Assembly: GCA_903825245.1 (NCBI GenBank)
Contig: CAIJZX010000013.1
Span: 1-61,258 of the forward strand
Reading direction: 5' to 3'
Length of the DNA: 61,258 bases
Source: Candidatus Kerfeldbacteria bacterium
Lineage (GTDB): Bacteria; Patescibacteriota; Patescibacteriia; SBBC01; CAIJZX01
Shown here: piece by piece, positions 1 through 61,258 of the stretch
Layout of the letters: every line of letters begins with the position of its first letter
Numbering within the stretch: position 1 is the stretch's first letter
Notes under the pieces: generated by a model
The model's input: only the letters and a program-made list of their open reading frames with translations
What the model was told of the DNA's origin: nothing
Database searches by the model: none
Translations under genes and position numbers: made by a program

Positions 1-1187
1 CCACGAACATAAACATTCTCTCCAGTACTATCAACAATGTAGTAGACACTGGTAGGTGTCGGTGGGTTCGGTGTAATCCCGAGCGTAATATTATTTGACT
101 GGATCGTCAGTCCTGATACGACCGAATTCGTGATACGGTAGGTATATACTCCAGCGTCAGCATCGCTGATGGTTTTTGTAAATACTCGTGCGGTGGCGCC
201 AGGAATCAGGGTTCCGTTTAAATACCATTGGTAACTATCATTGGCGTTGGCCGCAACTGACGGCGTAATCGTGGCCACGCTGCCACTGGTGAACATCACC
301 GTTCGTACGGTGTCGACGTTATTTTGCGGGCTGTACGTAAAGGTGCCGAAAGTGTGGTAGGTAGCATACTGCCCATCAAAATCAGAGAAGACGAAATTAT
401 CGTTTTCTATCTTGAATGCATCAAAATGACTGGCATCGTGAGGGATACTGGCTAAATAACTAGGAATCGGTCCGATAAGAAGATTGTTTTGCGCCCAAAA
501 TGACACCAACGAATTCTGTATGTGAAGCGGTATCGATCCCGTAAGTTGGTTACTGGAAATATATAAATAAGCCAAGCTCGTCATATTCAAAAATATATCC
601 GGGATATTTCCGGACAACTGGTTGTTGTTCAAAAAAATCGTGTAGAGTTTTGTTAGGCTAGAAAATTGTGTCGGAATCGATCCGGTCAAGCCGTTGCTGT
701 AGAGCGAAAGATTAGTAAGTTTTGTTAAGTTACCGATAGATGTCGGAATTGTGCCCGAGAGCGTACTGCCATTTGCTCCAAGCGAAAGACTTGTTAATTG
801 TGGTAAATTGCCAAGCTCGGTCGGTAACGAGCCAACTAAATTGTTCCCCCCATAAGTTGTATTGAGATCCAACACAGTCACGTGGCCTCCGCTCACGGAC
901 ACACCGTACCAAGTACTTACCGCTGAAGCGGTATTCCAATTCGTATGGTTTGTCCAGTTACTTCCGACCGTACTTGTATAAAGTGCCATTAATGCAGTAC
1001 ATTCGGCCTGTGGCACACCGGTTACTCCTGTATTTGCACAATCAACGCCAGCTGCGTGTGAAATTTTTGGTAATAGAACCACTCCCCCAGCAAATACTAG
1101 GGAGAATGCCAACAATATTACGATTGGCTTACGGAAACGCAAAACCACGGATACCGTCCTCTTCTTCGATTTCCTATGCGCCCTCAT
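1..1187 (-). CDS. Exported leucine-rich-repeat protein with Ig-like domain (3' end outside window)
   Basis: The frame is open from an ATG at 1187 to the window edge, giving 395 visible residues without a stop. Residues 1-20 are basic, followed by a hydrophobic stretch and a likely signal-peptidase site near SHAAG. Residues about 110-245 hold roughly five plant-type leucine-rich repeats of the form LTGSIPxxxxxLxxLxxLxLxxNxL. Residues about 290-370 resemble an Ig-like domain (YQWYLNGTLIPGAT, then DAGVYTYRITN). LRR-Ig surface proteins usually mediate adhesion or binding; the target cannot be inferred here. No Shine-Dalgarno is visible. It is divergent from the LCP gene. Confidence 0.85.
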   Translation of the reverse strand, partial: MRAHRKSKKRTVSVVLRFRKPIVILLAFSLVFAGGVVLLPKISHAAGVDCANTGVTGVPQAECTALMALYTSTVGSNWTNHTNWNTASAVSTWYGVSVSGGHVTVLDLNTTYGGNNLVGSLPTELGNLPQLTSLSLGANGSTLSGTIPTSIGNLTKLTNLSLYSNGLTGSIPTQFSSLTKLYTIFLNNNQLSGNIPDIFLNMTSLAYLYISSNQLTGSIPLHIQNSLVSFWAQNNLLIGPIPSYLASIPHDASHFDAFKIENDNFVFSDFDGQYATYHTFGTFTYSPQNNVDTVRTVMFTSGSVATITPSVAANANDSYQWYLNGTLIPGATARVFTKTISDADAGVYTYRITNSVVSGLTIQSNNITLGITPNPPTPTSVYYIVDSTGENVYVR

Positions 1188-1364
1188 TGGTTTCAGTAGA
1201 TTACTGAATAAATACGTTACTCTATACGTACTACGATAATACCACACTGTTGTCAACAAGTAACGTTTTTTGCCACTCCATCAATTGGGCGTGGGCTAAA
1301 AATCAGGAATCCCACCCTGTACCGTTCAGACAACAATTACTGTTTCCATATACTACGGGATGGG

Positions 1365-1393
1365 TTGTCGGGAAGGCCAAGTGCCGGTATACT
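1365..1393 (+). promoter_or_regulatory. Promoter of the LCP gene
   Basis: TTGTCG (1365-1370), a 17-base spacer and TATACT (1388-1393) predict a start of transcription near 1400. This puts the in-frame ATG at 1360 upstream of the transcript, so the ATG at 1420 is preferred for the LCP gene. Confidence 0.65.
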
Positions 1394-1419
1394 ATCGTGG
1401 CTATAGATTACCCTCTTTA

Positions 1420-3165
1420 ATGAAACCTATTACTCCACAACGCGTCCCACCGGCCAGCATGCAAGCACTTCCTTTGCGTGGACAACTCCTCGGCCAGCCG
1501 AAGCTTGTTCGCCATCACCGAATCCGCTGGACCGTTTTGAGTGTCAGCGCGCTCGTGTTGATTGTCCTTGTTACCGGTGGCTGGCTCGCCTATCGAGCTA
1601 TTTCGGTTATCAATACGAAGAAACTTGACGGCTCGAAGCTTTCCTTCTTTCAACAACTGACACACATCGTTACTTCTACCGACCAACAATTGCAAGGCGA
1701 GTCAGATGACCGTGTGAATATTCTCCTCCTCGGTTACGGCGGTGCCGGCCATGACGGCCCATATTTAACCGACACGATGATGCTGGTCAGTTTCCAACCG
1801 TCAACAAAAAAAGTAGCACTCATATCCATTCCTCGTGATCTGTATGTCAATATCCCCGGCTACGGTTATCGAAAGATCAATGAGATCATGTCCGACGGGC
1901 GGGATCAGAAATATCCCGGTGGAGGCGAAGCGATGACCGTCAAGGTCGTCAGTGATCTCCTGAATACACCGATCCAGTATTATGCCAGTATCGATTTTAA
2001 CGGCTTCAAGCAAGTCATTGATCAAGTTGGTGGTGTGACGGTCACCGTCGATCGGACATTCTACGACGCGATGTACCCCGATAGTGGTATCGGGTACGAT
2101 CCGGTCAGCTTTAAAGCCGGCACCCAAACCATGAACGGTACCACCGCTTTGAAATTCGCTCGCTCGCGCCACGGTAATAATGGTGAAGGCACCGACTTCG
2201 CTCGCGCCGCTCGCCAACAAAAAATTATTCTAGCTCTGAAGGATAAATTATTATCGTTCGGAACGTTGTCGAATCCAAAAAAGATTTCCGATATTCTGGG
2301 CAGTCTCGGCACACATAGCCAAACGAATATGGAAGTGTGGGAAATGTTACGGTTAGGAAAACTCGCCGGCGGCATGAAATCGGACAATATTATCAATCGT
2401 GTCATTGATGATAGTACCAACGGCCTCGTTAAGGCTGCTACCGGTTACGGTGGCGCCTTTATCCTAATCCCGCGCGACGGAACATATCAAGATATTCAAT
2501 TCATGGTTCGCAACGTTTTTGCTGAAGCCACCGCCGAACAAGAACATGCCACCATCGCCGTCGTCAACGCTTCCGGCGTCAGCGGGCTTGGTGCCTCTGT
2601 CGCTGCAGAATTGCGGCAGTTAAAATTAACTGTAGTAAAATCGAGCACCTTCACTCAAACCGTCGGACAAACAGTAATTGTCTCGGCTCAACCCGGTAAA
2701 TTTCCCATCACTGAGCAATTCGTTAATCTTTACCGTCATGGCGCCGGCGTCCTCTCACTGAGTAGCTGGCAATCGCAGACCGGCGACACCACGTTGCAAA
2801 CGATCATGACGACACCCATCACCGTTTCACAAACAACAAGCTCGATTGTCAATGGAAATACTATCACCACCAATACCACTAGCGGCACTTTACCGGATAT
2901 TATTGTCGTCCTCGGACAAGACCAACCGAAAGCTGGCGCCTCGGTTCTTCCGGCGTTCCTTTCGGGATCAACATCCACCACCTCCACAACCAATAGTAAC
3001 ACCAACACAAAATCAACTGCGACGAATGCAAACGCAAACACGAATACTAAAACCACGAATACCAACACTAAGACTGCCAATACGAACACAAAAACCACCA
3101 ACACAAATACATCCAGCGCAAAAAATACTAATAGCGCTTCAATCAACTCGAATACCAATTTATGA
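1420..3165 (+). CDS. LytR-CpsA-Psr (LCP) family cell-wall glycopolymer ligase
   Basis: 581 residues. A short cytoplasmic N-terminus is followed by one membrane span (about residues 35-60) and an extracellular LCP domain (NILLLGYGG, TDTMMLVSF, IPRDLYVNIPG, KINEI, then the Arg-rich LKFARSRH). LCP enzymes transfer lipid-linked glycopolymers to the cell wall. A LytR_C domain follows around residues 375-470 (VVNASGVSGLGASVA). The last 70 or so residues are almost only Asn, Thr, Ser and Lys, a flexible tail. The start at 1420 follows the promoter at 1365-1393. The stop overlaps the pth start as ATGA. Confidence 0.9.
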   Translation: MKPITPQRVPPASMQALPLRGQLLGQPKLVRHHRIRWTVLSVSALVLIVLVTGGWLAYRAISVINTKKLDGSKLSFFQQLTHIVTSTDQQLQGESDDRVNILLLGYGGAGHDGPYLTDTMMLVSFQPSTKKVALISIPRDLYVNIPGYGYRKINEIMSDGRDQKYPGGGEAMTVKVVSDLLNTPIQYYASIDFNGFKQVIDQVGGVTVTVDRTFYDAMYPDSGIGYDPVSFKAGTQTMNGTTALKFARSRHGNNGEGTDFARAARQQKIILALKDKLLSFGTLSNPKKISDILGSLGTHSQTNMEVWEMLRLGKLAGGMKSDNIINRVIDDSTNGLVKAATGYGGAFILIPRDGTYQDIQFMVRNVFAEATAEQEHATIAVVNASGVSGLGASVAAELRQLKLTVVKSSTFTQTVGQTVIVSAQPGKFPITEQFVNLYRHGAGVLSLSSWQSQTGDTTLQTIMTTPITVSQTTSSIVNGNTITTNTTSGTLPDIIVVLGQDQPKAGASVLPAFLSGSTSTTSTTNSNTNTKSTATNANANTNTKTTNTNTKTANTNTKTTNTNTSSAKNTNSASINSNTNL

Positions 3166-3698
3166 TTATCGTCGGATTAGGAAATCCGGGGAAAGAGTAT
3201 GAAGGAACGCGACATAATGTTGGGTTTGAGGTGCTTGATGAAATGATAAAAAAATTCCCGGACGCTTCTTGGCAAAAGGAATTTGGCGTGGATTGGTACA
3301 AGATCAATAACCATTACCTCGTCAAACCTCAAGAGTACATGAATGCCAGTGGTACGACTCTCAATTCTTTTATACAAAAAAAGGGAATACCGATCGTGGG
3401 TGCAACCACAGAACCCTTGCTAGTACTCGTTATCCATGACGATCTCGATTTTCCACTCGGTGAAATTCATGAACAATTGAATCGTTCGGCTGGGGGGCAT
3501 AACGGTATTCAATCAATCATTGATGCGCTTGGCACGCAAAACTTCTCGCGGCTGCGCATCGGCATCGGCAATAATCGTGAACTGAATATTCCGGCTGAAG
3601 CATATGTACTGCAAAAATTTTCAACTGAGGAGCGCCTCGTCATCAACACAGCAATCGATACTGCTGCACAAATAGTAAAGAATAAAATTCAAGTATAG
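3162..3698 (+). CDS. pth: Peptidyl-tRNA hydrolase
   Basis: 178 residues, slightly short for the family. It recycles peptidyl-tRNA dropped by ribosomes. Visible motifs are VGLGNPGKEYEGTRHNVG with the catalytic His at residue 18, PQEYMNASG with the substrate-contacting Asn, HDDLDFPLG with the catalytic Asp, and SAGGHNGIQSI. It overlaps the LCP stop by four bases and is probably translationally coupled; there is no Shine-Dalgarno. Confidence 0.95.
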   Translation: MIIVGLGNPGKEYEGTRHNVGFEVLDEMIKKFPDASWQKEFGVDWYKINNHYLVKPQEYMNASGTTLNSFIQKKGIPIVGATTEPLLVLVIHDDLDFPLGEIHEQLNRSAGGHNGIQSIIDALGTQNFSRLRIGIGNNRELNIPAEAYVLQKFSTEERLVINTAIDTAAQIVKNKIQV

Positions 3699-3730
3699 GA
3701 AAAAACCGCTATGGAGAGTTCCGAAGCGGT
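3699..3730 (-). terminator. Intrinsic terminator of the minus-strand gene at 3709
   Basis: Read on the minus strand: ACCGCT (3725-3730), a 14-base loop, AGCGGT (3705-3710), then six T. The stop codon of the longer reading frame (3709-3711) lies inside the descending arm. Confidence 0.6.
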
Positions 3731-4137
3731 AAAAGTGCTACTGAAAAGATGTCGTGGTCCCGTGTCGGCCGTCCCTGGCCTGCGTGTCGGTCTCTTGCCG
3801 GTGTACGCATTTCAGCGAAAACGAGTCGATCAGGACCACGTAACAACCAGTGGGGACATTCCTGAACCGAAAGCATACCGCGCAATCGGATCTTTTTTCC
3901 GGAATGGAGATCAAGCGATAACGTGTAGAACTTGGCGTCACCGCGTTCTTCAGAGATAGCCGCCCTTGTGGCTACTCCCCCCACCGTACAATCTGCAGCC
4001 AGCTTCCTACGTACAAGGTGCACGATACCCGAGAGAACTCGAGTACCGTAACCACGGATGGCGTCCACACTAGGAGGGGTAATAGACGTCGTCCGTGTTG
4101 TACGTAGAAAGCTGGCGAAGAAAGGGTGAAAGAACAA
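3709..4137 (-). CDS. Hypothetical protein, start uncertain
   Basis: An open frame of up to 142 codons from a TTG at 4137, with no recognised domain. The most protein-like part is the second half (residues about 65-110, with LDLHSGKKIRLRG). A TTGACA box (minus strand, bases 4170-4175) and TAACCT (4147-4152) 17 bases apart place a transcript start near 4140. There is a terminator at the 3' end, so the region is probably transcribed from this strand. The 5' half overlaps a 19-bp inverted repeat (3998-4116), so translation may start later, for example at a GTG at 3984. No Shine-Dalgarno was found. A 67-codon alternative frame ends just before the terminator. Confidence 0.3.
   Translation of the reverse strand: MFFHPFFASFLRTTRTTSITPPSVDAIRGYGTRVLSGIVHLVRRKLAADCTVGGVATRAAISEERGDAKFYTLSLDLHSGKKIRLRGMLSVQECPHWLLRGPDRLVFAEMRTPARDRHAGQGRPTRDHDIFSVALLPLRNSP
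3998..4116. repeat. Inverted repeat, 19-bp arms, 81-base spacer
   Basis: Arms 3998-4016 and 4098-4116 are complementary with one mismatch. The spacer holds a small hairpin around CTCGAG. It lies early in the minus-strand transcript that starts near 4140, so it could fold as a leader structure. Confidence 0.7.
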
Positions 4138-4208
4138 CGAGCGAGCAGGTTATCACAACCCACCCTCTCTGTCAATACCTGAGAAAAGCACATGATACAT
4201 ATTTGCTC

Positions 4209-4237
4209 TTGCCAAATTCTCTCAACTGCGCTATACT
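4209..4237 (+). promoter_or_regulatory. mfd promoter
   Basis: TTGCCA (4209-4214), 17 bases, TATACT (4232-4237). The expected transcript start is near 4244, leaving an 18-base leader before the GTG at 4262. Confidence 0.65.
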
Positions 4238-4261
4238 TCTTGTACAGTATATACCGATTCT

Positions 4262-7200
4262 GTGCCTCCTTCACGTGCAACCGTGGTCAAGGAGCCTGTA
4301 CTGAGTTCACCTGAGGGACCATTACGGCAACTGACCGAACAATTGAATACGAATGATATCGCTCGGCTGGTGGGTATTCCCAATCCAAGTGCCGAAGCTT
4401 TTGCGTTCGCCAGAATTTTCTCGACATTGCCACCGGCCACACAGATTGTCTACATTGTCGGCTCAGAGCGAGAACAGGACATTGCGGTCGCTGGTTTGGC
4501 TGCCTGGCAACCAGTGGATCAACATCGCACTGTGACCGCCGTTCCCCCGCTCAGCGCAGCCCTTTTGGATCGACTCCTTCGCCATGAGCCAATTATTCTG
4601 GTAGCACAACAGAGTGCCTTTGCTGAGTCCCTGCCACATCCAAACGAACTCCACGACCAATTTGTTACTGTCACTGTCAGCGACACGATGTCACCAAACA
4701 CCATCGTCAAACTCCTGTCAGACGCCGGATACGACAACGAATCTGAAGTCGGCCGACCAGGTCAATTTGCAAAACGTGGCGAGGTAATTGATGTGTGGCC
4801 GGTAGAAAATGAATCGGCATTTCGAATCGCTCTGGATATCGGTACGGTTAAAAGTATTCGACATATCGGCGAAACGAAAACGCCGCCCCTTAATGAGCTT
4901 ATCTGTCCGCCGGTTGGCATGAAGGAGCTTGATCCACGTATTTCACTTCTCGCCTATCTCCAGCCGATGCGTACCTTGATCGTTGTCCCCCGACAATCGT
5001 TACTCGAATCATTGCCCCGCGGCAAAGATGCGGTGAAGCACTACAAGCAACTTATTGTTGAACCGTTCGGTGGCGATGGTGCGGTAAAACTTGATTGGCG
5101 AGCGGCTGCAAATTACCATGGACAGTGGCCGCTAGCGGCTAAAGATTTTGCCCGCTTTGCGAAAGAGAATTATTCGATTACCATTCAATCGAAGCGGAAA
5201 GCAGAACTCATCGGACAACTTGAGCGTCAAAAAGTATCAGTCAAGAAAATTCAGTGGCTTGAAACGCCAGCCTTAGCCCAGGGATTTATCGCCCCATCTG
5301 AAAATTTTGTGTACTTTACCGATACGGAACTTTTCGGACGCGATGAACGTTCGCGGGCGAATCGACGGCGCGTGGAAGATGTTTTCCTCGGCGACCTGGA
5401 GCCGGGTGATTTCGTCGTCCACCTCGATCACGGCATCGGTAAATTCAGCGGCATGCGCCTCCAGCATGTTAATGAATATACGAAAGAATACTTTGTCATT
5501 GAATACGCCGAAGGCGATAAATTATATGTTCCGGTCGAAACCGCCGACAAGATTACGCGCTATATCGGCAGTCCCCATCCAAAACTCCATAAACTCTCCG
5601 GTTCGAGCTGGGCTGCGGTGACAAAGAAAATCCGCCAAGACGCCAGCGCGACGGCAAAAGAACTCCTCGAGCTATACGCGCACCGTGAACTGGCGAAAGC
5701 GCCAATGCTCCTGCCGGCTCCGGCGGAAGAAGAAATTCTCGACGCGGCTTTTAAATACGATTTAACCGCCGACCAAGAACGTACGCTCCAAGAAACACTG
5801 AGCGACCTCGAACGCGACATCCCGATGGATCGACTCGTCTGCGGTGACGTCGGATTCGGCAAAACTGAAGTCGCGATCCGCGCCGCGTTTCGGACGGTTA
5901 TGAACAAGAAACAAGTGGCGCTCTTGTCCCCGACCACTATTCTTACCCAACAGCACTACGACACATTCCGCAATCGTCTCAAACAATTCCCGGTTCGCAT
6001 CGGCGCCCTGTCGCGTTTTGAAAGCGATGAACATCAAGAAGAGGTGCTGGCGAAATTGAAAACAGGTGAAATCGATATTGTCATCGGCACGCATCGCCTA
6101 CTCTCGACCGATGTGAAATTTAAAAGCCTGGGACTCATCATCGTCGATGAAGAACAGCGGTTTGGTGTGAAACATAAAGAGCGCTTGAAGGTCATGCGCA
6201 CTGAATCACACGTCTTAACCCTTACCGCCACGCCAATTCCACGCACATTAAATTTTGCTTTATCCGGATTGCGCGATATCAGCGTTATCGAAACCGCTCC
6301 AGAGGGTCGCCGGCCGATTGAAACGAATATTGTGCCGTACTCTGATGACGTGGTGATCGATGCTATTCAACGCGAACTTGATCGGAAAGGTCAAATCTAC
6401 TTCGTCCACAATGAAGTGGAAACCATGGAAGCAGAAAAGAAACGTTTAGAAAAACTTATCCCCGGTGTGAGTATCGGCATGGCCCACGGTCAAATGGACG
6501 AGAAGAAATTATCGCATGTGATGGAAGAGTTTGATAACCAACGTCTCGACATCCTACTCGCCTCAACCATCATTGAAAACGGTCTCGATTTACCGAATGT
6601 CAATACGTTGATTGTCGATTACGCTACGGAATTTGGCTTAGCACAATTATATCAATTGCGCGGACGCATCGGCCGCGGTGATCGCCAAGCCTACTCGTAT
6701 TTCCTCTATCGCTCCGATAAAGTCGTCGGCAAGCCGTCAAAGCGTTTACAGGCCCTGATGGAAGCGCGTGAACTTGGCAGCGGCTTCCGCTTAGCGATGC
6801 GTGACTTAGAAATCCGCGGTACCGGAAATATTCTCGGCGATAAACAACACGGCCACGTGACCGCCATCGGTCTCAATTTGTACGCGCGGTTATTGGCGCA
6901 AGCGGTCGAAGAACTTCGCACCGGCCGGCCGGCGCGCGCCACGCACGATATTCTCCTGGACTTGCCGATGGAAATCGCTATTCCGAAAGATTTCATCACC
7001 AGTGAACCAAAACGCTTGCGCATGTACCAACGCTTAGCCGGCATCGAAACTATTGAGGATTTGCGCGAGTTCCGCAAAGAAGAATTCCATAACGAAAAAC
7101 TGCCGGAACCGTTGCTCAACTTGTTGGAAACGTTGGAGCTCAAAATCCTCGCCCAACGGACACCGATTACGGCGATGCAAGAATCGAAATACACTGTTGA

Positions 7201-7441
7201 CGGCATCAGTAAAGAAAAAATCCTGATTAAGTTCAGCCATATGATTACACCGGAGCAAATCGGTAAGCTTCTGGAGCGAAATCAAGCCTGGGACTTCACA
7301 CCAGAGTTTATCAAAATCGACCGTGAGGCCTTAGGAAAAAATTGGCTTCACGAACTCAAGGAAGTTACGAAGATTTTTACAGAACAAGAGGTGGCTGTCA
7401 CTACGCCGCAAAGTAAAGAAGTCGCGGGAGTAACAAAATAA
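4262..7441 (+). CDS. mfd: Transcription-repair coupling factor
   Basis: 1059 residues from a GTG start. Mfd removes RNA polymerase stalled at DNA damage and recruits UvrA. The order of domains is normal: an N-terminal UvrB-homology module, an RNA-polymerase interaction domain (PGDFVVHLDHGIGKF, about residue 380), then the translocase with Walker A CGDVGFGKTEVA (about 526), the DEEQ box DEEQRFGVKHKERLK (about 629), TATPIPRTLNFAL, the TRG region ELGSGFRLAMRDLEIRG (about 833) and a TRCF C-terminal domain. It is somewhat shorter than the roughly 1150 residues of E. coli Mfd. The GTG start is supported by the promoter at 4209-4237. Confidence 0.95.
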   Translation: MPPSRATVVKEPVLSSPEGPLRQLTEQLNTNDIARLVGIPNPSAEAFAFARIFSTLPPATQIVYIVGSEREQDIAVAGLAAWQPVDQHRTVTAVPPLSAALLDRLLRHEPIILVAQQSAFAESLPHPNELHDQFVTVTVSDTMSPNTIVKLLSDAGYDNESEVGRPGQFAKRGEVIDVWPVENESAFRIALDIGTVKSIRHIGETKTPPLNELICPPVGMKELDPRISLLAYLQPMRTLIVVPRQSLLESLPRGKDAVKHYKQLIVEPFGGDGAVKLDWRAAANYHGQWPLAAKDFARFAKENYSITIQSKRKAELIGQLERQKVSVKKIQWLETPALAQGFIAPSENFVYFTDTELFGRDERSRANRRRVEDVFLGDLEPGDFVVHLDHGIGKFSGMRLQHVNEYTKEYFVIEYAEGDKLYVPVETADKITRYIGSPHPKLHKLSGSSWAAVTKKIRQDASATAKELLELYAHRELAKAPMLLPAPAEEEILDAAFKYDLTADQERTLQETLSDLERDIPMDRLVCGDVGFGKTEVAIRAAFRTVMNKKQVALLSPTTILTQQHYDTFRNRLKQFPVRIGALSRFESDEHQEEVLAKLKTGEIDIVIGTHRLLSTDVKFKSLGLIIVDEEQRFGVKHKERLKVMRTESHVLTLTATPIPRTLNFALSGLRDISVIETAPEGRRPIETNIVPYSDDVVIDAIQRELDRKGQIYFVHNEVETMEAEKKRLEKLIPGVSIGMAHGQMDEKKLSHVMEEFDNQRLDILLASTIIENGLDLPNVNTLIVDYATEFGLAQLYQLRGRIGRGDRQAYSYFLYRSDKVVGKPSKRLQALMEARELGSGFRLAMRDLEIRGTGNILGDKQHGHVTAIGLNLYARLLAQAVEELRTGRPARATHDILLDLPMEIAIPKDFITSEPKRLRMYQRLAGIETIEDLREFRKEEFHNEKLPEPLLNLLETLELKILAQRTPITAMQESKYTVDGISKEKILIKFSHMITPEQIGKLLERNQAWDFTPEFIKIDREALGKNWLHELKEVTKIFTEQEVAVTTPQSKEVAGVTK

Positions 7442-7465
7442 AAACCACGAGTAACGTACTCGTGG
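7436..7465 (-). terminator. Terminator of the gene at 7476
   Basis: CCACGAGTA (7445-7453), ACG, TACTCGTGG (7457-7465). On the minus strand it is followed by TTTTTATTTT. The CCACGAG stem recurs in the terminators of the genes at 8241 and 20764. Confidence 0.8.
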
Positions 7466-7475
7466 AACTCCTCGC

Positions 7476-8006
7476 TCAGAGTTTGTGTATGGTGCGATTC
7501 TCGCGTGCCCACTTCTTGACTGCCTCGGCACACTCCCACTGCTCAGCAGTAAAATCTTCTGGATTGTCGACGGGCTTTCTCAGTAAGAGCCTGGCTACCG
7601 GCCGGAGCTCGTTCGGATCATCGGCCAGCGCAATAAACTTTTCCCATTCCTCGTCCGACATGGCCGGACTTTGAGCAATGGCGGTCAAGATTGTCGCGTC
7701 CTTAGGTGACAAAGGTATGCTTGCCGCATATCCAGGAGCACAATCAATAGCAATATCCTCAGCTGACAAGCCACGCGGGATATCGCTAGCCTTGATGTCC
7801 TTGAGCATCTTGGTCTGACCAATTTTCCAAACGACCGGCATCTCCTCCCTCGCAATCTTCACCCAAAATGGCCCAAAGTTCTTTTCGACATCCGGTTGCA
7901 TGCGTAGTTCATCGCGATACTTCACCGCTTCCTCTTCGGTAATAGGAAACGACAGCTGGACGTCCTTTTGATCGACATCAATCGTCAAACGATACGTGCT
8001 AGCCAT
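7476..8006 (-). CDS. Hypothetical protein, single-gene cassette
   Basis: 176 residues, acidic, soluble, no motif recognised. The start is fixed by a GGAGG Shine-Dalgarno (minus strand, 8011-8015) four bases before the ATG. Its own promoter is TTGACA (8075-8080), 16 bases, TAAGAT (8053-8058), and it has its own terminator. This layout, opposite in strand to mfd and dprA, repeats in the next three genes. Without homologues no role can be given. Confidence 0.75.
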   Translation of the reverse strand: MASTYRLTIDVDQKDVQLSFPITEEEAVKYRDELRMQPDVEKNFGPFWVKIAREEMPVVWKIGQTKMLKDIKASDIPRGLSAEDIAIDCAPGYAASIPLSPKDATILTAIAQSPAMSDEEWEKFIALADDPNELRPVARLLLRKPVDNPEDFTAEQWECAEAVKKWARENRTIHKL

Positions 8007-8131
8007 GAGGCCTCCATGTTCTTCTGCGGGTTATGAAAAGAGCGCGACTGATATCTTATTCCTTTTGTCAGCCCTGTCAATGTTTTTCAGTCCTTGCAAG
8101 AAAATAGAACTTGGTGTAGGGTCGAAGCGTG

Positions 8132-8170
8132 ACCTGTCTAGCCCCACTTTGTGTATCAAAGTGGGCAGGT
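8132..8170. repeat. Intercassette hairpin, copy 1
   Basis: ACCTG...CAGGT encloses CCCACTTT and AAAGTGGG with a 7-base loop. On the minus strand the pattern is CCTGCCCAC, loop, GTGGGGCT. A similar hairpin lies at 8624-8655, again between a terminator and the next cassette's promoter. On the plus strand it is followed by TTTT, so it could also terminate plus-strand transcription. Confidence 0.6.
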
Positions 8171-8192
8171 TTTCGGCATAGTAAATAACAAG

Positions 8193-8225
8193 AAAAACCC
8201 CACGAGAGACACCTACTCTGTGGGA
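8193..8225 (-). terminator. Terminator of the gene at 8241
   Basis: The minus-strand stem is formed by CCCACGAGAG and CTCTGTGGG (8198-8225, one bulge), followed by five T. It shares the CCCCACGAG arm with other cassettes. Confidence 0.7.
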
Positions 8226-8240
8226 TAACGAAATCATTTC

Positions 8241-8525
8241 TTAGGCTCGCGATCCTCGGGAAACAAGACCATTCTGAAGACAGAAGTTCTTGAGAAACGC
8301 CATGAACCTATCTTCCTCGGTATCAAAGATCTTCACTGACACATGCCAGCCGTTGGGGTGTTCGAGACACCCTTCCACCGACTTGAACGTCTTACCACCC
8401 TCGTATGCCTCGCTGGCGAACGCCCATCCAAAGTCCTCCATGAATTTCCAGACGTATTCTCTTGGAATGACTACTTCCAGCACAACGAAACGCATATACA
8501 CTGACACGTCGTTCTTTTCGGGCAT
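8241..8525 (-). CDS. Hypothetical protein, single-gene cassette
   Basis: 94 residues with an alternating hydrophobic pattern (MRFVVLEVVIPREYVWKFM) suggesting a small alpha/beta fold; family not recognised. The start is supported by a G-rich Shine-Dalgarno (AAGGGGGGTGAA) directly before the ATG. Promoter: TTGACA (minus, 8595-8600), 17 bases, TAGGTT (8572-8577). A private terminator follows the stop. Confidence 0.7.
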   Translation of the reverse strand: MPEKNDVSVYMRFVVLEVVIPREYVWKFMEDFGWAFASEAYEGGKTFKSVEGCLEHPNGWHVSVKIFDTEEDRFMAFLKNFCLQNGLVSRGSRA

Positions 8526-8623
8526 TTCACCCCCCTTGAAAGGAACTTGAATTAACTAGACTGATAGTGCCAACCTACAACATGTGTTTTTGTGTGTCAA
8601 TGTCGGTTAAAACATTCGCACTT

Positions 8624-8655
8624 GCCCAGCCCCACAAAAGAAGTTGTGGCAGGGA
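8624..8655. repeat. Intercassette hairpin, copy 2
   Basis: On the minus strand CCCTGCCACAAC pairs with GTTGTGGGGCTGGG-like bases around a short loop. Layout and sequence resemble the hairpin at 8132-8170: CCTGCC, CAC, loop, GTGGGGCT. Confidence 0.55.
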
Positions 8656-8661
8656 CAAAAT

Positions 8662-8695
8662 AAAAAACCCCTGGTGTAACTGATGTTCCAAGGGT
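8662..8695 (-). terminator. Terminator of the gene at 8705
   Basis: On the minus strand ACCCTTGG and CCAGGGGT form the stem, followed by TTTTTTA. Confidence 0.75.
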
Positions 8696-8704
8696 CTACT
8701 GCGT

Positions 8705-9124
8705 TTACTTCGGCAGATTACGAGCCGAGACGCCACGTCGCAGAAGATCGGAGCGCACCTTCTGCAAAATTCGAACTTGATCCATCGGATTAACGCTAGC
8801 TTTCGCTAGTTTGAGTCCAAGTGGTGTGATCAGCTTTATCATGCGCACTCGGCTAGCCACAGCTCCAAGATCCTTGAGGTCTTGGCCGGACAAGTTATCG
8901 TAACACCTGATCATCGCCTGCGAGTACAAACAGACGGACATTGCGCGTTGCGACTGACCGGGTTCCTCTTCCACTGCCGGCAGTGAATGCAGTGAATCAA
9001 TTGCCGACACAGTGGCTAGAAACTCCTGCCGCGACGCGAGAGGTTTCGTAGCAGCCGTGGCGGTACTACACCAAACGGAACCAATGATGGTCAGCGCCAG
9101 AAAACGGAGCAAATACCGTTGCAT
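8705..9124 (-). CDS. Small secreted hypothetical protein, single-gene cassette
   Basis: 139 residues from the ATG at 9124, chosen because GGAGG (minus, 9133-9137) lies eight bases upstream. An in-frame upstream start would precede this site. Residues 1-25 form a clear signal peptide (MQRYLLRFLALTIIG, ending near STATAA). The mature part has two Cys residues and a basic C-terminus; fold not recognised. Promoter: TTGACA (9214-9219), 17 bases, TAGTGT (9191-9196), overlapping a plus-strand TTGACA. Confidence 0.7.
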   Translation of the reverse strand: MQRYLLRFLALTIIGSVWCSTATAATKPLASRQEFLATVSAIDSLHSLPAVEEEPGQSQRAMSVCLYSQAMIRCYDNLSGQDLKDLGAVASRVRMIKLITPLGLKLAKASVNPMDQVRILQKVRSDLLRRGVSARNLPK

Positions 9125-9223
9125 CGCAAAATCCTCCGTGACCAAAGTTCAAGTTGTCGGAAAGTGCTATTCGTTAATAACGGACGGTTGACACTAGCAA
9201 ATACTATCGAATATGTCAAGACG

Positions 9224-9336
9224 AATCCGCCCTACATGGTAACTTGCTGGGGTTCTGACCGATGGACTTGCAAAAATATTCATAGTCTACTAGTGTTGAA
9301 GAGTGGCTTGGCCGAACCAGATGCGGCCGTTTTTTT
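9224..9336 (+). ncRNA. Possible short non-coding RNA
   Basis: A plus-strand TTGACA (9188-9193) faces the promoter of the gene at 8705. About 110 bases downstream a strong terminator, GGCCG, 9 bases, CGGCC and seven T (9310-9336), ends plus-strand transcription. There is no Shine-Dalgarno-led frame in between. The -10 (ATATGT/TATGTC) is weak. Confidence 0.3.
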
Positions 9337-9341
9337 GCATG

Positions 9342-9367
9342 AAAAAGCCATTGCTGTGAACAATGGC
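9342..9367 (-). terminator. Terminator of the gene at 9377
   Basis: On the minus strand GCCATTG (9361-9367), a 7-base loop, CAATGGC (9347-9353), five T. Confidence 0.8.
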
Positions 9368-9376
9368 GGAGAAGCG

Positions 9377-9769
9377 TTAGCTACGTTCAGCAATCAGCTG
9401 AACGAACTGGTCACGCAGTTGTGCGGCATCACCGAGCCAGAACTCTCTTGACCAGGTCGGGTCGTAGTGCAAAACGGCACTAGGGTAATCGACGAGCCGA
9501 GCGTCACCACACCGTCCGAAAACATCGATGCGCTGGACTGCGGTTTCCTTAGCGATACGCGCATCGGTTGCATCGAGAGCATTGACCGAACAGTTGGCAA
9601 CCTGGCCACCTAGTAACGACCAGGCGCGAATCGGGAAAATCCAGGGTGCCGTGGTTCCCCGCACCTGGAAGAGTATAGCTGTGTCGCGTAAGCAGACCAC
9701 AACATATCCCCGAATCCACTGCACCAACCAGACGGAAGAATCAGTTCGTGAATGTACCGGCGGCATCAT
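9377..9769 (-). CDS. Hypothetical protein, single-gene cassette
   Basis: 130 residues; starts with two Met codons behind GGGAGGTGA, one of the strongest Shine-Dalgarnos in the window. Hydrophobic strands near the N-terminus (GYVVVCLRDTAILFQV) suggest a beta-rich soluble fold; family unknown. Promoter: TTGACA (minus, 9836-9841), 16 bases, TAAGCT (9814-9819). The -35 box overlaps the dprA start codon, so the two divergent genes share regulatory DNA. Confidence 0.65.
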   Translation of the reverse strand: MMPPVHSRTDSSVWLVQWIRGYVVVCLRDTAILFQVRGTTAPWIFPIRAWSLLGGQVANCSVNALDATDARIAKETAVQRIDVFGRCGDARLVDYPSAVLHYDPTWSREFWLGDAAQLRDQFVQLIAERS

Positions 9770-9834
9770 TCACCTCCCTAGGAAAAGAACGATAAAAACA
9801 TCGAATTGAACCCAGCTTACTAGAATTCTCCAAT

Positions 9835-10701
9835 ATGTCAACAACAACCATCATTACTGTCGACCATCCACTCTATCCAACGCGGCTCAAAGAAATTCCG
9901 TATCCGCCGGCGACATTGCACGTACTAGGCGATGCTGAAATTCTTCACCGACCGATGTTAGCGGTGGTCGGGACGCGAAAACCGTCGTCGTACGGACTGT
10001 CAGTTGTTCGGCCACTCCTTGAACCAGTCATTCGAGCTGGGATTATTATTGTCTCGGGTTTAGCGCTCGGTATCGACGGTCGCGCTCATCAAGTTGCCGT
10101 CGATCTCGGCGCGCCGACAGTGGCCGTACTCGGTTGCGGCGTCGATAAAATCTATCCCTGGGAACACTCGCAACTCGCCGAACAGATTATCGATCACGGC
10201 GGTGCGATCATCAGTGAATTTCCCGATGGCACGCCGCCGCTCCGGCAGAATTTTCCCCAGCGCAATCGTATTATTTCGGGCTTAGCGAAAGCTGTGTTAC
10301 TCGTCGAGGCTGGGGAGAAATCCGGGGCATTAATAACCGCTAAATTCGCAGTCGATCAGAATCGAGACATGCTCATTGTGCCCGGACAAATCACATCGCC
10401 GCTCTCGATCGGTCCGCTCAATTGGCTGAAGCTCGGCGCGACACCAATTACCTCTGCCGAAGACATTCTGCAACAATTTCATGTCACCGCTGGACCATCA
10501 ACAACTACAGTTCCAACGTATCATCCAACATCTGAAATAGAAAAAACATTGCTTGATTTACTCGCGGTCGAATCACTCCATGTTGACGAATTATCGGAAA
10601 AGAGTAGACTGGACAACAGCGTCGTTTCCGCTACCTTAGCTTTACTTGAAATGAACGGCGCCGTTCACCACCTCGGCGGACTCGTCTACTCGCTGTTATA
10701 A
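9835..10701 (+). CDS. dprA: DNA-processing protein A
   Basis: 288 residues. DprA loads RecA on incoming single-stranded DNA during natural transformation. The Rossmann-like core shows [66 protein letters not shown] and [12 protein letters not shown]-terminal winged-helix of about 60 residues follows. An AT-rich TAGAAT eight bases before the ATG suggests an almost leaderless transcript. topA follows after eight bases. Confidence 0.95.
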
Positions 10702-10709
10702 AAATCAGG

Positions 10710-13295
10710 ATGTCATCGTTAGTTATCGTCGAGTCTCCGACGAAAGCAAAAAAAATTAAAGAATTCCTCGGCCGCGATTACGACGTCCAATCTTCCTATG
10801 GGCACGTTCGCGATCTGCCGCGGAGCTCGATGGGTATTGACATTGAGCACGATTTTGCGCCCCTCTACGAAGTCCCAGCTGACAGTAAGTCGGTGGTGGC
10901 TGATTTACGGAAACGCGCTAAAGCCGCCGATACCGTCTACTTCGCAACTGACGAAGACCGCGAAGGTGAAGCAATCTCCTGGCACTTAGCGGAACTCCTG
11001 AAAGTTCCAGCCAAAGGATTGAAACGCATTGCTTTTCATGAAATTACGAAACACGCCATTCTCGAAGCATTTGAGCATCCGCGCGGACTCGATATTAACC
11101 TCGTCCATGCCCAAGAAACGCGGCGACTCATTGATCGGCTCTACGGGTACGAAGTGTCACCGATTTTGTGGCGAAAAATTAAACCGGGATTGTCTGCCGG
11201 CCGCGTCCAAAGCGTTGCCACCCGCCTGCTCGTTGAGCGCGAACGACAACGTCTCACCTTCGTGCCCAGTGAGTTTTGGGATGCGTTAGCGACATTTGCC
11301 ACCAAGAAAGATGAATCGTTTCAAGCTGAGCTCTCCAGCATCGGCGGCAAACCCATCGTTCTCGGTAAGGATTTTGATCCGAACACCGGAAAAATCAAGA
11401 ACGAACGCGGCGTGTGGATGAAACAAGCCGACGCCGAAGCATTGGTGGAGCGACTGAAGAAGTCTGTACCGACGGTCGCCGCTATTGAAGAAAAACCATT
11501 TACCGAAAAACCTTTCCCGCCGTTCACCACGAGCACGCTTCAACAGGAGGCCAACCGCAAACTGCGCTATGCGTCGCGGCGCACGATGCAACTTGCGCAA
11601 GGTCTTTATGAAAACGGCTATATTACCTACATGCGTACCGATTCAACATTGTTGTCAACCCAAGCAATTGACGCCGCGAGATCGTGGATTACTGATCAGT
11701 ACGGCAAAGAGTATTTACCTGACGCGCCGCGACAATACCAGACCAAGGTGAAAAATGCCCAAGAAGCGCACGAAGCAATTCGTCCAGCTGGCGAACAATT
11801 TCAATCACTGGAACAAGTGAAGGCTGCGGTGGCCGATGATGAGTTTAAACTCTATGAATTGATTTGGAAGCGCACCGTGGCGTCACAAATGTCTGACAGC
11901 GCCGGCCAGCGTCTTAGCGTCAACATTGTACTTGATGACGCGGTCTTCTCGGCCAAAGGAAAATCCTATACCTTCCAAGGTTTCCGCCGCGCTTATGTTG
12001 AGGGTGCTGATGACGTCGCTGCCGAACTCGCCGAACAGGAGGTCGTCTTACCGGTTATGGCCGTCGGCGAAGCCCTAACACTGAGTGAACTGAAATCTGT
12101 TCAGCACGTCACCCAGCCGCCAGCCAGATTAACTGAAGCATCGCTAGTTAAAGAATTAGAAAGCCGCGGCATCGGCCGTCCGAGCACCTATGCTTCGATT
12201 ATCGATACGATATTGCGCCGCGAATATGTGGTCAAAAAAGGCACGGCATTGGTGCCGACATTTACCGCGTTTGCCGTCACGAATTTGCTTGAACAATACT
12301 TAACGACACTTGTTGACTACGCTTTTACCGCGAAACTCGAAGACGAACTCGACGGCATCGCCCGCGGCGAAACGGACGATAAGGCATATCTGAAACATTT
12401 TTACTTCGGTGATAGCCAACCGGGATTGAAACCGACATTAGATAACGTCAAAGACACAATTGATCCTCGTCTCACGAGCGGCATAACGATCGGCGAATCG
12501 GAAGGTATGCCGGTCGAAGTCCGTATCGGCCGCTTTGGTCCATTCATCAGATGGAATGAAAAAACGTCGAAAATTCCGAATGATATTCCGCCGGATGAAT
12601 TAACTGTTGCAAAAGCTTTAGAACTCATCGAACACTCCGCTGCTGCGGAAAAAGCGCTCGGCGTTGATCCGGAGACCGGAAAAAATATTTACGTCAAAGT
12701 CGGACGCTTCGGTCCATACGTTCAACTCGGCGAACAACCGGAACGACCGAAAGACGCTGACGGTAAACCGTTGAAAGGTAAGAAAGGAAAACCGATCGGC
12801 GATAAACCAAAAATGGCGTCATTGTTGCCGAGCATGACACCGTTGACGCTGACTCTGGAAGAGGCATTACAGCTTTTATCACTCCCCCGCACCGTCGGCA
12901 AGAAACCTGACACGGATGACGACATTATTGCCGCTAACGGCCGTTTCGGGCCATACATCAAGTGCGGAACAGAGACCCGAAGCATTCCCGACGATATGGC
13001 ACCGACCACCATTACTCTTGAACAATGCCTTGAACTTTTAGCGCAAGAAAAGAAAGGCCGCGCCCGTCGAACCGCGAAAGCGCTCCGCGAACTCGGCGAA
13101 AGTCCGGTCACGAAAACGATGGTGAAAGTTCTTGAAGGTCGATACGGACCCTACGTCAGCGACGGTGAAACAAATGCCACCGTCAACGGCGGACTATCAC
13201 CGCAAGATATCACGCTTGAACAGGGCTTGGAACTTCTCGCCGCCCGAGCGGGCATGCCAAAACGACCGAAACGCGGTCGGTCGAAAAAATCATAA
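10710..13295 (+). CDS. topA: DNA topoisomerase I
   Basis: 861 residues. It relaxes negative supercoils by transient single-strand cleavage. The TOPRIM domain begins [18 protein letters not shown], with the acidic triad in [14 protein letters not shown] (about residue 80). The active-site tyrosine lies in [13 protein letters not shown] (about 307). The C-terminus lacks zinc-finger cysteines and instead has four GRFGPY-type repeats (about residues 604, 663, 743, 809) and a basic tail, an arrangement seen in several bacterial TopA proteins. Probably co-transcribed with dprA. Confidence 0.96.
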
Positions 13296-13307
13296 TTCAT
13301 CCAAACT

Positions 13308-13339
13308 ACGTACCCGGGGGTTTAAACCCCCGGGTACGT
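13308..13339. terminator. 32-base perfect palindrome between convergent genes
   Basis: ACGTACCCGGGGG (13308-13320), TTTAAA, CCCCCGGGTACGT (13327-13339). It lies between topA and the minus-strand gene at 13356, so it probably ends both transcripts, although neither side has a good T-tract. Confidence 0.65.
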
Positions 13340-13355
13340 TGTAGAATGAAGAAAT

Positions 13356-13577
13356 TTAACTTACTAAACCTGTCTTGTGTTCCAACACACTCACCCGCTG
13401 ATCGAGTTCATTCAACTCAAAGCGATAGGCCGTGTTGTCGAGTCGTAGATTGATGTTTTCTACACCATTTTCGAGACGTGTTAATCGATTCTCAACAGAA
13501 TCAAACCGTCGGTCGACTTGGTCGAACCCGACTTTAATGATTTTGGCTAACTTGTCGTATGACATACGTTCGCTCAT
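13356..13577 (-). CDS. Small coiled-coil protein
   Basis: About 73 residues from the ATG at 13577; an upstream in-frame GTG at 13598 is less likely. The sequence has heptad-like spacing (VDRRFDSVENRLTRLENGVENI) and ends in a second helical segment, as in small coiled-coil proteins often found in CPR genomes; no function is known to me. A promoter TTGACT (minus, 13641-13646), 17 bases, TACCCT (13618-13623) lies upstream. No strong Shine-Dalgarno. Confidence 0.65.
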   Translation of the reverse strand: MSERMSYDKLAKIIKVGFDQVDRRFDSVENRLTRLENGVENINLRLDNTAYRFELNELDQRVSVLEHKTGLVS

Positions 13578-13662
13578 ACAAATAAGACTTTCCGCCACCT
13601 ATGTCTACCCTGAAATCAGGGTAGTACTGCTTACCGAGGAAGTCAAGTTGAAGAAATAAAGA

Positions 13663-13773
13663 AGCCCCGCCTCATTTCCTTCGCCAAAGCGTTAGAAATA
13701 AGACGGGGCTTGTGGCCGAAAGGCCAATGTACTACTACTTGTCCAGATCCACTTCTACGAAGTGGATCTGGAC
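13663..13773 (-). terminator. Three consecutive hairpins at the 3' end of the gene at 13755
   Basis: Read from the gene: first a perfect 14-bp stem (13741-13754 with 13760-13773) whose 5-base loop contains the stop codon. Next TGGCC/GGCCA around a 4-base loop (13713-13726; GAAA on the plus strand). Last a long stem of AAGCCCCG and CGGGGCTT ends (13663-13710) followed by a T-rich run, the likely terminator. Confidence 0.75.
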
Positions 13774-14303
13774 TTGCGGACGGCGAGAACTAGGCTTTTC
13801 TCCAGCCAAGCGCTTCCTAGCCAATCAAGATACAGGCAACGCTTTGAAGCAAGACTGGTTAGTCCTGGAACGTACTGTCGGCCATCTAGACTCTGCCAGA
13901 CAGAACCAGGAGCAATAATGATATACTGCCGTTGTAAAGCTTCCGTTTGTTCGTCGGCACCGAAGGCTAAAAGCTCGGTGATGGTCGCTGGTCGATAGCC
14001 CCGGACGTCAATCTCCCGTAGCACATCCTCCGTTCTGATGGCTTGGTTACAGCGGAGAAGCTCAAGGTTGATATCGATCTGTCCGGAACCAGTCAGGGGA
14101 AAGTGCTCGACGGTGATGTCACCATTAGTCCAGTCGTAGCGACCGGCGGAGATCATATGCTCAAGCCTCTGGCTGTGATCGATGGTGACATGATAACCAG
14201 CCACCTTCGTACAACCAGCGGTACAAATGATAACCATCGAGATGATCATGATGCCAAGCGACAGCAAGCTACCAACGAAGATCTGGCACACCTTCTTTAA
14301 CAT
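13755..14303 (-). CDS. Exported protein with C-type-lectin-like variable-protein signature
   Basis: 182 residues from the ATG at 14303, chosen because GGAGG (14312-14316) precedes it by eight bases. Residues 1-31 are a hydrophobic signal, possibly a lipobox ending in TAGC. The rest contains RGYRPATITELLAFGA, IIAPGSVWQ and a terminal W..S.W...LVLAVRK pattern. From memory, small CPR proteins with this YRPAT...GSVW...FLAVRK plan have very variable C-termini, as do targets of diversity-generating retroelements. No reverse transcriptase is in the window, so this is only a resemblance. The stop codon sits in a hairpin loop. Confidence 0.6.
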   Translation of the reverse strand: MLKKVCQIFVGSLLSLGIMIISMVIICTAGCTKVAGYHVTIDHSQRLEHMISAGRYDWTNGDITVEHFPLTGSGQIDINLELLRCNQAIRTEDVLREIDVRGYRPATITELLAFGADEQTEALQRQYIIIAPGSVWQSLDGRQYVPGLTSLASKRCLYLDWLGSAWLEKSLVLAVRKSRSTS

Positions 14304-14381
14304 GAGTATTTCCTCCACATCGAGGACATGTCTCTGATTCCGAACATTCGTCGGAACCTCGGATGAGCAATCGACGACTTC

Positions 14382-14455
14382 GTGAGGTATTGAAAGGACG
14401 AAAGCAATGTACTCCTTTTATACCATTTGTCAATACCTCACATTTCCGATAGAGT
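14382..14455. promoter_or_regulatory. Divergent promoters sharing one -35 element
   Basis: TTGTCAA (14427-14433) reads TTGACAA on the other strand. Rightward: TTGTCA, 17 bases, TAGAGT (14450-14455), start near 14461, so the RelA/SpoT mRNA is leaderless. Leftward: TTGACA, 16 bases, TACATT (14406-14411) for the gene at 13755. A perfect 12-bp inverted repeat (14382-14393 with 14430-14441) flanks the leftward -10 and could bind a dimeric regulator. Confidence 0.55.
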
Positions 14456-14461
14456 TGCATT

Positions 14462-15922
14462 ATGATAAACGCTGAATTTATCGACATTGCAAAAAAGTCT
14501 TTTCATGGTTCCGACCTGAAACGGATCACTGATGCACTGGAGTTTGCCGACATGGCGCATGAAGGTCAACTACGGAAATCCGGCGTACCGTACCTGACCC
14601 ACGTCATTGGCACGGCCACAAAACTCATCGAACTCGGTATGGATGCGGATACGATTGTCGCCGGATTATTGCATGACGTCCCCGAGGACACGACCTACAC
14701 GATCGACGACGTTGAGAAACTTTTCGGCCCGACTGTTGCCAAGCTCGTCGCCGGCGTGACAAAACTCGGCAAGCTGAAATACCGCGGCATGGAACGCTAC
14801 GTGGAAAATTTGCGGAAGATGTTCGTGGCCATGTCCGAAGATATTCGGGTCATGATTATTAAGTTCGCCGACCGTCTGCACAATTTATCGACACTGGACG
14901 CCTTGCCGGCAGATAAACAGTTGCGAATCGCCCGCGAGTCGATGGAAATCTATGCACCATTGGCACATCGCCTCGGCATGGGCGAAGTAAAAGGCGAACT
15001 TGAAGACCTCGCATTTCCCTATGTCTACCCTCAAGAATATGCCTGGATACGCAATCTCGTCGGCGAACGATATGAGCCACTCGATAAGGTAGTCGAGGAA
15101 ATGCAGGCCACAGTCACCACCGCGTTAACCGCCGCCAAGGTGACCATCATTAGCATGCACGGCCGGCGAAAACACCTCTACAGTTTGTACGAAAAACTCA
15201 TTCGGCCGGAATACAACCGCGACTTATCGAAAATTTATGATTTGGTGGCGCTGCGCATTGTCGTCGGTAATGTCGCTGACTGCTACACGACACTCGGCGT
15301 CGTCCATCAGCTATGGCGGCCGGTGCCGAATCGATTTAAAGACTACATCGCCCAACCGAAACCAAACGGCTACCAGTCGATCCATACCTGCGTCTTCGGT
15401 CCGCATGGCCAACCGGTGGAAATTCAAGTCCGCGATTACGCCATGCATCAGCTCGCCGAATACGGCGTGGCGGCGCACTGGCACTACTCCGAACAAGGCA
15501 AACCGCTGGCGCCAGCCGCGGTGCAGGAAAAAGTGGCTTGGATTAAACAGCTGTCCGAGTGGCGCCAAGAAGTCGGTAACGATGAGGCCTTTCTCGAAGC
15601 CTTAAAGATTGATGCTCTACAAAAGCGGATTTTCTGTTTCACACCGACCGGCGATGTTATTGATTTGCCTGAACACGCCACGCCGATTGATTTCGCCTAT
15701 CACGTTCACACCGACCTCGGGGCGAAGTGTGTTGGGGCGAAAGTTAATGATAAACTTGTGTCACTTGATACCGGACTACGCAGCGGTGACGTGATCGAAA
15801 TATTGACCGACAAGAATCGCAAGACACCAAATCGTGATTGGCTGCAAATGGCTAAAACCCAAACCGCCCGCGGACATATCCGCAAGGCGCTTCGGGATTT
15901 AAATGATGTCGGAAAACCCTAG
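14462..15922 (+). CDS. RelA/SpoT-family (p)ppGpp synthetase/hydrolase
   Basis: 486 residues, short compared with about 740 for E. coli enzymes: the ACT domain is absent. An HD hydrolase domain shows AHEGQLRKSGVPYLTH and LLHDVPEDT (about residue 69). The synthetase domain shows RRKHLYSLYEK (about 234), YDLVALRIVV and QPKPNGYQSIHT (about 299). A TGS domain occupies about residues 385-450. Both activities may be present. The stop overlaps that of the next, convergent gene in the shared palindrome CTAG. Confidence 0.93.
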   Translation: MINAEFIDIAKKSFHGSDLKRITDALEFADMAHEGQLRKSGVPYLTHVIGTATKLIELGMDADTIVAGLLHDVPEDTTYTIDDVEKLFGPTVAKLVAGVTKLGKLKYRGMERYVENLRKMFVAMSEDIRVMIIKFADRLHNLSTLDALPADKQLRIARESMEIYAPLAHRLGMGEVKGELEDLAFPYVYPQEYAWIRNLVGERYEPLDKVVEEMQATVTTALTAAKVTIISMHGRRKHLYSLYEKLIRPEYNRDLSKIYDLVALRIVVGNVADCYTTLGVVHQLWRPVPNRFKDYIAQPKPNGYQSIHTCVFGPHGQPVEIQVRDYAMHQLAEYGVAAHWHYSEQGKPLAPAAVQEKVAWIKQLSEWRQEVGNDEAFLEALKIDALQKRIFCFTPTGDVIDLPEHATPIDFAYHVHTDLGAKCVGAKVNDKLVSLDTGLRSGDVIEILTDKNRKTPNRDWLQMAKTQTARGHIRKALRDLNDVGKP

Positions 15923-18234
15923 CTGGTCAGTTTTTTCAGTGCGTCGGTCAAATCGGTATTGCCCGGGATAGCTGTAATCCCCCGATTGAGGACTGCCTTA
16001 GCGTCGTCCGTTTTCTTGGCATCACTCAACGCCTGACTGTATGCTAGGTACGTGCTCGGGTCATCCGGCGTAATGAGCAGTGCTTGCTCGAAAGCAGTTT
16101 TTGCTTGGTCAATACTATTCATCTTTCCGAGCACCGTGCCTTTACCAGCCCAAAACATAGCTGTATCCGGTGAGGCCACGGTGAGGGCGTTCAAATCATC
16201 AAGCGCTGGCTGATACTGCCCGGCTGCCACGTAGGCATCAGCCCGAGCAAATTTTGCTTGCAGGTAGTCTGGCTTTTTCCGCAGTGCCTCGTTAAACGCA
16301 TGAATGGCTTTCGTTAAGAGCGTTGCTTGGGCATCAGCATTTGGCGGCGTCGTAGTATTCGCCGCCGCTCGAGCACGAATGACGAGTAGGGTCTGGCCAT
16401 ATCCAACATCTTGAATTGGATTGCTCGGCTCCATATCCTGCAACACAATAAAATTCTTATTCGCTTGGACCTCCGGATTCGGTAAGTACGATGCCAGGCT
16501 ATTCAACATATTGTTTTCCGCTTCGTATGCGGCCGGATTCGTCGAATTATGTACAACCACAGAACGAATCGTAGTGGTGGCGAGTGTTAAATCAGCTTGG
16601 GCGGCAGTATAATCAGCAGCCGTTACATCTTCTTGGAATTTATAGGCTTGCGCGTTGGCCAGCAAAATTCCCGCATCAACGTTATGAATGTCATAGTGCA
16701 CAGCTTGCTGCAGTGGCGGAATCAGCATTTTTGATGCTTCTTGTTTATCAATCCGCGCTTGAGCAATTTGCAGGTATATTTGGCTGGTATAAATACGCAC
16801 CGCCGGGTACCAGACGAGAACACCGACGATCACCGTGACTGCAAATCCCAGCGCCGGTACCATTGATCGGTGCACTATTGATTTTTTTTCTGTCATGGCA
16901 ATGTTCGCTCTGGCCATACTCAACGCCATCCACACAACTAGCAGTACCACTAATGACCAGGTAGTAAACGCCGCCGCCAACGCCAACGCCCCGACGCAAA
17001 ATAGTCCGGCCAATAAACTAAAGCTGTATCCGGCCCGCAATCGGCGCCAAAACTCCCATCCCGCAATCGCCAATAACCCGACCCACAGCCCTACTCCGAC
17101 CACACCTTGCGTGGCTAAGAGTTGCGACCACTCGGCACCAGAGCGGAGAAAACGACCACTCCATCGCGCATCAGAATTGAATGATAGTGGCCGATATTGA
17201 ACAAAGGCATAGTACCACGTGTTTGGCCCGGTACCGAGAACTGGTCGTTTTGCAACCGCAGAAAAAGCCGTAGCCGCCGACGTCGATTGACTCAACGCCG
17301 TTTCAGCCGTTGAGGGTAGACCGGTGTGGGTCGAAAGTTTCAAGAATTGCGCAAGTAATCCCGCAGCAGCTAATACCACCGCAATCATAATCAACCGTGA
17401 AGAAACCTTCGTTGATTTTCTCGCTTGGGTGAGAACCACAACAATCATTCCCAAGGCAAAAATCGTCCAACCCACAGCTTGTCCGAGAAAGAATAACGAT
17501 AGCCAGCCAATTGCCACTACTAACGCCAGACTGTACCGAGACCATCGTTCCTTCGCTTGTGGGATAAGTAAAAAGCCAACCGTTCCGATCATCGCTGCTA
17601 ACACCGCCACCTGGATTGATGAATTCGCTAAGGTCGAAAACAGTGGATCGGCGGAAACCAATTTTGCTGGCAAGAGTGTAAGGCCAGAAAATTGAGCTAA
17701 TTGAATTAACAATGACAACCCAATGCCACCGAGAAGTGCGGACCAAATAATCGCTCGTTCCGCCGAGGTTTGAAATAACCGAACACTTAAGAAATAGATG
17801 CTTATCAGGCCAATCATCACCGGCAAGGTTTCAGCGTACGCGCCTTGAAGACCGGCCACACTCGTCCACCAATTTACTGAGGTCGTTGTACCGATTACCG
17901 TCGCCGCACCAAGAGCGATGACGATCCAATCGAGAGGATGCCATACCCAGCCGCCACTCGGATGCCGTAATTGGCCGATCGTATAGCAGAGCCAAGCCAC
18001 GGTCACACTCAGCAAGAGTATCACCGTCTTGTGAATTTCCCAATGGTCGCCGGTCCAGTTACCAGTCATCAGTGGCAATAAAAAAACGCCAATAGTGATT
18101 GCAGTCTTTGCGGCAATATCCCATCCACGCGATCGGCTTGTCGACGTACCGGCCGACGCTTGCTGTTTTTCAACGACCGCAGCCGTCAGTATTTTTTTTG
18201 CAGATGATTTTTTGAGTATAGGCATAGGCATCAT
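15919..18234 (-). CDS. O-antigen-ligase-like polytopic membrane protein with C-terminal TPRs
   Basis: About 771 residues from the ATG at 18234, one base after the parB stop; longer starts would lie inside parB. The first 460 residues contain about 10-12 membrane spans with an extracellular loop (about 330-370) as in Wzy_C/WaaL ligases (VAKRPVLGTGPNTWYYAF, then FLRSGAEWSQLLATQGVVGV). These enzymes join or polymerise lipid-linked glycans. The C-terminal 280 residues hold tetratricopeptide repeats (FARADAYVAAGQYQPALDDL, FEQALLITPDDPSTYLAYSQ), probably outside the membrane. Likely co-transcribed with parAB. Confidence 0.85.
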   Translation of the reverse strand: MMPMPILKKSSAKKILTAAVVEKQQASAGTSTSRSRGWDIAAKTAITIGVFLLPLMTGNWTGDHWEIHKTVILLLSVTVAWLCYTIGQLRHPSGGWVWHPLDWIVIALGAATVIGTTTSVNWWTSVAGLQGAYAETLPVMIGLISIYFLSVRLFQTSAERAIIWSALLGGIGLSLLIQLAQFSGLTLLPAKLVSADPLFSTLANSSIQVAVLAAMIGTVGFLLIPQAKERWSRYSLALVVAIGWLSLFFLGQAVGWTIFALGMIVVVLTQARKSTKVSSRLIMIAVVLAAAGLLAQFLKLSTHTGLPSTAETALSQSTSAATAFSAVAKRPVLGTGPNTWYYAFVQYRPLSFNSDARWSGRFLRSGAEWSQLLATQGVVGVGLWVGLLAIAGWEFWRRLRAGYSFSLLAGLFCVGALALAAAFTTWSLVVLLVVWMALSMARANIAMTEKKSIVHRSMVPALGFAVTVIVGVLVWYPAVRIYTSQIYLQIAQARIDKQEASKMLIPPLQQAVHYDIHNVDAGILLANAQAYKFQEDVTAADYTAAQADLTLATTTIRSVVVHNSTNPAAYEAENNMLNSLASYLPNPEVQANKNFIVLQDMEPSNPIQDVGYGQTLLVIRARAAANTTTPPNADAQATLLTKAIHAFNEALRKKPDYLQAKFARADAYVAAGQYQPALDDLNALTVASPDTAMFWAGKGTVLGKMNSIDQAKTAFEQALLITPDDPSTYLAYSQALSDAKKTDDAKAVLNRGITAIPGNTDLTDALKKLTS

Positions 18235-18235
18235 A

Positions 18236-19252
18236 TTAACGCAGTTTTTCAAATAATTGTGAAAATTCTTCATCAGAATAAAAATCGATGGCCACATGTC
18301 CGCGACCGTCGCGTTTGGTAATGGTCACCTTCGTACCAAACTTCGATCGGAGCTCATCTTCAGCGGCCTGGGTTAACGGATCAGTTGATCGACGGTTATA
18401 GCGCCGCACGGTTGTTTGTCGACCAAGCGCCGTCGCTGCACGCACCGGTAATTGTTGGTCGACAATTTGGTGAAACAGTCGTTGGCGCTCGCTTGGCGTT
18501 ACCGCCCCGAGCAAAACTTTCGCATGGCTGTTCGTCAGCTTCCCTTCGCGAAGTGCACTCAAGATATCCGGCGGCAAACTTAACACCCGAAGCGCATTCG
18601 CCACCGTGGCGCGCGACTTGCCGACCTTCTTCGCAATTTCTTCCTGAGTTAATCCAAATTCATCCGCTAACTGTTGATAGGCATATGCCTCTTCTACCGG
18701 ATTCAAGTCTTGACGCTGGACATTTTCGACAATCGCTACTTCGAGTTGCTCCAATTCTTGACTGTCGCGAATAATAGCCGGCACGCTAAAGAGACCAATC
18801 CGTTGGGCCGATCGGAAACGCCGTTCACCGGCGATAATTTGGAAACGTTCCCCATTCTTCGTGACAATCAGCGGTTGGAGAATACCGTGCTGCTTAATGG
18901 ATTGGACAAGCTCGTCAAGCGATTCTTCCTGAATGTGGTGGCGCGGTTGATGCGGATTCGGATCAATCAGTGCGACCGGAATATCAAACATCCGCTGCTT
19001 CGATTGCATCGTCCCATCTGATTCAATTATGCGTTCCGGTTCTTTCGGAGTAACAACTGGCGCAATCGGTTTTGGTGTTTCCCGCGCAACAATAATTGGC
19101 GGCTCCGGTTGTCGAATTAGCGGTGGCGGTGGAATCACCGGTTCCGGCGTCGGCAACGTAGCCGGTGCCGGAGCACGCTTCTGTGGAATTAATGAGCTCA
19201 GTCCGCGGCCTAACGGCTTATTCTGTGTACCGAAATTTTGATGGTCGTTCAT
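18236..19252 (-). CDS. parB: Chromosome-partitioning protein ParB
   Basis: 338 residues. The N-terminus has a Pro-rich linker. The CTPase/ParB domain follows (PHQPRHHIQEESLDELVQSI, GERFQIIAGERRFRSAQRIG, with GERR). Then comes a helix-turn-helix for parS binding (LTQEEIAKKVGKSRATVANA) and a dimerisation tail. It follows parA after a 76-base spacer containing a 15-bp inverted repeat that overlaps its ATG. Confidence 0.95.
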   Translation of the reverse strand: MNDHQNFGTQNKPLGRGLSSLIPQKRAPAPATLPTPEPVIPPPPLIRQPEPPIIVARETPKPIAPVVTPKEPERIIESDGTMQSKQRMFDIPVALIDPNPHQPRHHIQEESLDELVQSIKQHGILQPLIVTKNGERFQIIAGERRFRSAQRIGLFSVPAIIRDSQELEQLEVAIVENVQRQDLNPVEEAYAYQQLADEFGLTQEEIAKKVGKSRATVANALRVLSLPPDILSALREGKLTNSHAKVLLGAVTPSERQRLFHQIVDQQLPVRAATALGRQTTVRRYNRRSTDPLTQAAEDELRSKFGTKVTITKRDGRGHVAIDFYSDEEFSQLFEKLR

Positions 19253-19328
19253 CCCGTTAGAGCGTTAGTACGTAAAGATTTGCCCTTGGTCATAAAATAA
19301 TTTTCTATATTGTACGCTCTAACGGGAT
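19251..19328 (-). promoter_or_regulatory. Inverted repeat closing the parA-parB spacer onto the parB ATG
   Basis: ATCCCGTTAGAGCGT (19251-19265) and ACGCTCTAACGGGAT (19314-19328) are exact complements separated by 48 bases. In parB mRNA the second arm met runs directly into the start codon (CTCTAACGGGATG), so the stem would bury the initiation region. A related stem occurs at 40511-40592. Confidence 0.7.
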
Positions 19329-20096
19329 TCATGATGCGCGATGATGAATTTCGTGAGCCAATTTTTTATAGGCTTTTGCGCCCGATGAGCGCGGGTCGTA
19401 ATGGAGAATTGTTTGTCCGTACGACGGCGCTTCGGCTAAACGAACGTTGCGCGGAATGACCGAGCGGAAAATTTGCGAACTCGGAAAAAACTTGTATAAC
19501 TCTTCAAGTACCGCTTCCGATAATCGAAAACGGGGATCGTACATGGTCAACACCACGCCGAGCATTTTTAGCTCCGGATGGAGGTTATCTTTGACCAGTT
19601 CAATGGTCTCCATCAATTGCCCCAAACCTTCCAGGGAGTAATATTCCGACTGTACCGGCACTAATACCTCATCAGCAGCCACTAGGCCGTTGATGGTTAA
19701 TAACCCAAGCGACGGAGGTGAATCAATCAATATGTAATCATAGGCTCCATCACGTTCGGCCATATTCTCTCGGAGTAGATATTCACGTCGTTCAAGCGGT
19801 ACAAGTTCAACTGATGCGCCAGCCAAAGCCAAAGTCGCCGGTGCAAGATCGAAGTTCTCAATCGGCGTCGGCACGATAATGTCGCGTAAGGTTGTCGGGG
19901 AAATCAACACCTCATAAATCCCCTGCGTCAGCTTCTGGTGCTCAATACCAAGACCGCTCGTCGCGTTGGCTTGCGGATCCAGGTCGATTAAGAGGACACG
20001 ATGACCGGCGCGCGCTAAGTACGCACCGAGGTTGACGGACGTGGTCGTTTTACCGACGCCGCCTTTTTGATTGACGATAGCAATTTTTCGAGCCAT
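19329..20096 (-). CDS. parA: Chromosome-partitioning ATPase ParA
   Basis: 255 residues, typical of chromosomal ParA/Soj. A deviant Walker A is at the N-terminus (NQKGGVGKTTTSVNLGAYLA), with LLIDLDPQANATSGLG and the Walker B region YDYILIDSPPSLGLLTINGL. It segregates parS-ParB complexes. First gene of a likely parA-parB-ligase operon; promoter and structured leader upstream. Confidence 0.96.
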   Translation of the reverse strand: MARKIAIVNQKGGVGKTTTSVNLGAYLARAGHRVLLIDLDPQANATSGLGIEHQKLTQGIYEVLISPTTLRDIIVPTPIENFDLAPATLALAGASVELVPLERREYLLRENMAERDGAYDYILIDSPPSLGLLTINGLVAADEVLVPVQSEYYSLEGLGQLMETIELVKDNLHPELKMLGVVLTMYDPRFRLSEAVLEELYKFFPSSQIFRSVIPRNVRLAEAPSYGQTILHYDPRSSGAKAYKKLAHEIHHRAS

Positions 20097-20250
20097 ACCC
20101 CGATACTACAAGAGAAATATTTTAGTCGTTTACTTCACAACGTTTTTTTCCTGTCCCGTGCCACATCTGCACCGAATTCAACGGTATCGCTCTTGTAGTA
20201 CGGGGCATACCAAGTCGCCACAGTATACCATTTTTTGCCATAACGTACAA
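20097..20250 (-). promoter_or_regulatory. parA promoter and leader-closing inverted repeat
   Basis: On the minus strand, TTGTAC (20245-20250), 17 bases, TGG-extended TATACT (20222-20227) gives a start near 20215. The leader has an inverted repeat: bases 20190-20205 pair with 20098-20114 (16 bp, one bulged base). The second arm ends one base before the ATG (CGGGGTATG). The design matches the parB and 40591 leaders. Confidence 0.65.
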
Positions 20251-20259
20251 CAAAAACCG

Positions 20260-20288
20260 TTGACAGAAACCGTATTCGACGATAGAGT
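20260..20288 (+). promoter_or_regulatory. tRNA-Leu promoter
   Basis: TTGACA (20260-20265), 17 bases, TAGAGT (20283-20288); start expected near 20295. Confidence 0.8.
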
Positions 20289-20316
20289 GTTGGGGCTTGC
20301 CAGAGAGGCAGATTAG

Positions 20317-20402
20317 GCCGGAGTGGCGGAATGGCATACGCGCGCGACTCAAAATCGCGTTCCCTTACGGGATTAAGGGTTCGACTCCCTTCTCCGGTAC
20401 CA
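20317..20402 (+). tRNA. tRNA-Leu (anticodon CAA)
   Basis: 86 bases including encoded CCA. Anticodon stem CGCGA/TCGCG with loop CTCAAAA, anticodon CAA; long variable arm typical of tRNA-Leu; T-arm AAGGG/CCCTT. The acceptor is GCCGGAG with CTCCGGT, a G-U first pair. The downstream copy of the 3' end (20550-20569) reads CTCCGGC and would pair perfectly with this 5' end. Confidence 0.93.
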
Positions 20403-20569
20403 TTGCGAAAGCGGGCGACCTTGTGTCGTCCGTCTTCGCAATTGGGAATCGGGGGTCAAAGCCGACTCGTGCGCCGCGGAGCGGAGAAAGCACAAGCGGC
20501 CGGTTCCGAAGGAGACCCGTACCCTCCGCGGTTCGGGTCGGATGAGGAAGACTCCCTTCTCCGGCACCA
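20403..20569 (+). other. tRNA-Leu trailer hairpin and duplicated tRNA 3' end
   Basis: Directly after the tRNA, an 18-base arm beginning at ATTGCGAA (20401) pairs with 20424-20441 with few mismatches; the CCA lies at its base opposite TTGG. A GC-rich stretch follows with the stem CCGCGGAG/CTCCGCGG. Bases 20550-20564 then repeat the last 15 bases of the tRNA T-arm and acceptor (20383-20397), followed by CACCA. Confidence 0.7.
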
Positions 20570-20607
20570 ACCGTGTTTTGTGCGCCTTAACCACCTCGAA
20601 AAAAGAA

Positions 20608-20630
20608 ATCGCTCAACAGGGCGGTTTTTT
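20608..20630 (+). terminator. Terminator of the tRNA-Leu transcript
   Basis: ATCGCTC, loop AACA, GGGCGGT with two G-U pairs, then T6. It lies after the second tRNA 3'-end copy, so that copy is probably within the primary transcript. Confidence 0.6.
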
Positions 20631-20704
20631 GATGCTGGGCAAAGCGCACGTCGTGCGACACAAGGTAGATAAGTCCACAGAGTAGAAGAGAGTCGAACGA
20701 TTGA

Positions 20705-20743
20705 AAAAGAAAAAGACCCCACGAGCTGATTGCTCTCGTGGGG
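20705..20743 (-). terminator. Terminator of the M29 aminopeptidase gene
   Basis: CCCCACGAG (20717-20725) and CTCGTGGGG (20735-20743), followed on the minus strand by TCTTTTTCTTTTTC. Same CCACGAG stem as the cassettes at 7476 and 8241. Confidence 0.85.
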
Positions 20744-20763
20744 TATAGCGTTCGAATACTTGG

Positions 20764-22002
20764 TTAGCTGACCAGCACCGGCAGCGTAGCACCGCAGTTC
20801 AGGCAGAGGTACTGATTTCCACGCCGGGTGGTGAAATGTCCACAGGTGTTGCACTCCGGCGAATCATCCTGCGGAACGACAGACCCAGCCGGATTGAGGC
20901 CTGCCAGTTCCGGCAGAACGAAGATGCCGTTCTTCCGAATGAGCACGCCATCGAAGTAGATTGCGCCGCCACCCGCCGACTCCCGCTGGTCGCAGACGAT
21001 GTCCCAGTGGACGCCGCTGCGATTGCCGTTGTTGGCGTTTGCATACGCCTTGCCCGGGGTGAGATGGAACGTGCCGCCCACCTTCTCGTCGAACAGCGTG
21101 TCGCCGATGATCTTGGTTACGCCGTTGTTGATGCCGAGTGCCCACTCGCCGAAGTAGCGCGCGCCTTCGTCCGTGTTGAGAATCTGCTCGATTCGCTTCG
21201 GGTCACCGACCTTACAATCAGAGCGAACAATCTTGCCGTCACGAACGATAAACTGCACACCTTCGAACCGTTCACCCGACTTGGTGATCGTCAGGGTGTT
21301 GTACTCGATCACGCCGTTCATCGAGTCACGGACAGGTGCGGTAAAGACCTCGCCGTCCGGGATATTCATCGTCCCGACGCAGGGAACAACACCGATACCC
21401 TTGATGCTGAACGAGAGTTGCGTGTCTCCTGGGCCGATGATCTCGACCTTGTCCGTCCGCTCCATCAATTCCTGGAGTGGCTGAACGGCCAACGCCATCG
21501 CTGGGTAGTCTGCCAACACGGCGTTGAAGAACATGTCCTCGGCCGCAGTGGTCGTCAGACCAGCAAGCTGCGCGAAGCCGGTCGTCGGCCAAACCGAGAG
21601 TACCCAGCGAGTGTGCTCGACCGCCTGCTCGATTGTCGCACCCGTGTAGAACTTGTCGAAGCGCGCCTGGTCTTCGCCCGGTACGCCTGACATCTCGAGT
21701 GGGTTCGTGTAGCCACGAAGTGCGATGCGCACCTGCGTCCCTCGCAACTTAGCAAGATACGCCTGCGCGTCGTCGCCGAGCGACCGCTCGGTACACCCAA
21801 CACGTGCCGCCGCCATGAGACGCTGGTCCCAGACGATCGGATCGAGCATGATGCCGCCCCGCTTCCGAACAGCTTCAATCACCGCGCGGTTCATGTCGTG
21901 AGGAATCGAGACGTCCGTCATGAGTAGAACATGATCGGACAGTTGGACCTTGGTCGAGAAATCGACCATGATATCCGCCAACTTCACATACCGTGGGTCC
22001 AC
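20764..22002 (-). CDS. M29-family (thermophilic) aminopeptidase with C-terminal zinc ribbon
   Basis: 412 residues from a GTG start preceded by AAGGAGG. Family features include NIPDGEVFTAPV, GERFEGVQFIVRDGKI, EWALGINNGVTKIIGDTLFDEKVGGTFHLTPG and SGVHWDIVCD, which carry the Glu, His and Asp metal ligands of M29 leucyl aminopeptidases. The last 35 residues add CNTCGHF and CLNCGATL, a probable zinc ribbon not usual for the family. It is GC-rich, has a strong Shine-Dalgarno, a TTGACA promoter and its own terminator, unlike its neighbours, and may be a later acquisition. Confidence 0.88.
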   Translation of the reverse strand: MDPRYVKLADIMVDFSTKVQLSDHVLLMTDVSIPHDMNRAVIEAVRKRGGIMLDPIVWDQRLMAAARVGCTERSLGDDAQAYLAKLRGTQVRIALRGYTNPLEMSGVPGEDQARFDKFYTGATIEQAVEHTRWVLSVWPTTGFAQLAGLTTTAAEDMFFNAVLADYPAMALAVQPLQELMERTDKVEIIGPGDTQLSFSIKGIGVVPCVGTMNIPDGEVFTAPVRDSMNGVIEYNTLTITKSGERFEGVQFIVRDGKIVRSDCKVGDPKRIEQILNTDEGARYFGEWALGINNGVTKIIGDTLFDEKVGGTFHLTPGKAYANANNGNRSGVHWDIVCDQRESAGGGAIYFDGVLIRKNGIFVLPELAGLNPAGSVVPQDDSPECNTCGHFTTRRGNQYLCLNCGATLPVLVS

Positions 22003-22030
22003 AATGACCTCCTTGTGGGAGAGTCCTTAG

Positions 22031-22186
22031 CGTGACGGTGTTTCCGTCACGGAGTTGCGACCCGCCTCGAAATGCTTGAGACGAGCGCCCCAGTGGCCAT
22101 AACAGTGACCGGCAGAGCGCTCGTCTCAGGAAAAGTATTGTAATGAACAAGCTATAGCACCCTAGAACATATAACTATAATGTCAA
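22031..22186 (-). promoter_or_regulatory. Promoter and hairpin-rich leader of the M29 gene
   Basis: Minus-strand TTGACA (22181-22186), 16 bases, TAGGGT (22159-22164) gives a start near 22152 and a leader of about 150 bases. The leader holds a perfect 12-bp stem (22077-22088 with 22117-22128) and a perfect 8-bp stem (22031-22038 with 22044-22051) just before the Shine-Dalgarno. Confidence 0.6.
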
Positions 22187-22396
22187 TAGCACCGCGCACT
22201 AGCCGTCTCCACCCCTCTAGTCATCGAACACAGTTCGTGGTTCAATATGTGCATCGTCTTGTGTCCAATCGAACGATGGCAAGTAATAATCGGGGTCTCC
22301 CCGTAGCCACGTTCGAACAGCCTGTCCCGCTACATGGCGGGATCCTCCACGCAGGCGTACCAATACAGTATCTACAAACAACTACCACCAATACCT
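22187..22396. other. Intergenic region, nothing firm
   Basis: Between the divergent M29 and SDR genes. I see a small hairpin, TCCCGC/GCGGGA near 22327-22342, and no clear promoter for the SDR gene. Confidence 0.4.
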
Positions 22397-23137
22397 ATGA
22401 ACCTGAAAAACAAGGTTGCGCTCGTCACCGGAGCTTCGAGAGGTATAGGAAAAGCCACGGCTATCGCCTTAGCAAAAGAAGGGTATTCGGTAGTTATCAA
22501 TTATAAGAACAATGCTCAGGAAGCGCGGGAAGTGCTGAATTTGTGTAATTCCTATTCACAAGGAAATATCGTCGTTCAAGCTGATATATCGAAAGAGGCA
22601 GCTGTTATAAATCTTTTCAGAACCATTAAAAAAACACATCCTACACTTCACGTGCTGGTAAATAATGCTGGGATTTTTGACGAACAAGACGGCACGACAA
22701 ACACCAGAGCTTTTGAAAATATCTTTCGGCACAACTTCCTCAGCCACATTATCGTTATCAAACACGCTCTGAGAACGATGAAGCGCGGAAAGATTATTAA
22801 TATTTCTTCAGTTCATGGAAAGTCCGGCTATGGTCGACCGGAAAATGCTGCATACTCGTCACAGAAGGCGGCTTTGGAAAATTATACTGTAAATTTAGCA
22901 AAACAACTGGCACCAAAAATCTTAGTGAATGCCGTGGCTCCAGGACGCACGGTAACATCCATGTGGGGCAAACTAAATTCGCACCAGCAAAAGAAACTTG
23001 GCGAGGCTCATTTAATCAAAAGAATGATCAAACCCGAGGAAATTGCTAATGCTGTAATTTTTTTAGCAACGAATGACGCTGTCTGCGGCGAAATATTGTC
23101 GGTTGATGGCGGCTACATGCTGGGTAAAATTAGTTAG
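22397..23137 (+). CDS. Short-chain dehydrogenase/reductase (FabG-like)
   Basis: 246 residues from the ATG at 22397; an earlier in-frame ATG adds 21 unrelated residues. NAD(P)-binding VTGASRGIGKA, structural VNNAGIF, catalytic Ser in INISSVHG and YSSQK (Tyr-x-x-x-Lys) are all present, as is the C-terminal GGYMLG. The substrate cannot be told; it could act on acyl-ACP or on a sugar or alcohol. The deacetylase gene starts four bases after the stop. Confidence 0.88.
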   Translation: MNLKNKVALVTGASRGIGKATAIALAKEGYSVVINYKNNAQEAREVLNLCNSYSQGNIVVQADISKEAAVINLFRTIKKTHPTLHVLVNNAGIFDEQDGTTNTRAFENIFRHNFLSHIIVIKHALRTMKRGKIINISSVHGKSGYGRPENAAYSSQKAALENYTVNLAKQLAPKILVNAVAPGRTVTSMWGKLNSHQQKKLGEAHLIKRMIKPEEIANAVIFLATNDAVCGEILSVDGGYMLGKIS

Positions 23138-23141
23138 TAAA

Positions 23142-23792
23142 ATGAAACCCTCAATCGCCCTTACCTTCGACGACGGACCGAATGGCGTTGCCACGCGAAG
23201 CATTGTTGATATTCTGAAATCGAAGAACGTTCCAGCCGCATTTTTTTGTATTGGCAGTCGCATCGAAAAAGATCCTAAAACCGTTCGATATGTTAACGAT
23301 CATGGCTTCTCGGTTGCCAATCATTCTTGGCGCCATTCATTTTACTTACCGGTTCAGTCCTTATCGGCAATGCGGGATGAACTCCACAGAACGTCGGAAT
23401 TATTACAGACAATAACCGGAAGACCGCCGAGCTTGTTTCGCCCGCCGCACGGTTTTTGCACTCCCCGTCTTGTTAGTGCCGCTCAACAAGAACGACTCGA
23501 GATCATCGGCTGGAGCGTCGACCCACAGGATTACTACACCGACAACGCGCAACTCATTGTTGAGCGTATTGTGAAACAAGCGCATGATGGCGGCATCATA
23601 TTGTTGCACGATGGTCTGCACGACGGTTTCCGCGCCAAGCAACTTGCTGATCGCAAAGGCACAATTGAAGCATTACCCCTGGTTATTGATGCTCTCCGGG
23701 AAAAGGGTTATGATTTCGTAGTGCTCGACCAATTGCCGAGAATGTCGCATTGGACGAGTCACCTTTTTCCAACTGAACCAAAAACAAAATAA
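23142..23792 (+). CDS. Polysaccharide deacetylase (NodB domain, CE4)
   Basis: 216 residues. CE4 motifs appear in order: TFDDGP with the catalytic and metal Asp, HSWRH (zinc His pair), RPPHG, WSVDPQDY and ILLHDG. Such enzymes de-N-acetylate peptidoglycan or other glycans. No signal peptide is visible from the ATG at 23142, so a cytoplasmic or non-classical location is possible. Follows the SDR gene by four bases. Confidence 0.9.
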   Translation: MKPSIALTFDDGPNGVATRSIVDILKSKNVPAAFFCIGSRIEKDPKTVRYVNDHGFSVANHSWRHSFYLPVQSLSAMRDELHRTSELLQTITGRPPSLFRPPHGFCTPRLVSAAQQERLEIIGWSVDPQDYYTDNAQLIVERIVKQAHDGGIILLHDGLHDGFRAKQLADRKGTIEALPLVIDALREKGYDFVVLDQLPRMSHWTSHLFPTEPKTK

Positions 23793-23840
23793 CTATCTTT
23801 GTAAAGAAGAAGTAGTAAACTCTAACGAACAACTACCACT

Positions 23841-24608
23841 ATGAACCAAGAATCACCTGAACATATCAAAACCAGCGAGCGAACGTTTGAAAAGGAAGAC
23901 CCGAATGGCGATCACGTCAAAGAAGCTCGCGAATATTTTGCTGATGCATCATGGGTTGCGCGCGGAGAAGTTACTGACGGACCGAATGCCGGAAAATCAT
24001 GGGTCAAGGGCCATGGCGGTAATATTGAGGGCACGATCGAACTCAACGGTTTAGGGATAGCTGCGCCGGCAACCGAAACCTCAACCAACGATTGGGGCTA
24101 CATGACGAGCGGCGGCAAAGAAGCCGGCCAACCAAAAACCGGCGATAACTGGTTCAAGCCGGTACTTCATCATGAACAGGAAATTCCGGTCGGCCACGCG
24201 GCCGAAGAACTAGTCGTGAAAGACGGCGTTGAGCAAGAAACCGACGACCAGGGTCGTATCACGTATGAACAAAAACATTTCGGCGAGAAGCATATCGTCT
24301 ACCGCCGCACATACCACGACGAAGCCGGTTATATGGTTGAGACAGGTAAACACGTCGCCGGACCGGAACAAGGTCGCGTGTGGGAGACGCGTCGACCGAT
24401 TGCCGGAACGATTGCTTCATCGGCGGAATTGCAAACATCGGCCGGGTCGTTGCGCGACCTCAGCATCCGCAGTCTGACGATCGATCGCGAACTTTCTGAT
24501 GCGGAAAAAAGCCTCATGACACAGGAACAACAAGAACAGAGCCGCGACCGAATGCGAAAAACTGCGACGCTTGATATCGGCGGAAAAACTTGGGAAACCG
24601 CAGAATAA
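23841..24608 (+). CDS. Hypothetical protein with internal repeat
   Basis: 255 residues, acidic and hydrophilic, no signal peptide or membrane span. Two segments are alike: GxxxGKSWVKGHGGNIEGTIE near residue 55 and GRVWETRRPIAGTI near 180, suggesting a duplicated beta-rich module. The C-terminal 60 residues look helical. Family not recognised. The next gene starts seven bases later. Confidence 0.7.
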   Translation: MNQESPEHIKTSERTFEKEDPNGDHVKEAREYFADASWVARGEVTDGPNAGKSWVKGHGGNIEGTIELNGLGIAAPATETSTNDWGYMTSGGKEAGQPKTGDNWFKPVLHHEQEIPVGHAAEELVVKDGVEQETDDQGRITYEQKHFGEKHIVYRRTYHDEAGYMVETGKHVAGPEQGRVWETRRPIAGTIASSAELQTSAGSLRDLSIRSLTIDRELSDAEKSLMTQEQQEQSRDRMRKTATLDIGGKTWETAE

Positions 24609-24615
24609 TCTACTC

Positions 24616-25017
24616 ATGAAAACCGCAACCATCACCCAGGATATCGTCCTCCCCGGCTCGCCGCACGACATCTTTGAACTATGGATGGATTCGGAGAAAC
24701 ATGCGTCCTTCACAAACGGTGAAGCGAAGATTGATCGCAAAGTCGGCGGCGCGTTCACGACCTTTGACGGTTGGGCGACAGGAAAAACGTTAGAACTTTT
24801 TCCGGACAAAAAAATCGTCCAGCTGTGGCGGGCGGAGGAATGGCCAGAAGGGCATTTTTCAACCATCACCATTCTCCTCGCACCGGCACCAACCGGAACC
24901 GCTGTGACATTTACGCAGACAGATACACCATCAACCTTCGCTAAAGGCGTAACAAAGGGTTGGCAGGAATTCTACTGGGAACCAATGAGTAAGGTATTAG
25001 CAACGAGCATAAAATAA
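24616..25017 (+). CDS. SRPBCC/AHSA1-domain protein
   Basis: 133 residues. Pattern of Aha1-like START-fold proteins: an N-terminal strand, SPHDIFELWMDSEKHASFTNGEA, GGAFTTFDGWATGKTLEL, IVQLWRAEEWPEGHFST and a C-terminal long helix beginning KGWQEFYWEPM. Such proteins bind hydrophobic ligands or partner proteins. Start chosen at 24616 to avoid overlap with the preceding gene. Confidence 0.85.
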   Translation: MKTATITQDIVLPGSPHDIFELWMDSEKHASFTNGEAKIDRKVGGAFTTFDGWATGKTLELFPDKKIVQLWRAEEWPEGHFSTITILLAPAPTGTAVTFTQTDTPSTFAKGVTKGWQEFYWEPMSKVLATSIK

Positions 25018-25095
25018 TGTACATGTTTACTTCCCCTGCCTGAGGGGAGGGTTTGGGTGGGGAGGGGTTGGAGTAGGCAGGCCAGCATCGTCCGC

Positions 25096-25124
25096 TTGAT
25101 CTTTTGGCGATTTTTTGCTAAACT
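25096..25124 (+). promoter_or_regulatory. Promoter of the ABC exporter
   Basis: TTGATC (25096-25101), 17 bases, TAAACT (25119-25124); start near 25131. It excludes the in-frame ATG at 25057. The leader folds as TTTGTCT...AGACAAA around CTGCCTATCGGCAG, a relative of the CCTGCCT palindromes at the tRNA loci. Confidence 0.6.
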
Positions 25125-25167
25125 CTTTTGTCTATTAATCATTCCTGCCTATCGGCAGACAAACCAC

Positions 25168-26928
25168 ATGAAAGCCGTTACTCGCGACACCATTAATCTG
25201 TACATCCGCCAATCGATGAAACATCGACGGGCCTTGTTTTTGGTGCTCGGCGGTTCAATCGGCGGCGTCATTGTGAGCACCATCACCCCATATTTCTATA
25301 AGGTCTTCTTCGACTTCGCCTCAAAGGGCGGGACAAAATCGGTTGTTGCTCATGAACTCGTCCATACCATCCTCATCGTCCTCGCTCTCAACAGTGTTGG
25401 TTGGGTTTTCTGGCGCGTCGCCACCTTTGCCACCAATCGTTTCCAACCAAGCGTTATGGCCGATTTGTCGACGCTGAGTTTCGAATATCTCCACGGCCAT
25501 TCGGTCAATTTCTTCCTTAATCGTTTTGTCGGGTCGACGGTTCGAAAAGTCGGTCGCATGGTCCGGACATTTGAAAATATTACGGATCGGTTGTTTTTCA
25601 ATCTCCTGCCGCTTGCGGTTCGCATAGTCATCATTGTCACGGTGCTGACCATCTGGCATCCACTCCTCGGCGCTATCGTCGCCGTCTGGATCATCGTCTA
25701 CCTTGTCGCCAGCTACTTTTTCGCACTCTATAAACTTAAGTACGATGTCCAAGCTGCGGCGGTCGATTCGCAGGCCAGCGGCTACCTCGCCGATACTATC
25801 ACCAATAACACGAATGTTAAGCTTTTCACTGCGCAGCAGTCCGAGCTTGATGGATACACAACCATCATCAACAAACAACGTGGTTTGTATATTTTTTCCT
25901 GGAATCTCGCGTCCTATATGGAAGCCTTTCAAGGCGCGTTTGCCACCATTTTAGAATTCACCGTTTTCTACTATGCCATTAAGCTGTGGCAAGCTGGAAC
26001 ATTTAGCGTTGGCGATTTCGTTCTGATTCAGACCTACCTGATTCAACTCATAAATAATCTTTGGGACGTATCGCGCATTATTCAACGGCTGTATCAGGAC
26101 TTAGCCGAAGCGGAAGAAATGGTGGAGATTTTGAATTTGCCGCACGATGTGGTCGATGCACCGACGGCAAAAGAATTGGTTGTCAGTAAGGGCAATGTCG
26201 TATTTGACCACGCGAGCTTTTCATACAATACATCACGGGAAGTGATTGCTAATCTTTCGCTCGACATTGCGCCAGGTGAAAAAGTTGGCCTCGTTGGACC
26301 GTCCGGCGCCGGCAAAACCACGATCATCGGTTTACTGTTCCGTTTCTTCGATGTGAGCTCAGGCCATATTCGCATTGACGGACAAGATATTGCCGAGGTG
26401 ACGCAAAATTCTCTGCGCCGTCACATCGCGTTCGTCCCGCAAGATCCGGTTCTCTTCCACCGCACCATCATGGAAAATATCCGCTACGGGAAACCGAGTG
26501 CGACCGACGACGAAGTTATCGCCGCCGCTAAAGCAGCGCACTGCGATGAGTTCATCATGCACTGTCCGGAAAAATATCAGACCTACGTCGGCGAGCGCGG
26601 CGTAAAACTTAGCGGCGGCGAACGTCAACGCGTGGCTATCGCCCGAGCGATTTTGAAAAACGCACCGATTCTCGTTTTGGATGAAGCCACGAGCAGTCTT
26701 GATTCGCATGTCGAGTCGTTGATTCAAGATGCGTTGGCAAAGCTGATGGAAGGTAAAACAACGATTGTCGTTGCTCACCGCCTCTCAACTGTCAATAAAA
26801 TGGATCGGATTGTCGTGCTCGACCACGGGCACGTTCTTGAATCTGGGTCACACAAATCCTTACTCCAACAAGACGCCGGAATGTACAAAAAACTCTGGGA
26901 ACTCCAGGCCGGCGGGTTTTTGCAATAG
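25168..26928 (+). CDS. ABC exporter (fused membrane and ATPase domains)
   Basis: 586 residues. The N-terminal 320 residues form a six-span type-1 exporter domain; the C-terminal ATPase has Walker A VGPSGAGKTTI, Q-loop FVPQDPVLF, signature LSGGERQRVAIARAIL, Walker B ILVLDEATSSLD and the H-loop VVAHRLSTV. It works as a dimer exporting lipids, peptides or drugs; the substrate is unknown. A degraded copy of the last 28 codons of a close relative lies at 28754-28837. Confidence 0.93.
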   Translation: MKAVTRDTINLYIRQSMKHRRALFLVLGGSIGGVIVSTITPYFYKVFFDFASKGGTKSVVAHELVHTILIVLALNSVGWVFWRVATFATNRFQPSVMADLSTLSFEYLHGHSVNFFLNRFVGSTVRKVGRMVRTFENITDRLFFNLLPLAVRIVIIVTVLTIWHPLLGAIVAVWIIVYLVASYFFALYKLKYDVQAAAVDSQASGYLADTITNNTNVKLFTAQQSELDGYTTIINKQRGLYIFSWNLASYMEAFQGAFATILEFTVFYYAIKLWQAGTFSVGDFVLIQTYLIQLINNLWDVSRIIQRLYQDLAEAEEMVEILNLPHDVVDAPTAKELVVSKGNVVFDHASFSYNTSREVIANLSLDIAPGEKVGLVGPSGAGKTTIIGLLFRFFDVSSGHIRIDGQDIAEVTQNSLRRHIAFVPQDPVLFHRTIMENIRYGKPSATDDEVIAAAKAAHCDEFIMHCPEKYQTYVGERGVKLSGGERQRVAIARAILKNAPILVLDEATSSLDSHVESLIQDALAKLMEGKTTIVVAHRLSTVNKMDRIVVLDHGHVLESGSHKSLLQQDAGMYKKLWELQAGGFLQ

Positions 26929-26947
26929 TTTTCTTGGTGCTGTTCCG

Positions 26948-26979
26948 TAACGTACCCCGCCTTGTGGCGGGGTACGTTA
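26948..26979. terminator. Hairpin after the ABC exporter
   Basis: TAACGTACCCCGCC, loop TTGT, GGCGGGGTACGTTA: 14 perfect pairs between convergent genes. T-tracts are poor. The arm resembles that of the palindrome at 13308. Confidence 0.65.
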
Positions 26980-27028
26980 TTGGATCTGCACGTTGGCAGT
27001 TTCCTGGACGTGTTTTTCTAACGGGTAT

Positions 27029-27433
27029 TTATTCGCTCGTTACACCGTCGAACTCCTCTTTATTGGCTTCTGCCTCTGCATCTGCTTTGGTCACACGCAC
27101 AATGCCGTCCTGGTGATGCGGCGGGCTATAGAGCGTATACAGTTTGAGCGGGTCGGTACCTGATGTATTGATAATATTGTGTTGAGCTCCGGCCGGAACA
27201 ATAATGGCAAAACCATCACTGACCAGGTACTCATGATCATCGATAATACATTTGCCCTGACCTTTTTCAAAACGAAAAAACTGATCATTGTCCGGATGGA
27301 CTTCCGAACCAATTTCTTCGTTGGGCAATAGACTCATCAGGACCAATTGGCTGTGTTTCCCTGTATAGAGAACTGTTCGAAACGTACTATTATTTAAGGT
27401 TTCCTGTTCAAGAGAAACGGCGTATCCTTTCAT
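27029..27433 (-). CDS. Cupin-domain protein (paralogue of the protein at 41085)
   Basis: 134 residues. Cupin motifs: GSEVHPDNDQFFRFEKGQG and AGAQHNIINT, with only some of the usual metal His residues. It shares the frame FRxVLxTGKxSQLVxMS, the VHxxxxQ region, HNIxNT and LKLYTLYxPPxHxDG with the cupin at 41085. Possible roles are sugar-phosphate isomerase-like or metal binding. Last gene of a three-gene minus-strand group with uppS. Confidence 0.88.
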   Translation of the reverse strand: MKGYAVSLEQETLNNSTFRTVLYTGKHSQLVLMSLLPNEEIGSEVHPDNDQFFRFEKGQGKCIIDDHEYLVSDGFAIIVPAGAQHNIINTSGTDPLKLYTLYSPPHHQDGIVRVTKADAEAEANKEEFDGVTSE

Positions 27434-27451
27434 AGTTGTAAGTTGAGTGAA

Positions 27452-28111
27452 TTAGCCACCAAGGGTGATGTCTTGATTTTGATACCATGTTAATGCCCGG
27501 TACATCTGTGCCTGATTGTAATCGGGCCACATTTCATCGGCCACATAGAAATCAGCATAAATAGATTGGATCGGCAAAAAACCGCTTAAACGTCTTTTTC
27601 CGCCCCAGCGAACGATCAAATCCATGCGGGAAATTTCTGCCGAAGCAATGTTTTTTACCAGATCATCATCTCCATGAACACCGCTTTTTTTACGCGAGTA
27701 ATTCAGATCCCAATTCCAACCATAATTCACGAGAAAATTAATTTTAATGAGACCCTTTCCGAATCTCGTTCTTGTCGTATACGGAAGCAATGCTGTGGGA
27801 AACAACGTCGATTGAGTATTACCAACAACGAGTAAATCGGCGTCTTTTTTTGCTAAACTTTCGACAGCATCGACGCAGGCTTGTTGAAATGCTTGTATCT
27901 GTTCAGCGGGACGCTTCGTATTATCGACCGTAAATCCATAAAAGGTCATTTCTTTGATGCCCAACTCAATGCACACATCGTATAATGCAAGCCCTGGCTG
28001 GATGCCAAATGCATAACCGTCTTTTTTTTCTAGCCCCTTATTTTGGGCCCACCTTCTGTTGCCGTCGGGAATGATGCCAATGTGTTGGGGAAGTCGTTTG
28101 AATTTCTTCAT
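27452..28111 (-). CDS. uppS: Undecaprenyl diphosphate synthase-like cis-prenyltransferase
   Basis: 219 residues. The N-terminal HIGIIPDGNRRWA carries the catalytic Asp and the diphosphate-binding motif, followed by TFYGFTVDNTKRP. The C-terminal signature is DLIVRWGGKRRLSGFLPIQS with YADFYVADEMWPD. It should make the polyprenyl carrier used for cell-wall and surface glycans. It overlaps the upstream membrane-protein gene by four bases (ATGA). Confidence 0.9.
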   Translation of the reverse strand: MKKFKRLPQHIGIIPDGNRRWAQNKGLEKKDGYAFGIQPGLALYDVCIELGIKEMTFYGFTVDNTKRPAEQIQAFQQACVDAVESLAKKDADLLVVGNTQSTLFPTALLPYTTRTRFGKGLIKINFLVNYGWNWDLNYSRKKSGVHGDDDLVKNIASAEISRMDLIVRWGGKRRLSGFLPIQSIYADFYVADEMWPDYNQAQMYRALTWYQNQDITLGG

Positions 28112-28434
28112 ACATGTTTATTCAAGGTTCTACTTTTTCTTAGACCCATATATACCATGAAGATAAGAATGATCACGACAACGTAGAATTGATACTGACG
28201 TGGATTGAAGAGCATGCTCATAAGCGGTGTGTTTTGGCGAAACATCAGGTGAAAAACAACGGCAATCGGTAACGTCAACCACAGCCATCCAGCCCGGGAA
28301 ATAATGATATGCATTTTTGAAAATAGTTTTGTTAGCAGTGGCGCCACGAAAAACATGCCCACATATGCCGTAGCCGTATCAAATATGGTAAGAGGTCCGA
28401 TTTTGTACTGTCTGAGAATATGTAAGAAATCCAT
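28108..28434 (-). CDS. Small membrane protein upstream of uppS
   Basis: 108 residues with about three membrane spans (IFDTATAYVGMFFVAPLL, GWLWLTLPIAVVFHLMF, QFYVVVIILIFMVYMGL) and a basic C-terminus. No family recognised. The overlap with uppS suggests a linked role in polyprenol use. Confidence 0.75.
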   Translation of the reverse strand: MDFLHILRQYKIGPLTIFDTATAYVGMFFVAPLLTKLFSKMHIIISRAGWLWLTLPIAVVFHLMFRQNTPLMSMLFNPRQYQFYVVVIILIFMVYMGLRKSRTLNKHV

Positions 28435-28753
28435 AGTATTATGTACTCAGAGCGCCTTCCTCTTTCTTTACATCAGCTTCAAAGTCGTTAGTATGTTCTC
28501 AAATGATATGTATGAGCCCTAGACCTTCAATGGTGTCTTGGGTGACGTAAGCGGCCATCTCCCGTTCCCGACTAGGATAGGGTTTGAAATGGGGTCGAAA
28601 CTTAGAGAAGCAGTCCATATATACGGACGTTTCGCAAGCTATACTATTACACACAAAGACTGACGTAGAATAACGGTACTTTATAGAAGTTTCCAAGAAT
28701 ACCAATAGACCTACCCCTTAAGGACAACAAAGGCTGGCCATGTCATTAAGACC
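28435..28753. other. Intergenic region without supported gene
   Basis: A 68-codon minus-strand frame with a TTG start (28499-28705) is the only long frame and has no Shine-Dalgarno or recognised domain. No strong hairpin or promoter was identified. Confidence 0.4.
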
Positions 28754-28837
28754 GGTTCGCTCAAATCGCTGCTGAAGCAGGGTGCTGGATGATACAAAAA
28801 TTTCTGGGAACTCCAAGCTGGTGGGTTTTTGCAATGA
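28754..28837 (+). pseudogene. Remnant of an ABC exporter C-terminus
   Basis: Translating gives GSLKSLLKQGAG, a TGA, then YKNFWELQAGGFLQ and a stop. The intact exporter at 25168 ends HKSLLQQDAGMYKKLWELQAGGFLQ. The in-frame TGA replaces the Met codon. Only the last 28 codons survive, just upstream of the tRNA-fMet promoter. Confidence 0.8.
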
Positions 28838-28867
28838 GCAATTCCCATAGGCTTACCACTGTTTTTA

Positions 28868-28896
28868 TTGACAGTTCGGCAGAAATAACCTATACT
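28868..28896 (+). promoter_or_regulatory. tRNA-fMet promoter
   Basis: TTGACA (28868-28873), 17 bases, TATACT (28891-28896). Confidence 0.85.
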
Positions 28897-28918
28897 ACGG
28901 CGGCTTCACAACACATAT

Positions 28919-28993
28919 CGCGGGGAAGTGTAACGGCTGCACGGCGGGCTCATAATCCGCAGGCAGGGGGTTCGACTCCCCCACCCGCAACCA
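28919..28993 (+). tRNA. Initiator tRNA-fMet (anticodon CAT)
   Basis: 75 bases with encoded CCA. The 5' end CGCGGGG and 3' end ACCCGCAACCA give the C1-A72 mismatch that marks initiators. Anticodon arm GCGGG/TCCGC with loop CTCATAA. The D-stem is short (GTG/CAC) and position 7 is mispaired with A66, both unusual. Confidence 0.88.
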
Positions 28994-29156
28994 GGGTCTT
29001 TTGCATGACATTGCTCGTGCCAAGAACTCTGGTGTAAAAACTACGCTAAGGAGTCGAAGGGTGCGCCCAACGGAAGCACCCCGGCCCCACAGGGGCGACT
29101 CCCCCACCCGCAACCAGGGTTTTCTCCAAGTCACCGACGTGGCGAGAACCTTGGTT
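28990..29156 (+). other. tRNA-fMet trailer hairpins and duplicated tRNA 3' end
   Basis: An exact 25-bp direct repeat: 28973-28997 (T-arm, acceptor, CCA and four more bases) recurs at 29096-29120. Each copy is followed by its own hairpin starting at ACCAGGGT: about 28990-29033 closing on CTCTGGT, and about 29113-29156 closing on CCTTGGT. Their loops differ. Between them is another hairpin, GGGTGC/GCACCC. Confidence 0.75.
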
Positions 29157-29205
29157 CGATTCAGGTCAGTTACAAAAAAAGCAACATCAGGTATACTCAA
29201 TACAT

Positions 29206-29282
29206 GCCGGGGTAGCTCAGTTGGTTAGAGCGCGGGACTCATAAGCCCGAGGTCGGCGGTTCGATCCCGCCCCCCGGTACCA
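29206..29282 (+). tRNA. tRNA with anticodon CAT (elongator Met or Ile2)
   Basis: 77 bases with encoded CCA. Acceptor GCCGGGG/CCCCGGT (G-U first pair), D-arm GCTC/GAGC, T-arm GGCGG/CCGCC. The anticodon stem CGGGA/GCCCG has an A-G closing mismatch. Identity between elongator Met and lysidine-type Ile cannot be set from sequence alone. A TATACT (29192-29197) lies upstream. The CCA again pairs with TGG in a trailer hairpin (29280-29315). Confidence 0.88.
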
Positions 29283-29323
29283 GAGCCTCACCCCTGAATA
29301 CAGGGTAGCTTGGGGTTAGAAAA

Positions 29324-29332
29324 TGATATACT
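29324..29332 (+). promoter_or_regulatory. Extended -10 of a leaderless gene
   Basis: TGA-TATACT, then six bases, then the ATG at 29339. No -35 is evident. Transcription should begin at or next to the start codon. Confidence 0.5.
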
Positions 29333-29338
29333 AAACAC

Positions 29339-29944
29339 ATGCAAGAAACCCCAGAATACCCGATCGATATACAACAAGAATTTGAGCGAATTCAGTCACC
29401 TGAGGAGTTGTTGATGTTTATGAATGATAACGTCGAGTATGGTTTTGTTGGCAAGAATAACAAAGTATATACGCACGATGATAAAGATTGGGACGCTGAT
29501 TTTGATCGAGAATATTTTTTACAATCCCCTGAAGAATTGTTAGAGCGTCGACATGGTCAATGTTGGGACACCACTGAACTTGAGCGACGCTGGTTTACAG
29601 AACACGATTTCAAACCTAAAACATATTTCATGATGTACGCCAAAGAAGGTGGTACAAAATTGCCAACCCACACATTTGTGGTCTATGAAAAAGATGACAA
29701 ATGGTATTGGTTCGAACAGGCATTTGCCGACCAGCGAGGAATTCATGAATACACGAGCCGTGAAGAACTCATAGATGATGTTAAGAAAAAACACCACGAC
29801 TACGCGGCACAACATCGGGGCGCTACTGATAATGACTTTGAGCGTCTGAGGGTTACTGGATATGAAAAACCTGTTTATGGTTCCAATCCTAATGAGTTCG
29901 TGGCAAATATTATTCAGAAAAACCCCGCGTTACTAAACGAGTAA
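29339..29944 (+). CDS. Transglutaminase-like (papain-fold) protein, putative
   Basis: 201 residues, acidic, no signal peptide. A Cys in RHGQCWDTTELERRWF, a His in THTFVVYEKDDKWYWFE and a following acidic residue in EQAFADQRGIHEY match the Cys-His-Asp order of transglutaminase-like proteins. Whether it is active is unknown. The N-terminal repeat SPEELL occurs twice. Likely leaderless. Confidence 0.65.
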   Translation: MQETPEYPIDIQQEFERIQSPEELLMFMNDNVEYGFVGKNNKVYTHDDKDWDADFDREYFLQSPEELLERRHGQCWDTTELERRWFTEHDFKPKTYFMMYAKEGGTKLPTHTFVVYEKDDKWYWFEQAFADQRGIHEYTSREELIDDVKKKHHDYAAQHRGATDNDFERLRVTGYEKPVYGSNPNEFVANIIQKNPALLNE

Positions 29945-30027
29945 AGGTGAAAGCATCTTTCGTACATTAGTGTGGTCATTCATATAGCTCTTCCACAAAC
30001 GGTTGTTTTTCTGATACACTAGCCTCT

Positions 30028-30555
30028 ATGTTCCTGACCACCCACGCCGCGGCCGGCGTTCTCATTAGCCACTACGTGAAAAATCCGTACGAGGTGTTTG
30101 GCTTGGCTTTTGCTTCCCACTTCGTTCTCGACTTCATCCCGCACGGCGATGAATCGCTCTATCACGATGACGAATGGAAAATCCTCAAGAAATTCAAGTG
30201 GCCGATTATCATTAATCTCTTCGACCTGGCCGGCCTCTTAGCCGTCATTTTTTACGCCATCAATCACCCTGGCGACACCACCGGCCGACTGATGTTGGTT
30301 GGCATCATCGGCAGTATTTTACCGGACTTTCTCAGTTATCTTTTTCCGGTACTGCACGAGAAAATGTCGTGGTTGTTTCTTATGCGCTGGTTATATAAAC
30401 TCACGAAACCAACCGGCTTGCGTTACCTCATCCGCGCCCAAAATTGGATCCACAATCTTTTGCACCACGAAATTATTCGCCGCGATATTCCGTTTTGGGC
30501 AGGACTGGCAACACAGCTCGGACTGATTGCTGTCTTTATGTATTTCAGCCGCTAA
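30028..30555 (+). CDS. Membrane protein with SHxxLDxxPHGD motif (copy 1)
   Basis: 175 residues, about four membrane spans. The N-terminus TTHAAAGVLISHY and the motif ASHFVLDFIPHGDESLY carry His and Asp residues like those of DUF457/YdjM-type membrane-bound metal-dependent hydrolases; GSILPDFLSYLFP and HNLLHHEI fit this too. Function unproven. TGA-TACACT ends seven bases before the ATG, predicting a leaderless mRNA. The paralogue follows directly. Confidence 0.7.
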   Translation: MFLTTHAAAGVLISHYVKNPYEVFGLAFASHFVLDFIPHGDESLYHDDEWKILKKFKWPIIINLFDLAGLLAVIFYAINHPGDTTGRLMLVGIIGSILPDFLSYLFPVLHEKMSWLFLMRWLYKLTKPTGLRYLIRAQNWIHNLLHHEIIRRDIPFWAGLATQLGLIAVFMYFSR

Positions 30556-30556
30556 T

Positions 30557-31039
30557 ATGTACTCGCCCGTCCACGCTACTGCCGGATTACTCCTGGCGCA
30601 ATACATGCCTAATCCAGCGCTCGCGTTCCTGGTTGGCGTTGGTAGTCACTACCTGCTCGACGCTGTCCCACATGGCGATACGTATTTCGGCGCCTGGTTA
30701 ACCGGTGGCCACGCGAAACGACGCATTGCCGTCGTAGAGTCACTCGACCTTGGTCTTGCTGCAATCGTCGTCCTGGCGCTCATTGCGAGCCATCCACAAC
30801 AATCGTGGGTCAAGCTCGTGGCCGGTGCCATCGGCGGTATTACACCGGATCTCCTGTGGGGCCTTCGTTTCGTTCTCGATAGCAAGGGCTGGAAGATTCC
30901 CCTACTGACACCCTTCCTCCACCACCACGATCGTTGGCACAGCTGGGGTCACGCTAAACACCCGTACGACATTCCATTCGCCGTCGGCATTGTCGTGCAA
31001 GTTATCCTAATTGCTCTAGCCTTCCTCTTACATCTGTAA
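30557..31039 (+). CDS. Membrane protein with SHxxLDxxPHGD motif (copy 2)
   Basis: 160 residues, start two bases after the stop of copy 1. Shares the N-terminal pattern xHATAGLLLAQY, GSHYLLDAVPHGDTYFG, GAIGGITPDLLWGL and a late His cluster (FLHHHDRWHSWGH). Tandem duplication followed by divergence. Its 3' end overlaps that of the convergent gene at 31028 by 12 bases. Confidence 0.7.
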   Translation: MYSPVHATAGLLLAQYMPNPALAFLVGVGSHYLLDAVPHGDTYFGAWLTGGHAKRRIAVVESLDLGLAAIVVLALIASHPQQSWVKLVAGAIGGITPDLLWGLRFVLDSKGWKIPLLTPFLHHHDRWHSWGHAKHPYDIPFAVGIVVQVILIALAFLLHL

Positions 31040-31651
31040 TAGTAGCCGCGGCTCCGTCCACGAGAACACCCGATCTGGTTGCGAGGGAATACCATGAAGC
31101 GTCAACTGGAGTGATTCGATCGTTTGCCAATTCACATCCTGGTTGGCAGAAAAGATGGCCACACCAATTTGGGATGTGGCCGAATCGTTGGTGTTCACCA
31201 CCCGGCTCGGCGCAATCATCGGCGTCCAGCTCTTGAACGTGAAGGTCGGGCCTTTCACTGATGTTAACGTTAAGCCCGTAGTCAGAACACTATCCGGCAC
31301 CGCACCAGTCACACTATCGAATGTGAGCACGATCGGTACGTCGCGCACTGAAAGTCCTTGCACCGCTTGCCAGAGTTGCTCCTCAGCCGAAGATCGACCA
31401 GTATCCTTGCCGAGTGCCTGAATGGTTGGCGGCACAAAGAGTGTGGCGGTGACTAGTGTCGATTGCAGGCCGTCATCCTGACGCCAAGCAGCCTGGTACA
31501 GGTTGGCATAGGTTTGGCGACTATCCGTCGTCACAACCGCTTTGTGGTGTGCGGGAAATAAACGCCAAACAATTACACCGATTCCCACCACCAGGATGAG
31601 ACCTACGATACTCGTTCGACGAAGAAGTTTACGGGAGAATAGTAATACCAT
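31028..31651 (-). CDS. Membrane-anchored protein of the BlaI/M56 operon
   Basis: 207 residues from the ATG at 31651, which overlaps the M56 gene by 23 bases. One N-terminal span (residues about 13-32) and an extracellular domain of unknown family with beta-rich character. Being third in the operon, it may be the protein whose amount is controlled by the sensor pair. Confidence 0.65.
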   Translation of the reverse strand: MVLLFSRKLLRRTSIVGLILVVGIGVIVWRLFPAHHKAVVTTDSRQTYANLYQAAWRQDDGLQSTLVTATLFVPPTIQALGKDTGRSSAEEQLWQAVQGLSVRDVPIVLTFDSVTGAVPDSVLTTGLTLTSVKGPTFTFKSWTPMIAPSRVVNTNDSATSQIGVAIFSANQDVNWQTIESLQLTLHGIPSQPDRVFSWTEPRLLLQM

Positions 31652-32627
31652 ATGCAGATGACCAACGACGTTGTAAGGCTTCATATTGACCGTTAGTGCA
31701 CACCGTGCCATGCGGCGCTGCAGTAACAGCATGTGAGGCACACATCATACGTGTTTCGTGACAGGCTGTAGCGGCGGTCGGCGGCATGCTGGGAGTAGCT
31801 GCCTGAACATACCGAACCATAGAGAACAATCCAACGGTTATCGCCACGATAAAAATTGCCGATGACCAACTCCACCAGCGACGTGGTGCACGCCATTGCC
31901 GGTCAAGGAGTTTTTCTAAGCGATCTGCGTTCGGTGAAAATGAACTCAGGAGTGGATGAGTTACTGTATCACTGAGTTTCACAAAGGCCGAAGATAACGC
32001 TGTCGTCTCCGTATAACCGTCTGTCGCGACCGCATCGGCAGCCACCTCACGAAAACTATAGGCCTGTTGTTGCAGCGATCGTGCACCAGGCAACCAGTGA
32101 AAAGCCGAAGCCAAGCCATTCAACCAAGCTGTCATCAGCGGATCGAATACTTGTTGGTGTGCACGCTCGTGCCGAAGTACGGCGCGTTGTTCTTCTGGCG
32201 TTAATCGATTCAATAAACCACGAGTGATAATGATATGCGGACGGAGCAAGCCAATAGTGACCGCCATAATTTTTGGGGATTCCGAGATAGCCACCACAAA
32301 CCCCATCCGTCGATCATGTGATACATCAAAACCAGCGATCAACCAACGCTCATACTGTCGACTCCGCCACCACTGCATCGTCACCGACAGCACCAATCGA
32401 CTAAAACTATATACCGTCACCAGCATCACCACTCCGGCTATTCCGGTGATCCACCAGGGAGTTTTTACAGCTAAGACTGCGCAACCGCATGCGAGTTTGA
32501 CAGGCATAACAGCGCGAGTTATCACCGACCAACCATGGATACTACTATATGCTAAGGCGGTTAACACGGTTCCTCCCAACACCGTCGTGGCACTTCGCAA
32601 CCATGTGTATTGATGTATCTCGCGCAT
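31629..32627 (-). CDS. BlaR1/MecR1-type M56 membrane metallopeptidase
   Basis: 332 residues. Several N-terminal spans, then the zinc site RHERAHQ (HExxH) about residue 155 and a downstream Glu in SFREVAADAVA. A further span follows around residue 250. There is no C-terminal penicillin-binding sensor domain, so the inducer is unknown. It lies directly after a BlaI-type repressor gene, the usual pairing in which the peptidase relieves repression. Confidence 0.85.
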   Translation of the reverse strand: MREIHQYTWLRSATTVLGGTVLTALAYSSIHGWSVITRAVMPVKLACGCAVLAVKTPWWITGIAGVVMLVTVYSFSRLVLSVTMQWWRSRQYERWLIAGFDVSHDRRMGFVVAISESPKIMAVTIGLLRPHIIITRGLLNRLTPEEQRAVLRHERAHQQVFDPLMTAWLNGLASAFHWLPGARSLQQQAYSFREVAADAVATDGYTETTALSSAFVKLSDTVTHPLLSSFSPNADRLEKLLDRQWRAPRRWWSWSSAIFIVAITVGLFSMVRYVQAATPSMPPTAATACHETRMMCASHAVTAAPHGTVCTNGQYEALQRRWSSAYGITILP

Positions 32628-32629
32628 CC

Positions 32630-33010
32630 TTATTGCTTTTCCCGATGGAGTTTTCGGCGGAGTTCTTCAACTTTTTCACTCGGTACACGATCGAGACAAT
32701 CTATGAACTGCGCCATTGCCACCGCGCCGTACCGGCGCACGAGATCATCCACCGCACTGCGACTCGCCTCAGCAGAAAATTGTTCGAAAGAAATTCGAGC
32801 GCGGTAGGTAAATGCCCCAACACCTGCCTGTTGTCGCACCAGGACACGTTGTGCAACTAAACGATTCATTACCGTCATGGCAGTGGTATAGGCCGTACCG
32901 CGTTGCCGCAAATGCTCAAGAACATCGCGAACGGTTACCTCGCGGTGCTTCCACACAATATCCATAATTGCCTGTTCGAGCTCACCGAAAACGTATTTCT
33001 GTTTGGCCAT
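32630..33010 (-). CDS. BlaI/MecI-family transcriptional repressor
   Basis: 126 residues from the ATG at 33010. Winged-helix N-terminus (FGELEQAIMDIVWKHREVTVRDVLEHLRQRG, TTAMTVMNRLVAQRVL) and a dimerising C-terminal helix. The start is preferred over an upstream ATG because the promoter (33045-33073) leaves only this one. It likely represses its own operon through the palindrome at 33039-33051. Confidence 0.88.
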   Translation of the reverse strand: MAKQKYVFGELEQAIMDIVWKHREVTVRDVLEHLRQRGTAYTTAMTVMNRLVAQRVLVRQQAGVGAFTYRARISFEQFSAEASRSAVDDLVRRYGAVAMAQFIDCLDRVPSEKVEELRRKLHREKQ

Positions 33011-33038
33011 AGATTGAGAAAAAATAACATCCTTGCTA

Positions 33039-33073
33039 CTACACAGTGTAGCAGGCCATACAAAAAACTGCAA
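33039..33073 (-). promoter_or_regulatory. Promoter and candidate BlaI operator
   Basis: Minus strand TTGCAG (33068-33073), 17 bases, TACACT (33045-33050). The perfect palindrome CTACACTGTGTAG (33039-33051) covers the -10. It resembles the TACAnnTGTA core of BlaI/MecI operators but with three central bases instead of two. Confidence 0.65.
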
Positions 33074-33101
33074 CCAGGGAGCTCGTCGATTCTATACTCT
33101 T

Positions 33102-34562
33102 TTACACCACCAACATTGTTCCAATCAAGAACAATACTAATAACGAATGGACGACTACCAGACGGTGTTGATGCCGCCATTCCATCAGCACATTCATGCT
33201 GGCGATAATAAATAAGAGCGAAAGAATGGTCATCAAAAATACCCGAGAGAAAAAGATAACGCGCAACATTGACACAAATGGTCCACCCGACGCAGCCACC
33301 ACGCCGATAGTAAAGTTGTTCGGGTCGACGAGAACGTCTGACGTTGAATTTTTTGCGCTGTCGTGTGCCTCGAGAAGAATCATCCCCGGAACCTGATCAT
33401 TAGCTACCCGAACCGAACCGACGTACAACGCATCTTTTGGTTTCAGGGCGACACTACTTGTACCATCACGAACAATAACTGATGACGGATTTCCGGAAAC
33501 GCTTGCCGCCACGTCATACTGCCCCGGTACAAGATAGGACAGCAGAATAGTCGATGATTGTAAGTTTACCGTTGGCGGTTGCGTATCAATCGTCACTTGG
33601 CGGGCGACGCTCAAACCACCATCCAGACCACGGGCCCGAGCGCCAACTTGAAAACTCACCTCGCCGTCAGCCAAGGGAAGTGTCGGGCGAATATCATAGA
33701 CGCCCGCTGCGTCGGTAGTAATACTCGCTGTTCGGGCACCATTGACGAAGAGTGTCACCACAGAGCCTGGTTCCGCATTACCGATAACGTCCGGCTCATT
33801 AACCCGAACCAAGCTGGCATCATCCGGGGTCAGAATCGTCGGGACGGTTGGTGGGGTGGGCGGCAACACGACCGTTGCCCCAAGCACTTTTTCCTGCGGC
33901 GGTGTCGGTGTGACGGTGGCCGCCTTTTTTACGGCCACGCTCGCTGTCGGTGTTTGCGCCGGAACAGTCACAATCTTTTTGACCGGCGGAGTCGGCGCGC
34001 CAAACTCCTGCACCACAATGAGTGATGATGAGCCGTTGATCGTTCCGGTCACAACCGCGACGCCGATGTCCTTGTATTTACTACTCAATAAATTTGCCCG
34101 ATGCGATGGCGAGTTTAACCAGGCCGCAGTCACGTCTTCGGCAGAAATATAATCCAAGGCTAAATTTTCACCGGCATAGGTATAGGAATATCCCGCTTGT
34201 TTGAACCACGCCCACGGCGTTGTACCAGTTGGACTCACGTGGGCAAAATACTGCCTCTGTACCATGTCGTTCGCTTTTGCCTGAGCCGCTTTCGTTAAGA
34301 GCGTATTCGTTTTCAACGCCGTAACCTTGTTTGCTGTTCGCGCCTGGTTCGTTAAAGAAATGATCGTCGTCGGGGTGATATCCGAAACGCGGGCAACGGA
34401 TGCGTAGATACTCACAGCGATAATCGCAATAATCTTGGCCACCACGACGACGCCGGAAGTGATATGCAAAGATTTCTGCCGCAGGGCATGCGGACGATAT
34501 TCATTTCCCGCCTGTGGGATAAAGATATTCTTAATATGCCGAGTGATATTTCTCATCGCCAT
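33102..34562 (-). CDS. CAP/SCP-domain surface protein with Ig-like domain
   Basis: About 486 residues from the ATG at 34562. One N-terminal span, then a CAP domain (LTNQARTANKV, AQAKANDMVQRQYFAHVSP, YAGENLALD, WLNSPSHRANLLSSKYKDIG) with the usual His and Glu residues. A Pro/Val-rich linker, an Ig-like module (VIGNAEPGSVVTLFVNG) and further beta-rich sequence follow. Two membrane spans end the protein (VFLMTILSLLFIIASM, LVVVHSLLVLFLIGTM). Anchoring at both ends is unusual for CAP proteins. Confidence 0.82.
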   Translation of the reverse strand: MAMRNITRHIKNIFIPQAGNEYRPHALRQKSLHITSGVVVVAKIIAIIAVSIYASVARVSDITPTTIISLTNQARTANKVTALKTNTLLTKAAQAKANDMVQRQYFAHVSPTGTTPWAWFKQAGYSYTYAGENLALDYISAEDVTAAWLNSPSHRANLLSSKYKDIGVAVVTGTINGSSSLIVVQEFGAPTPPVKKIVTVPAQTPTASVAVKKAATVTPTPPQEKVLGATVVLPPTPPTVPTILTPDDASLVRVNEPDVIGNAEPGSVVTLFVNGARTASITTDAAGVYDIRPTLPLADGEVSFQVGARARGLDGGLSVARQVTIDTQPPTVNLQSSTILLSYLVPGQYDVAASVSGNPSSVIVRDGTSSVALKPKDALYVGSVRVANDQVPGMILLEAHDSAKNSTSDVLVDPNNFTIGVVAASGGPFVSMLRVIFFSRVFLMTILSLLFIIASMNVLMEWRHQHRLVVVHSLLVLFLIGTMLVV

Positions 34563-34581
34563 AATAATAGTATAACAGTAC

Positions 34582-34610
34582 ACTCTACTACAAATATACT
34601 CTTTTGTCAA
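34582..34610 (-). promoter_or_regulatory. Promoter of the CAP-domain gene
   Basis: Minus strand TTGACA (34605-34610), 17 bases, TAGAGT (34582-34587). The in-frame ATG codons further upstream fall before the transcript start. Confidence 0.65.
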
Positions 34611-34802
34611 TAGCACCAATCTCCAGACATACTGCACATCTGTAATGCCTAAGCAGAGTTGTTGCCAAGTGGCCAAAATCCGTTATTTTGGTCGATGACG
34701 TTACTTCCAACAAACAGACTATTTCAGGGCACGCCGGCTTTCTTCGACAAAACAGCGTGCGAAAAATTTCCCACAATCGCAATTGCGAAGAGGTAGAACT
34801 AT
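34611..34802. other. Intergenic region, nothing supported
   Basis: Between the divergently placed CAP promoter and the HAD gene's 3' end. No frame with a start signal and no strong hairpin was found. Confidence 0.4.
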
Positions 34803-35435
34803 CTATTCGATATGTCGGCCCAACACTACTGACAATTGTTTTTGTAATTCTTCGCGCCCCGAAAAGACTAAACCTTTCATTCCTGTCTCCTGGGCTGCCA
34901 AAACATTTTTTTCAACATCATCAATAAATACACATTGTTGAGTTGCTACCCCCAAATCTTTTGCCGAGTAATGAAATGCATCCAAAGATGGTTTTCGTAT
35001 TTGGATATTGTATGAACTCACGACCGAATCAAAAAGATGGTGAATGTGAAATCGGTCGATCAAATACTCTTCGAGTCCTTTTGGGAAATTAGATAACAAT
35101 CCTATCTTATACCAATGTTTCAATGAACTAATAAGAGTAATCATCTGTGGATCTATTCGTGCCGATTGTTCCATCTCCGCAAATAATTTGTTAGCCATGT
35201 CTCGTGGTACTGCGGTTGTTGGCAGTCCACGATCATAAAAATCAACTATACTGTGATACTTTCCGATTCCTCCTTGTTGATAATAACTAATAAATAAATC
35301 TCGGATGCTTTCTTTAGGCAACCCAAGCGATTCTGCTCGCTGGTCACTTACGATTGTTTGATCCCAAAAACAAATAACATCACCAAAATCAAAGATGATG
35401 GCTTTAAATTTAGATGATGACTCTTTGTGGTTCAT
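34803..35435 (-). CDS. HAD-superfamily hydrolase
   Basis: 210 residues. Motif I FDFGDV (nucleophile Asp), motif II LLSNFP, Lys in RKPSLDAF and motif IV FIDDVEKN indicate a subfamily IA phosphatase. The substrate is unknown. It follows the nucleotidyltransferase gene by five bases. A second HAD protein of the same type is at 37322. Confidence 0.88.
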   Translation of the reverse strand: MNHKESSSKFKAIIFDFGDVICFWDQTIVSDQRAESLGLPKESIRDLFISYYQQGGIGKYHSIVDFYDRGLPTTAVPRDMANKLFAEMEQSARIDPQMITLISSLKHWYKIGLLSNFPKGLEEYLIDRFHIHHLFDSVVSSYNIQIRKPSLDAFHYSAKDLGVATQQCVFIDDVEKNVLAAQETGMKGLVFSGREELQKQLSVVLGRHIE

Positions 35436-35440
35436 GGCTT

Positions 35441-36184
35441 TTATCGAATCTCTCTTTGGGTTCTTAGATACTTTTGTAAATCTAGTATAAAAAGTCTTTG
35501 TTTTTTCCGACCCGCCTCACGTTTTCTAAAACGTAATGCCGTATGAATAAGGTGGTTCCTTTGAGATTCCGACTTTGCTATTCCTACAAACGAATGTGCC
35601 GGATGTTTTCCAGCCACCAATTGTTCAAGCTCAACAAGCCAAAATACTTCTTTCAGCAATGTGACAAAGCTAATTTTATTCTTTTGGAACGCTGGAATAT
35701 ACCCGTTCTTGATTATGCTCTTTTCGTCACGTAATGCAACTTCGTCAGTTCTGATTGGGAATTTCTTTGGATCAATTGGCTTTCCAAAGATAATCTGGGA
35801 CTGCGATAGGTGGTGCAAGAAACGATCAGGCTTCGCACGCAGATCAGGATTGTGTCGGGCTCGAGAAGATAGTTTATTTTTTCGTAACTCAGATAACGAG
35901 AGCGGTACAACAACGACTGGATTAACTTTTCTCTCGTTCACTTCCCAAACCGGACCGGAAAATTTGTCAGAAGCGACAATTGGTACCATATCAACATCGC
36001 TTCCACGCTTCATTTCCCGCCGAGCGAAACTGCCTTTGATGTAAATTGCTATTAGCTTTCCTTTGGGTAGCGACTGGACGACAAACGAGCGCGCCCTCTT
36101 TGTCGCTTGGATTGCGTGGGTTTCAATAGTCGAGCAACGCTTCCATGTATTCCAAAATTCTGGATCCTCTTGTTGCTTGTTCAT
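35441..36184 (-). CDS. Nucleotidyltransferase-fold protein
   Basis: 247 residues. The motif KGSFARREMKRGSDVDMVP (GS, then DxD) is that of the pol-beta nucleotidyltransferase fold. The C-terminal half is helical and basic. Such proteins modify antibiotics, RNA or proteins; the target is not evident. TGA-TATACT (minus, 36191-36196) stands six bases from the ATG, so the mRNA should be leaderless. Confidence 0.82.
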   Translation of the reverse strand: MNKQQEDPEFWNTWKRCSTIETHAIQATKRARSFVVQSLPKGKLIAIYIKGSFARREMKRGSDVDMVPIVASDKFSGPVWEVNERKVNPVVVVPLSLSELRKNKLSSRARHNPDLRAKPDRFLHHLSQSQIIFGKPIDPKKFPIRTDEVALRDEKSIIKNGYIPAFQKNKISFVTLLKEVFWLVELEQLVAGKHPAHSFVGIAKSESQRNHLIHTALRFRKREAGRKKQRLFILDLQKYLRTQREIR

Positions 36185-36229
36185 GCCCTAAGTATATCAC
36201 GGAAAGCCCACAATTTCTTGAAAACATAG

Positions 36230-36260
36230 AACCCCTCGTCGGGTACTCCGACAAGGGGTT
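36230..36260 (-). terminator. Likely end of the tRNA-Ser transcript
   Basis: AACCCCT, GTCGG, five bases, CCGAC, AGGGGTT: a long stem with small bulges between the tRNA-Ser locus and the nucleotidyltransferase promoter. T-tract modest. Confidence 0.5.
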
Positions 36261-36327
36261 GGGTTATGTGCCAATGCAACCTACTACCGTTTGACCCACG
36301 TGGGTCGGCTCCGATAAAAGATTGTAT

Positions 36328-36460
36328 TGGCGGAGGAGGAGAGACCTGCCTGCCGGCAGGCAGGTTCGCCCAGCGAAGCCGGGTCCGGCTCTGCCGGAAA
36401 CTCTCGATACGGGTTTAACCCCGTATAACAGCCCCGGATCGGAGTCCGGGGCTGCCGCTT
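36328..36460 (-). other. tRNA-Ser(GCT)-like copy with replaced anticodon arm and split T-loop
   Basis: Compared with the intact tRNA at 36501-36594 this copy keeps the base of the anticodon stem (GGCAG/CTGTT), the long variable arm and the T-stem/acceptor 3' side ending in CCA (36328-36330). In place of the anticodon loop stands a perfect hairpin CCCCGGA-CTCCGA-TCCGGGG (36432-36451). The T-loop is opened by about 54 bases including TCCGGCAGAGCCGGA and the palindrome at 36345-36364. The 5' acceptor half is missing. Confidence 0.75.
36345..36364. repeat. CCTGCCT palindrome, copy 1
   Basis: CCTGCCTGCCGGCAGGCAGG, a perfect 20-base palindrome, directly precedes (in tRNA sense) the T-stem of the tRNA-Ser-like copy. 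Related palindromes are at 43477-43496 and, shorter, in the ABC exporter leader near 25145. Confidence 0.75.
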
Positions 36461-36500
36461 AACGGCAACCTTTATTACTAAATTTCACTTAGTGATTTTT

Positions 36501-36594
36501 TGGCGGAGGAGGAGAGATTCGAACTCTCGATACGGGTTTAATCCCGTATAACAGGTTAGCAACCTGCCGCCTTCAGCCACTCGGCCACCCCTCC
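36501..36594 (-). tRNA. tRNA-Ser (anticodon GCT)
   Basis: 94 bases with encoded CCA. Acceptor GGAGGGG/CTCCTCC (one G-U), D-arm GCCGAGTGGCTGAAGGC, anticodon arm GCAGG-TTGCTAA-CCTGT, long variable arm, T-arm GAGAG/CTCTC. Leader and trailer are complementary: AGTGATTTTTTGG before the tRNA pairs with CCAAAAAATCACT, which starts at the CCA, giving 13 extra pairs. Confidence 0.92.
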
Positions 36595-36644
36595 TCCAAA
36601 AAATCACTATTGTTTAGGAACATCTTTGGTTAACGATCTTTGTT

Positions 36645-36908
36645 GGCGGAGGCGGAAGGATTCGCCCGGCTAAGCCGGGCCGGGGTTGCTTTTCGCAATC
36701 CGTCTCGCCTGTTGGCTCGACCCTTCGAGACCCTTTCCCGCGCCAGGGCGGAGGGGGCGAGATTCGAACTCGCGAGACCCTTGCAGGTCTGACGGTTTTC
36801 AAGACCGTTCCCTTCAACCACTCAGGCACCCCTCCGCTCCGGCGCGGTGATATGACCGTCGCTGGAGTTTATCCCGATGAAAATCGGGAGCCACTCAGCC
36901 ACGCCTCC
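36645..36908 (-). other. Broken outer tRNA-Ser enclosing tRNA-Ser(TGA)
   Basis: The 5' fragment (36889-36908) is acceptor GGAGGCG plus D-arm. The matching 3' end (36645-36665) is T-stem CCTTC, acceptor CGCCTCC, G, CCA. The acceptor halves pair perfectly. Between them lie a CCCGAT/ATCGGG hairpin in the D-loop, the complete tRNA-Ser(TGA) where the anticodon arm should be, a piece of variable arm and T-stem (AAGGGTCTCG, GAAGG), and an insert of about 57 bases in the T-loop containing CCCGGCTTAGCCGGG. Confidence 0.75.
36749..36835 (-). tRNA. tRNA-Ser (anticodon TGA)
   Basis: 87 bases to the discriminator G; the next three bases are CCC, so CCA is not encoded. Acceptor GGAGGGG/CCCCTCC, anticodon arm ACGGT-CTTGAAA-ACCGT, variable arm GACCTGCAAGGGTC, T-arm GCGAG/CTCGC. 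Flanks 36836-36847 and 36738-36749 (CCGCGCC/GGCGCGG core) are complementary over 12 positions with one mismatch. Confidence 0.9.
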
Positions 36909-36929
36909 ATTAGTCCGTAAAGCCCGATG

Positions 36930-36958
36930 AATATACAACATCTTGCCGAAGAAATCAA
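36930..36958 (-). promoter_or_regulatory. Promoter of the tRNA-Ser locus
   Basis: Minus strand TTGATT (36953-36958), 17 bases, TATATT (36930-36935). Start near 36923, just before the outer tRNA-Ser 5' fragment. Confidence 0.65.
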
Positions 36959-37043
36959 CAGTTTCGTCTATATCAGAAAACTGTAATTACGTTGGGTTTC
37001 CCCGTGGTATACTAGGATTATAGTTCAGTTGCATTAGAACTCC

Positions 37044-37325
37044 ATGAACCACGAATTCCCTTTCGACAAAAAACGCGAGCATCAGGCCTCTTTTGACGTC
37101 GCCACTCTGGCAATCAAACGGGCGGAGCAAGCCGGTCGTGCATTGGACGACGTATTTATTGAAGAAGCCGCCGCTGAGGTGCACGCCGCTTGGGAAGAGC
37201 GGAATGCCTGGCGGGCGGAAAAACGAGATCTCGTCGTCTACCACGAATTGCCGGAAAGCGAAAAAGTAAAAGATCGTACCTTTGTCCGCGAAGCACTTAC
37301 TCAACGACAACTGATACAGTTATGA
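37044..37325 (+). CDS. Small RyR-domain-like protein
   Basis: 93 residues. VHAAWEERNAWRAEKRD followed by VVYHELPESEKVKDR resembles the ryanodine-receptor (RyR) repeat found in small bacterial proteins, with the W, Y.eLpe.eK.kDR spacing. The stop overlaps the next start (ATGA). TGG-TATACT (37008-37013) lies 30 bases upstream of the ATG. Confidence 0.65.
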   Translation: MNHEFPFDKKREHQASFDVATLAIKRAEQAGRALDDVFIEEAAAEVHAAWEERNAWRAEKRDLVVYHELPESEKVKDRTFVREALTQRQLIQL

Positions 37326-37924
37326 CTAATAAACCACAGATAGTCATCTTCGATGTCGGAAATGTTCTTCTCAATGCCGACCAGACGCTCACATTCGCCT
37401 TCTTAAAAAAGCTCGGCGTACCAACAGAACACGCACGAACATTCTTCTCCAATCCTGACTACCTTGCCTTTGCGCGCGGCACCATCAGCAGTCAGGAATT
37501 TTACCGCGTTCTTGTCGATACCCATCTACAAACACCGCTGACCTACGAGCAAGTGCTGGCGGCACACAACCAACAAATTCTCGACATCAACTCAGCGGTT
37601 CAAGCTATCATCCAAAGTTTGCCGAAAAACCTCGTCGTTTTTGCTACCGATACAAACGAATGGCAAACGGCACGAGAAAAAGAACTGATCGACCTCACTT
37701 CGTTGAGTGCACATGTCTTCCGATCTAACGAACTACACAAGATTAAAACTGACCACGGCTATTTCGAATTCCTTGCGAACAGCCTTGGCGTTCCTACTCG
37801 TGACCTGCTCTTGATCGATGATGACCCGAAAAATATCGCCGCCGCTCAAGCTTCTGGCTTACAAGGATATACATACGTTGATCCTGTACAGCTCAAAAAA
37901 TACATTGACACCGTCGTCCGCTAA
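37322..37924 (+). CDS. HAD-superfamily hydrolase
   Basis: 200 residues from the ATG at 37322. Motif I FDVGNV, motif II FATDTNEW, Lys in LHKIKTDHGYFEF and motif IV LIDDDPKN. Same subtype as the protein at 34803. Phosphatase substrate unknown. Coupled to the upstream RyR-like gene. Confidence 0.87.
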   Translation: MTNKPQIVIFDVGNVLLNADQTLTFAFLKKLGVPTEHARTFFSNPDYLAFARGTISSQEFYRVLVDTHLQTPLTYEQVLAAHNQQILDINSAVQAIIQSLPKNLVVFATDTNEWQTAREKELIDLTSLSAHVFRSNELHKIKTDHGYFEFLANSLGVPTRDLLLIDDDPKNIAAAQASGLQGYTYVDPVQLKKYIDTVVR

Positions 37925-37933
37925 GAACCGCAT

Positions 37934-38728
37934 ATGTCCTCAACCGTCCGAATCGAAACATTTACAAAAGGAAAAACGCTCGAGCGAAACGAGGATTCTT
38001 TTGGATTTTCTGATACGTCTTTTGTGCTAGCCGATGGCGCTACCGACAAAAGTGGACGACTGTACGACGGGAAAACTGGTGGCGAAATCGTTTCCCGACT
38101 GATCGTTCGTGAAGCCTTAGCGTCAACAGTAAACGGTATCGAGCTCGTCGAACAACTGAATCAAGCGGTAAAAAAAGTTTATGAAACATACGGGATATCG
38201 GAAGATATTCGTGAAGCAAAATACAGGTTTACCGCCGGATGTGTTGTTGTGCGCACGGTTGAAGAAAAAATAGTAATCACACATGTTGGTGATGTAGGAA
38301 TGCGACTAAACGGAAATACGGTATATCAGTATAAAACTACAACTGATGGGCGAAACGCTACGTTACGATCTGCATATATCCAGCAAACTGGTGACATTGC
38401 AGGCAGTCGCGACCATATCATGTCTGATTTACTGCAACAGTTTGCCTATCAGAATTCCGCCGACCACGAATTAGGCTTCGGTGTCATTGACGGTACAACC
38501 ACACCGAAAAAGTTTATTCATACCGTAGAACTCGACCGCCACGACATTCAGACCATCGAATTATTCACCGACGGCTACTTTGCTTTTCCCACAGTCGTTT
38601 CTATCGCTGATTGGGAAAAAACGTACGAACAGGTTGAACGCGAAGATCCAGATAAATATTTGAAATATAAATCCACTAAGTCGAAAGATGATCGAACAGT
38701 GATGATTCTTCATTTTTCACAACTATAA
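37934..38728 (+). CDS. PP2C-like serine/threonine phosphatase
   Basis: 264 residues. The order RNEDSFGF, LADGATDKSG, KTGGEIVSRL, FTAGCVVVR, ITHVGDVGMRL, ELFTDGYF and DDRTVMIL matches the metal-binding Asp residues and strands of PP2C enzymes. The second motif reads DGATD rather than DGMGG, a variant seen in stand-alone bacterial members. No kinase is nearby. Confidence 0.8.
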   Translation: MSSTVRIETFTKGKTLERNEDSFGFSDTSFVLADGATDKSGRLYDGKTGGEIVSRLIVREALASTVNGIELVEQLNQAVKKVYETYGISEDIREAKYRFTAGCVVVRTVEEKIVITHVGDVGMRLNGNTVYQYKTTTDGRNATLRSAYIQQTGDIAGSRDHIMSDLLQQFAYQNSADHELGFGVIDGTTTPKKFIHTVELDRHDIQTIELFTDGYFAFPTVVSIADWEKTYEQVEREDPDKYLKYKSTKSKDDRTVMILHFSQL

Positions 38729-38746
38729 CATCATTCTCAGAAAAGT

Positions 38747-39274
38747 ATGTCCTGGAAACGCCTATCACGAAAAACCGTCTATCAAAATCGCTGGATGAAC
38801 GTGTTTGAAGACGTGGTGAAAACTGAATCAGGCCATGAACTCACATATGGCGTTGTGGAGAAAAATCCTTGTGCTTTGATTATTCCTTGGGACGGAAAAT
38901 GTTTTACCCTGATTGGCCAATATCGCTATCCCATCGACGACTTCTCATGGGAGTTTCCGCAAGGCCATGGCGAACATTCGAGTCTCCGCGAAACAGCGCA
39001 AAAAGAACTCCAGGAAGAAACGGGATTACACGCCGAAAAAATTGATGATATCGGGTGCCTCACTATCGCCGCAGGATTTTGCACACAAACTTGTCAGGTG
39101 TATTTCGCTTCCCAAATTACTCCCGGCTCCACACATCGAGAAGAGGGCGAAGAAGGCATGCAAGTGCGCGCCGTTTCACCAGAACAGTTACATTCGATGA
39201 TTACTTCCGGTGAGATTCGGGACAGCCACACCATTGCCGCTTATACACTCTTACAAACAAAAGGAATACTTTAG
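38747..39274 (+). CDS. Nudix hydrolase (ADP-ribose pyrophosphatase-like)
   Basis: 175 residues. The Nudix box region is GHGEHSSLRETAQKELQEET, with KELQEET instead of REL.EE. The N-terminus (NRWMNVFEDVV, GVVEKNPCALIIPW) and the FPQGHGE turn resemble NDP-sugar hydrolases. Starts 18 bases after the PP2C gene. Confidence 0.88.
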   Translation: MSWKRLSRKTVYQNRWMNVFEDVVKTESGHELTYGVVEKNPCALIIPWDGKCFTLIGQYRYPIDDFSWEFPQGHGEHSSLRETAQKELQEETGLHAEKIDDIGCLTIAAGFCTQTCQVYFASQITPGSTHREEGEEGMQVRAVSPEQLHSMITSGEIRDSHTIAAYTLLQTKGIL

Positions 39275-39294
39275 AAAACTGATCACTACGCATC

Positions 39295-40449
39295 ATGTCC
39301 CTCGCCATCCAATCCCTGAAACTTCACCAACGCCGCCACGGCAAGCTCGCCATCGTTTCGAAAGTTCCGCTCAAAACGCGCCAGGATTTATCACTTGCTT
39401 ATACACCCGGCGTGGCGGAAGTGTGTCGCCAAATTGCAAAGCATCCAAAGCTCGTTAATGACCTGACGATTAAGCGTAATTCCGTCGCGGTTGTGACTGA
39501 TGGTTCAGCGGTGTTGGGTCTCGGTAATATCGGACCGACCGCGGCGCTACCAGTGATGGAAGGAAAGGCAATTTTGTTTAAAGAGTTCGGCGGCGTTGAT
39601 GCCTATCCGATTTGCCTCGATACGCAAGACACTGAAGAAATTATTAGCATTGTCAAAGCCATCGCCCCGGGATTCGGCGGCATTAATCTCGAAGATATTT
39701 CCGCGCCGCGCTGTTTCGAAATTGAACAACGTTTAAAGAATGAACTGTCGATTCCGATCATGCATGACGATCAACACGGTACGGCGATTGTGGTACTGGC
39801 GGCGCTCATCAACGCCCTGAAAGTTGTCAAAAAGAATCCGAGAAGCATCAGCGTCGTCATTAATGGCGCTGGTTCCGCCGCGCATGCAATTGCGCAGTTG
39901 CTCATGAAGTACGGCGTCGACGGGAAAAAGATGATTATGGTTGACAGCACCGGCATCATTTACCGCGGCCGACCGAAACTGACGCCGGTCAAGAAACAGC
40001 TAGCTACAGTCACCAACGCGAAACAACGCTGCGGCGGTCTCCAGGAAGCACTGGTAGGCGCAGATGCGTTTATCGGCGTCTCGGTTGCTGATGTTCTCAA
40101 GTCCGAATGGATTCCAACCATGAATAAAAAGCCGATCGTCTTCGCTATGGCAAATCCAAATCCGGAAATCAGTTATACGGCGGCCAAGAAAACCCAAATC
40201 GCCGTCTTCGGTACCGGCCGATCAGATTACCCGAATCAAATTAACAATGTTCTCGTCTTCCCCGGTATTTTCCGCGGTGCCTTAGACGCCGGAGCAACCG
40301 CGATCACCGAGAAGATGAAAATGGCCGCCGCCAAGGCAATTGCAAATCTGGTTCCAACGAGCAAGCTGTCGGCCACGAACATCATCCCCAGCCCTCTCGA
40401 TCGACGCGTCAGCAAGGCCGTCGCCCGAGCGGTTCAGCAAACAGCATAA
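39295..40449 (+). CDS. NAD(P)-dependent malic enzyme
   Basis: 384 residues, the short bacterial type without a phosphotransacetylase domain. It converts malate to pyruvate and CO2. Motifs: [88 protein letters not shown] (nucleotide site) and [11 protein letters not shown]. One of few central-carbon enzymes in the window. Confidence 0.95.
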
Positions 40450-40491
40450 AACACCAGGTACCGAAGAATCCTCACATATTTTTCGGTTTGT

Positions 40492-40592
40492 GCTATACTA
40501 TCCACATGAAATCCCGTTAGACAGGATTCATAAAGACTGCAAAAACAGCACTAATATGGATAAACGTAATTCACTAACCGTCTAATCGGGAT
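40492..40592 (+). promoter_or_regulatory. Promoter and leader-closing inverted repeat of the gene at 40591
   Basis: TGC-TATACT (about 40491-40499) predicts a start near 40506. ATCCCGTTAGAC (40511-40522) pairs with GTCTAATCGGGAT (40580-40592; one bulge), which includes the first two bases of the ATG. The arm is almost the same sequence as the parB stem. Confidence 0.65.
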
Positions 40593-41082
40593 GGCAGAAC
40601 CACAAGAACCACGCGGCGACGTCCTGACTGAATGGACCTTCCCAGAGTTCACCAAGCACGATCGGGGTCGTGCCTGGTATATTGCCTATGCCGTTGTCTT
40701 GGCTGGGTTGCTTGTGTTTTGTATCATGTCGAAGAACTTTACCTTCGCTCTGTTACTTGTCCTACTCACGATGGTCATCCTGATTCGCCTTCGTCGCGAA
40801 CCCCTGCCAGTACGCTTCGCCATACGTGATGAAGGTATTGAAGTTGGTACCTCGTGGTATCCTTGGCGTGAACTGAAAGAGTTTTGGATTATCTACCGTC
40901 CGCCGGTCATTAAAAAAATCTACTTTACCTTTAAGACTGCCATGCGTCCGGATCTTGATATTTCGCTTGAATCAGAAAACCCGATTCGTATCCGCCAACT
41001 TCTCAGCGAACGATTACTTGAGAATGCTAGCCGCGAAGAAGAACCAACCGGCGATCAAATCACCCGCGCACTTAAACTCTAG
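40591..41082 (+). CDS. Small membrane protein with two spans
   Basis: 163 residues. Two adjacent spans (AWYIAYAVVLAGLLVFCIM, FTFALLLVLLTMVILI) followed by a cytoplasmic beta-rich domain (IRDEGIEVGTSWYPWRELKEFWIIY) reminiscent of bacterial PH-like domains. A family of such proteins is common in CPR genomes; function unknown. The ATG is the closing end of a leader stem. Confidence 0.75.
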   Translation: MAEPQEPRGDVLTEWTFPEFTKHDRGRAWYIAYAVVLAGLLVFCIMSKNFTFALLLVLLTMVILIRLRREPLPVRFAIRDEGIEVGTSWYPWRELKEFWIIYRPPVIKKIYFTFKTAMRPDLDISLESENPIRIRQLLSERLLENASREEEPTGDQITRALKL

Positions 41083-41084
41083 CT

Positions 41085-41480
41085 ATGTCCTACCACACAA
41101 ACATTATCTCCGCGACCAATGCCAATAGTTTTTTTCGCCAAGTACTCCACACCGGCAAGAAGTCGCAACTCGTGGTCATGTCTATTCCGCCCGGCGGCGA
41201 CATCGGCGCTGAGGTTCACCAACATGTTGAACAATCACTGGTGGTGGTTAGCGGCACCGGTGAATCAATTCTTGATGGCGTTCATGAACCGATGATCGTC
41301 GGCGATATAGTTGTTGTCACGCCCGGCGTCAACCATAATATCGCCAATACCGGACAGGTACCGCTACAACTCTATACCATCTACGCCCCGCCGAATCATC
41401 TCGACGGTAAAGTCCACAAAACCCAAGCTGACGCCATAGCCGATACAGAGGACGAAGCGTTCGGCGAAGCACAATCCTAA
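41085..41480 (+). CDS. Cupin-domain protein (paralogue of the protein at 27029)
   Basis: 131 residues. GAEVHQHVEQSLVVVSGTGE and PGVNHNIANTG are the two cupin motifs. It begins two bases after the preceding stop and is probably co-transcribed with it. See 27029 for shared sequence. Confidence 0.88.
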   Translation: MSYHTNIISATNANSFFRQVLHTGKKSQLVVMSIPPGGDIGAEVHQHVEQSLVVVSGTGESILDGVHEPMIVGDIVVVTPGVNHNIANTGQVPLQLYTIYAPPNHLDGKVHKTQADAIADTEDEAFGEAQS

Positions 41481-41535
41481 CCAAAGAACAAACTGCAACC
41501 GCGCGTCACCGGAGGTGCGCACGGTTTATTGCAGT
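41481..41535 (-). terminator. Terminator of the mini-gene at 41559
   Basis: ACTGCAA (41492-41498) and TTGCAGT (41529-41535) enclose CCGCGC and GCGCACGG. On the minus strand it is followed by TTTGTTCTTT. Confidence 0.65.
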
Positions 41536-41558
41536 GTACGAATTGTCATGCGGCTGAA

Positions 41559-41639
41559 CTACGTATCACTTCGGCTCCGTGTATACCAGCCCAGCCATTT
41601 GCCCTGAGTGGGCGAAAGACAGCGGACGATAGAAATCAC
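41559..41639 (-). CDS. 26-residue mini-ORF with strong Shine-Dalgarno
   Basis: A GTG start at 41639 is preceded at seven bases by GGGAGGG (minus, 41647-41653), one of very few strong Shine-Dalgarnos in the window. The product begins MISIVRCLSPTQ and ends RSRSDT. It has a terminator 24 bases after the stop and TTGATA (41684-41689) upstream, although the -10 is weak. It looks like a miniature of the other single-gene cassettes. It could be a leader or toxin-like peptide, or a degraded gene. Confidence 0.4.
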   Translation of the reverse strand: MISIVRCLSPTQGKWLGWYTRSRSDT

Positions 41640-41721
41640 GGTTTGTCCCTCCCAAGTGGTTAGTGAATAAGCTTAGCACTACCTATCAACGCCGTTGAAG
41701 GAAAAAGGTGTCACGTCCCCT

Positions 41722-42249
41722 CTATCGGTGTACAATATGCAGTTTTTTCAACTTCCGGCGGGCTCGCACTAGCCGCAACTTTACCGCATTATGACTTACC
41801 TGCAGCTTTGTACTGATATTGTTAATACTCAGTTGTTGCTGATAAAAAAATTTCAGGATTTCTTGTTCATCCGCCGATAATTGCCTCGCCTTCTCCCACA
41901 CTAATTGAGCATCAATTACATTGGTCGTATCGGTTCGCGTATCCGATACATTGTCTGCGGCTTCTAATTCGATATGCTTCGGTTTTCGATACAAGTCCGT
42001 CAGTAAATTCGTTCCAATTCTTCGTAAATATGTGTTGTAAGAAAAACCGTGTAAGCGAAATGCCTTAAGTTTACTAAAAGCACGCAGAAATGTTTCTTGT
42101 ACCATGTCCGACGATTGTTCGACATCGTGCAGCCGGTACCAAAAAAATCGAAACAGGGATTTTCGATATTTCGTATACAATTGAGCAAAAGCAGCTGGTT
42201 CGCGCTTTGCTGAATCAATGAGTTGATCGTCGATAGAACTCGGTTTCAT
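41722..42249 (-). CDS. ECF-type RNA polymerase sigma factor
   Basis: 175 residues. Region 2: AFAQLYTKYRKSLFRFFWYR and DMVQETFLRAF. Region 4: LSADEQEILKFFYQQQLSIN and VSHNAVKLRLVRARRKLKK. No anti-sigma gene with zinc motif is adjacent; the next gene downstream in the same direction is the mini-ORF. The small membrane protein upstream at 42332 is a candidate partner only by position. Confidence 0.9.
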   Translation of the reverse strand: MKPSSIDDQLIDSAKREPAAFAQLYTKYRKSLFRFFWYRLHDVEQSSDMVQETFLRAFSKLKAFRLHGFSYNTYLRRIGTNLLTDLYRKPKHIELEAADNVSDTRTDTTNVIDAQLVWEKARQLSADEQEILKFFYQQQLSINNISTKLQVSHNAVKLRLVRARRKLKKLHIVHR

Positions 42250-42331
42250 GGGTTAAACGGGTGAGTAAAACCTCCCTCGAGAAACCGTGGAAGCAAGCGT
42301 ACAATACGAAACTGAATTTTCGCTGGACAGT

Positions 42332-42505
42332 TTAGGTATACCGCTCGGAAAACTTCCATCCGGCCCAGATACCGACTAACCCACCGATAGTAGAAAAAAT
42401 TATTCCAGAAAACGATAGCCACGAGGCGTGCCATAGCTCAGGCAGTAAACCACCCAACGTAGAACCAATGATAACTCCCACCCAAATAAACGGCTTCGCA
42501 TTCAT
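42332..42505 (-). CDS. 57-residue membrane protein
   Basis: Starts MNAKPFIWVGVIIGSTLGGL and ends GIWAGWKFSERYT. Two hydrophobic glycine-rich helices joined by LPELWHASWLSF. It resembles small XapX/AtpI-like two-helix proteins but cannot be assigned. TATAAT lies nine bases before the ATG, so the leader is very short. The gene is 82 bases upstream of the sigma-factor gene. Confidence 0.7.
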   Translation of the reverse strand: MNAKPFIWVGVIIGSTLGGLLPELWHASWLSFSGIIFSTIGGLVGIWAGWKFSERYT

Positions 42506-42602
42506 AGTGAACCGATTATACTCCTAGTCAACAAAGGGGGCAATTTCAGGAATTGTTCAGTTGACTTTTCTATACTCAAAACTTATTAACTACATATCCA
42601 TT

Positions 42603-42860
42603 ATGATGTTTCATCCATATTACGGTTCTTCGGCAGGGTTTGGTGTTTTGGGCGCGATCATGATGTTCGCCTTTTGGGTTGGTATTGGACTTTGTATCTT
42701 ATGGACTATCCGTGGATCTCGTCATATGCATCATTATCGTCATGACGCCCAACCCTCAGCTGACAAACCGAAGGCGCTCGAAATTATCCAAGAGCGTTTC
42801 GCAAAAGGAGAAATTACTTCCGAACAATACGCCGAGATGAAAAAAGTGCTGGAAAAATAG
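42603..42860 (+). CDS. Small membrane protein with C-terminal SHOCT domain
   Basis: 85 residues from the ATG at 42603, placed after TATACT (42571-42576). One membrane span (FGVLGAIMMFAFWVGIGLCI), a His/Arg-rich linker (SRHMHHYRHD) and a SHOCT domain (ALEIIQERFAKGEITSEQY). SHOCT tails mediate oligomerisation. Divergent from the gene at 42332. Confidence 0.82.
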   Translation: MMFHPYYGSSAGFGVLGAIMMFAFWVGIGLCILWTIRGSRHMHHYRHDAQPSADKPKALEIIQERFAKGEITSEQYAEMKKVLEK

Positions 42861-42874
42861 CACTTCATACGAAC

Positions 42875-42908
42875 AACAAGCGCCCACGGCTGAGGCGCTT
42901 GTTTTTTT
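42875..42908 (+). terminator. Terminator of the SHOCT gene
   Basis: AACAAGCGCC (42875-42884), 9-base loop, GGCGCTTGTT, then a run of seven T. Confidence 0.9.
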
Positions 42909-42966
42909 CTTGCGATATGGTACGATACTGGCGCTTTCGTGTATTTCTTCGCGTTCCTGTGTGCCT

Positions 42967-42994
42967 TCCGTCCTGAGCCTTGTCGAAGGACGGA
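42967..42994. repeat. REP-like palindrome
   Basis: TCCGTCCT, 12 bases, AGGACGGA. The core CCTGAGCCTTGTCGAAGG resembles REP-type palindromes that recur in many bacterial genomes. Lies between the SHOCT terminator and the tRNA-Arg locus. Confidence 0.5.
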
Positions 42995-43026
42995 ATTAGC
43001 TCCGCTCAGCCCAATAACAACTCAAT

Positions 43027-43411
43027 GGAAGCCCCCGCCTGGGCGCCCGTAGCTCAGCCTGGATCCCGTACAACCGCTGCGCGGTCTACGGGGCAAGTGC
43101 TGCATCAGCGAAATATTGTACCTAAAAACCATTCCTAAGTAGCATTTTTTCTGACCTGGGCGCCCGTAGCTCAGCCTGGATAGAGCATCAGCTTGCGGAG
43201 CTGAGGGTCGTAGGTTCAAATCCTGCCGGGCGCACCAGGTCAGAAAAAATCTTGCGGAGCTGAGGGGTCGAGGTGGTCGGCGCAAGCCGAGCAAGTAAAC
43301 TGCTTTACTTGCGACCGCCGAGACGGGCAGCGCGATGTTCCACAGGAACAGCGATGCCCCCCCGGACGTAGGGTTCCAGAGTTTCGTCGGGCGCACCAGG
43401 CGGGGGCTTCC
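43027..43411 (+). other. Broken outer tRNA-Arg enclosing tRNA-Arg(GCG)
   Basis: Outer pieces in order: GCGCCCG acceptor and D-arm (43043-43064); a D-loop insert with the stem CCCGTA/TACGGG; GCATCAG (43111-43117); an insert holding the whole inner tRNA and its flanks; CTTGCGGAGCTGAGGGG (about 43251, anticodon loop and 3' stem); a T-arm insert with GCAAGTAAA/TTTACTTGC; and CGGGCGCACCA (43388-43398). Outer leader 43027-43042 is exactly complementary to trailer 43396-43411 (16 bp). Confidence 0.75.
43160..43237 (+). tRNA. tRNA-Arg (anticodon GCG)
   Basis: 78 bases with encoded CCA. Acceptor GCGCCCG/CGGGCGC, D-arm GCTC/GAGC, anticodon arm TCAGC-TTGCGGA-GCTGA, T-arm GTAGG/CCTGC (one G-U). Leader TTTTTTCTGACCTGG (43145-43159) is exactly complementary to CCAGGTCAGAAAAAA (43235-43249), which starts with the CCA. 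Confidence 0.92.
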
Positions 43412-43476
43412 AGATGTACGAGCTTTTTTGTATTGGGATCGGGAGCCTGTCCCGGTTTAGGTTTCCGGAACTGCCG

Positions 43477-43517
43477 CCTGCCTACTGGTAGGCAGGGACG
43501 CACCAGGTCAAAAAAAA
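43477..43517 (+). repeat. CCTGCCT palindrome, copy 2, and third tRNA-Arg 3' end
   Basis: CCTGCCTACTGGTAGGCAGG (43477-43496) is followed by GACGCACCAGGTC and a run of A. The last part repeats the end and trailer of the inner tRNA-Arg and could pair with its leader in place of the normal trailer. Confidence 0.65.
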
Positions 43518-43594
43518 TACATACAACAAACAGCCAAGGTAACGATTGACAGGTTATAGCCAAGACGGTCAACCTTTTGGTACACTAGTAGCAC

Positions 43595-45655
43595 ATGTCA
43601 CTCAATACGCTCATTGCGAAACTCCCGCGACTCCAGCCGCAGGTCGCCAAAAAGTTCGCCTTGTTGGATTTGCACACCCTGTGGGATTGTTTATTTTACT
43701 TTCCCTTTCGGCATGAAGATTGGCGACAACAAGTACAAATCAGTGATATCGTTGTCGGGCAGGATGTCACCATTGCCGCCAGCATTGTGTCCGTTAAATC
43801 ACGTCCAGCATGGCATCGTCGCGGTACAACGATCACTGATGTGGTCGTGACCGATGAAAGTAACGCGAAACTCCATGTGGTATGGTTCAATATGCTGTAC
43901 CTCGGAAAAAGTTTACAATCCGGCGATCAACTCTATCTCTCCGGCACAATTAGCCAAACAAAAGACGGTCGGTTACAACTGAGCAATCCGGTTTACGAAA
44001 AGCCAAGTGAGAATCCGTTGCATGAAAAGCTCGTCCCCGTCTATCGGTCAACCGAGGGTTTATCGCAACGTCAAATCCGGATGGTTATGAAACAGGCCGT
44101 CGCGTTAGCAAACGTCGTGCCTGATCCGTTCGACGGTTCAACTGTTCAACAACTTGAACTAATGACGTTATCCGAAGCGTTATCAGCAATACATTTTCCA
44201 GACAGTCCGGAACAAGCGGCGCAAGCTGTCGAACGATTGAAATTTGATGAATTACTGGCTTGGCACCTACATATGACCGCAGCAAATTCGACCGTGGCCG
44301 CTACCGCACCGGTCATCCCCTTTCACGAACAAGATATTCGTACCTTTGTGCAACACTTGCCCTACACACTGACCAACGATCAGCGCGTCGCAGCTTGGCA
44401 AGTTCTGCAAGACATCGCCTTGCCACAACCGATGTCACGCCTCGTTCAAGGCGATGTTGGTTCCGGCAAGACCGTGGTGGCCGCTCTAGTGGCTTATAAC
44501 GCTACGCTAAGCCATTATCAGGTTGCGGTGGTAGCTCCAACAGTCGTCCTTGCCGAGCAACACTGGAAAACATTTATTGCGACACTCGGTAAACATGAAA
44601 CAAAAATTGCTCTGCTCACCGGTCACGAAGCAAAAATCTACAGCGCGGGAACCGAGGCCACGGTCAGTCGCGAAGATCTGGAATCTGCTATCACATCCGG
44701 AATAGTTTCTGTTGTCATCGGCACCCATGCGGTTCTGCAACCAGATATCACATTTTATAAACTTGGACTCGTCATCGTCGATGAACAACAACGCTTTGGC
44801 GTTGACCAACGCCAAGTACTACTTTCAGGACGCACCGACACTCCGCACTTTTTGAGTCTCACTGCCACGCCGATTCCAAGAAGCTTTGCTTTGTGGCTGA
44901 GCGGCATTTTAAATATCAGTACCATTGCCACAAAACCAGCAGGCCGGGTCGTGATACAATCCTTTGTGGCTGGCCCGGATGATCGACAACGAATCGATAC
45001 GGCTATCAACACAACCTTGCAGAAGAAAGAACAAATCTACGTTATCACCCCACTGATTGAAGAATCCGACAGTCTCGGCGTCCGAGCCGCCACAACCGAA
45101 CATCAGCGATTGAGCGAGGCGCTCCCCCACGTCCGGGTGGGCATCCTCCATGGCGCGATGCCAGCCGATGAACGAGTGGCGATTCTTGATGAATTCCGTC
45201 GGCACGACCTTGATATCATTGTCAGCACCACCGTTATTGAAGTTGGGGTTGATGTCCCGAACGCGACACTCATCATTATTGAGGGCGCCGAACGTTTTGG
45301 CCTTGCCCAATTGCATCAACTCCGCGGTCGTGTTGGGCGCAGCTCAAAACCAAGCCAGTGTTATTTTGTTACCGATCGCCGAGACGACGCGATTCGAAAA
45401 CGCCTGGAACACGTCGCCGCAACCAGCGACGGCTTCACCATCAGCGAACTCGATTTCTCCGAACGTGGCGGCGGCGATATGTACGGTCAACGCCAATCAG
45501 GCCTGCCGGCGTGGCAGCTGGCGAGCATCAACGACCGTCAACTATTTGAACGTGTTCGGGAATTTTCTTCGACGTTATCAGCCGAACAACAAAACAACCT
45601 GCTCGCGATAGTAGGACGACACGAAAAAACCCTTACACCATTTCATCCAGAATAG
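43595..45655 (+). CDS. recG: ATP-dependent DNA helicase RecG
   Basis: 686 residues, normal length. It remodels stalled replication forks. An N-terminal OB/wedge domain (QDVTIAASIVSVKSRPAWHRRG) precedes the helicase: Walker A RLVQGDVGSGKTVVA, VDEQQRFGVDQR, SLTATPIPRSFAL, and the C-terminal TVIEVGVDVPNATLIIIEGA, LAQLHQLRGRVGRS. TGG-TACACT stands eight bases before the ATG, so the leader is minimal. No Shine-Dalgarno. Confidence 0.95.
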   Translation: MSLNTLIAKLPRLQPQVAKKFALLDLHTLWDCLFYFPFRHEDWRQQVQISDIVVGQDVTIAASIVSVKSRPAWHRRGTTITDVVVTDESNAKLHVVWFNMLYLGKSLQSGDQLYLSGTISQTKDGRLQLSNPVYEKPSENPLHEKLVPVYRSTEGLSQRQIRMVMKQAVALANVVPDPFDGSTVQQLELMTLSEALSAIHFPDSPEQAAQAVERLKFDELLAWHLHMTAANSTVAATAPVIPFHEQDIRTFVQHLPYTLTNDQRVAAWQVLQDIALPQPMSRLVQGDVGSGKTVVAALVAYNATLSHYQVAVVAPTVVLAEQHWKTFIATLGKHETKIALLTGHEAKIYSAGTEATVSREDLESAITSGIVSVVIGTHAVLQPDITFYKLGLVIVDEQQRFGVDQRQVLLSGRTDTPHFLSLTATPIPRSFALWLSGILNISTIATKPAGRVVIQSFVAGPDDRQRIDTAINTTLQKKEQIYVITPLIEESDSLGVRAATTEHQRLSEALPHVRVGILHGAMPADERVAILDEFRRHDLDIIVSTTVIEVGVDVPNATLIIIEGAERFGLAQLHQLRGRVGRSSKPSQCYFVTDRRDDAIRKRLEHVAATSDGFTISELDFSERGGGDMYGQRQSGLPAWQLASINDRQLFERVREFSSTLSAEQQNNLLAIVGRHEKTLTPFHPE

Positions 45656-45692
45656 TAGCGACAACCATCTTTCTTAACTCTGGATGCTTACT

Positions 45693-46724
45693 TTATTTTA
45701 AGTGGGGTATCGCCGGCGGCACCACCTGCTCGTGGGACATAACCGCAGGGGTACAGGGAAATATATCGTGGAGTACCGCGTGAGCAGCTCCGGCTTTGTT
45801 GACATAAAGTTCAACATGAAGGTGCGGACCGGAACTGCATTTTGTGCCGATGACCGCTGGATCCCCCCCGCTCCAACCAATATTATCCCCAGCATTCACA
45901 ACGGCACCAACGCTCGCATACAGCTTATCGATATGGATATAACGGGCATAATATCCATTTGGTGATACCAGGGTAACAATATGCTCGCCGCATTTTGAAT
46001 CTGGCACGCTAGAAGTAATTGTTCCGCCAAACATCGCTAATACGACTTTACCCGCTACATGCGCGGTAGAAAAATCTGTTCCGGGGTGGCAAGTACTCCC
46101 AACTTGGACATTTCGCGGACCAACCCGGCTCGTCACCACCGGATCAACATCGGCCACTGGCCAAACAAAGGACACGGACGGTACAGCACATTTGCTCTCG
46201 GTTTGGATTGGACCCTCTGCCGTTGTGCAGCTGGCGCTTTCATTAAATTGACCAGCATCAGCGTCAGTTTCACCAAATTGTTCCGTTTTGACATTGCTCA
46301 CGAGAATACCATTAAAACTCTTCAGGTTTGGATTGATAATATTTAATAACACCACCGAAGACAAGGCAATCAGCAAACCAATAATCGCATTATCGATAAT
46401 TCCCCGCGCATCATTAATTTTTCCGGGATTTCCGGCAGCCGCTACCCAACGGATTCCGCCGTAGACCACCATCACCACCGCCAGGACTCCCACCGTCCAA
46501 ATAAAATAAATAAAAATGACTTTAATATACTCGGCGATTGACGTCGGCGAAATAGTAATGGTTCCGTCCAGCAATCCTGGAATCGTAATTTCCGGTGTAA
46601 ATTGTATAGCTGAAATCGGGGGTGGCGTCAGGTCAGCCGCAAAAGCTGGACGGAGGACTCCAACAACCGCCGCCACGCTCACCACAACAAGCAGGCTGGT
46701 TATGAGTGTACGGTAGCGTGGCAT
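45693..46724 (-). CDS. TrbC/VirB2-like pilin domain fused to M23 peptidase
   Basis: 343 residues. Signal peptide (1-29, ending AFAAD), then a two-span TrbC/VirB2-like domain (YIKVIFIYFIWTVGVLAVVM, VYGGIRWVAAAGNPGKINDA, IIDNAIIGLLIALSSVVLL). The C-terminal half is an M23 peptidoglycan endopeptidase with HPGTDFS (zinc His and Asp) and GPHLHVEL (HxH). The first 130 residues closely match those of the protein at 47978. A pilin-like anchor holding a wall-cutting domain would fit opening the wall for the secretion channel. Overlaps the upstream gene by one base (TAATG). Confidence 0.88.
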   Translation of the reverse strand: MPRYRTLITSLLVVVSVAAVVGVLRPAFAADLTPPPISAIQFTPEITIPGLLDGTITISPTSIAEYIKVIFIYFIWTVGVLAVVMVVYGGIRWVAAAGNPGKINDARGIIDNAIIGLLIALSSVVLLNIINPNLKSFNGILVSNVKTEQFGETDADAGQFNESASCTTAEGPIQTESKCAVPSVSFVWPVADVDPVVTSRVGPRNVQVGSTCHPGTDFSTAHVAGKVVLAMFGGTITSSVPDSKCGEHIVTLVSPNGYYARYIHIDKLYASVGAVVNAGDNIGWSGGDPAVIGTKCSSGPHLHVELYVNKAGAAHAVLHDIFPCTPAVMSHEQVVPPAIPHLK

Positions 46725-47974
46725 TATTTCAAACGTACTTGCTGAACCGTACCGGTCGTAGCATCAGTAAAGTAGAGCACCGATTCGTTCGTGGAGACTT
46801 GCAAATTGGTCGCACTAAAGCGTTGATTTCCTTGGGCATCGACCGGCCGCGCAATCATCGTGACTGCACCGGAACGTAAATCCACTTTGTAAATATTATC
46901 CGGCACGCCGGCCGAGAGACTTGGCTGCGGACCTGAACCGGGATTGTAGTAGTATGGTACGGCACAGTAAATCGACACACCGCTTGGTGCATAGGCGCAT
47001 TTATCCGCGCTGGTGTCTAACCCCACGTCGACCATATTATTGCCTAGCGAATCGGGTGACCCACTCATCATATACAAGTGCGGATTATCATTGGTCAACG
47101 GGCTATAGATGCTGTATAACAATTTTGTTCCATCTGGCGACCAATTCGGCGTGAAACCTCGACCATTCACATCAACGGATTGAAAATTCTCACTATTGGC
47201 GCCCAGGAAAAGAATTTCTTGTTGATCACCGTTGATCGACTTTGGATAGGTGGCGATGATTTGATTGTTTGGCGACCAATTCACCACCACGTCGCCGGCG
47301 TTCGCACCAAGATGCTCCGCTGTTTGCGACTGTGTACCATCTGGTTTACTGACAACGAGCCATTGGTTTTCCGAATTCGACGCATCGAGAAACTTGGAGG
47401 CGATTTGGTCAGATTGCGGCGAAAAGGAAAAATCGGTCAACTCGCTCGGCATGGTTGTCTGTTTTTTGGTGGTGAAATCGTAGAGAATTTTCGAATTATC
47501 CGGAAAAGCGAGAATCGCCTGGTTACCACTCGGTGCCCAGGTAACGCTCTGTGCGCTCGGATAGGTGTCCGTCGTCAATAACGTCTGCGTTCCGCCGTCG
47601 GGACTAACGGAAAAGAACTGCCCGGTCTGTTTATCGTAATATTGCAAATTCCCGTTGGTACCGTTCACCGTTGCCCCGACCGCTTGATCAGTAGTAACCG
47701 TGGTAACAACAGTTGAACCGCCACGAGCAATCGTGCTTGCGGTTGAAGTTGTCGATCCGTTTACCGTCGGTAAAGCGTTAATGTTTTGGTTCGCGACTCG
47801 GTTTGCATTACCATTTTGCGCATTCGGCAAGCCGTTTGTAATTTTTCCCGACTGGTTCGTCGTCGGAACCGGTAACCCGGGTTTGAAGAAGAAATACCAA
47901 ATAGCAAAGAAGAACCCGGCTACTACCAGAACGAAAGCGAGAATGAGAAGTATTTTTTTTGTGCGTTCATTCAT
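46724..47974 (-). CDS. Membrane-anchored TolB-like beta-propeller
   Basis: 416 residues. One N-terminal span (ILLILAFVLVVAGFFFAIWYFF), an Asn/Thr-rich linker to about residue 110, then repeated blades of the type VTWAPSGNQAILAF, FSFSPQSDQIASKF, VVNWSPNNQIIATY and FTPNWSPDGTKLLYS. Propellers like this bind partner proteins. Its place between two pilin-like genes suggests a component or accessory of the secretion apparatus. Confidence 0.82.
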   Translation of the reverse strand: MNERTKKILLILAFVLVVAGFFFAIWYFFFKPGLPVPTTNQSGKITNGLPNAQNGNANRVANQNINALPTVNGSTTSTASTIARGGSTVVTTVTTDQAVGATVNGTNGNLQYYDKQTGQFFSVSPDGGTQTLLTTDTYPSAQSVTWAPSGNQAILAFPDNSKILYDFTTKKQTTMPSELTDFSFSPQSDQIASKFLDASNSENQWLVVSKPDGTQSQTAEHLGANAGDVVVNWSPNNQIIATYPKSINGDQQEILFLGANSENFQSVDVNGRGFTPNWSPDGTKLLYSIYSPLTNDNPHLYMMSGSPDSLGNNMVDVGLDTSADKCAYAPSGVSIYCAVPYYYNPGSGPQPSLSAGVPDNIYKVDLRSGAVTMIARPVDAQGNQRFSATNLQVSTNESVLYFTDATTGTVQQVRLK

Positions 47975-47977
47975 ATA

Positions 47978-49093
47978 TTATTGGAATACGTCCTGAGTAG
48001 TTAACCAATTTACTTGCATCTGATAATCTTTTGCGCTCCCATTACCGGTATAGACTATTGGGCAGGCTCTGGGTAAAAGGCGAGGATATGCTTTCCCGTT
48101 CGGGAATCCGTCCCCGTTTACTTTAGGTTGACTTGTATCCCCAGGTGCATAGTATGCTTGCCCTTGAGCATTAACCAAAACAAACCCGTTGGCTTCAGGA
48201 TCTGAATTATCTGTGCAATACGAATTAATATAGTTTCCGTCCTGACTAATGACCGCGCCAACCAATTCTGTGTGCTGACCGTTTTTGATACTTTTAACTG
48301 CATCTTTTGATCCAACCCCGACACTTCCCTGAATTTTGTTACAGGTTGTTAAACTATCATAGCCAGTATACTTCACTGTCGACACACACGTACCACTAAA
48401 TTTATTTGACGATGCGTTTAATTGAAATTGACAAACATTCCCCTGGGTAGATGTCATCGGGCATCGCGTCCCCATGCACGTCGTCTTTCCGGTTACGCCG
48501 GTTGTCTCATTTTTAACATCAATCTGTTCTGTCTTGCCACAACCAAGAGTCTCATTTTGGCAAACATAAAAATTATCTGGAAAACTGGGGGGGGCACCGC
48601 CAGCACAAAAATCCTGGGTAGCGACATTCGTAACACCCGGCAGAGAAAGTTTCGTCAACCTCGGATTAATCGTATTCAAGAGCACAAAAGACACCAGGCC
48701 AATTATCACACCGATGACCGCATTATCGATAATGTCTCGTGCCTCTTTTATCCGTCCGGGGTTTCCGGCAGCCGCCACCCAACGGATGCCACCATAGACG
48801 ATCATTACTACGGCGATAACGCCAACCACCCAAATGAAGTAGACGAACAGCGCCTTAATATAGTTCGCGAGCAGTGTATTATCAACTTTTATGTCTCCAG
48901 TAAACAGACTCGGCAAAGGTATTTCCGGCGTAAAACACATTGATCCTACCTCGCAGGCAGCAGCATGAACCGTACCGGCACCAGACGGCGCGACCAAACT
49001 AATCGTCGATCCAAAGACAATCGCCAACACCAGCCACACGCGCTTCGCGCTTCGTTGTCGGGTGGGATGTTGTAATGAGGGGCGGCGAATCAT
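47978..49093 (-). CDS. TrbC/VirB2-like pilin domain with Cys-rich extracellular domain
   Basis: 371 residues. Signal peptide to about residue 46, then the same two-span domain as the protein at 45693 (YIKALFVYFIWVVGVIAVVM, VYGGIRWVAAAGNPGRIKEA). The C-terminal 220 residues contain about a dozen Cys in pairs (FCAGGAPP, VCQNETLGCGK, CMGTRCPMT), suggesting a disulfide-bonded extracellular module of unknown family. It shares operon position with the propeller and the large disordered protein. Confidence 0.82.
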   Translation of the reverse strand: MIRRPSLQHPTRQRSAKRVWLVLAIVFGSTISLVAPSGAGTVHAAACEVGSMCFTPEIPLPSLFTGDIKVDNTLLANYIKALFVYFIWVVGVIAVVMIVYGGIRWVAAAGNPGRIKEARDIIDNAVIGVIIGLVSFVLLNTINPRLTKLSLPGVTNVATQDFCAGGAPPSFPDNFYVCQNETLGCGKTEQIDVKNETTGVTGKTTCMGTRCPMTSTQGNVCQFQLNASSNKFSGTCVSTVKYTGYDSLTTCNKIQGSVGVGSKDAVKSIKNGQHTELVGAVISQDGNYINSYCTDNSDPEANGFVLVNAQGQAYYAPGDTSQPKVNGDGFPNGKAYPRLLPRACPIVYTGNGSAKDYQMQVNWLTTQDVFQ

Positions 49094-49094
49094 A

Positions 49095-51806
49095 TTATTT
49101 GGTAATACATGAGGCAGGATTGAAATTCGGCTGGTGAAGCCACCGTAACACCAAAGCCCCGAATCCTTTGAGCCCGCCTAAGTGCAGTAACATACACGGA
49201 TCTAATAAAGCATACAATGAAATGGCAAAAATGGCTACCATGATGGCCATCATTCCGCCGATAAAGAGAAACTTCATATGCCGCACCCAGTCGAGAGGTT
49301 CGGTCAGCGAATACCCCGGAACAACCTTAACTTTAATATCCTGCTCGCCAGGAAACATGAACGCCGGGGCTTTGCGTTGTATGGTAAAGAGGCCACCCAT
49401 CATATTCCCAAAGATCCACCGAATCACATATATCGCCACTGGATAGATGCCAGAAAATAAGATCACCGGCAACGTTCCAATAGCCTGATCCTCGGCTACC
49501 TCTTGTGCCATTTGCCAACCTCTTTTGTAAGCCTTATTCACGTATTCCGATGCGCTCTCTGCCTGGACAGGTATTTCACTTGCCTTCTTGCCTCGTTGTA
49601 TTTCTTTCCATTGTCGCACTCGGTCGGCCGACTCTCGTTGCGCTCGTTGTTGAGCCTCAATTTTTGAAGCCCGAAGTTCTTGTGTTGTGCTCGTTCCTGT
49701 TCCCTCAAGTTGCGGTGAACCATCACCACTATCACCGTGCTCACGCGCTTGTGCATCCTGAAACTCCGGCGACGACTCGTTCTGAGTTTCCGATTTGGTC
49801 GTTTCCGATTCCGGTAATGCCCCTTCTGTGGAGCTAGGTGTTCGGCCAAGAGTTTCACCTGCATCTCCAGACTCCGGCTCACCGACGCTATCTGAGATTT
49901 CAGGCATCCCCTCTTTCGGAGCAATCGAGTCCGGCTGGGAGAATGGTGAGTATGAATTCTCCACGCCTTCCAGGTAGCCACTATGCGAACCATCGGGAGG
50001 AGAACCCGCGAGTTCTGCTGTCCTCGGAAGCACTTCTCGAGTTCCACTATCCATCTGCTCATCACCTTCCTGCAGAACAGCTGGTGTGTCTTTTTGTTCT
50101 TTCTTGAGTTCATTCTCCGCTTGAACATTCGTCGGAGCTATTGCAGGCGAAGCATGTTGGTCACCATGTATTGGTGATGGTGTTTTCGATGCCGAAGGAC
50201 CATCAAATGTAGCGTCGCCCGGATTTTCCTCAGGTGATTCGTTCATTGGTGCTGATCCCGCAGGATTCAAGGTCGCTGGTGTCCGAGACGGCGTGCGTGA
50301 AGATGATCGTGGACGAGTGTTGGCTCCGCGACTTCCTCGGGACTGATGCCTAGATGATCTTGGAGATTGCCCACTCGCGTCGGCAGGAGCGTCTACTGCA
50401 GGCGAAGAGGCTGGTTGGTTCGAGGTTTGTTCCGAAGCAACACCGCTTCCCGAAGGTTGAGAAGAAGGCATGGCAAGCGGCACAAATGGTGCCGGTGGAA
50501 CGATGTCATTTGACGATGAAGACTGCGCATCGGATTGTTTTGGGGACACCCTCTGAGTCGCGGATGGCTTCCTATCCACGCGTTCCTCCTGTTTCTCCGG
50601 CATTGATGTCGTAGGAGTTGCTTCCGGAGAAGCGCTTTCGGTAGGCACACCAGATCGTTGAGCAAGCCCCTGTATTCCTGAAGAAAAATTATTTCCCGAT
50701 ACGCCATTCTCACCAGTTGTTGCTGGCACGGGTGTATACCCCATCGTTGGCAGTGCCGCCTCTGTCGCTTGAGCATTCGAGACACCGGGGGGAATCGGAA
50801 TTGTCGATACTCCCGGAAGTCCTTGGATTGGTGGCGCTTCGGGACGAGCAAGGATAACAGTACCCGGCGGAATGTTCGGCGGCTGTGACCAGGTTGCCTG
50901 CTCCGGAGACATCGACCTCGGTTCACCATTTTTTCCAACCATGGCTTCCCCAGGAATAATGTACGTATATGGCGACTCAGATGACGCCGGTGAAACTGGC
51001 GCATGATTGATTGAAAAATGTATCTCTGGCACCTGACTGCTGGTTGATATTTTTGGCGCCAGCACGGCCTGCCCCTCGATTCCAAGATGCGGGGGTTGAT
51101 CGGTGGAATGAACGAACGCTAGTTGAGAAAAATTGATTGGTTGGTTTTCGCCCGTCGCCGTTTGCACCGACAAGGGCTCACCGATAGCACCGACCCCAGC
51201 TTGTTCGAGGGCAGCCACAAACCCTGCCATCGCCGCCGCTCCGACAATGGGTTGCACCAAAGACGCGCCACCAGCCGCCATTGGTGTTGGTTGTTTTTTG
51301 TTACTCGCTGCCTGGCGAGAATCGACCGGCGGCGTTTGGGTCTGATGGTGCGCTTCGCTACCATCAACATGCTCTTGTAACAAACGCAGTTGTTCGTTTG
51401 GCGACAGAGCAATACTCCGCATCACGTCGGTCGACGGAACGATTGTATCCAATACCACAAAACCATTCCCGGTAGGATTGATGCGCCCACGTAACCACTT
51501 TCCCTGGCGATAAAACGATATCGGCAATCCTGACGATTGTGCTGCTTCCAGAATTCGTTCGGTGACAATCCCCGTGTGATTCTCGATCTCACCGGCCTCG
51601 TTCAATACAAAAACATATCCTCCGACCGCCATGCTCCCATCCTGCGGGACCATAACCACGCCCGCGCCCAGAGAAAACGGTGAAACCTCGTCTATCGCTG
51701 GCGGCGGTACTGGCTGACGTTGCTTCGAACGAGACGAAGGGCGTCGTTGCGGTGAAGCCGTAGTTTCTGGCGCAACCTCCTCAAGATCATCAACAGCAGG
51801 AGACAT
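49095..51806 (-). CDS. Large mostly disordered membrane protein of the T4SS-like locus
   Basis: 903 residues. A small ordered segment (about 45-150: GAGVVMVPQDGSMAVGGYVF, SFYRQGKWLRGRINP) is followed by about 550 residues rich in Pro, Ser, Gln, Glu and Thr with no hydrophobic core. Near the C-terminus come two membrane regions (about 780-800 and 850-875) and a final Cys. It ends one base from the next gene. The low-complexity part gives long but spurious frames on both strands. Confidence 0.8.
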   Translation of the reverse strand: MSPAVDDLEEVAPETTASPQRRPSSRSKQRQPVPPPAIDEVSPFSLGAGVVMVPQDGSMAVGGYVFVLNEAGEIENHTGIVTERILEAAQSSGLPISFYRQGKWLRGRINPTGNGFVVLDTIVPSTDVMRSIALSPNEQLRLLQEHVDGSEAHHQTQTPPVDSRQAASNKKQPTPMAAGGASLVQPIVGAAAMAGFVAALEQAGVGAIGEPLSVQTATGENQPINFSQLAFVHSTDQPPHLGIEGQAVLAPKISTSSQVPEIHFSINHAPVSPASSESPYTYIIPGEAMVGKNGEPRSMSPEQATWSQPPNIPPGTVILARPEAPPIQGLPGVSTIPIPPGVSNAQATEAALPTMGYTPVPATTGENGVSGNNFSSGIQGLAQRSGVPTESASPEATPTTSMPEKQEERVDRKPSATQRVSPKQSDAQSSSSNDIVPPAPFVPLAMPSSQPSGSGVASEQTSNQPASSPAVDAPADASGQSPRSSRHQSRGSRGANTRPRSSSRTPSRTPATLNPAGSAPMNESPEENPGDATFDGPSASKTPSPIHGDQHASPAIAPTNVQAENELKKEQKDTPAVLQEGDEQMDSGTREVLPRTAELAGSPPDGSHSGYLEGVENSYSPFSQPDSIAPKEGMPEISDSVGEPESGDAGETLGRTPSSTEGALPESETTKSETQNESSPEFQDAQAREHGDSGDGSPQLEGTGTSTTQELRASKIEAQQRAQRESADRVRQWKEIQRGKKASEIPVQAESASEYVNKAYKRGWQMAQEVAEDQAIGTLPVILFSGIYPVAIYVIRWIFGNMMGGLFTIQRKAPAFMFPGEQDIKVKVVPGYSLTEPLDWVRHMKFLFIGGMMAIMVAIFAISLYALLDPCMLLHLGGLKGFGALVLRWLHQPNFNPASCITK

Positions 51807-51815
51807 ACGACATGT

Positions 51816-52370
51816 TTATTTCCACACCGCGGCGTTAATCTTCCAATCCGAACCAACTTTCATCAGGTCAAGGAGGATGTCCTTAGTTTCGATAGTACTA
51901 CTCGAACTGGTTAATACTGTTCGTTGCGTCGTCACCACAACTGAAGCCGAAATGGTCGTCTGTTTGATGAAGGTAAACACAAGTGCTTTCGTGATCATTC
52001 CGGAATACGCTGTGGCCGGAACTGCCGCTTGTTGGAGCGCAATCTGTGCTTGAAGATACTTGGCATACGAAACGGTGGCATAGTCCTCCGCTTGAACGAT
52101 ATTGCTAGAACTATTTTCATTTGAATAACTACCATACAGCTCCGTAAAATTCCGAGCGGCGAACTGAATAGCGGTTTTATCCGGAGTCGCTACTACCCGC
52201 ACCACCTTGTTGGTGTTTTGGGTTACCGACGGTATCACGCTATTCGTATTGGCAATTCGTAAAACAGCCTTCTGCAATGTCGGGCTTTGCCGAACCGCGA
52301 AAATAATCGCCAACGATACACCGATAACAACGATGAACGCGATGCTGATAATGATAATTCGACGACGCAT
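51816..52370 (-). CDS. Bitopic membrane protein, possibly VirB8/NTF2-like
   Basis: 184 residues: one N-terminal span (IIIISIAFIVVIGVSLAIIF), a linker and a C-terminal alpha/beta domain that ends GSDWKINAAVWK, the ending typical of NTF2-like VirB8/TcpC-type domains. Size and position after VirB4 fit a VirB8-type assembly factor, but the resemblance is weak. Confidence 0.65.
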   Translation of the reverse strand: MRRRIIIISIAFIVVIGVSLAIIFAVRQSPTLQKAVLRIANTNSVIPSVTQNTNKVVRVVATPDKTAIQFAARNFTELYGSYSNENSSSNIVQAEDYATVSYAKYLQAQIALQQAAVPATAYSGMITKALVFTFIKQTTISASVVVTTQRTVLTSSSSTIETKDILLDLMKVGSDWKINAAVWK

Positions 52371-52412
52371 AGTCCGTAAAAAAGTGAATGAAAATGCTAC
52401 GACCAGTTTGTT

Positions 52413-54338
52413 CTATCGGCTAGCAAGCGGCGGCGCTTCGTGCATTACCGTCCCAGCACCAGTTGCCACCCCAGAGTTAGCGGACTGTTCGAACTCCTGC
52501 TTGGCCGCCTCGAGCTCCAGTAATTGTTGTGGATTCGTCGTCACGATTTGATCTTCCGCGATCGACGCCACGACTTTTAGTGCAGCGTGTTTATTACCGG
52601 CAAAGAAAATGCCTTCCCCTAATCCAGCCTCAAGTAATAAATAGCGTTCTTGTTGGGTCAGGAGGAATGTTTTACTGACAATGTCGATCGCTGCCGGTGA
52701 TTGTTTCATCAGTAACGACAGCGCCGAGTTATTAATGATGGCCTGTCCATACGGCGACAGTAAGAAGTCGTTCACATCTTGGGTAATCGTCGTTACTCCT
52801 AGGTAGTATTTTCGCGACCGTTTCACTAATCCGTACACGAATTTTGCCGAATCTTCGTGTTGCATTAACCACCAGGCTTCATCAATCACTAAAATGCGTC
52901 GCTTTAAACTCGATCGAGCCAGGTTCCAAATATAGGAAATAATAATCGACATCCCAATCGGGCGTAGTTCGTCTTCTAGGTCGCGAACGGAAAATACGAC
53001 GAGTTGATTGTCCAATTCGATGTTCGTCGGATTGTTAAACAAACCGGAAAATGTTCCTTCGGTATACTTTTTTAGCCGTTCCACCAGGTTTTCCGCCCCT
53101 GTCATTCCGGCCAAGACTTCCTGAAAATCCATCATCACCGGTGCCTCGACGTTGGCGAGATCGGCGTCCGGGGTAATATCTTTTTTGGCATACGTTTCGA
53201 GTAATGCCCGATCGACAATTGAGTCTTCTTCATGAGTTAAATTACCGAGCATCAATCGGAACATCGACTTCAACGTAATCACACCTGATCGAATAATATC
53301 CGCCGTTGTTTCATCTTGGCCGATTGCCTTCGGCAAATCGAACGGGTTAATTTTACTTTCGGCGTTCAGCGATACATTGATATACGTCCCACCGACAGCA
53401 TCAGATAAGTACTTGTATTCGTGCTCCGGATCGATAATAATTACATCTGTTCCAAACATCATCGACCGTAGAATTTCTAGTTTCACTGCGTACGACTTTC
53501 CTGACCCGGCCGTGGCAAAAACTGTATAATTCGGGTTCTGCAGGCTAAACCGGTCGAATAACACCAGAGAATTATTGTGGCGATTAATACCGTAGAGAAC
53601 ACCGCTATCGCTCGAGAGATCGGCCGAGATAAACGGAAAGCTCGAAGCGATCGGCGAGGAATTCATGTTGAACATGACTTGCAGTTGGTCGAGACCAATC
53701 GGCAACGTCGACGTGAAACCTTGCTCCGTTTGAAAAAATGCCCGTTTCGAAAATACCAGACGCGATCCAAATAAGCCCTCAATTTTTCCGGTCATGTTCT
53801 TCAACTCCTCAAGCGAATCGGCATACAACGTAACATACAGGGCAAACTGGAAGAACTTTTCCGTACCCTGAGTCAAATCGTCCCGCAATTTTTCAATATC
53901 ACGTAACGCTGTTTCGCGCATCGGGTCTCGCGGGGCACCTTTTTCACTATCACTAATCAACTGTGCCTCGAGCGCGCCGACTTTGTTCCGCAACTGTTTT
54001 AGAATGACATCGGATGGTACCGGGTAGAAGAACATACTAATATCAAGCGGACTATTATAGTTAATGATCGGCGCGAACCAGCCCACAGAAATATAACGAG
54101 GGTAGGTAACCACAAACAGCGTCTGCAAAAACTTCCCATTAAGACGCAAGAATGACGGGTCGACTTTCAACGCCGCCGGCGCAATCAAATCACGAACGGT
54201 CACCACGCCCTGGCGGTAGATGCGCTCGGCCTCGATGAGCTCGCGTTCATCAGACGGACGCGCCGTCGCCCGAGTCGGTGTCGGTGTCGGTTGATCCCGG
54301 AACATGTCCGGTCGTGTGAGGTTAATGTTTGTTGGCAT
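52413..54338 (-). CDS. VirB4/TraC-like secretion ATPase (C-terminal part)
   Basis: 641 residues. Walker A TAGSGKSYAVKLEIL (about residue 275), IIIDPEHEYKYL, Walker B RRILVIDEAWWLM and the following TQDVNDFLLS motif are those of VirB4/TraC ATPases, which power type IV secretion. The N-terminal VirB4 half is encoded by the overlapping upstream gene (17-base overlap), so the protein is split in two, as known for CPR loci. Confidence 0.92.
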   Translation of the reverse strand: MPTNINLTRPDMFRDQPTPTPTRATARPSDERELIEAERIYRQGVVTVRDLIAPAALKVDPSFLRLNGKFLQTLFVVTYPRYISVGWFAPIINYNSPLDISMFFYPVPSDVILKQLRNKVGALEAQLISDSEKGAPRDPMRETALRDIEKLRDDLTQGTEKFFQFALYVTLYADSLEELKNMTGKIEGLFGSRLVFSKRAFFQTEQGFTSTLPIGLDQLQVMFNMNSSPIASSFPFISADLSSDSGVLYGINRHNNSLVLFDRFSLQNPNYTVFATAGSGKSYAVKLEILRSMMFGTDVIIIDPEHEYKYLSDAVGGTYINVSLNAESKINPFDLPKAIGQDETTADIIRSGVITLKSMFRLMLGNLTHEEDSIVDRALLETYAKKDITPDADLANVEAPVMMDFQEVLAGMTGAENLVERLKKYTEGTFSGLFNNPTNIELDNQLVVFSVRDLEDELRPIGMSIIISYIWNLARSSLKRRILVIDEAWWLMQHEDSAKFVYGLVKRSRKYYLGVTTITQDVNDFLLSPYGQAIINNSALSLLMKQSPAAIDIVSKTFLLTQQERYLLLEAGLGEGIFFAGNKHAALKVVASIAEDQIVTTNPQQLLELEAAKQEFEQSANSGVATGAGTVMHEAPPLASR

Positions 54339-55053
54339 TGTCGTTTTTGATACTTGACGTCTCTTCCAGAGTGATCTTTTTATTATCCTGCATCGGTTGT
54401 TCCCGCGAGGTTTCCGGATTATACGTGTTGTAATACAATTCGATCAAATCTTGAGTCCGGAGGAACATGGATTTTAATCCGGCCGAGCTTAAGGCACCAG
54501 CAATTCCGTCGACTCGTTTAAATAATTCGGCGCGATATGTTTCGAATTGCTTCTGTTTCAGGTGAATTGTAGCGGTTGGACTAAATGCATCGAACAAGCG
54601 ACTGAAGAATTTTCCCGGACGGTCAACTTTCGGCGTATACGGTACCACCACATAAAATCGCTTGGTCATAATATCCGAACCGGAAACTAAATCCCCCACA
54701 AACTGTCGATAGTCACGAATTTGTAACTTGAGTAATTCGTTCTGTTGTTGTTTCTCCACGGTCTTTAAGGTCTCCAAATAAGCATCGATATTTAATCGCC
54801 GCGATTGAATAACAATTTGTAGTGGGTAATCGATGGTGTTCAAGAAAGACGTGTAGGCCTCGATCACCGCATCCTGTTCCTCATCCGACTTCAGCATGAA
54901 GTTGATGGAGGAGACGAGCAGCACCGAGACCACCATGCCGTTTCGCAAAATTACGGTATCGTCACGGATTTCTAGAATATCAAGAAATTGTTGTGTTGAC
55001 GGCGTCGCCTTCTGTTTTCGGGGTTTGGCCTTCGGTGGTTGCGTATCGGGCAT
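54322..55053 (-). CDS. TraC-like domain protein (N-terminal VirB4 half)
   Basis: 243 residues. TQQFLDILEIRDDTVILRNG, SVLLVSSINFMLKSDEEQD, LNTIDYPLQIVIQSRRLNID and KRFYVVVPYTP match the TraC-like domain that precedes the ATPase in VirB4 proteins. It ends in a charged tail and overlaps the ATPase gene. Confidence 0.85.
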   Translation of the reverse strand: MPDTQPPKAKPRKQKATPSTQQFLDILEIRDDTVILRNGMVVSVLLVSSINFMLKSDEEQDAVIEAYTSFLNTIDYPLQIVIQSRRLNIDAYLETLKTVEKQQQNELLKLQIRDYRQFVGDLVSGSDIMTKRFYVVVPYTPKVDRPGKFFSRLFDAFSPTATIHLKQKQFETYRAELFKRVDGIAGALSSAGLKSMFLRTQDLIELYYNTYNPETSREQPMQDNKKITLEETSSIKNDNANKH

Positions 55054-55062
55054 AGGTAAAGG

Positions 55063-55554
55063 TTATTTCTTTTTTGGATGTGCGATTGACGGTAAATCCG
55101 TCCCCCAAAAATCCGTGTCGCTTTCATCATCGTGAAATGCGCCACCAGTATCCACTAACAGCGCTAACTTCGCCAGCGTCATTTCTCGTAATGGCTGTTT
55201 CGTCGGTAATGGCGGCGGAGGTGGCGGTTCACGACGATACACTAACCGTTCATTAACGACATTGTTCCATGTCCGCATCTGCGGATTTTTTAGCGTTTGG
55301 AACATGCTCAGAATAAAAATATGAAATGGCCGACCGTTGACTTTCACGAAGGCGAGTAGAATAACGGCCGCAAAAATACCAACCGCCGAAATAATAAATG
55401 CGATTACCTGGTTGGCCATTTTGTAGAGTATCTGATATGCCCCAACAATAGCGCCACTGCCAATCAGAAAGATAACGAATTGACGGACGCTGATTGGGCC
55501 GAGGATTTTATCCTCAACATCGATGAATTGTGGAACAACGAATTGATTCGGCAT
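55063..55554 (-). CDS. PrgI-family membrane protein
   Basis: 163 residues. The N-terminus FVVPQFIDVEDKILGPISVR followed by two close membrane spans is the PrgI pattern (VirB3 analogue). A Pro-rich stretch (PPPPPPLP) and an acidic tail follow. Directly precedes the TraC-like gene. Confidence 0.9.
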   Translation of the reverse strand: MPNQFVVPQFIDVEDKILGPISVRQFVIFLIGSGAIVGAYQILYKMANQVIAFIISAVGIFAAVILLAFVKVNGRPFHIFILSMFQTLKNPQMRTWNNVVNERLVYRREPPPPPPLPTKQPLREMTLAKLALLVDTGGAFHDDESDTDFWGTDLPSIAHPKKK

Positions 55555-55572
55555 ACCGGTAACGTTGATGAT

Positions 55573-56151
55573 TTACTGTTGAAGCTGGCGATTGAGATCA
55601 GCTACGACCGTGAATTCATGCTCCGAGAGATAGGGTTGTCCGTTTCGTCCGCGATCGGAAATGACCTGCGCAATCGGTACACCTCGCTCGAGACTCTCTC
55701 GACCCATAGCCAGGTAGAGTTGGCAGATGTCACCCTGCCGCCAACCAGCCACCGCTTCAACCCACACGGTAAATGACTCATGTTGGAGGTGTTTGAAGGT
55801 ATCTATAACGTGTCGGGCGGACTCATCAGCGCCTTGCCCTAACCGCCGAAATTCAATTAAGGTCATGCTTCGCATTTGCTCGGCCGGTCCATAGGATTTC
55901 GCTATCGGGCGAACAACGTCCGTCAAGGTCGGGCGATCCATCTGCCGCGCTCCGGTCATCACCGACGACATCACCGCGCGTTCTGGTGGCGGTACAGGCT
56001 GCGGCTGTTCGTTCAACGTCAGTGGCGCAGTATCCGCCACCGGCTGTACCAGTTCCGATTGAGCTGTGGGTTTTTGGGCGGCCAGAAACGCCGTTATTTC
56101 CGCATCGGTGTAGCCAGCTTGTTTCGCAGCGGCGTAATTGAAGTCAGGCAT
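55573..56151 (-). CDS. Hypothetical protein of the T4SS-like locus
   Basis: 192 residues. The N-terminus MPDFNYAAAKQAGYTDAEIT looks like a UBA-type small helical motif; a Pro-rich linker leads to a helical-beta domain (MRSMTLIEFRRLG, ESFTVWVEAVAGWRQGDICQ). Soluble, no catalytic motif recognised. It lies 18 bases before PrgI. Confidence 0.72.
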   Translation of the reverse strand: MPDFNYAAAKQAGYTDAEITAFLAAQKPTAQSELVQPVADTAPLTLNEQPQPVPPPERAVMSSVMTGARQMDRPTLTDVVRPIAKSYGPAEQMRSMTLIEFRRLGQGADESARHVIDTFKHLQHESFTVWVEAVAGWRQGDICQLYLAMGRESLERGVPIAQVISDRGRNGQPYLSEHEFTVVADLNRQLQQ

Positions 56152-56155
56152 AGTG

Positions 56156-57226
56156 TTAGTTCATGAAACTACCGAGTGATGGGCGCGGCGTCGGCGGAGT
56201 CGGTATATCATCCGGCCGAACAATCGGCCGACTTGGTCGCGCCGCTTCGGTCACATTCGGTATCGGCGCAGCAGGCACACTTGGCGCGTCTCGGCGCAAT
56301 AGCGGCATCGGCACTGGTTTTGCTTGTTCAATTTTCGGTATCGCCGGCGGTTGGGGCATGACTGGTGTCTGTGGCGTTTCAATCATCCCCCGAGATTTGA
56401 GTTGGGTGGCATAGCGCTCCGCCGTCGTGGCCACCGCTGAAGCAATTTCTCGATCCAGTCCAAGCCCACCGACTTTCACATCGCGCGTTAACATGTCGAT
56501 CGTAACATCGGTCGTGCGAATATCCTTCAGTCGCGACTTAATAATCGTCGTCGCTCGACGCTGCATGAGTTCATCACCGAACGCTAAGTTTTCCCCAGTT
56601 AGTATCGATTGCGCCACCGCCTCAAGATCTTGGTTAGGGTTAATCGCCGACATTGTTTTCAATCGAGCCGCTTGTTGCTCAATCTCCACCGCATCATCTT
56701 CAGAGTAGTGCGTCGTCGGTGCCAGCATACCGACTGGTGACGATGGCGCTTGCATCGGCACACTCGGCAGGGGCGGTACCGCTACAGGGAGCACCGGAAG
56801 CGAAGCGCTTGGCTGAATCAGAACCACCGGCACTGACACAGGCGCATCTACTGCCGGTTGAACTGGCTGACGTGGTGGTAGGGGTTGTATAACCGGAGGT
56901 GTTGGGACCGTTTCCGATACCGGCGGGACATCTTGTATCACCGAGATACCAAGATATTCAGCCACCACACCAGTAAATACTTCGCGTCGAAGACGATCAA
57001 CAATTATCGCTGCCGTCGCGGCATCAACGCCGCTTTCAGCCTGAAGTTTAGCCGACATATCCGCCACCGGTACCTCATGGACGACGACACGCATGATTAA
57101 ATTCGCTAAATCAACGCCAGGGTGGTGTGCTTCGAGGTCGTCAACCGCGGCTATCGCTTGTGGCGATGCTACACCATCCTTGATGGCCTTCGGGAGACTA
57201 TGAAATTGTTGCCAAATATCGGGCAT
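56156..57226 (-). CDS. Hypothetical Pro-rich protein of the T4SS-like locus
   Basis: 356 residues from the ATG at 57226; the promoter at 57249-57277 excludes longer starts. A helical N-terminal region of about 100 residues (IWQQFHSLPKAIKDGV) is followed by a Pro/Val-rich linker, a second helical domain (VEIEQQAARLKTMSAINPNQ, LEAVAQSILTGENLAFGDEL) and a Pro-rich tail. No membrane span. Function unknown. Confidence 0.72.
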   Translation of the reverse strand: MPDIWQQFHSLPKAIKDGVASPQAIAAVDDLEAHHPGVDLANLIMRVVVHEVPVADMSAKLQAESGVDAATAAIIVDRLRREVFTGVVAEYLGISVIQDVPPVSETVPTPPVIQPLPPRQPVQPAVDAPVSVPVVLIQPSASLPVLPVAVPPLPSVPMQAPSSPVGMLAPTTHYSEDDAVEIEQQAARLKTMSAINPNQDLEAVAQSILTGENLAFGDELMQRRATTIIKSRLKDIRTTDVTIDMLTRDVKVGGLGLDREIASAVATTAERYATQLKSRGMIETPQTPVMPQPPAIPKIEQAKPVPMPLLRRDAPSVPAAPIPNVTEAARPSRPIVRPDDIPTPPTPRPSLGSFMN

Positions 57227-57248
57227 TTCGTCTGTTTTTGATGGCTGT

Positions 57249-57277
57249 ATTATAGCATAAAATTGACACTGGTGCAA
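57249..57277 (-). promoter_or_regulatory. Internal promoter of the T4SS-like locus
   Basis: Minus strand TTGCAC (57272-57277), 17 bases, TATAAT (57249-57254). Start near 57242 with a 16-base leader. It divides the locus into an upstream group (58343, 57617, 57322) and a downstream group of at least ten genes. Confidence 0.7.
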
Positions 57278-57321
57278 AACCCTAAGTTATCCCCTTTTTG
57301 CGACTTTTGCCTGTCAGAACC

Positions 57322-57615
57322 CTATTGTAGAGCCTGATACAATCGTTCCGCCTCAGCCTCAACTACCGCCCCGTCATATTCACCGGCGTGTTTAGAGAAA
57401 CCATGATAGGACGGTTGTTTTTGATCGAGATGGAGATTGATCCGAAGCGCCGTGCCTTCAAATTGAACATAAACATGAAACCGCGGGTAGAAATGCGTCC
57501 CCGTTCGCCGGACATACGAATCTTCACCGCTGCGCGGATCCCGAAACGGCGTATAACCCGCACGCCGAAGAACCACATCGGGTTGATACCGCGGGGTTGG
57601 AATGCGAATGACCAT
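57322..57615 (-). CDS. Hypothetical 97-residue protein
   Basis: A compact beta-rich sequence: RRAGYTPFRDPRSGEDSYVR, HFYPRFHVYVQFEGTALRIN, LHLDQKQPSYHG. The pattern of basic and aromatic residues suggests nucleic-acid or protein binding, but no family is recognised. One base separates it from the upstream gene. Confidence 0.7.
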   Translation of the reverse strand: MVIRIPTPRYQPDVVLRRAGYTPFRDPRSGEDSYVRRTGTHFYPRFHVYVQFEGTALRINLHLDQKQPSYHGFSKHAGEYDGAVVEAEAERLYQALQ

Positions 57616-57616
57616 A

Positions 57617-58339
57617 TTAAACCTGGCCGAGCTTTGCCAAAACCGTTTTCAGCTGACGCGTAATTGCCGCCACTTCAAGTGGATTCAAATCTTGCGTGTT
57701 TATAGCAAAACTGAGGGCATCAAGGCGCTTATAGAGTGCCTGTCCTTCATCTTCGGGCATTTTTTTCGCTTTAATTGCATCTTCTACCTGACCAGAGAGA
57801 TTCGTCAGTCGTAATAATACTTCCGCTCGGCCGCGTTGTGTCGCTAGGCGATCGTTGAGGAAGTGAAGAATTTCCGGTTCCGGTTTGGCAACAGCAGTTG
57901 CCGCTACTTCTGTAACTGGAGCAGTTGGTTGTTGTTCAGTTTCTACGTGCGGCGCGTACACTTCGGGATAATTCTTTCGTGCTTCGGCTTCATATTTCGC
58001 GACATCACCGCCGAGTTTCTTAATGAGCCCTTCAACATTGCCTAAATGCCATTGGAGTGGCAAGAAGAACCTTCCTAATAATTCAACGGCGACTTTCTTG
58101 CCTTTTTGTTCATCAAGTTTTGCTTCAGAAAGAAGTTTCGCCGGCAATTGCGCCACTGGGAACCCGCCAACACTTGCGTCGCCAGTTAGTAAGACTGTTT
58201 GTCGTCGTTGATCTTCGGTCAAATCATTATGACGGACAATGTCACTCAATGACGCTTGTAATTGTTTGTTCACTAATACCTTCTGCGCTAAAGGCGGCAA
58301 TTGCTGGTAGTGCTGAAAATAGAGTTCAGGTGTAAGCAT
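57617..58339 (-). CDS. Hypothetical protein of the T4SS-like locus
   Basis: 240 residues, mainly helical and charged (LPPLAQKVLVNKQLQASLSD, EAEARKNYPEVYAPHVETEQ), with a Pro/Ala linker near the middle. No membrane span. Lies three bases after the VirB6-like gene. Confidence 0.72.
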   Translation of the reverse strand: MLTPELYFQHYQQLPPLAQKVLVNKQLQASLSDIVRHNDLTEDQRRQTVLLTGDASVGGFPVAQLPAKLLSEAKLDEQKGKKVAVELLGRFFLPLQWHLGNVEGLIKKLGGDVAKYEAEARKNYPEVYAPHVETEQQPTAPVTEVAATAVAKPEPEILHFLNDRLATQRGRAEVLLRLTNLSGQVEDAIKAKKMPEDEGQALYKRLDALSFAINTQDLNPLEVAAITRQLKTVLAKLGQV

Positions 58340-58342
58340 ATA

Positions 58343-61258
58343 TTAGACGAGACGTGCTGTATGACTATTGTCGGCGAGGTTATGTCTAAGCTCAGGGGAA
58401 AGTGGGTTTGGCAACATCGTATATACGTGATGATATGCCTCTCTTGCAGTATTAACATTCGCGGCGGCAAAATTTGGAACTTCTGCTTCACGTAAGTTTT
58501 GTACGATAGATACTTGTACAGCTTCTTGGGTTGGCGCAGCGGTTGCTGTACCTGCTCCTGGCAGACCAGCAGGAATAATATTTCTATAAGGAGCACTCAG
58601 GTGAATTCTTCCAAGTTCACCGCCTTCAGCCGAAGCAACAAAATCATTTAATGAGTCTTGTCCGTGAGCTTGGCTTGGATCCCATAATAATGATGCCGAT
58701 CGTGTAGAAATTGCATTTCCAACTCTTAATCGTTGCTGGGCGTCATAACTATCACCAGCCGCTCTATCATATTCCACTCCTGTGGGGTTTGCTGCCACTG
58801 CACGGGTATGACCACGTTCAAACGCTGGGGCCATAGCACTATACATAGTGGGTCCGCGACCCGACATGGTACGGAAATGACTTGCGTAAAGGCCTGGAGC
58901 TGAAGCCATTGCATCAACCATTTCGTTGCTATCAGCACGACCGCGATTAGTCATATCACCAGCAAACGCGTTAGCATTAACTGTTTCGGCAAACTTAGCT
59001 GCATTCTGGGCAATATAATTTCGAAACTCATCCGCCATAAACGTGTTTGCCGCGTTTCTGAACACGCGGTGCGCTGCACCCGTCGCATTCGCAATTTTTG
59101 CCCGTTCATCTTGATCCGTACCATCATCCAACGATATATCATTGAAGAGCTCGTTTTTCACACGTGCACTAAACCCATCGCCAATTTTTTCTGGCGTACC
59201 CTTTGCTTGATGCATATCGATCAAGCCTTGCCCCATGCGTTCGCGAGTTTGATCAATTTGCGCCCGCTGGGCAGCAGTCATGGCATTGAGACGATACGGA
59301 TCATTTTCTATGAGATGTCGCTCTTTTAATATTTTCTGATCCGCTTCACCGCGCTCCATTGCCGCAAGTAAACCATCTGCATCATCAAAAACTAAACTAT
59401 TTGGGTCATTCGGGTCTTGTAGGTGCGAATGGAATGCATCAATTGCGACATCACCTTGCTTTGCATACAAGGTTTTTCGGAATGATGTCGCCTTATCAGC
59501 ACTTAATCCTTCGGCAAGCCCATTTACCGTTCGTGCATCATCGGCATTTAACAATCGGCGATTCGCTAATTCCTCTCCGGCATCGAGCCGAGTAATTGGG
59601 TCGGCAACCAAACCACGCTGTGAAAGTATTTGTTGCAGAGCACCCGCCGAAGTGCTTGGACGCTTCATCGCCTTTTCAATCGCTTCTTGATATTGTTTTC
59701 GTAGTTCCGGATTATTTTGCACCGATTGGGCCGCCGCCATGAGGCGTTGTAACGACTCAATATCCTGCGGTGAACTCGTATCAAGTTGCATCGTTCCCCT
59801 GTTCAATGACGCCAGTTCCGCCCCCATCCTTGTTCTTCCACCACCGGTACGGCGCATATCGGCTAACTGATCCGGCGTAGCGTTCGCCATGTCTTTCTCT
59901 TTTGCTTCGCGGGCAATCACTCCGGCATCATATTGTGCTACGCGGGCTTGCGATTGACGATACCCACGCGTGCCTTGTGCTCCGCCAAGTGCCGCGCCGG
60001 TTGCTCCTTGACGCATCGCTTCTTGAACGCCTTCGCCACGGAGCAGTGAACGTGAGGCCGCACCGGCCGCACCAGTTATAGCTGCGCGCCCACGACCAAC
60101 TTGTCCAATCGTGGCATTTGTTGTCCGATCGACGGCCGCACCTAATCCAGCGACTCGTTCTTGAACTGCCGATTCTCGCCGACGTGCTCGCTCTTTAAAA
60201 TAACCCTGAACCGGGGCAATCGTGCGATCACGGATCGAACTTAACCCCGTGATGGCCGAGGCCGTACTGAATCCGGCTGAGGCCACTTTTCCGGCAAAGG
60301 CCGCGCCGGCGGTACCGGAATTTTGCGCATACTGCAAGCCCATCATCAAGAAAATAATACCAACCACAAACGTGATCAGCCGATTCATGCTCAGGAGTTC
60401 CGTAGCAAAGTTATTCGCTTGGATCGGTTTATTATTAAGGATAGCCGTTGCCGTAACACTGTTAACACTCTTATCGGCTTGAGATAGTGGATTTGTTCCA
60501 CATGTAGTGTCGTTACTTGGGCATGATTTTCCGCCAACCAGCGCTAATGCCAACCACAAAAAGAAACACATCACTGGGCCGACAACGACATACTTGGTAA
60601 ACTCCGCCCACCATTTCGACGCCTGACCCTCGGTATTCGGTAAAATCCGTAGTGCGTAGGCAATCGGCGACAAAATAATTAACAGCCACAAGGCAATAAT
60701 CCGGACAAACAGAACAACGGTAATCGCGAGGATGACCACAAAGGCAACCATCATCATCGCCATCCCAGCCACCAACGTCACAAAGATTTTTATACCGCCG
60801 GGGTCCGTGCCAGCGGTAGAATTATATTGCAGGACGGCATCCAGCCCGAACATGTGGGAGAAATTTCCCATCGCCACCTCTTTAAAGGCGTTCACAAACG
60901 TCAACATCACGACCTGAGCAAACTGTAATAGGAAGACCGCAATGAACTTCGAGAAGTTCACTAAGAAGGCCATGATGATCAACTTCCCCAGTAATCGATT
61001 GTACTGGTAATTTTGCAATCGCAGAACCGTACCGGCAGAAATAATCAGCAACACCAGAATAAACATCATGTTCATCAGGTCGCGGACAATCGGCCAGCCT
61101 TGTTCCACGATTGGTGCCTTCAGAAAAGTGTTGTATTGTGCCACGATCACCAAGATAGACACAAACATTTCGGTCATCGCCCCAAACAACTTGATCATGG
61201 CCATGACCACATTGTCCAGCAACAAGAAGACATCGTTGCCAACCGAATTTACCGTTGA
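58343..61258 (-). CDS. VirB6/TrbL-like membrane protein (5' end outside window)
   Basis: At least 971 residues; the frame remains open to the window edge, so the true start is beyond 61258. The N-terminal third carries about seven membrane spans (FVSILVIVAQYN, MNMMFILVLLIISAGTVL, FLVNFSKFIAVFLLQFAQVV, MAMMMVAFVVILAITVVLFV, ALWLLIILSPIAYAL, FLWLALALVGG, LITFVVGIIFLMMGLQY), as in VirB6/TrbL channel proteins. The remaining 600 residues are soluble, helical and rich in Ala, Arg, Gln, probably cytoplasmic. This long tail is unusual for VirB6. Confidence 0.85.
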   Translation of the reverse strand, partial: STVNSVGNDVFLLLDNVVMAMIKLFGAMTEMFVSILVIVAQYNTFLKAPIVEQGWPIVRDLMNMMFILVLLIISAGTVLRLQNYQYNRLLGKLIIMAFLVNFSKFIAVFLLQFAQVVMLTFVNAFKEVAMGNFSHMFGLDAVLQYNSTAGTDPGGIKIFVTLVAGMAMMMVAFVVILAITVVLFVRIIALWLLIILSPIAYALRILPNTEGQASKWWAEFTKYVVVGPVMCFFLWLALALVGGKSCPSNDTTCGTNPLSQADKSVNSVTATAILNNKPIQANNFATELLSMNRLITFVVGIIFLMMGLQYAQNSGTAGAAFAGKVASAGFSTASAITGLSSIRDRTIAPVQGYFKERARRRESAVQERVAGLGAAVDRTTNATIGQVGRGRAAITGAAGAASRSLLRGEGVQEAMRQGATGAALGGAQGTRGYRQSQARVAQYDAGVIAREAKEKDMANATPDQLADMRRTGGGRTRMGAELASLNRGTMQLDTSSPQDIESLQRLMAAAQSVQNNPELRKQYQEAIEKAMKRPSTSAGALQQILSQRGLVADPITRLDAGEELANRRLLNADDARTVNGLAEGLSADKATSFRKTLYAKQGDVAIDAFHSHLQDPNDPNSLVFDDADGLLAAMERGEADQKILKERHLIENDPYRLNAMTAAQRAQIDQTRERMGQGLIDMHQAKGTPEKIGDGFSARVKNELFNDISLDDGTDQDERAKIANATGAAHRVFRNAANTFMADEFRNYIAQNAAKFAETVNANAFAGDMTNRGRADSNEMVDAMASAPGLYASHFRTMSGRGPTMYSAMAPAFERGHTRAVAANPTGVEYDRAAGDSYDAQQRLRVGNAISTRSASLLWDPSQAHGQDSLNDFVASAEGGELGRIHLSAPYRNIIPAGLPGAGTATAAPTQEAVQVSIVQNLREAEVPNFAAANVNTAREAYHHVYTMLPNPLSPELRHNLADNSHTARLV

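Follow-up and report, generated by a model that had tools for sequence, protein, structure and literature searches.

Rickettsia palindromic elements and the bacterial REP/BIME sequences are small palindromic repeats without genes of their own, located for the most part within coding frames or in intergenic DNA. The elements reported here are likewise small, gene-less palindromic repeats of a bacterial genome, but they favour the loops of tRNA copies, and no RAYT/Y1 transposase was found in genome G000. The intervening sequences of 23S rRNA are hairpin inserts in terminal loops that leave the base of the helix intact and are cut out, with the host rRNA still working. Hairpins also replace the terminal loops of a structured RNA in the present locus and leave the helix base in place, but here the host is a redundant tRNA copy that has been truncated. 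Pseudogenes of tRNA and tRNA-associated integration scars are partial copies, in many cases 3' halves, that adjoin intact genes, as do the partial copies described here, and to our knowledge neither hairpins in their loops nor nested copies are known from such pseudogenes and scars.

Mitochondrial hairpin repeats, including double hairpin elements, are short, G+C-rich, dispersed and thought to be mobile, have no known function and in one case lie inside an rRNA gene (PMC2800124). The T-loop of the broken tRNA-Ser described below also holds a double hairpin, but the present elements differ from the mitochondrial ones (PMC2800124) in being bacterial, in sitting in loops within copies of tRNA and 5S rRNA genes and in including a type, here called D-type, with a conserved top and extensive covariation. 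In a literature search of open-licence papers, weak as evidence for that reason, no earlier account of these elements in Patescibacteria came up. The analysis favours a family, not described before, of small elements that insert into loops of genes for structured RNAs, and speaks against a functional tRNA mimic. Should the preference for loops prove real, these elements would provide a bacterial example of insertion guided by nucleic-acid structure and would account for the abundance of broken, hairpin-studded copies in tRNA regions; tRNA annotation and copy counts in Patescibacteria would have to allow for loop-invaded copies, and the D-type is a strongly covarying structured element without an Rfam entry.

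The tRNA-Ser locus and its broken copy

The window (the whole stretch of 61,258 nucleotides that was analysed) is a single contig of the genome, 1.30 Mb in 42 contigs, of an uncultured member of the Patescibacteria. Its minus strand carries, in this order, an intact tRNA-Ser(TGA) (36836-36746), an intact tRNA-Ser(GCT) (36501-36594; ARAGORN and Rfam RF00005, 55.9 bits), a broken copy of the latter and a terminator-like hairpin near 36260-36230. Judged from this arrangement, the broken copy appears to sit within a tRNA-Ser transcription unit. The acceptor stem of tRNA-Ser(GCT) is prolonged past the CCA into the flanks, with 14 bp beyond the stem, and the gene is enclosed by a 20-nt inverted repeat (36490-36609, minus strand) that is 95% complementary. 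Intact tRNA-Ser(TGA) is itself surrounded by a second broken tRNA-Ser whose D- and T-loops hold hairpins (36646-36910, minus strand; 5' part 36910-36850, 3' part 36735-36646), and the repeat enclosing this nested gene changes in sequence and keeps its pairing in G002, G006 and G009.

Downstream of the copy lies a trailer of ~115 nt (36221-36335, minus strand), composed of a long hairpin that begins at the tRNA 3' GCCA and the terminator-like hairpin. It is found at 80-98% identity in five genomes up to class level, with three copies in the window's genome, joined to tRNA-Ser 3' ends or to apparent tRNA fossils. This high identity across families suggests horizontal movement. A plasmid search returned short matches only, in the pattern of ordinary tRNA-Ser genes.

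Positions 36457-36328 of the minus strand constitute a second, partial tRNA-Ser(GCT). The original prediction had the base of the anticodon stem, the variable arm, the T-stem and the CCA end retained, and this is borne out: the anticodon-stem 3' strand, variable arm and T-stem 5' strand (36399-36431, minus strand) are 97% identical to nt 41-73 of the tRNA, a 33-nt block with a whole-genome E of 2.2e-9, and the T-stem 3' strand, acceptor 3' strand and CCA (36328-36344, minus strand) are 100% identical to nt 78-94. The predicted replacement of the decoding loop is likewise exact in the sequence. The intact gene reads GCAG-GTTGCTAAC-CTGT, and in the copy the nine anticodon stem-loop bases GTTGCTAAC are swapped for the 20-nt hairpin CCCCGGACTCCGATCCGGGG (36432-36451, minus strand), which has a perfect 7-bp stem (arms CCCCGGA and TCCGGGG) and a 6-base loop and which, joined to the CAG/CTG retained from the anticodon stem, gives a perfect stem of 10 bp. 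Palindromic inserts in the T-loop, also predicted, can be read directly: TTCGAAT has become TT, the 30-nt double hairpin TCCGGCAGAGCCGGACCCGGCTTCGCTGGG (36369-36398, minus strand), CGAA and the 22-nt palindrome ACCTGCCTGCCGGCAGGCAGGT (36344-36365, no strand), whose outer bases overlap the edge of T-loop and T-stem and which is dispersed, with copies of 16-20 nt elsewhere in the same genome. The absence of the 5' half, namely the acceptor 5' strand and the D arm, had been overlooked; 36452-36475 (minus strand) holds the anticodon-stem 5' strand and, beyond it, a small non-tRNA hairpin, TTGCCG-TTAA-GCGGCA, in the place expected for the missing half. The copy carries no D-type element as defined by the model described below.

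It had been proposed that the copy could be a tRNA mimic; transcribed and folded, it would be a tRNA-Ser unable to decode but still bound by EF-Tu or seryl-tRNA synthetase. This theory agrees with the retention of the variable arm, T-stem and CCA strand, with the location of the copy in the tRNA unit ahead of the terminator-like hairpin and with its fold, which is far stronger than that of shuffled sequences (z -5.3). EF-Tu and seryl-tRNA synthetase, however, read a minihelix, which a copy with one acceptor strand cannot present: there is neither a 5' strand nor a D arm upstream of the anticodon stem, making an acceptor stem impossible within the copy, and the T-loop is interrupted. No tRNA was called by ARAGORN at the copy, and the tRNA covariance model gave no match in 36328-36460 even at E <= 1. 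In relatives the hairpin is present in other tRNA copies, and in G001, a genome of the same genus, Ser(GCT) and Ser(TGA) lie 5 nt apart (L039) with no copy beside them, an outcome different from the free drift of the helices in relatives that had been named as a refutation. The missing D arm and 5' acceptor strand, the lack of recognition by ARAGORN or covariance model and the state of G001 make a mimic of this kind very improbable, and the sharing of its inserts with Asn, Thr, Val and Glu copies is contrary to what a serine-specific mimic predicts. As far as the sequence can tell, the copy most likely has no tRNA-like function.

Recurrence of the inserted hairpins

Both inserts of the copy are also found in related genomes, where they occupy loops of broken copies derived from other tRNA isotypes. 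The anticodon 20-mer CCCCGGACTCCGATCCGGGG is found without change in two T-loops, those of an Asn copy in G003 and a Thr copy in G008, as well as inside another hairpin adjoining tRNA-Arg in G003; G132 and G186 contain its 18-base core at sites away from any tRNA copy. Families of the anticodon hairpin and of the double hairpin TCCGGCAGAGCCGGACCCGGCTTCGCTGGG were detected in 5 and 16 of the 380 class genomes, respectively, with reversed-pattern controls of 0 in both cases. The double hairpin is placed between TT and CGA or CAA in the T-loops of Val copies (G035 twice, G128) and an Arg copy (G006); in copies of the Glu and Phe tRNAs it takes positions in the D arm or the anticodon. About half of the double-hairpin contexts that were read are tRNA copies and the rest are not near tRNAs, which counts against a reading in which the elements insert into loops. 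Both inserts occur as dispersed copies in several genomes, as expected of a mobile palindromic element. An origin of single hairpins by template switching was rejected, because it leaves the families shared between genomes unexplained.

The locus is probably best explained as a redundant, 5'-truncated copy of tRNA-Ser(GCT) whose exposed loops were invaded by small palindromic elements, the redundant copy acting as a landing site for mobile hairpins with a preference for loops. Broken copies of many isotypes contain the same families, and a related family of ~100 nt, in their D, anticodon, variable and T loops, and these insertions leave the flanking helices intact.

A structured element of ~100 nt in tRNA and 5S rRNA copies

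The related family, the D-type, was represented by a model (R1) built from six examples picked by eye, one of which lies in the window, within the variable loop of a broken tRNA-Arg(GCG) that surrounds the intact tRNA at 43160-43237 (element at 43265-43366, plus strand; 97.1 bits, E 1.6e-19). R1 matched about 70 places, spread over 29 of the 144 related genomes; the window's genome has 8 copies, and the number of copies per genome ranges from 0 to 15 even within one order. Outside the class the element is rare, being found in 6 of 379 genomes of a draw from the phylum that again included class members. The D-type had no match in Rfam at the gathering score, its loci giving tRNA and sub-threshold matches only, and the whole window searched at the gathering score gave tRNA only.

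Covariation in the D-type is very strong. Among 73 distinct sequences, in an alignment fitted to R1 and hence biased towards its structure, 91.7% of cells are paired compared with 64.4% after shuffling, and 35 of 36 pairs show changes on both sides; shifting the structure by one to three columns abolishes the signal. One hairpin top, AACTGCTT, is nearly invariant. Hairpin caps are C(GNA)G triloops in 20 cases and GNRA in 2, which proves nothing alone, and G-U pairs make up 4.1% of D-type helices and 2.7% of real tRNA helices. The scarcity of G-U was weighed as a sign that the element acts as DNA, an argument then set aside because normal tRNA helices from these genomes contain just as little G-U; the acting molecule may be DNA or RNA.

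The D-type stem contains tandem G-A pairs in a symmetric internal loop (GUCGAG/CGAGAC) that we take to resemble the stem of Y RNA, and YrlA RNAs mimic tRNA, raising the idea of mimics of the YrlA type bound by Ro60. This identity was rejected and has next to no likelihood, since the partner protein Ro60 (TROVE) was not found in G000-G009, the genomes richest in D-type elements, and no YrlA match rose above threshold at D-type loci.

The D-type is concentrated around tRNA genes, 51 of 72 copies lying within 400 nt of an intact tRNA where a rough estimate gives ~4% as expected, and in 49 of these 51 it is on the strand of the nearby tRNA. Filled copies were compared with the adjoining intact tRNA, which serves as a proxy for the empty site in place of strain-level empty alleles. 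Among D-type copies with a same-strand tRNA in the locus, the upstream flank matches that tRNA at at least 9 of 11 positions in 71% (control 6%) and the downstream flank in 53% (control 4%). Where both flanks match, 21 of the 22 copies lie wholly within a loop; assigned by eye from the tRNA sequences, these two-sided cases comprise 15 in the D-loop, three in the variable loop, two in the anticodon loop, one in the T-loop and one from the variable loop to the T arm. A clean case is L184 (G126), where the D-type directly follows the GG of the D-loop in a second, nearly complete tRNA-Thr. Its position in tRNA-Pro(TGG) copies differs between genomes, being the D-loop in G000 but close to the variable loop in G002, which suggests that these insertions arose independently.

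Ordinary decay, with palindromes inserted at random and without loop preference into neutral DNA beside tRNA genes and helices that look conserved because the copies are young, would also yield broken copies with hairpins. The presence of palindromes away from tRNAs fits this explanation, as does the frequent 100% identity of fragments to the neighbouring tRNA, which indicates youth. It is nonetheless quite improbable, as loops make up ~37% of a tRNA and 21 of 22 two-sided insertions in loops correspond to a rough binomial p near 1e-8, and as flank matches to tRNA lie far above the control. The original claim that loops are exchanged while helices are kept, and that this is not random decay, is statistically clear over many tRNA copies.

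The element is also associated with 5S rRNA, which was recognised from its sequence with no model used. A broken 5S rRNA copy that retains the strands of helix I contains a D-type directly after the 3' end of the intact 5S in G000 (L209, 601-697 of contig C27, minus strand) and also in G003, and the D-type structure at this locus is kept between the two genomes through compensatory changes. A Gly locus common to G000 and G001 has flanks that are alike and D-type stems that differ with their pairing kept, a pattern consistent both with selection in place and with exchange for a different member of the family.

These data bear on a further explanation, in which the loop inserts, above all the D-type, are domains of working non-coding RNAs built on a scaffold resembling tRNA or 5S rRNA, which might serve processing or stability, with gene conversion keeping the tRNA parts like their neighbour. 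The covariation and the nearly invariant hairpin top are what it would predict, as are the turnover of stems with structure kept at the orthologous Gly and 5S sites, the 49:2 strand bias and the tRNA-like frequency of G-U. It is less easily reconciled with an element whose location varies by genome and by loop and whose copy number varies so widely within an order; moreover, many host copies are truncated and the tRNA-Ser(GCT) copy lacks the D-type. Covariation between copies is also expected if mobility requires structure, and so suits the mobile and the functional readings alike. On balance a functional RNA is unlikely, though a stronger contender than decay.

In several class genomes R1 also matched a conserved region extending from the T arm of intact tRNA-Leu (GGTTCGAGTCC...CGAGGCGGTGGCTAGACC; L200, L205, L206, L207 and L214), which is probably a different, downstream element. 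Viral carriage of the D-type was considered from 92 stretches that fit a loose pattern and rejected as chance matches, since none of the 80 scanned loci scored with R1.

Broken and nested tRNA copies across the genome

Fragments of intact tRNAs adjoin many tRNAs of the window's genome, including those for Arg, Pro, Ile, Gly, Ala, Met, Leu, Val and Ser, and are often 100% identical to the adjoining gene. In the nested arrangement, the 5' part of a broken copy is followed by the intact gene in a long inverted repeat and then by the 3' part of the broken copy, as seen at Arg(GCG) (43040-43400), Ser(TGA) (36910-36646) and Pro(CGG). Inverted repeats of at least 8 bp extend past the acceptor stem in 16 of 40 tRNAs (mismatched-flank control 6%), and those of at least 12 bp do so in 10 of 40 (control 0.6%). 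At 43040-43410 (plus strand) the intact tRNA-Arg(GCG) lies in the anticodon loop of the broken tRNA-Arg, which has its own outer inverted repeat and inserts in its D, variable and T loops.

Under the preferred explanation of loop invasion, the hairpin elements would be mobile and non-autonomous, and their mobility is suggested by the different positions in tRNA-Pro(TGG) of G000 and G002 together with the copy numbers of 0 to 15 within an order. Their targets may be loops left unpaired when nucleic acid folds, or else short motifs within loops, for example the GG of the D-loop and TTCGA of the T-loop, and only spare tRNA copies would survive as hosts, presumably because the intact gene stays adjacent. 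No reverse transcriptase (PF00078) or Y1 transposase (PF01797; RAYT/Y1) domain was matched in G000, so both were rejected as a present driver in that genome; non-autonomous elements need no enzyme in cis. A bolder proposal, put forward tentatively, is that these gene-less mobile elements form a new class in Patescibacteria that chooses targets by structure, inserting where tRNA and 5S rRNA genes, folded as single-stranded DNA or as RNA, leave loops unpaired, and that creates or exploits spare copies, possibly leaving intact tRNA genes nested in loop-invaded copies of themselves. Loop invasion by itself does not account for the 5' halves nested upstream of intact tRNAs, which call for a further step of duplication or insertion.

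Elsewhere in the window, 3' fragments of tRNA-Met and tRNA-Leu(CAA) lie downstream of the intact genes (29050-29116 and 20550-20569), the tRNA-Met fragment of this pair having a hairpin insert in its T-loop, and a perfect 32-base palindrome, ACGTACCCGGGGGTTTAAACCCCCGGGTACGT, is present at 13308-13339.

Follow-up and report, generated by a model that had tools for sequence, protein, structure and literature searches.

A broken tRNA-Ser enclosing an intact tRNA-Ser(TGA) in a Candidatus Kerfeldbacteria genome, and a structured insert that recurs at tRNA genes of its class

Introduction

Rickettsia palindromic elements and REP/MITE-type repeats are short, hairpin-forming elements that occur in many copies and enter genes, and attachment sites in the anticodon loop and the T-loop are known for integrating elements. 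A 2025 preprint, cited in PMC12641178, deals with tRNA introns of Patescibacteria, going by its title. Structured RNA can also be inserted in bacterial tRNA genes, the anticodon region included, as reviewed for group I introns (PMC3984707). For the disrupted tRNA genes of Caldiarchaeum, insertion of a mobile element was proposed as the cause (Sugahara et al. 2012, PMC3293823); there, an intact tRNA has a fragment of its own kind close by, and the authors describe 1.8 kb with a recombinase, and functional introns. Among the titles and abstract openings that we searched, which covered few subscription papers and no preprints, nothing describes a nested tRNA arrangement.

Here we analyse a contig of a small, uncultured bacterium of Candidatus Kerfeldbacteria, 61,258 nucleotides long and called the window below (GCA_903825245.1, CAIJZX010000013.1), in which a broken tRNA-Ser encloses an intact tRNA-Ser(TGA). 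The locus shares with Caldiarchaeum (PMC3293823) the closeness of an intact tRNA and a matching fragment; in contrast to that case, the inserts here measure tens of bases to about 100, are structured and gene-less, lie in a bacterium and at many tRNAs, and the intact tRNA is inside the broken one. They resemble group I introns as structured inserts in tRNA genes, but no Rfam group I model matches them and the window copy yields no intact outer tRNA.

Results

Anatomy of the serine locus

On the minus strand, the ends of the outer tRNA-Ser (36908-36644) surround the intact tRNA-Ser(TGA), and hairpin inserts sit in the outer D-loop and the outer T-loop (Table 1). The acceptor GGAGGCG/CGCCTCC and the T-stem GAAGG/CCTTC both still pair perfectly. 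The original prediction had placed the 5' acceptor strand at 36902-36908, where it lies, and had read the sequence and pairing of the 3' strand correctly, but the latter occupies 36648-36654 and not 36649-36655; its T-stem halves also stand, while its insert of about 57 bases becomes about 55 above the normal 7-nt T-loop, with 62 nt between the halves. The outer ends align with the intact tRNA-Ser(CGA) of the genome over 18 nt at the 5' end (94%, E 0.01) and 21 nt at the 3' end (21/21, 100%, E 5e-6), and thus are not chance matches. The 3' strand of the anticodon stem, the 5' strand of the variable arm and the anticodon itself are lost, and the first of these losses makes a functional outer copy improbable. 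We assign it to Ser(TGA) and not Ser(CGA) from the stem piece GACGGTC and from the relative G001; its 3' end is closest to Ser(CGA).

Table 1. Features of the window at and near the serine and arginine loci
Feature	Coordinates	Strand	Basis or remark
Promoter-like site TTGATT, 17 nt, TATATT	36930-36958	-	Upstream of outer tRNA; consensus match only
Outer 5' piece GGAGGCGTGGCTGAGTGGCT: acceptor 5' strand, D-arm to D-loop	36889-36908	-	Ser(CGA) alignment; same-acceptor intact tRNA-Ser(TGA) in G001
Outer 5' acceptor strand GGAGGCG	36902-36908	-	
D-loop insert (D-element): hairpin CCCGATTTTCATCGGG and tail ATAAACTCC	36864-36888	-	Recurring 13-mer CGGGATAAASTCC
Hairpin CCCGATTTTCATCGGG of the D-loop insert	36873-36888	-	
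Outer 5' anticodon-stem piece AGCGACGGTC, as in tRNA-Ser(TGA)	36854-36863	-	By-eye comparison with G001 gene
Inner cassette left flank TCACCGCGCCGGA, left arm of 9-bp inverted repeat	36838-36850	-	Similar flank in G002, G005, G035
Inner intact tRNA-Ser(TGA)	36746-36836	-	54.4 bits; sole Ser(TGA) gene found in genome
Inner cassette right flank CTGGCGCGGGAAA, right arm of inverted repeat	36734-36746	-	Sequence, fold, relatives' loci
9-bp inverted repeat around inner tRNA	36839-36847 with 36738-36746	-	
Outer 3' variable-arm part and 5' T-stem AAGGGTCTCGAAGGGTCGA	36717-36735	-	89% to Ser(CGA), E 0.2
Outer T-stem halves GAAGG, CCTTC	36722-36726, 36655-36659	-	
T-loop insert, read as minimal R1-type element GGGTCGAG..CGAGACGG..CCCCGG	36679-36723	-	R1 model, 15.3 bits
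Second hairpin of T-loop insert GCCCGGCTTAGCCGGGC	36664-36680	-	Sequence and fold
Outer 3' piece: T-loop end, T-stem, acceptor 3' strand, CCA	36644-36664	-	21/21 with intact Ser(CGA)
Outer 3' acceptor strand CGCCTCC	36648-36654	-	
Intact tRNA-Ser(GCT) with flanking inverted repeat	36501-36594	-	
tRNA-Ser(GCT) partial copy, T-loop palindrome	36328-36431	-	Anticodon-loop palindrome just upstream
Broken tRNA-Arg around intact tRNA-Arg(GCG) (43160-43237), R1 at 43265-43366	43043-43421	+	Parallel case, same design as serine locus

What stands of the promoter proposed upstream is a promoter-like site with 9/12 matches (shuffle mean 0.4 per region), the sole such site within 36300-37050; it likely drives the inner tRNA. 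The whole nested transcript folds unusually well (z -5.0), much of this coming from the inner tRNA. The inverted repeat around the inner tRNA scored 6.5, under the 99% shuffle limit of 7.0.

The genome holds intact genes for all four serine anticodons (GCT, TGA, GGA, CGA), which rules out the outer tRNA-Ser as the only copy of an essential tRNA. The same-genus genome G001 has, beside Ser(GCT), a tRNA-Ser(TGA) that is unbroken and shares the acceptor of the outer piece, GGAGGCG/CGCCTCC; the gene order there, Ser(GCT) then Ser(TGA), is opposite to that of the window, so G001 supplies no exact empty site. With the anticodon and its 3' strand lost, the serine anticodons intact elsewhere and the same acceptor on an unbroken gene in G001, the suggestion of a separate, functional outer tRNA finds no support. 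Downstream of the intact tRNA-Ser(GCT), a partial copy of it (36328-36451, minus strand) has palindromes in its anticodon loop and T-loop and encloses no tRNA.

Broken self-copies at other tRNA genes

The window's own genome (G000; 1.30 Mb in 42 contigs, with a listed completeness of 100%) gives 52 tRNA matches with the Rfam model and 51 tRNAs with ARAGORN, run on stretches taken from the genome; flanking inverted repeats exceed the 99% shuffle limit at 14 of the 51. Each intact tRNA was aligned to its two 300-nt flanks. Reversed queries and antisense flanks provided the controls (top score 15.0 in G000, 13.5 in G002, its sister genome), and sense-direction fragments were counted when they scored over 99% of these. 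A fragment of the same tRNA lies within 300 nt of 19/51 intact tRNAs in G000 (9 upstream, 14 downstream, 4 on both sides and thus nested) and of 26/47 in G002 (13 upstream, 23 downstream, 10 nested). The window's Ser(TGA) locus passes on the upstream side only and hence stands outside the four nested loci of G000; its downstream pieces fall below the threshold with its own sequence and are detected with Ser(CGA) as the query.

Of the inner breakpoints, 15/36 in G002 (p 3e-7 against uniform) and 2/23 in G000 lie in the anticodon loop. Nested breakpoints abut in G002, moderately only (median 2.5, p 0.036; mean p 0.010), with pairs joining at 35/38, 33/34, 32/34, 35/35, 24/25 and 15/19 and the remaining 4 of 10 less close; at the four nested loci of G000 they lie apart (median gap 11.5, p 0.83). 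Two outer threonine tRNAs of G002 retain all stems, and the threonine copies there would nearly give a complete tRNA on removal of the inserts (both by eye). At Pro(CGG) and Arg(GCG) the inner and outer pieces are identical across the matched stretches, and foreign replacement as a general rule was dropped on this ground.

The nested design, predicted at the arginine locus and seen there, is indeed a pattern that recurs at other tRNA loci in G000 and its relatives. We agree that shared loop breakpoints, given this recurrence, point to a mechanism. An assembly chimera, which had been named as a danger, is ruled out by recurrence in several genomes at different sites. Recurrence at many tRNA genes of the lineage points to an undescribed tRNA-seeking insertion element.

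Three further observations concern the same genomes. T-loop-to-CCA 3' fragments of tRNA-Leu(CAA) and tRNA-Met lie at 20550-20569 and 29096-29116, 90-150 nt from intact tRNAs. Several tRNA genes of G000 have no encoded CCA (e.g. C9:15685, C37:3849, C37:12057), the flanking inverted repeat beginning immediately. In G002, a tRNA-Thr(CGT) copy (L121, G002:C1:738300-739700) keeps most other parts, has R1 in its T-loop and shows no intact copy within the stretch (by eye).

The R1 insert family

R1 is an insert type of about 100 nt with a structured fold, modelled from five inserts of G000. The model matches 8 times in G000, in 31/144 genomes of the class (E 0.01; 0 to 15 copies per genome) and in 3/239 genomes of the phylum (E 0.001), G000 being one of these, so that R1 is essentially confined to the class. 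Over 51 distinct sequences, in an alignment that was fitted to the model, 90.1% of cells pair and two-sided changes occur at 36 of the 38 pairs, values that 0 of 500 shuffles reach and that exceed all slid controls. Searched against Rfam 15 to E 5, 15 loci of G000 gave, besides tRNA, only matches below threshold, sX4 and plastid UTR models among them, and no intron family. The window's T-loop insert scores 15.3 bits against R1 (E 0.0031 in 701 nt, filters off), and from this match we read it as a minimal relative.

Of 53 matches, two were listed twice owing to overlapping loci and one, L119 549-683, was weak; 50 copies remain once these are removed. A tRNA fragment is directly abutted by 22 of these, mostly in the D-loop, at a threshold that passes about 5%; no recognisable tRNA piece is abutted by the other 28, and local flank duplication is significant at only 16/50. 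For the strand count, 37 loci were reduced to the 32 having a tRNA within 200 nt, and R1 lies on the same strand as the nearby tRNA in 31. R1 also terminates protein-gene fragments in G002: at L119 and L125, broken msrA starts (three versions) and a dus start end in R1 just upstream of the intact gene (by eye; genes named from the reading frame, not a family search). In other class members (L106, L108, L110, L111, L112, L115, L117) the R1 match starts in the T-arm of the intact tRNA, whose 3' half might base-pair with the downstream strand, GGGATTCGAA opposite TTCGAATCCC (by eye).

A wide exact-pattern scan of contigs gave mostly chance matches. When 22 of the 80 loci listed were checked with R1, two matched, one in Patescibacteria (28.4 bits) and one on a Ca. 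Kerfeldbacteria contig (77.1 bits), the latter with the score and position found in G007 (same order), which sets the lineage near Ca. Kerfeldbacteria. A search with recG yielded no named relative.

Cassette flanks, enzymes and origin of the copies

The 42 serine tRNAs tested came from 30 genomes with a serine locus (G000 included); fragments occur in 8 genomes and 4 nested tRNAs in 3, so the nested form is lineage-restricted. Serine tRNAs of G002, G005 and G035 are enclosed by nearly the same short flanks as in the window, at different tRNA positions: TCACCGC..GGYGCGGGA is common to these and G000, in the D-loop in G005 and the anticodon region elsewhere (by eye). The cassette end GGTGCGGGATCCCGYC is rare, with four matches in 3/144 genomes, one of them coding-like and with no tRNA in its locus; cassette mobility therefore rests on few cases. 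The D-element 13-mer has 21 matches over 38 genomes, against 1 for the reversed control.

Searches for Y1_Tnp gave no match in G000, G001, G004 and G005 and matches in 23/38 genomes; RVT_1 matched in 8/19 genomes and not in G000. The RtcB ligase matched in 1/19 genomes and not in G000, which makes RtcB splicing of the outer halves unlikely there.

Similarity between intact tRNAs and their fragments ends at the mature tRNA ends. Identity is 0.92 and 0.91 within fragments (n=11 and 22) and falls in the flanks beyond to 0.35 against 0.29 for random and 0.34 against 0.26. With flanks near random and not co-duplicated with the tRNA, local tandem duplication is disfavoured. The pattern fits a tRNA unit imported from elsewhere, or copying through mature tRNA. 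The counts comprise sense-direction fragments, the antisense flanks having gone into the control. Selection may explain the sense bias, since an antisense insertion in the only copy would be lethal.

Discussion

We propose, at a probability of about 0.7, that the outer tRNA is a decayed native gene whose loops were opened by small structured mobile elements and which was replaced by the copy that it encloses. The outer molecule would be what is left of an older tRNA-Ser(TGA) gene of this lineage: a D-element would have entered its D-loop and a minimal R1 element its T-loop, and a hairpin cassette with a complete tRNA-Ser(TGA) would have entered the anticodon loop. The complete inner copy would then have taken over the function, probably transcribed from the promoter of the old gene, and the outer pieces would have been decaying since. 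Copies of the elements, as DNA or as RNA, may enter loops that lie exposed, and selection may retain only those events after which one intact, sense-oriented tRNA remains. Several observations count against this explanation: Y1_Tnp and RVT_1 have no match in G000, nested breakpoints lie apart there and abut only moderately in G002, flank duplication is significant at only 16/50 R1 copies, 28/50 adjoin no recognisable tRNA piece, the gene order in G001 is reversed, and the outer 3' end is closest to Ser(CGA). The almost uniform sense orientation of R1 (31/32) also suits a function at the RNA level.

Three other explanations were weighed. First, ordinary integrase scars, in which elements attach at tRNA loops, rebuild the tRNA, leave 3' fragments and are later lost, are an unlikely source of the locus. 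The known anticodon-loop and T-loop attachment sites speak for them, as do six downstream fragments in G000 that follow an intact tRNA, begin in the T-loop and extend to or near the 3' end. However, the inserts measure about 25-150 nt, too short for an integrase gene, and have a conserved RNA-like structure; they also lie in D-loops and at several tRNAs per genome and end protein-gene fragments, and attachment does not usually leave an intact copy flanked by 5' and 3' pieces that complement each other. A similar model, which speaks in their favour, has been proposed for Caldiarchaeum (PMC3293823). Second, R1 could make up, together with the outer tRNA parts, a conserved RNA domain with a regulatory or processing role, which would govern how the enclosed or an adjacent tRNA matures. 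The strong covariation of R1, its strand bias and the matches that begin in an intact tRNA's T-arm and continue into the 3' flank all agree with this, but the copy number of R1 and its target tRNA vary among genomes, and R1 breaks tRNA copies and occurs in protein-gene fragments, so we hold such a role to be quite improbable. Third, it is very unlikely that the outer tRNA functions, with the inner tRNA and the loop hairpins removed as introns and the outer halves joined to give two tRNAs per gene: the perfect acceptor and T-stem pairing, the complete stems of the two G002 threonine copies and the transcript fold (largely that of the inner tRNA) would suit it, but the window copy has neither anticodon nor 3' anticodon strand, serine tRNAs are redundant, RtcB has no match in G000, and 15 loci of this genome gave no group I intron match to E 5. 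The inserts are also far shorter than group I introns, and unlike the excision of such an intron, their removal from the window's outer copy leaves a tRNA that is incomplete.

The inserts resemble Rickettsia palindromic elements and IS200/IS605-derived REP/MITE repeats in being short, multi-copy elements with a conserved fold that enter genes. They differ in their preference for tRNA loops, in the multi-helix, covarying R1, in cassettes that carry a tRNA and in a genome, G000, with no Y1 transposase match. More tentatively, and with a likelihood that we place short of even, they may be a new class of gene-less, structured, tRNA-seeking mobile elements of Patescibacteria, which would insert hairpin into hairpin at tRNA loops in the sense orientation. 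Some would carry a complete tRNA that replaces the broken one, thus nesting generations of tRNA, and their copying may pass through mature tRNA.

In G002, half of the tRNA genes have a broken self-copy nearby, and R1 adds a covarying structured family with no match in Rfam 15. If true, our explanation would account for the tRNA debris that gene finders meet in these genomes. If such elements both break tRNAs and supply the replacement, they would offer a route, open to testing, by which bacterial tRNA genes become disrupted and nested.

Follow-up and report, generated by a model that had tools for sequence, protein, structure and literature searches.

The locus described here raises the question of how an intact tRNA-Arg gene came to lie inside the displaced pieces of a second copy of itself, in bacteria whose tiny genomes carry tRNA genes that are mostly single-copy and essential, and in which elements that break such genes should be lethal. 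It is found in a stretch of 61,258 nt from Candidatus Kerfeldbacteria (referred to below as the window), and had been singled out in an earlier note that described a normal tRNA-Arg nested within a broken one, and that proposed a structured RNA or an unusual processing substrate as possible readings. The reading that we favor, with a probability of approximately 0.58, is that the locus is the nested scar of tRNA-invading selfish elements, in which a rescue tRNA has been left. The genomes compared include that of the window (G000), one of the same genus (G001), two of the same family (G002 and G003), and one of the same class (G015).

Organization of the locus

The inner tRNA-Arg(GCG) is intact, as had been claimed, and is presumably the surviving, functional copy (Table 1). 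The broken outer copy that surrounds it is also borne out, with the pieces at 43043-43064, 43102-43109, 43251-43266, and 43388-43398 (the 3' end, including CCA) each being identical to the inner tRNA, which splits the outer copy at the border between stem and loop of the anticodon arm. The gene is not of the split or permuted type, since a complete copy lies inside and no joining of pieces is required. Pairing between the flanks is perfect, involving outer arms of 17 nt and inner arms of 16 nt, one base longer in each case than the 16 and 15 first reported, and the longest arms to arise by chance in 5968 random comparisons of window 30-mers measured 10 nt. The D-loop insert is indeed a hairpin, but what had been taken for a T-arm hairpin is a conserved structured element of approximately 105 nt, here called motif A, which recurs across the class. 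The 385-nt stretch is far more stable than its shuffled versions, with a predicted fold of -212.8 kcal/mol (z = -10.4). The locus also extends beyond the 43027-43411 originally delimited, in that a third layer, apparently the oldest, is present further downstream, with a palindrome insert (43477-43496) directly 5' of its tRNA 3' end. Misassembly is an unlikely explanation, because other metagenome-assembled genomes display similar arrangements. Within the window, displaced 3' copies and hairpin inserts also lie near the tRNAs for Met, Ser-GCT, Ser-TGA, and Leu-CAA (28919-28993, 36501-36836, 20317-20402).

Table 1. Features of the nested tRNA-Arg(GCG) locus, in window coordinates (t, tRNA position).
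Feature	Position	Strand	Evidence
Outer flank arm, left, 17 nt	43026..43042	+	Perfect inverted repeat
Outer copy, 5' piece (t1-22), displaced	43043..43064	+	27-nt perfect direct repeat with 43155-43181
Hairpin insert in outer D-loop (CCCGTA...TACGGG)	43065..43092	+	Fold; G003 has a similar hairpin at this site
Outer copy, anticodon-stem 5' strand GCATCAGC (t26-33), interrupted afterwards	43102..43109	+	
Linker from outer 5' half to inner clamp, without ORF	43110..43143	+	
Inner clamp, left arm ATTTTTTCTGACCTGG, pairing through the CCA of the tRNA	43144..43159	+	Inverted repeat; clamp shuffling
Inner tRNA-Arg(GCG), intact, encoded CCA	43160..43237	+	ARAGORN; Rfam RF00005, 67 bits
Inner clamp, right arm CCAGGTCAGAAAAAAT	43235..43250	+	Inverted repeat, 16 nt, perfect
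Outer copy, anticodon loop and 3' stem (t33-48)	43251..43266	+	16-nt perfect direct repeat
Motif A, approximately 105 nt, in outer variable/T-arm region	43261..43367	+	R1 101.2 bits; R2 95.1 bits; covariation; no Rfam match
Outer copy, degenerate T-arm and 3' acceptor with CCA	43368..43399	+	
Outer flank arm, right, 17 nt, perfect complement of left	43396..43412	+	Perfect inverted repeat
Third layer, tRNA 3' end and trailer GGACGCACCAGGTCAAAAAAAAT	43496..43518	+	21/23 (91%) identical to 43228-43250

Related genomes and the empty site

In the same-genus genome G001, the tRNA-Arg(GCG) has the same neighbors (the protein at 40591 of the window, and recG) but neither shell nor clamp, so that one site is found as an insertion allele in G000 and as an empty allele in G001, a pattern that is expected of homing elements. 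Shells of differing build surround the same tRNA in G002, G003, G005, G009, and G050; in G003 the outer acceptor stem has decayed, and the D-loop hairpin looks homologous to that of the window. The arms of the inner clamp are unrelated from one genome to the next, being ATTTTTTCTGACCTGG in G000, TTTTTCGCTGAGC in G002, TTTCCCGCGCCCCTG (with one wobble) in G003, and TCAACTTGG in G050, and pairing is kept in all four. With the shell variable or decayed in relatives and the clamp still pairing, the behavior of the outer copy is that of debris, and the inner clamp appears as a feature that is kept or remade; given its decay in a relative, the outer copy is probably not a functional RNA.

The arrangement is also far from unique. 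A tRNA is accompanied, at a distance of no more than 450 nt, by fragments of itself for 15/46 tRNAs in G000, 15/47 in G002, 10/35 in G001, and 8/36 in G015, and in the E. coli sample they are confined to one array (argVYZQ; 5/36 tRNAs). The ends of displaced fragments are enriched 1.7-fold in anticodon loops and 2.1-fold in T loops (P = 7e-4 for all loops).

The clamp around the inner tRNA

In the seven nested tRNAs examined by folding, the predicted probability of the cloverleaf pairs is no lower when the tRNA stands in its context than when it is folded alone. Shuffling of the 16 nt upstream, which form one arm of the clamp, lowered the mean predicted cloverleaf probability in 7/7 cases, and shuffling of a control block 40 nt away did so in 0/7. 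The size of the effect varies, with the probability falling to zero for Pro-CGG and the drop being modest, from 0.71 to 0.64, for the tRNA-Arg of the window. Over three genomes, at least 90% of the stand-alone cloverleaf value was retained by 23/25 clamped tRNAs versus 43/102 unclamped ones. Arms of at least 8 nt that hug the tRNA are carried by 10/46 tRNAs in G000, 15/47 in G002, 0/35 in G001, and 2/36 in E. coli; a strict tie between clamps and detectable fragments was considered and set aside, being a tendency in G000 and not in G002. These predicted folds support a role for the clamp in insulating the inner tRNA from mispairing with identical fragments. Clamps may be under selection, although any perfect extended stem would insulate a hairpin in silico. 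The earlier suggestions that simple duplication does not explain the locus, and that complementarity is favored, are supported for the inner flanks, whose unrelated arms still pair and whose shuffling lowers the predicted cloverleaf; a functional RNA formed by the outer copy is not supported.

GIY-YIG nuclease genes beside tRNA genes

A search for GIY-YIG genes covered ten genomes, and distances to tRNAs were counted in the four with full tRNA lists. In these, 12 of the 19 small GIY-YIG genes lie at most 300 nt from a tRNA, where 0.49 would be expected (P about 3e-15), and for 11 of the 12 adjacent tRNAs a broken self-copy was recognized by eye at the locus. The association is not universal within a genome, as 4/6 GIY-YIG genes of G000 are not near a tRNA. 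Assignment of the ORFs to the GIY-YIG nucleases comes from Pfam, and NCBIfam offered no name for them.

The cleanest nested locus with a nuclease inside is the tRNA-Gln(CTG) of G002, which is split in the D-loop, has a 14-bp clamp and 13-nt inverted repeats at the ends of the element, and reads, in order, outer 5' half, CCCCGCCAAATTT end, GIY-YIG ORF, clamp, intact tRNA, clamp, AAATTTGGCGGGG end, and outer 3' half. The tRNA-Gln(TTG) of G015 is nested like that of the window, with a split in the anticodon loop, a 13-bp clamp, and a GIY-YIG ORF in the insert; no match to the motif A covariance model was found in that genome. In both tRNA-Gln loci, the ORF occupies the place that corresponds to the linker at 43110-43143 of the window. 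G000 has a comparable locus of its own, where a GIY-YIG ORF is flanked by a broken tRNA-Leu(CAG) on one side and an intact copy on the other, and the sibling loci with such an ORF within the element include L291, L346, L348, L350 (tRNA-Gln(CTG)), and L352-L355 (L354 being at tRNA-Trp). The shell of the window holds no GIY-YIG ORF, and because of this its link to a nuclease is drawn by analogy with these siblings.

Small GIY-YIG genes are also present by tmRNA genes and inside 23S rRNA (L337 in G032, L363 in G002, L319 in G032), and one lies directly next to a group I intron (L333, G283:C9; Rfam, 83 bits).

Motif A, a recurrent structured element

Motif A is a structured element that no Rfam entry covers at E values up to 10, and it may represent a new nucleic-acid family of wide distribution; in the window, only tRNA reaches the gathering score. 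The six G000 copies that were aligned share invariant blocks that include AACTGCTT and CGARACG, and the predicted fold has three parts, namely a short stem that contains tandem GA pairs, a three-way junction that bears a 9-bp hairpin, and a further stem-loop. Across 58 matches, drawn from G000 and from 14 relatives, two-sided changes occur at 32/32 pairs and 91% of cells pair; the covariation score of 0.583, versus 0.168 for shuffled and <0.09 for slid alignments, comes from an alignment that was fitted to the model and leans toward structure, but its margin over the controls is wide despite this. The covariance model detects the element in 51/286 genomes of the class, with eight copies in G000 and three in G001. 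Among named genome records, those that pass it belong to Patescibacteria and to G032, a genome of this class, only, while pattern matches outside Patescibacteria or in viruses failed the model.

Within tRNA genes, motif A is located in broken copies, in the D-loop after GG, in the variable/T-arm region, and in the anticodon loop of tRNA-Pro. It is also found at a broken 3' end of 5S rRNA (G000 and G003), in intergenic palindromes, and at repeated 5' ends of genes that read, by their translations, as msrA and dus. Viewed as possible target-site duplications of a transposon, the repeats that flank it range from about 11 nt (L221) to more than 50 nt, and include direct repeats of host sequence of 58/58 nt (L067) and 49 nt (L068). 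The commonest form of the P2 loop is a C-GAA-G triloop (15/58), which is exceptionally stable in DNA, and it may be the DNA fold of motif A on which selection acts.

Several affiliations of motif A were examined and rejected. It is not the terminal structure of GIY-YIG elements, since it is not located at their ends and the one GIY-YIG locus that has it carries it 1.4 kb away; it may therefore be a separate element that uses the same sites. Kinship with RNase P RNA was discarded, as the RNase P RNA of the genome is encoded elsewhere, and the resemblance of the GTTGAGC start to an integron attC site did not survive inspection, the two ends being not complementary and forming tandem GA pairs. 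Pairing of GCAG with the CTGC loop of hairpin B, which would form a pseudoknot, is not kept in all copies.

Some individual loci are of note. At L090 (G002:C1:188900-191800), an intact msrA-like gene comes after three successive broken 5' ends of itself, each of which stops near a GGCTTCTGG site that has motif A in whole or in part, and a dus-like gene is preceded by a similar broken 5' end (L089). An inverted and a direct copy of the 5S rRNA 3' end, beside an intact 5S gene, are capped by motif A at L055 (G000:C27) and L066 (G003:C37). Ten copies in G283 (L296-L305) lie in intergenic palindromes, some of them inside a CCTGAGCTTGTCGAAGG repeat, and 0 near a tRNA. A relative of motif A forms the 3' end of an rplK-like (L11) gene in G161 and G122 (L228, L235), where its 5' strand is coding. 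At L082 (G002:C1:738973), motif A occupies the T-loop of a tRNA-like gene whose anticodon is CGT and which lacks an intact copy in its vicinity, and a variant element that follows tRNA-Val and tRNA-Leu in G010 bears a second tRNA 3' end along with its terminator (L068, L081).

Origin of the nested locus

The shell of the window is best read, by analogy with its siblings, as ORF-less debris of tRNA-targeting elements of the homing-endonuclease type. The founding element would have been short and would have carried a gene for a GIY-YIG homing-type endonuclease; such nucleases would cut tRNA genes in the manner of homing, and the element would thereby break a tRNA gene, usually in a loop. Survival would be limited to those lineages in which an intact copy is retained within or next to the element, and it is in these alone that invasions would be visible. 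The copies themselves would be generated by breakage and repair, with the rescue copy stemming either from repair-driven duplication or from carriage in the element. Displaced copies would then be free to gather related or freeloading elements, namely ORF-less GC-rich hairpins and the 105-nt motif A, and to decay. Renewed invasion of the intact copy would produce nested layers in the manner of a Russian doll, the innermost being the newest and the functional one, and a perfect stem that lengthens the inner acceptor stem would shield its fold from the surrounding fragments. The shell of the window may itself once have held, or have been triggered by, a GIY-YIG nuclease.

Four other explanations have to be weighed against this one. 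Replication error alone, in which tRNA hairpins in single-stranded DNA lead to template switching and tandem duplication with no mobile element, would fit the long host direct repeats around motif A at L067 and L068, as well as arms that are perfect yet different at every locus, as correction of quasi-palindromes would give; we regard it as unlikely, as it explains neither the association with GIY-YIG genes nor the presence of a conserved 105-nt element in 51/286 genomes at tRNA, 5S, msrA, and dus sites. Alternatively, motif A and related elements could be autonomous single-stranded-DNA mobile elements, similar to REP or IS200, which insert after GG in hairpin loops and which, rather than the nucleases, break the tRNAs. 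Insertion behind a GG in D-loops, T-loops, and the anticodon loop of tRNA-Pro, strong covariation, dispersal in the intergenic palindromes of G283, and the frequent C-GAA-G triloop are all consistent with such mobility. Nevertheless, a Y1/RAYT transposase (PF01797) was absent at E 1e-3 from G000 and G001 despite their eight and three copies, and no clear correlation with Y1 was seen over 29 genomes, so that RAYT/IS200 transposases were rejected as mobilizers; nor does motif A itself supply a rescue copy, and this alternative is quite improbable.

The two remaining explanations attribute a present function to the outer pieces. A role of the 385-nt fold in its entirety as a functional RNA, or as a special substrate for tRNA processing, as the earlier note had suggested, would agree with its z of -10.4, with the perfect outer arms, and with inner clamps that differ in sequence and keep their pairing in relatives. 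The shell is, however, absent from same-genus G001, has a decayed outer acceptor stem in same-family G003, and is built differently in the relatives that were compared, and decay of the outer pieces among relatives is what the note itself had named as telling against its proposal; this reading is very improbable. Restoration of the outer tRNA by splicing of unrecognized self-splicing introns is hardly credible: the outer pieces, when joined in one register, do give an ARAGORN tRNA call, but the outer T-arm is degenerate, inserts occupy several loops at once, and nested cases keep an intact copy. Furthermore, no core of a group I or group II intron and no other Rfam family was matched as a source of the inserts in 42900-43600 at E values up to 10. 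Among these possibilities, the nested scar of selfish elements remains the preferred explanation.

Comparison with known systems

A number of known systems share parts of this arrangement. The Allomyces atp6 element combines an endonuclease ORF with a piece of a gene, which takes the place of the resident portion and leaves it as a displaced remnant, and fungal mitochondria harbor double-hairpin elements, which are small mobile hairpins; unlike the loci described here, these are mitochondrial, involve a protein gene, and are not nested tRNAs. Fragments of tRNAs are repeated between the tRNA genes of E. coli argVYZQ, as here, and tRNA 3' ends are repeated at tyrT; to our knowledge, both are tandem repeats with neither clamps nor nucleases. 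For phage T4 SegB, we know of no displaced tRNA halves or hairpin inserts that form part of the system. SegB is a free-standing GIY-YIG homing endonuclease encoded between tRNA-Arg and tRNA-Ile, with a target in the tRNA intergenic region, and resembles the present case in that a GIY-YIG gene lies beside tRNAs and targets their region (PMC2988022). CGTC-tagged palindromic repeats, which include the Rickettsia RPEs, and REP elements are, like motif A, small and structured, some lie in genes, and the CGTC class has no dedicated transposase; in the aligned copies of motif A, hairpin P2 is adjoined by either GACG, the reverse complement of CGTC, or AACG, with GACG preceding it. They nonetheless differ in being palindromes of 20-40 bp with no rescue gene copy, whereas motif A is larger, at approximately 105 nt, branched, and bears tandem GA pairs (PMC3733652).

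A close precedent comes from rRNA genes of the same bacterial group (CPR), where GIY-YIG ORFs occur in insertions that match no group I or group II intron and that are situated mostly at the tops or bases of stem-loops, although GIY-YIG was judged sparse and outside the context of homing (PMC11270868). The main text of that study deals with neither tRNA nor tmRNA, and the study is not known to describe rescue copies, nested copies, or clamps (PMC11270868). The earlier note's statement that no such arrangement had been described holds for tRNA genes in the searched literature, but is qualified by these non-intron GIY-YIG insertions in rRNA genes (PMC11270868). The nested tRNA loci are largely explained as a variant of GIY-YIG elements in RNA genes, with the addition of a rescue tRNA.

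Implications

We give about even odds to the broader proposal that endonuclease elements and structured, ORF-less satellites, among them motif A as a new widespread family, reside in tRNA (and tmRNA and 5S) genes in a previously undescribed manner, being tolerated by means of a clamped rescue tRNA and giving rise to nested dolls. The annotation of these genomes should take into account that fragments and strong folds near such tRNAs are likelier to be debris of elements than new regulatory RNAs. If the rescue-copy strategy is true, it would explain how selfish elements persist in these genes in the absence of introns, would account for much of the odd intergenic sequence near the tRNA genes of Patescibacteria, and predicts that the targets of the endonucleases lie in tRNA loops.
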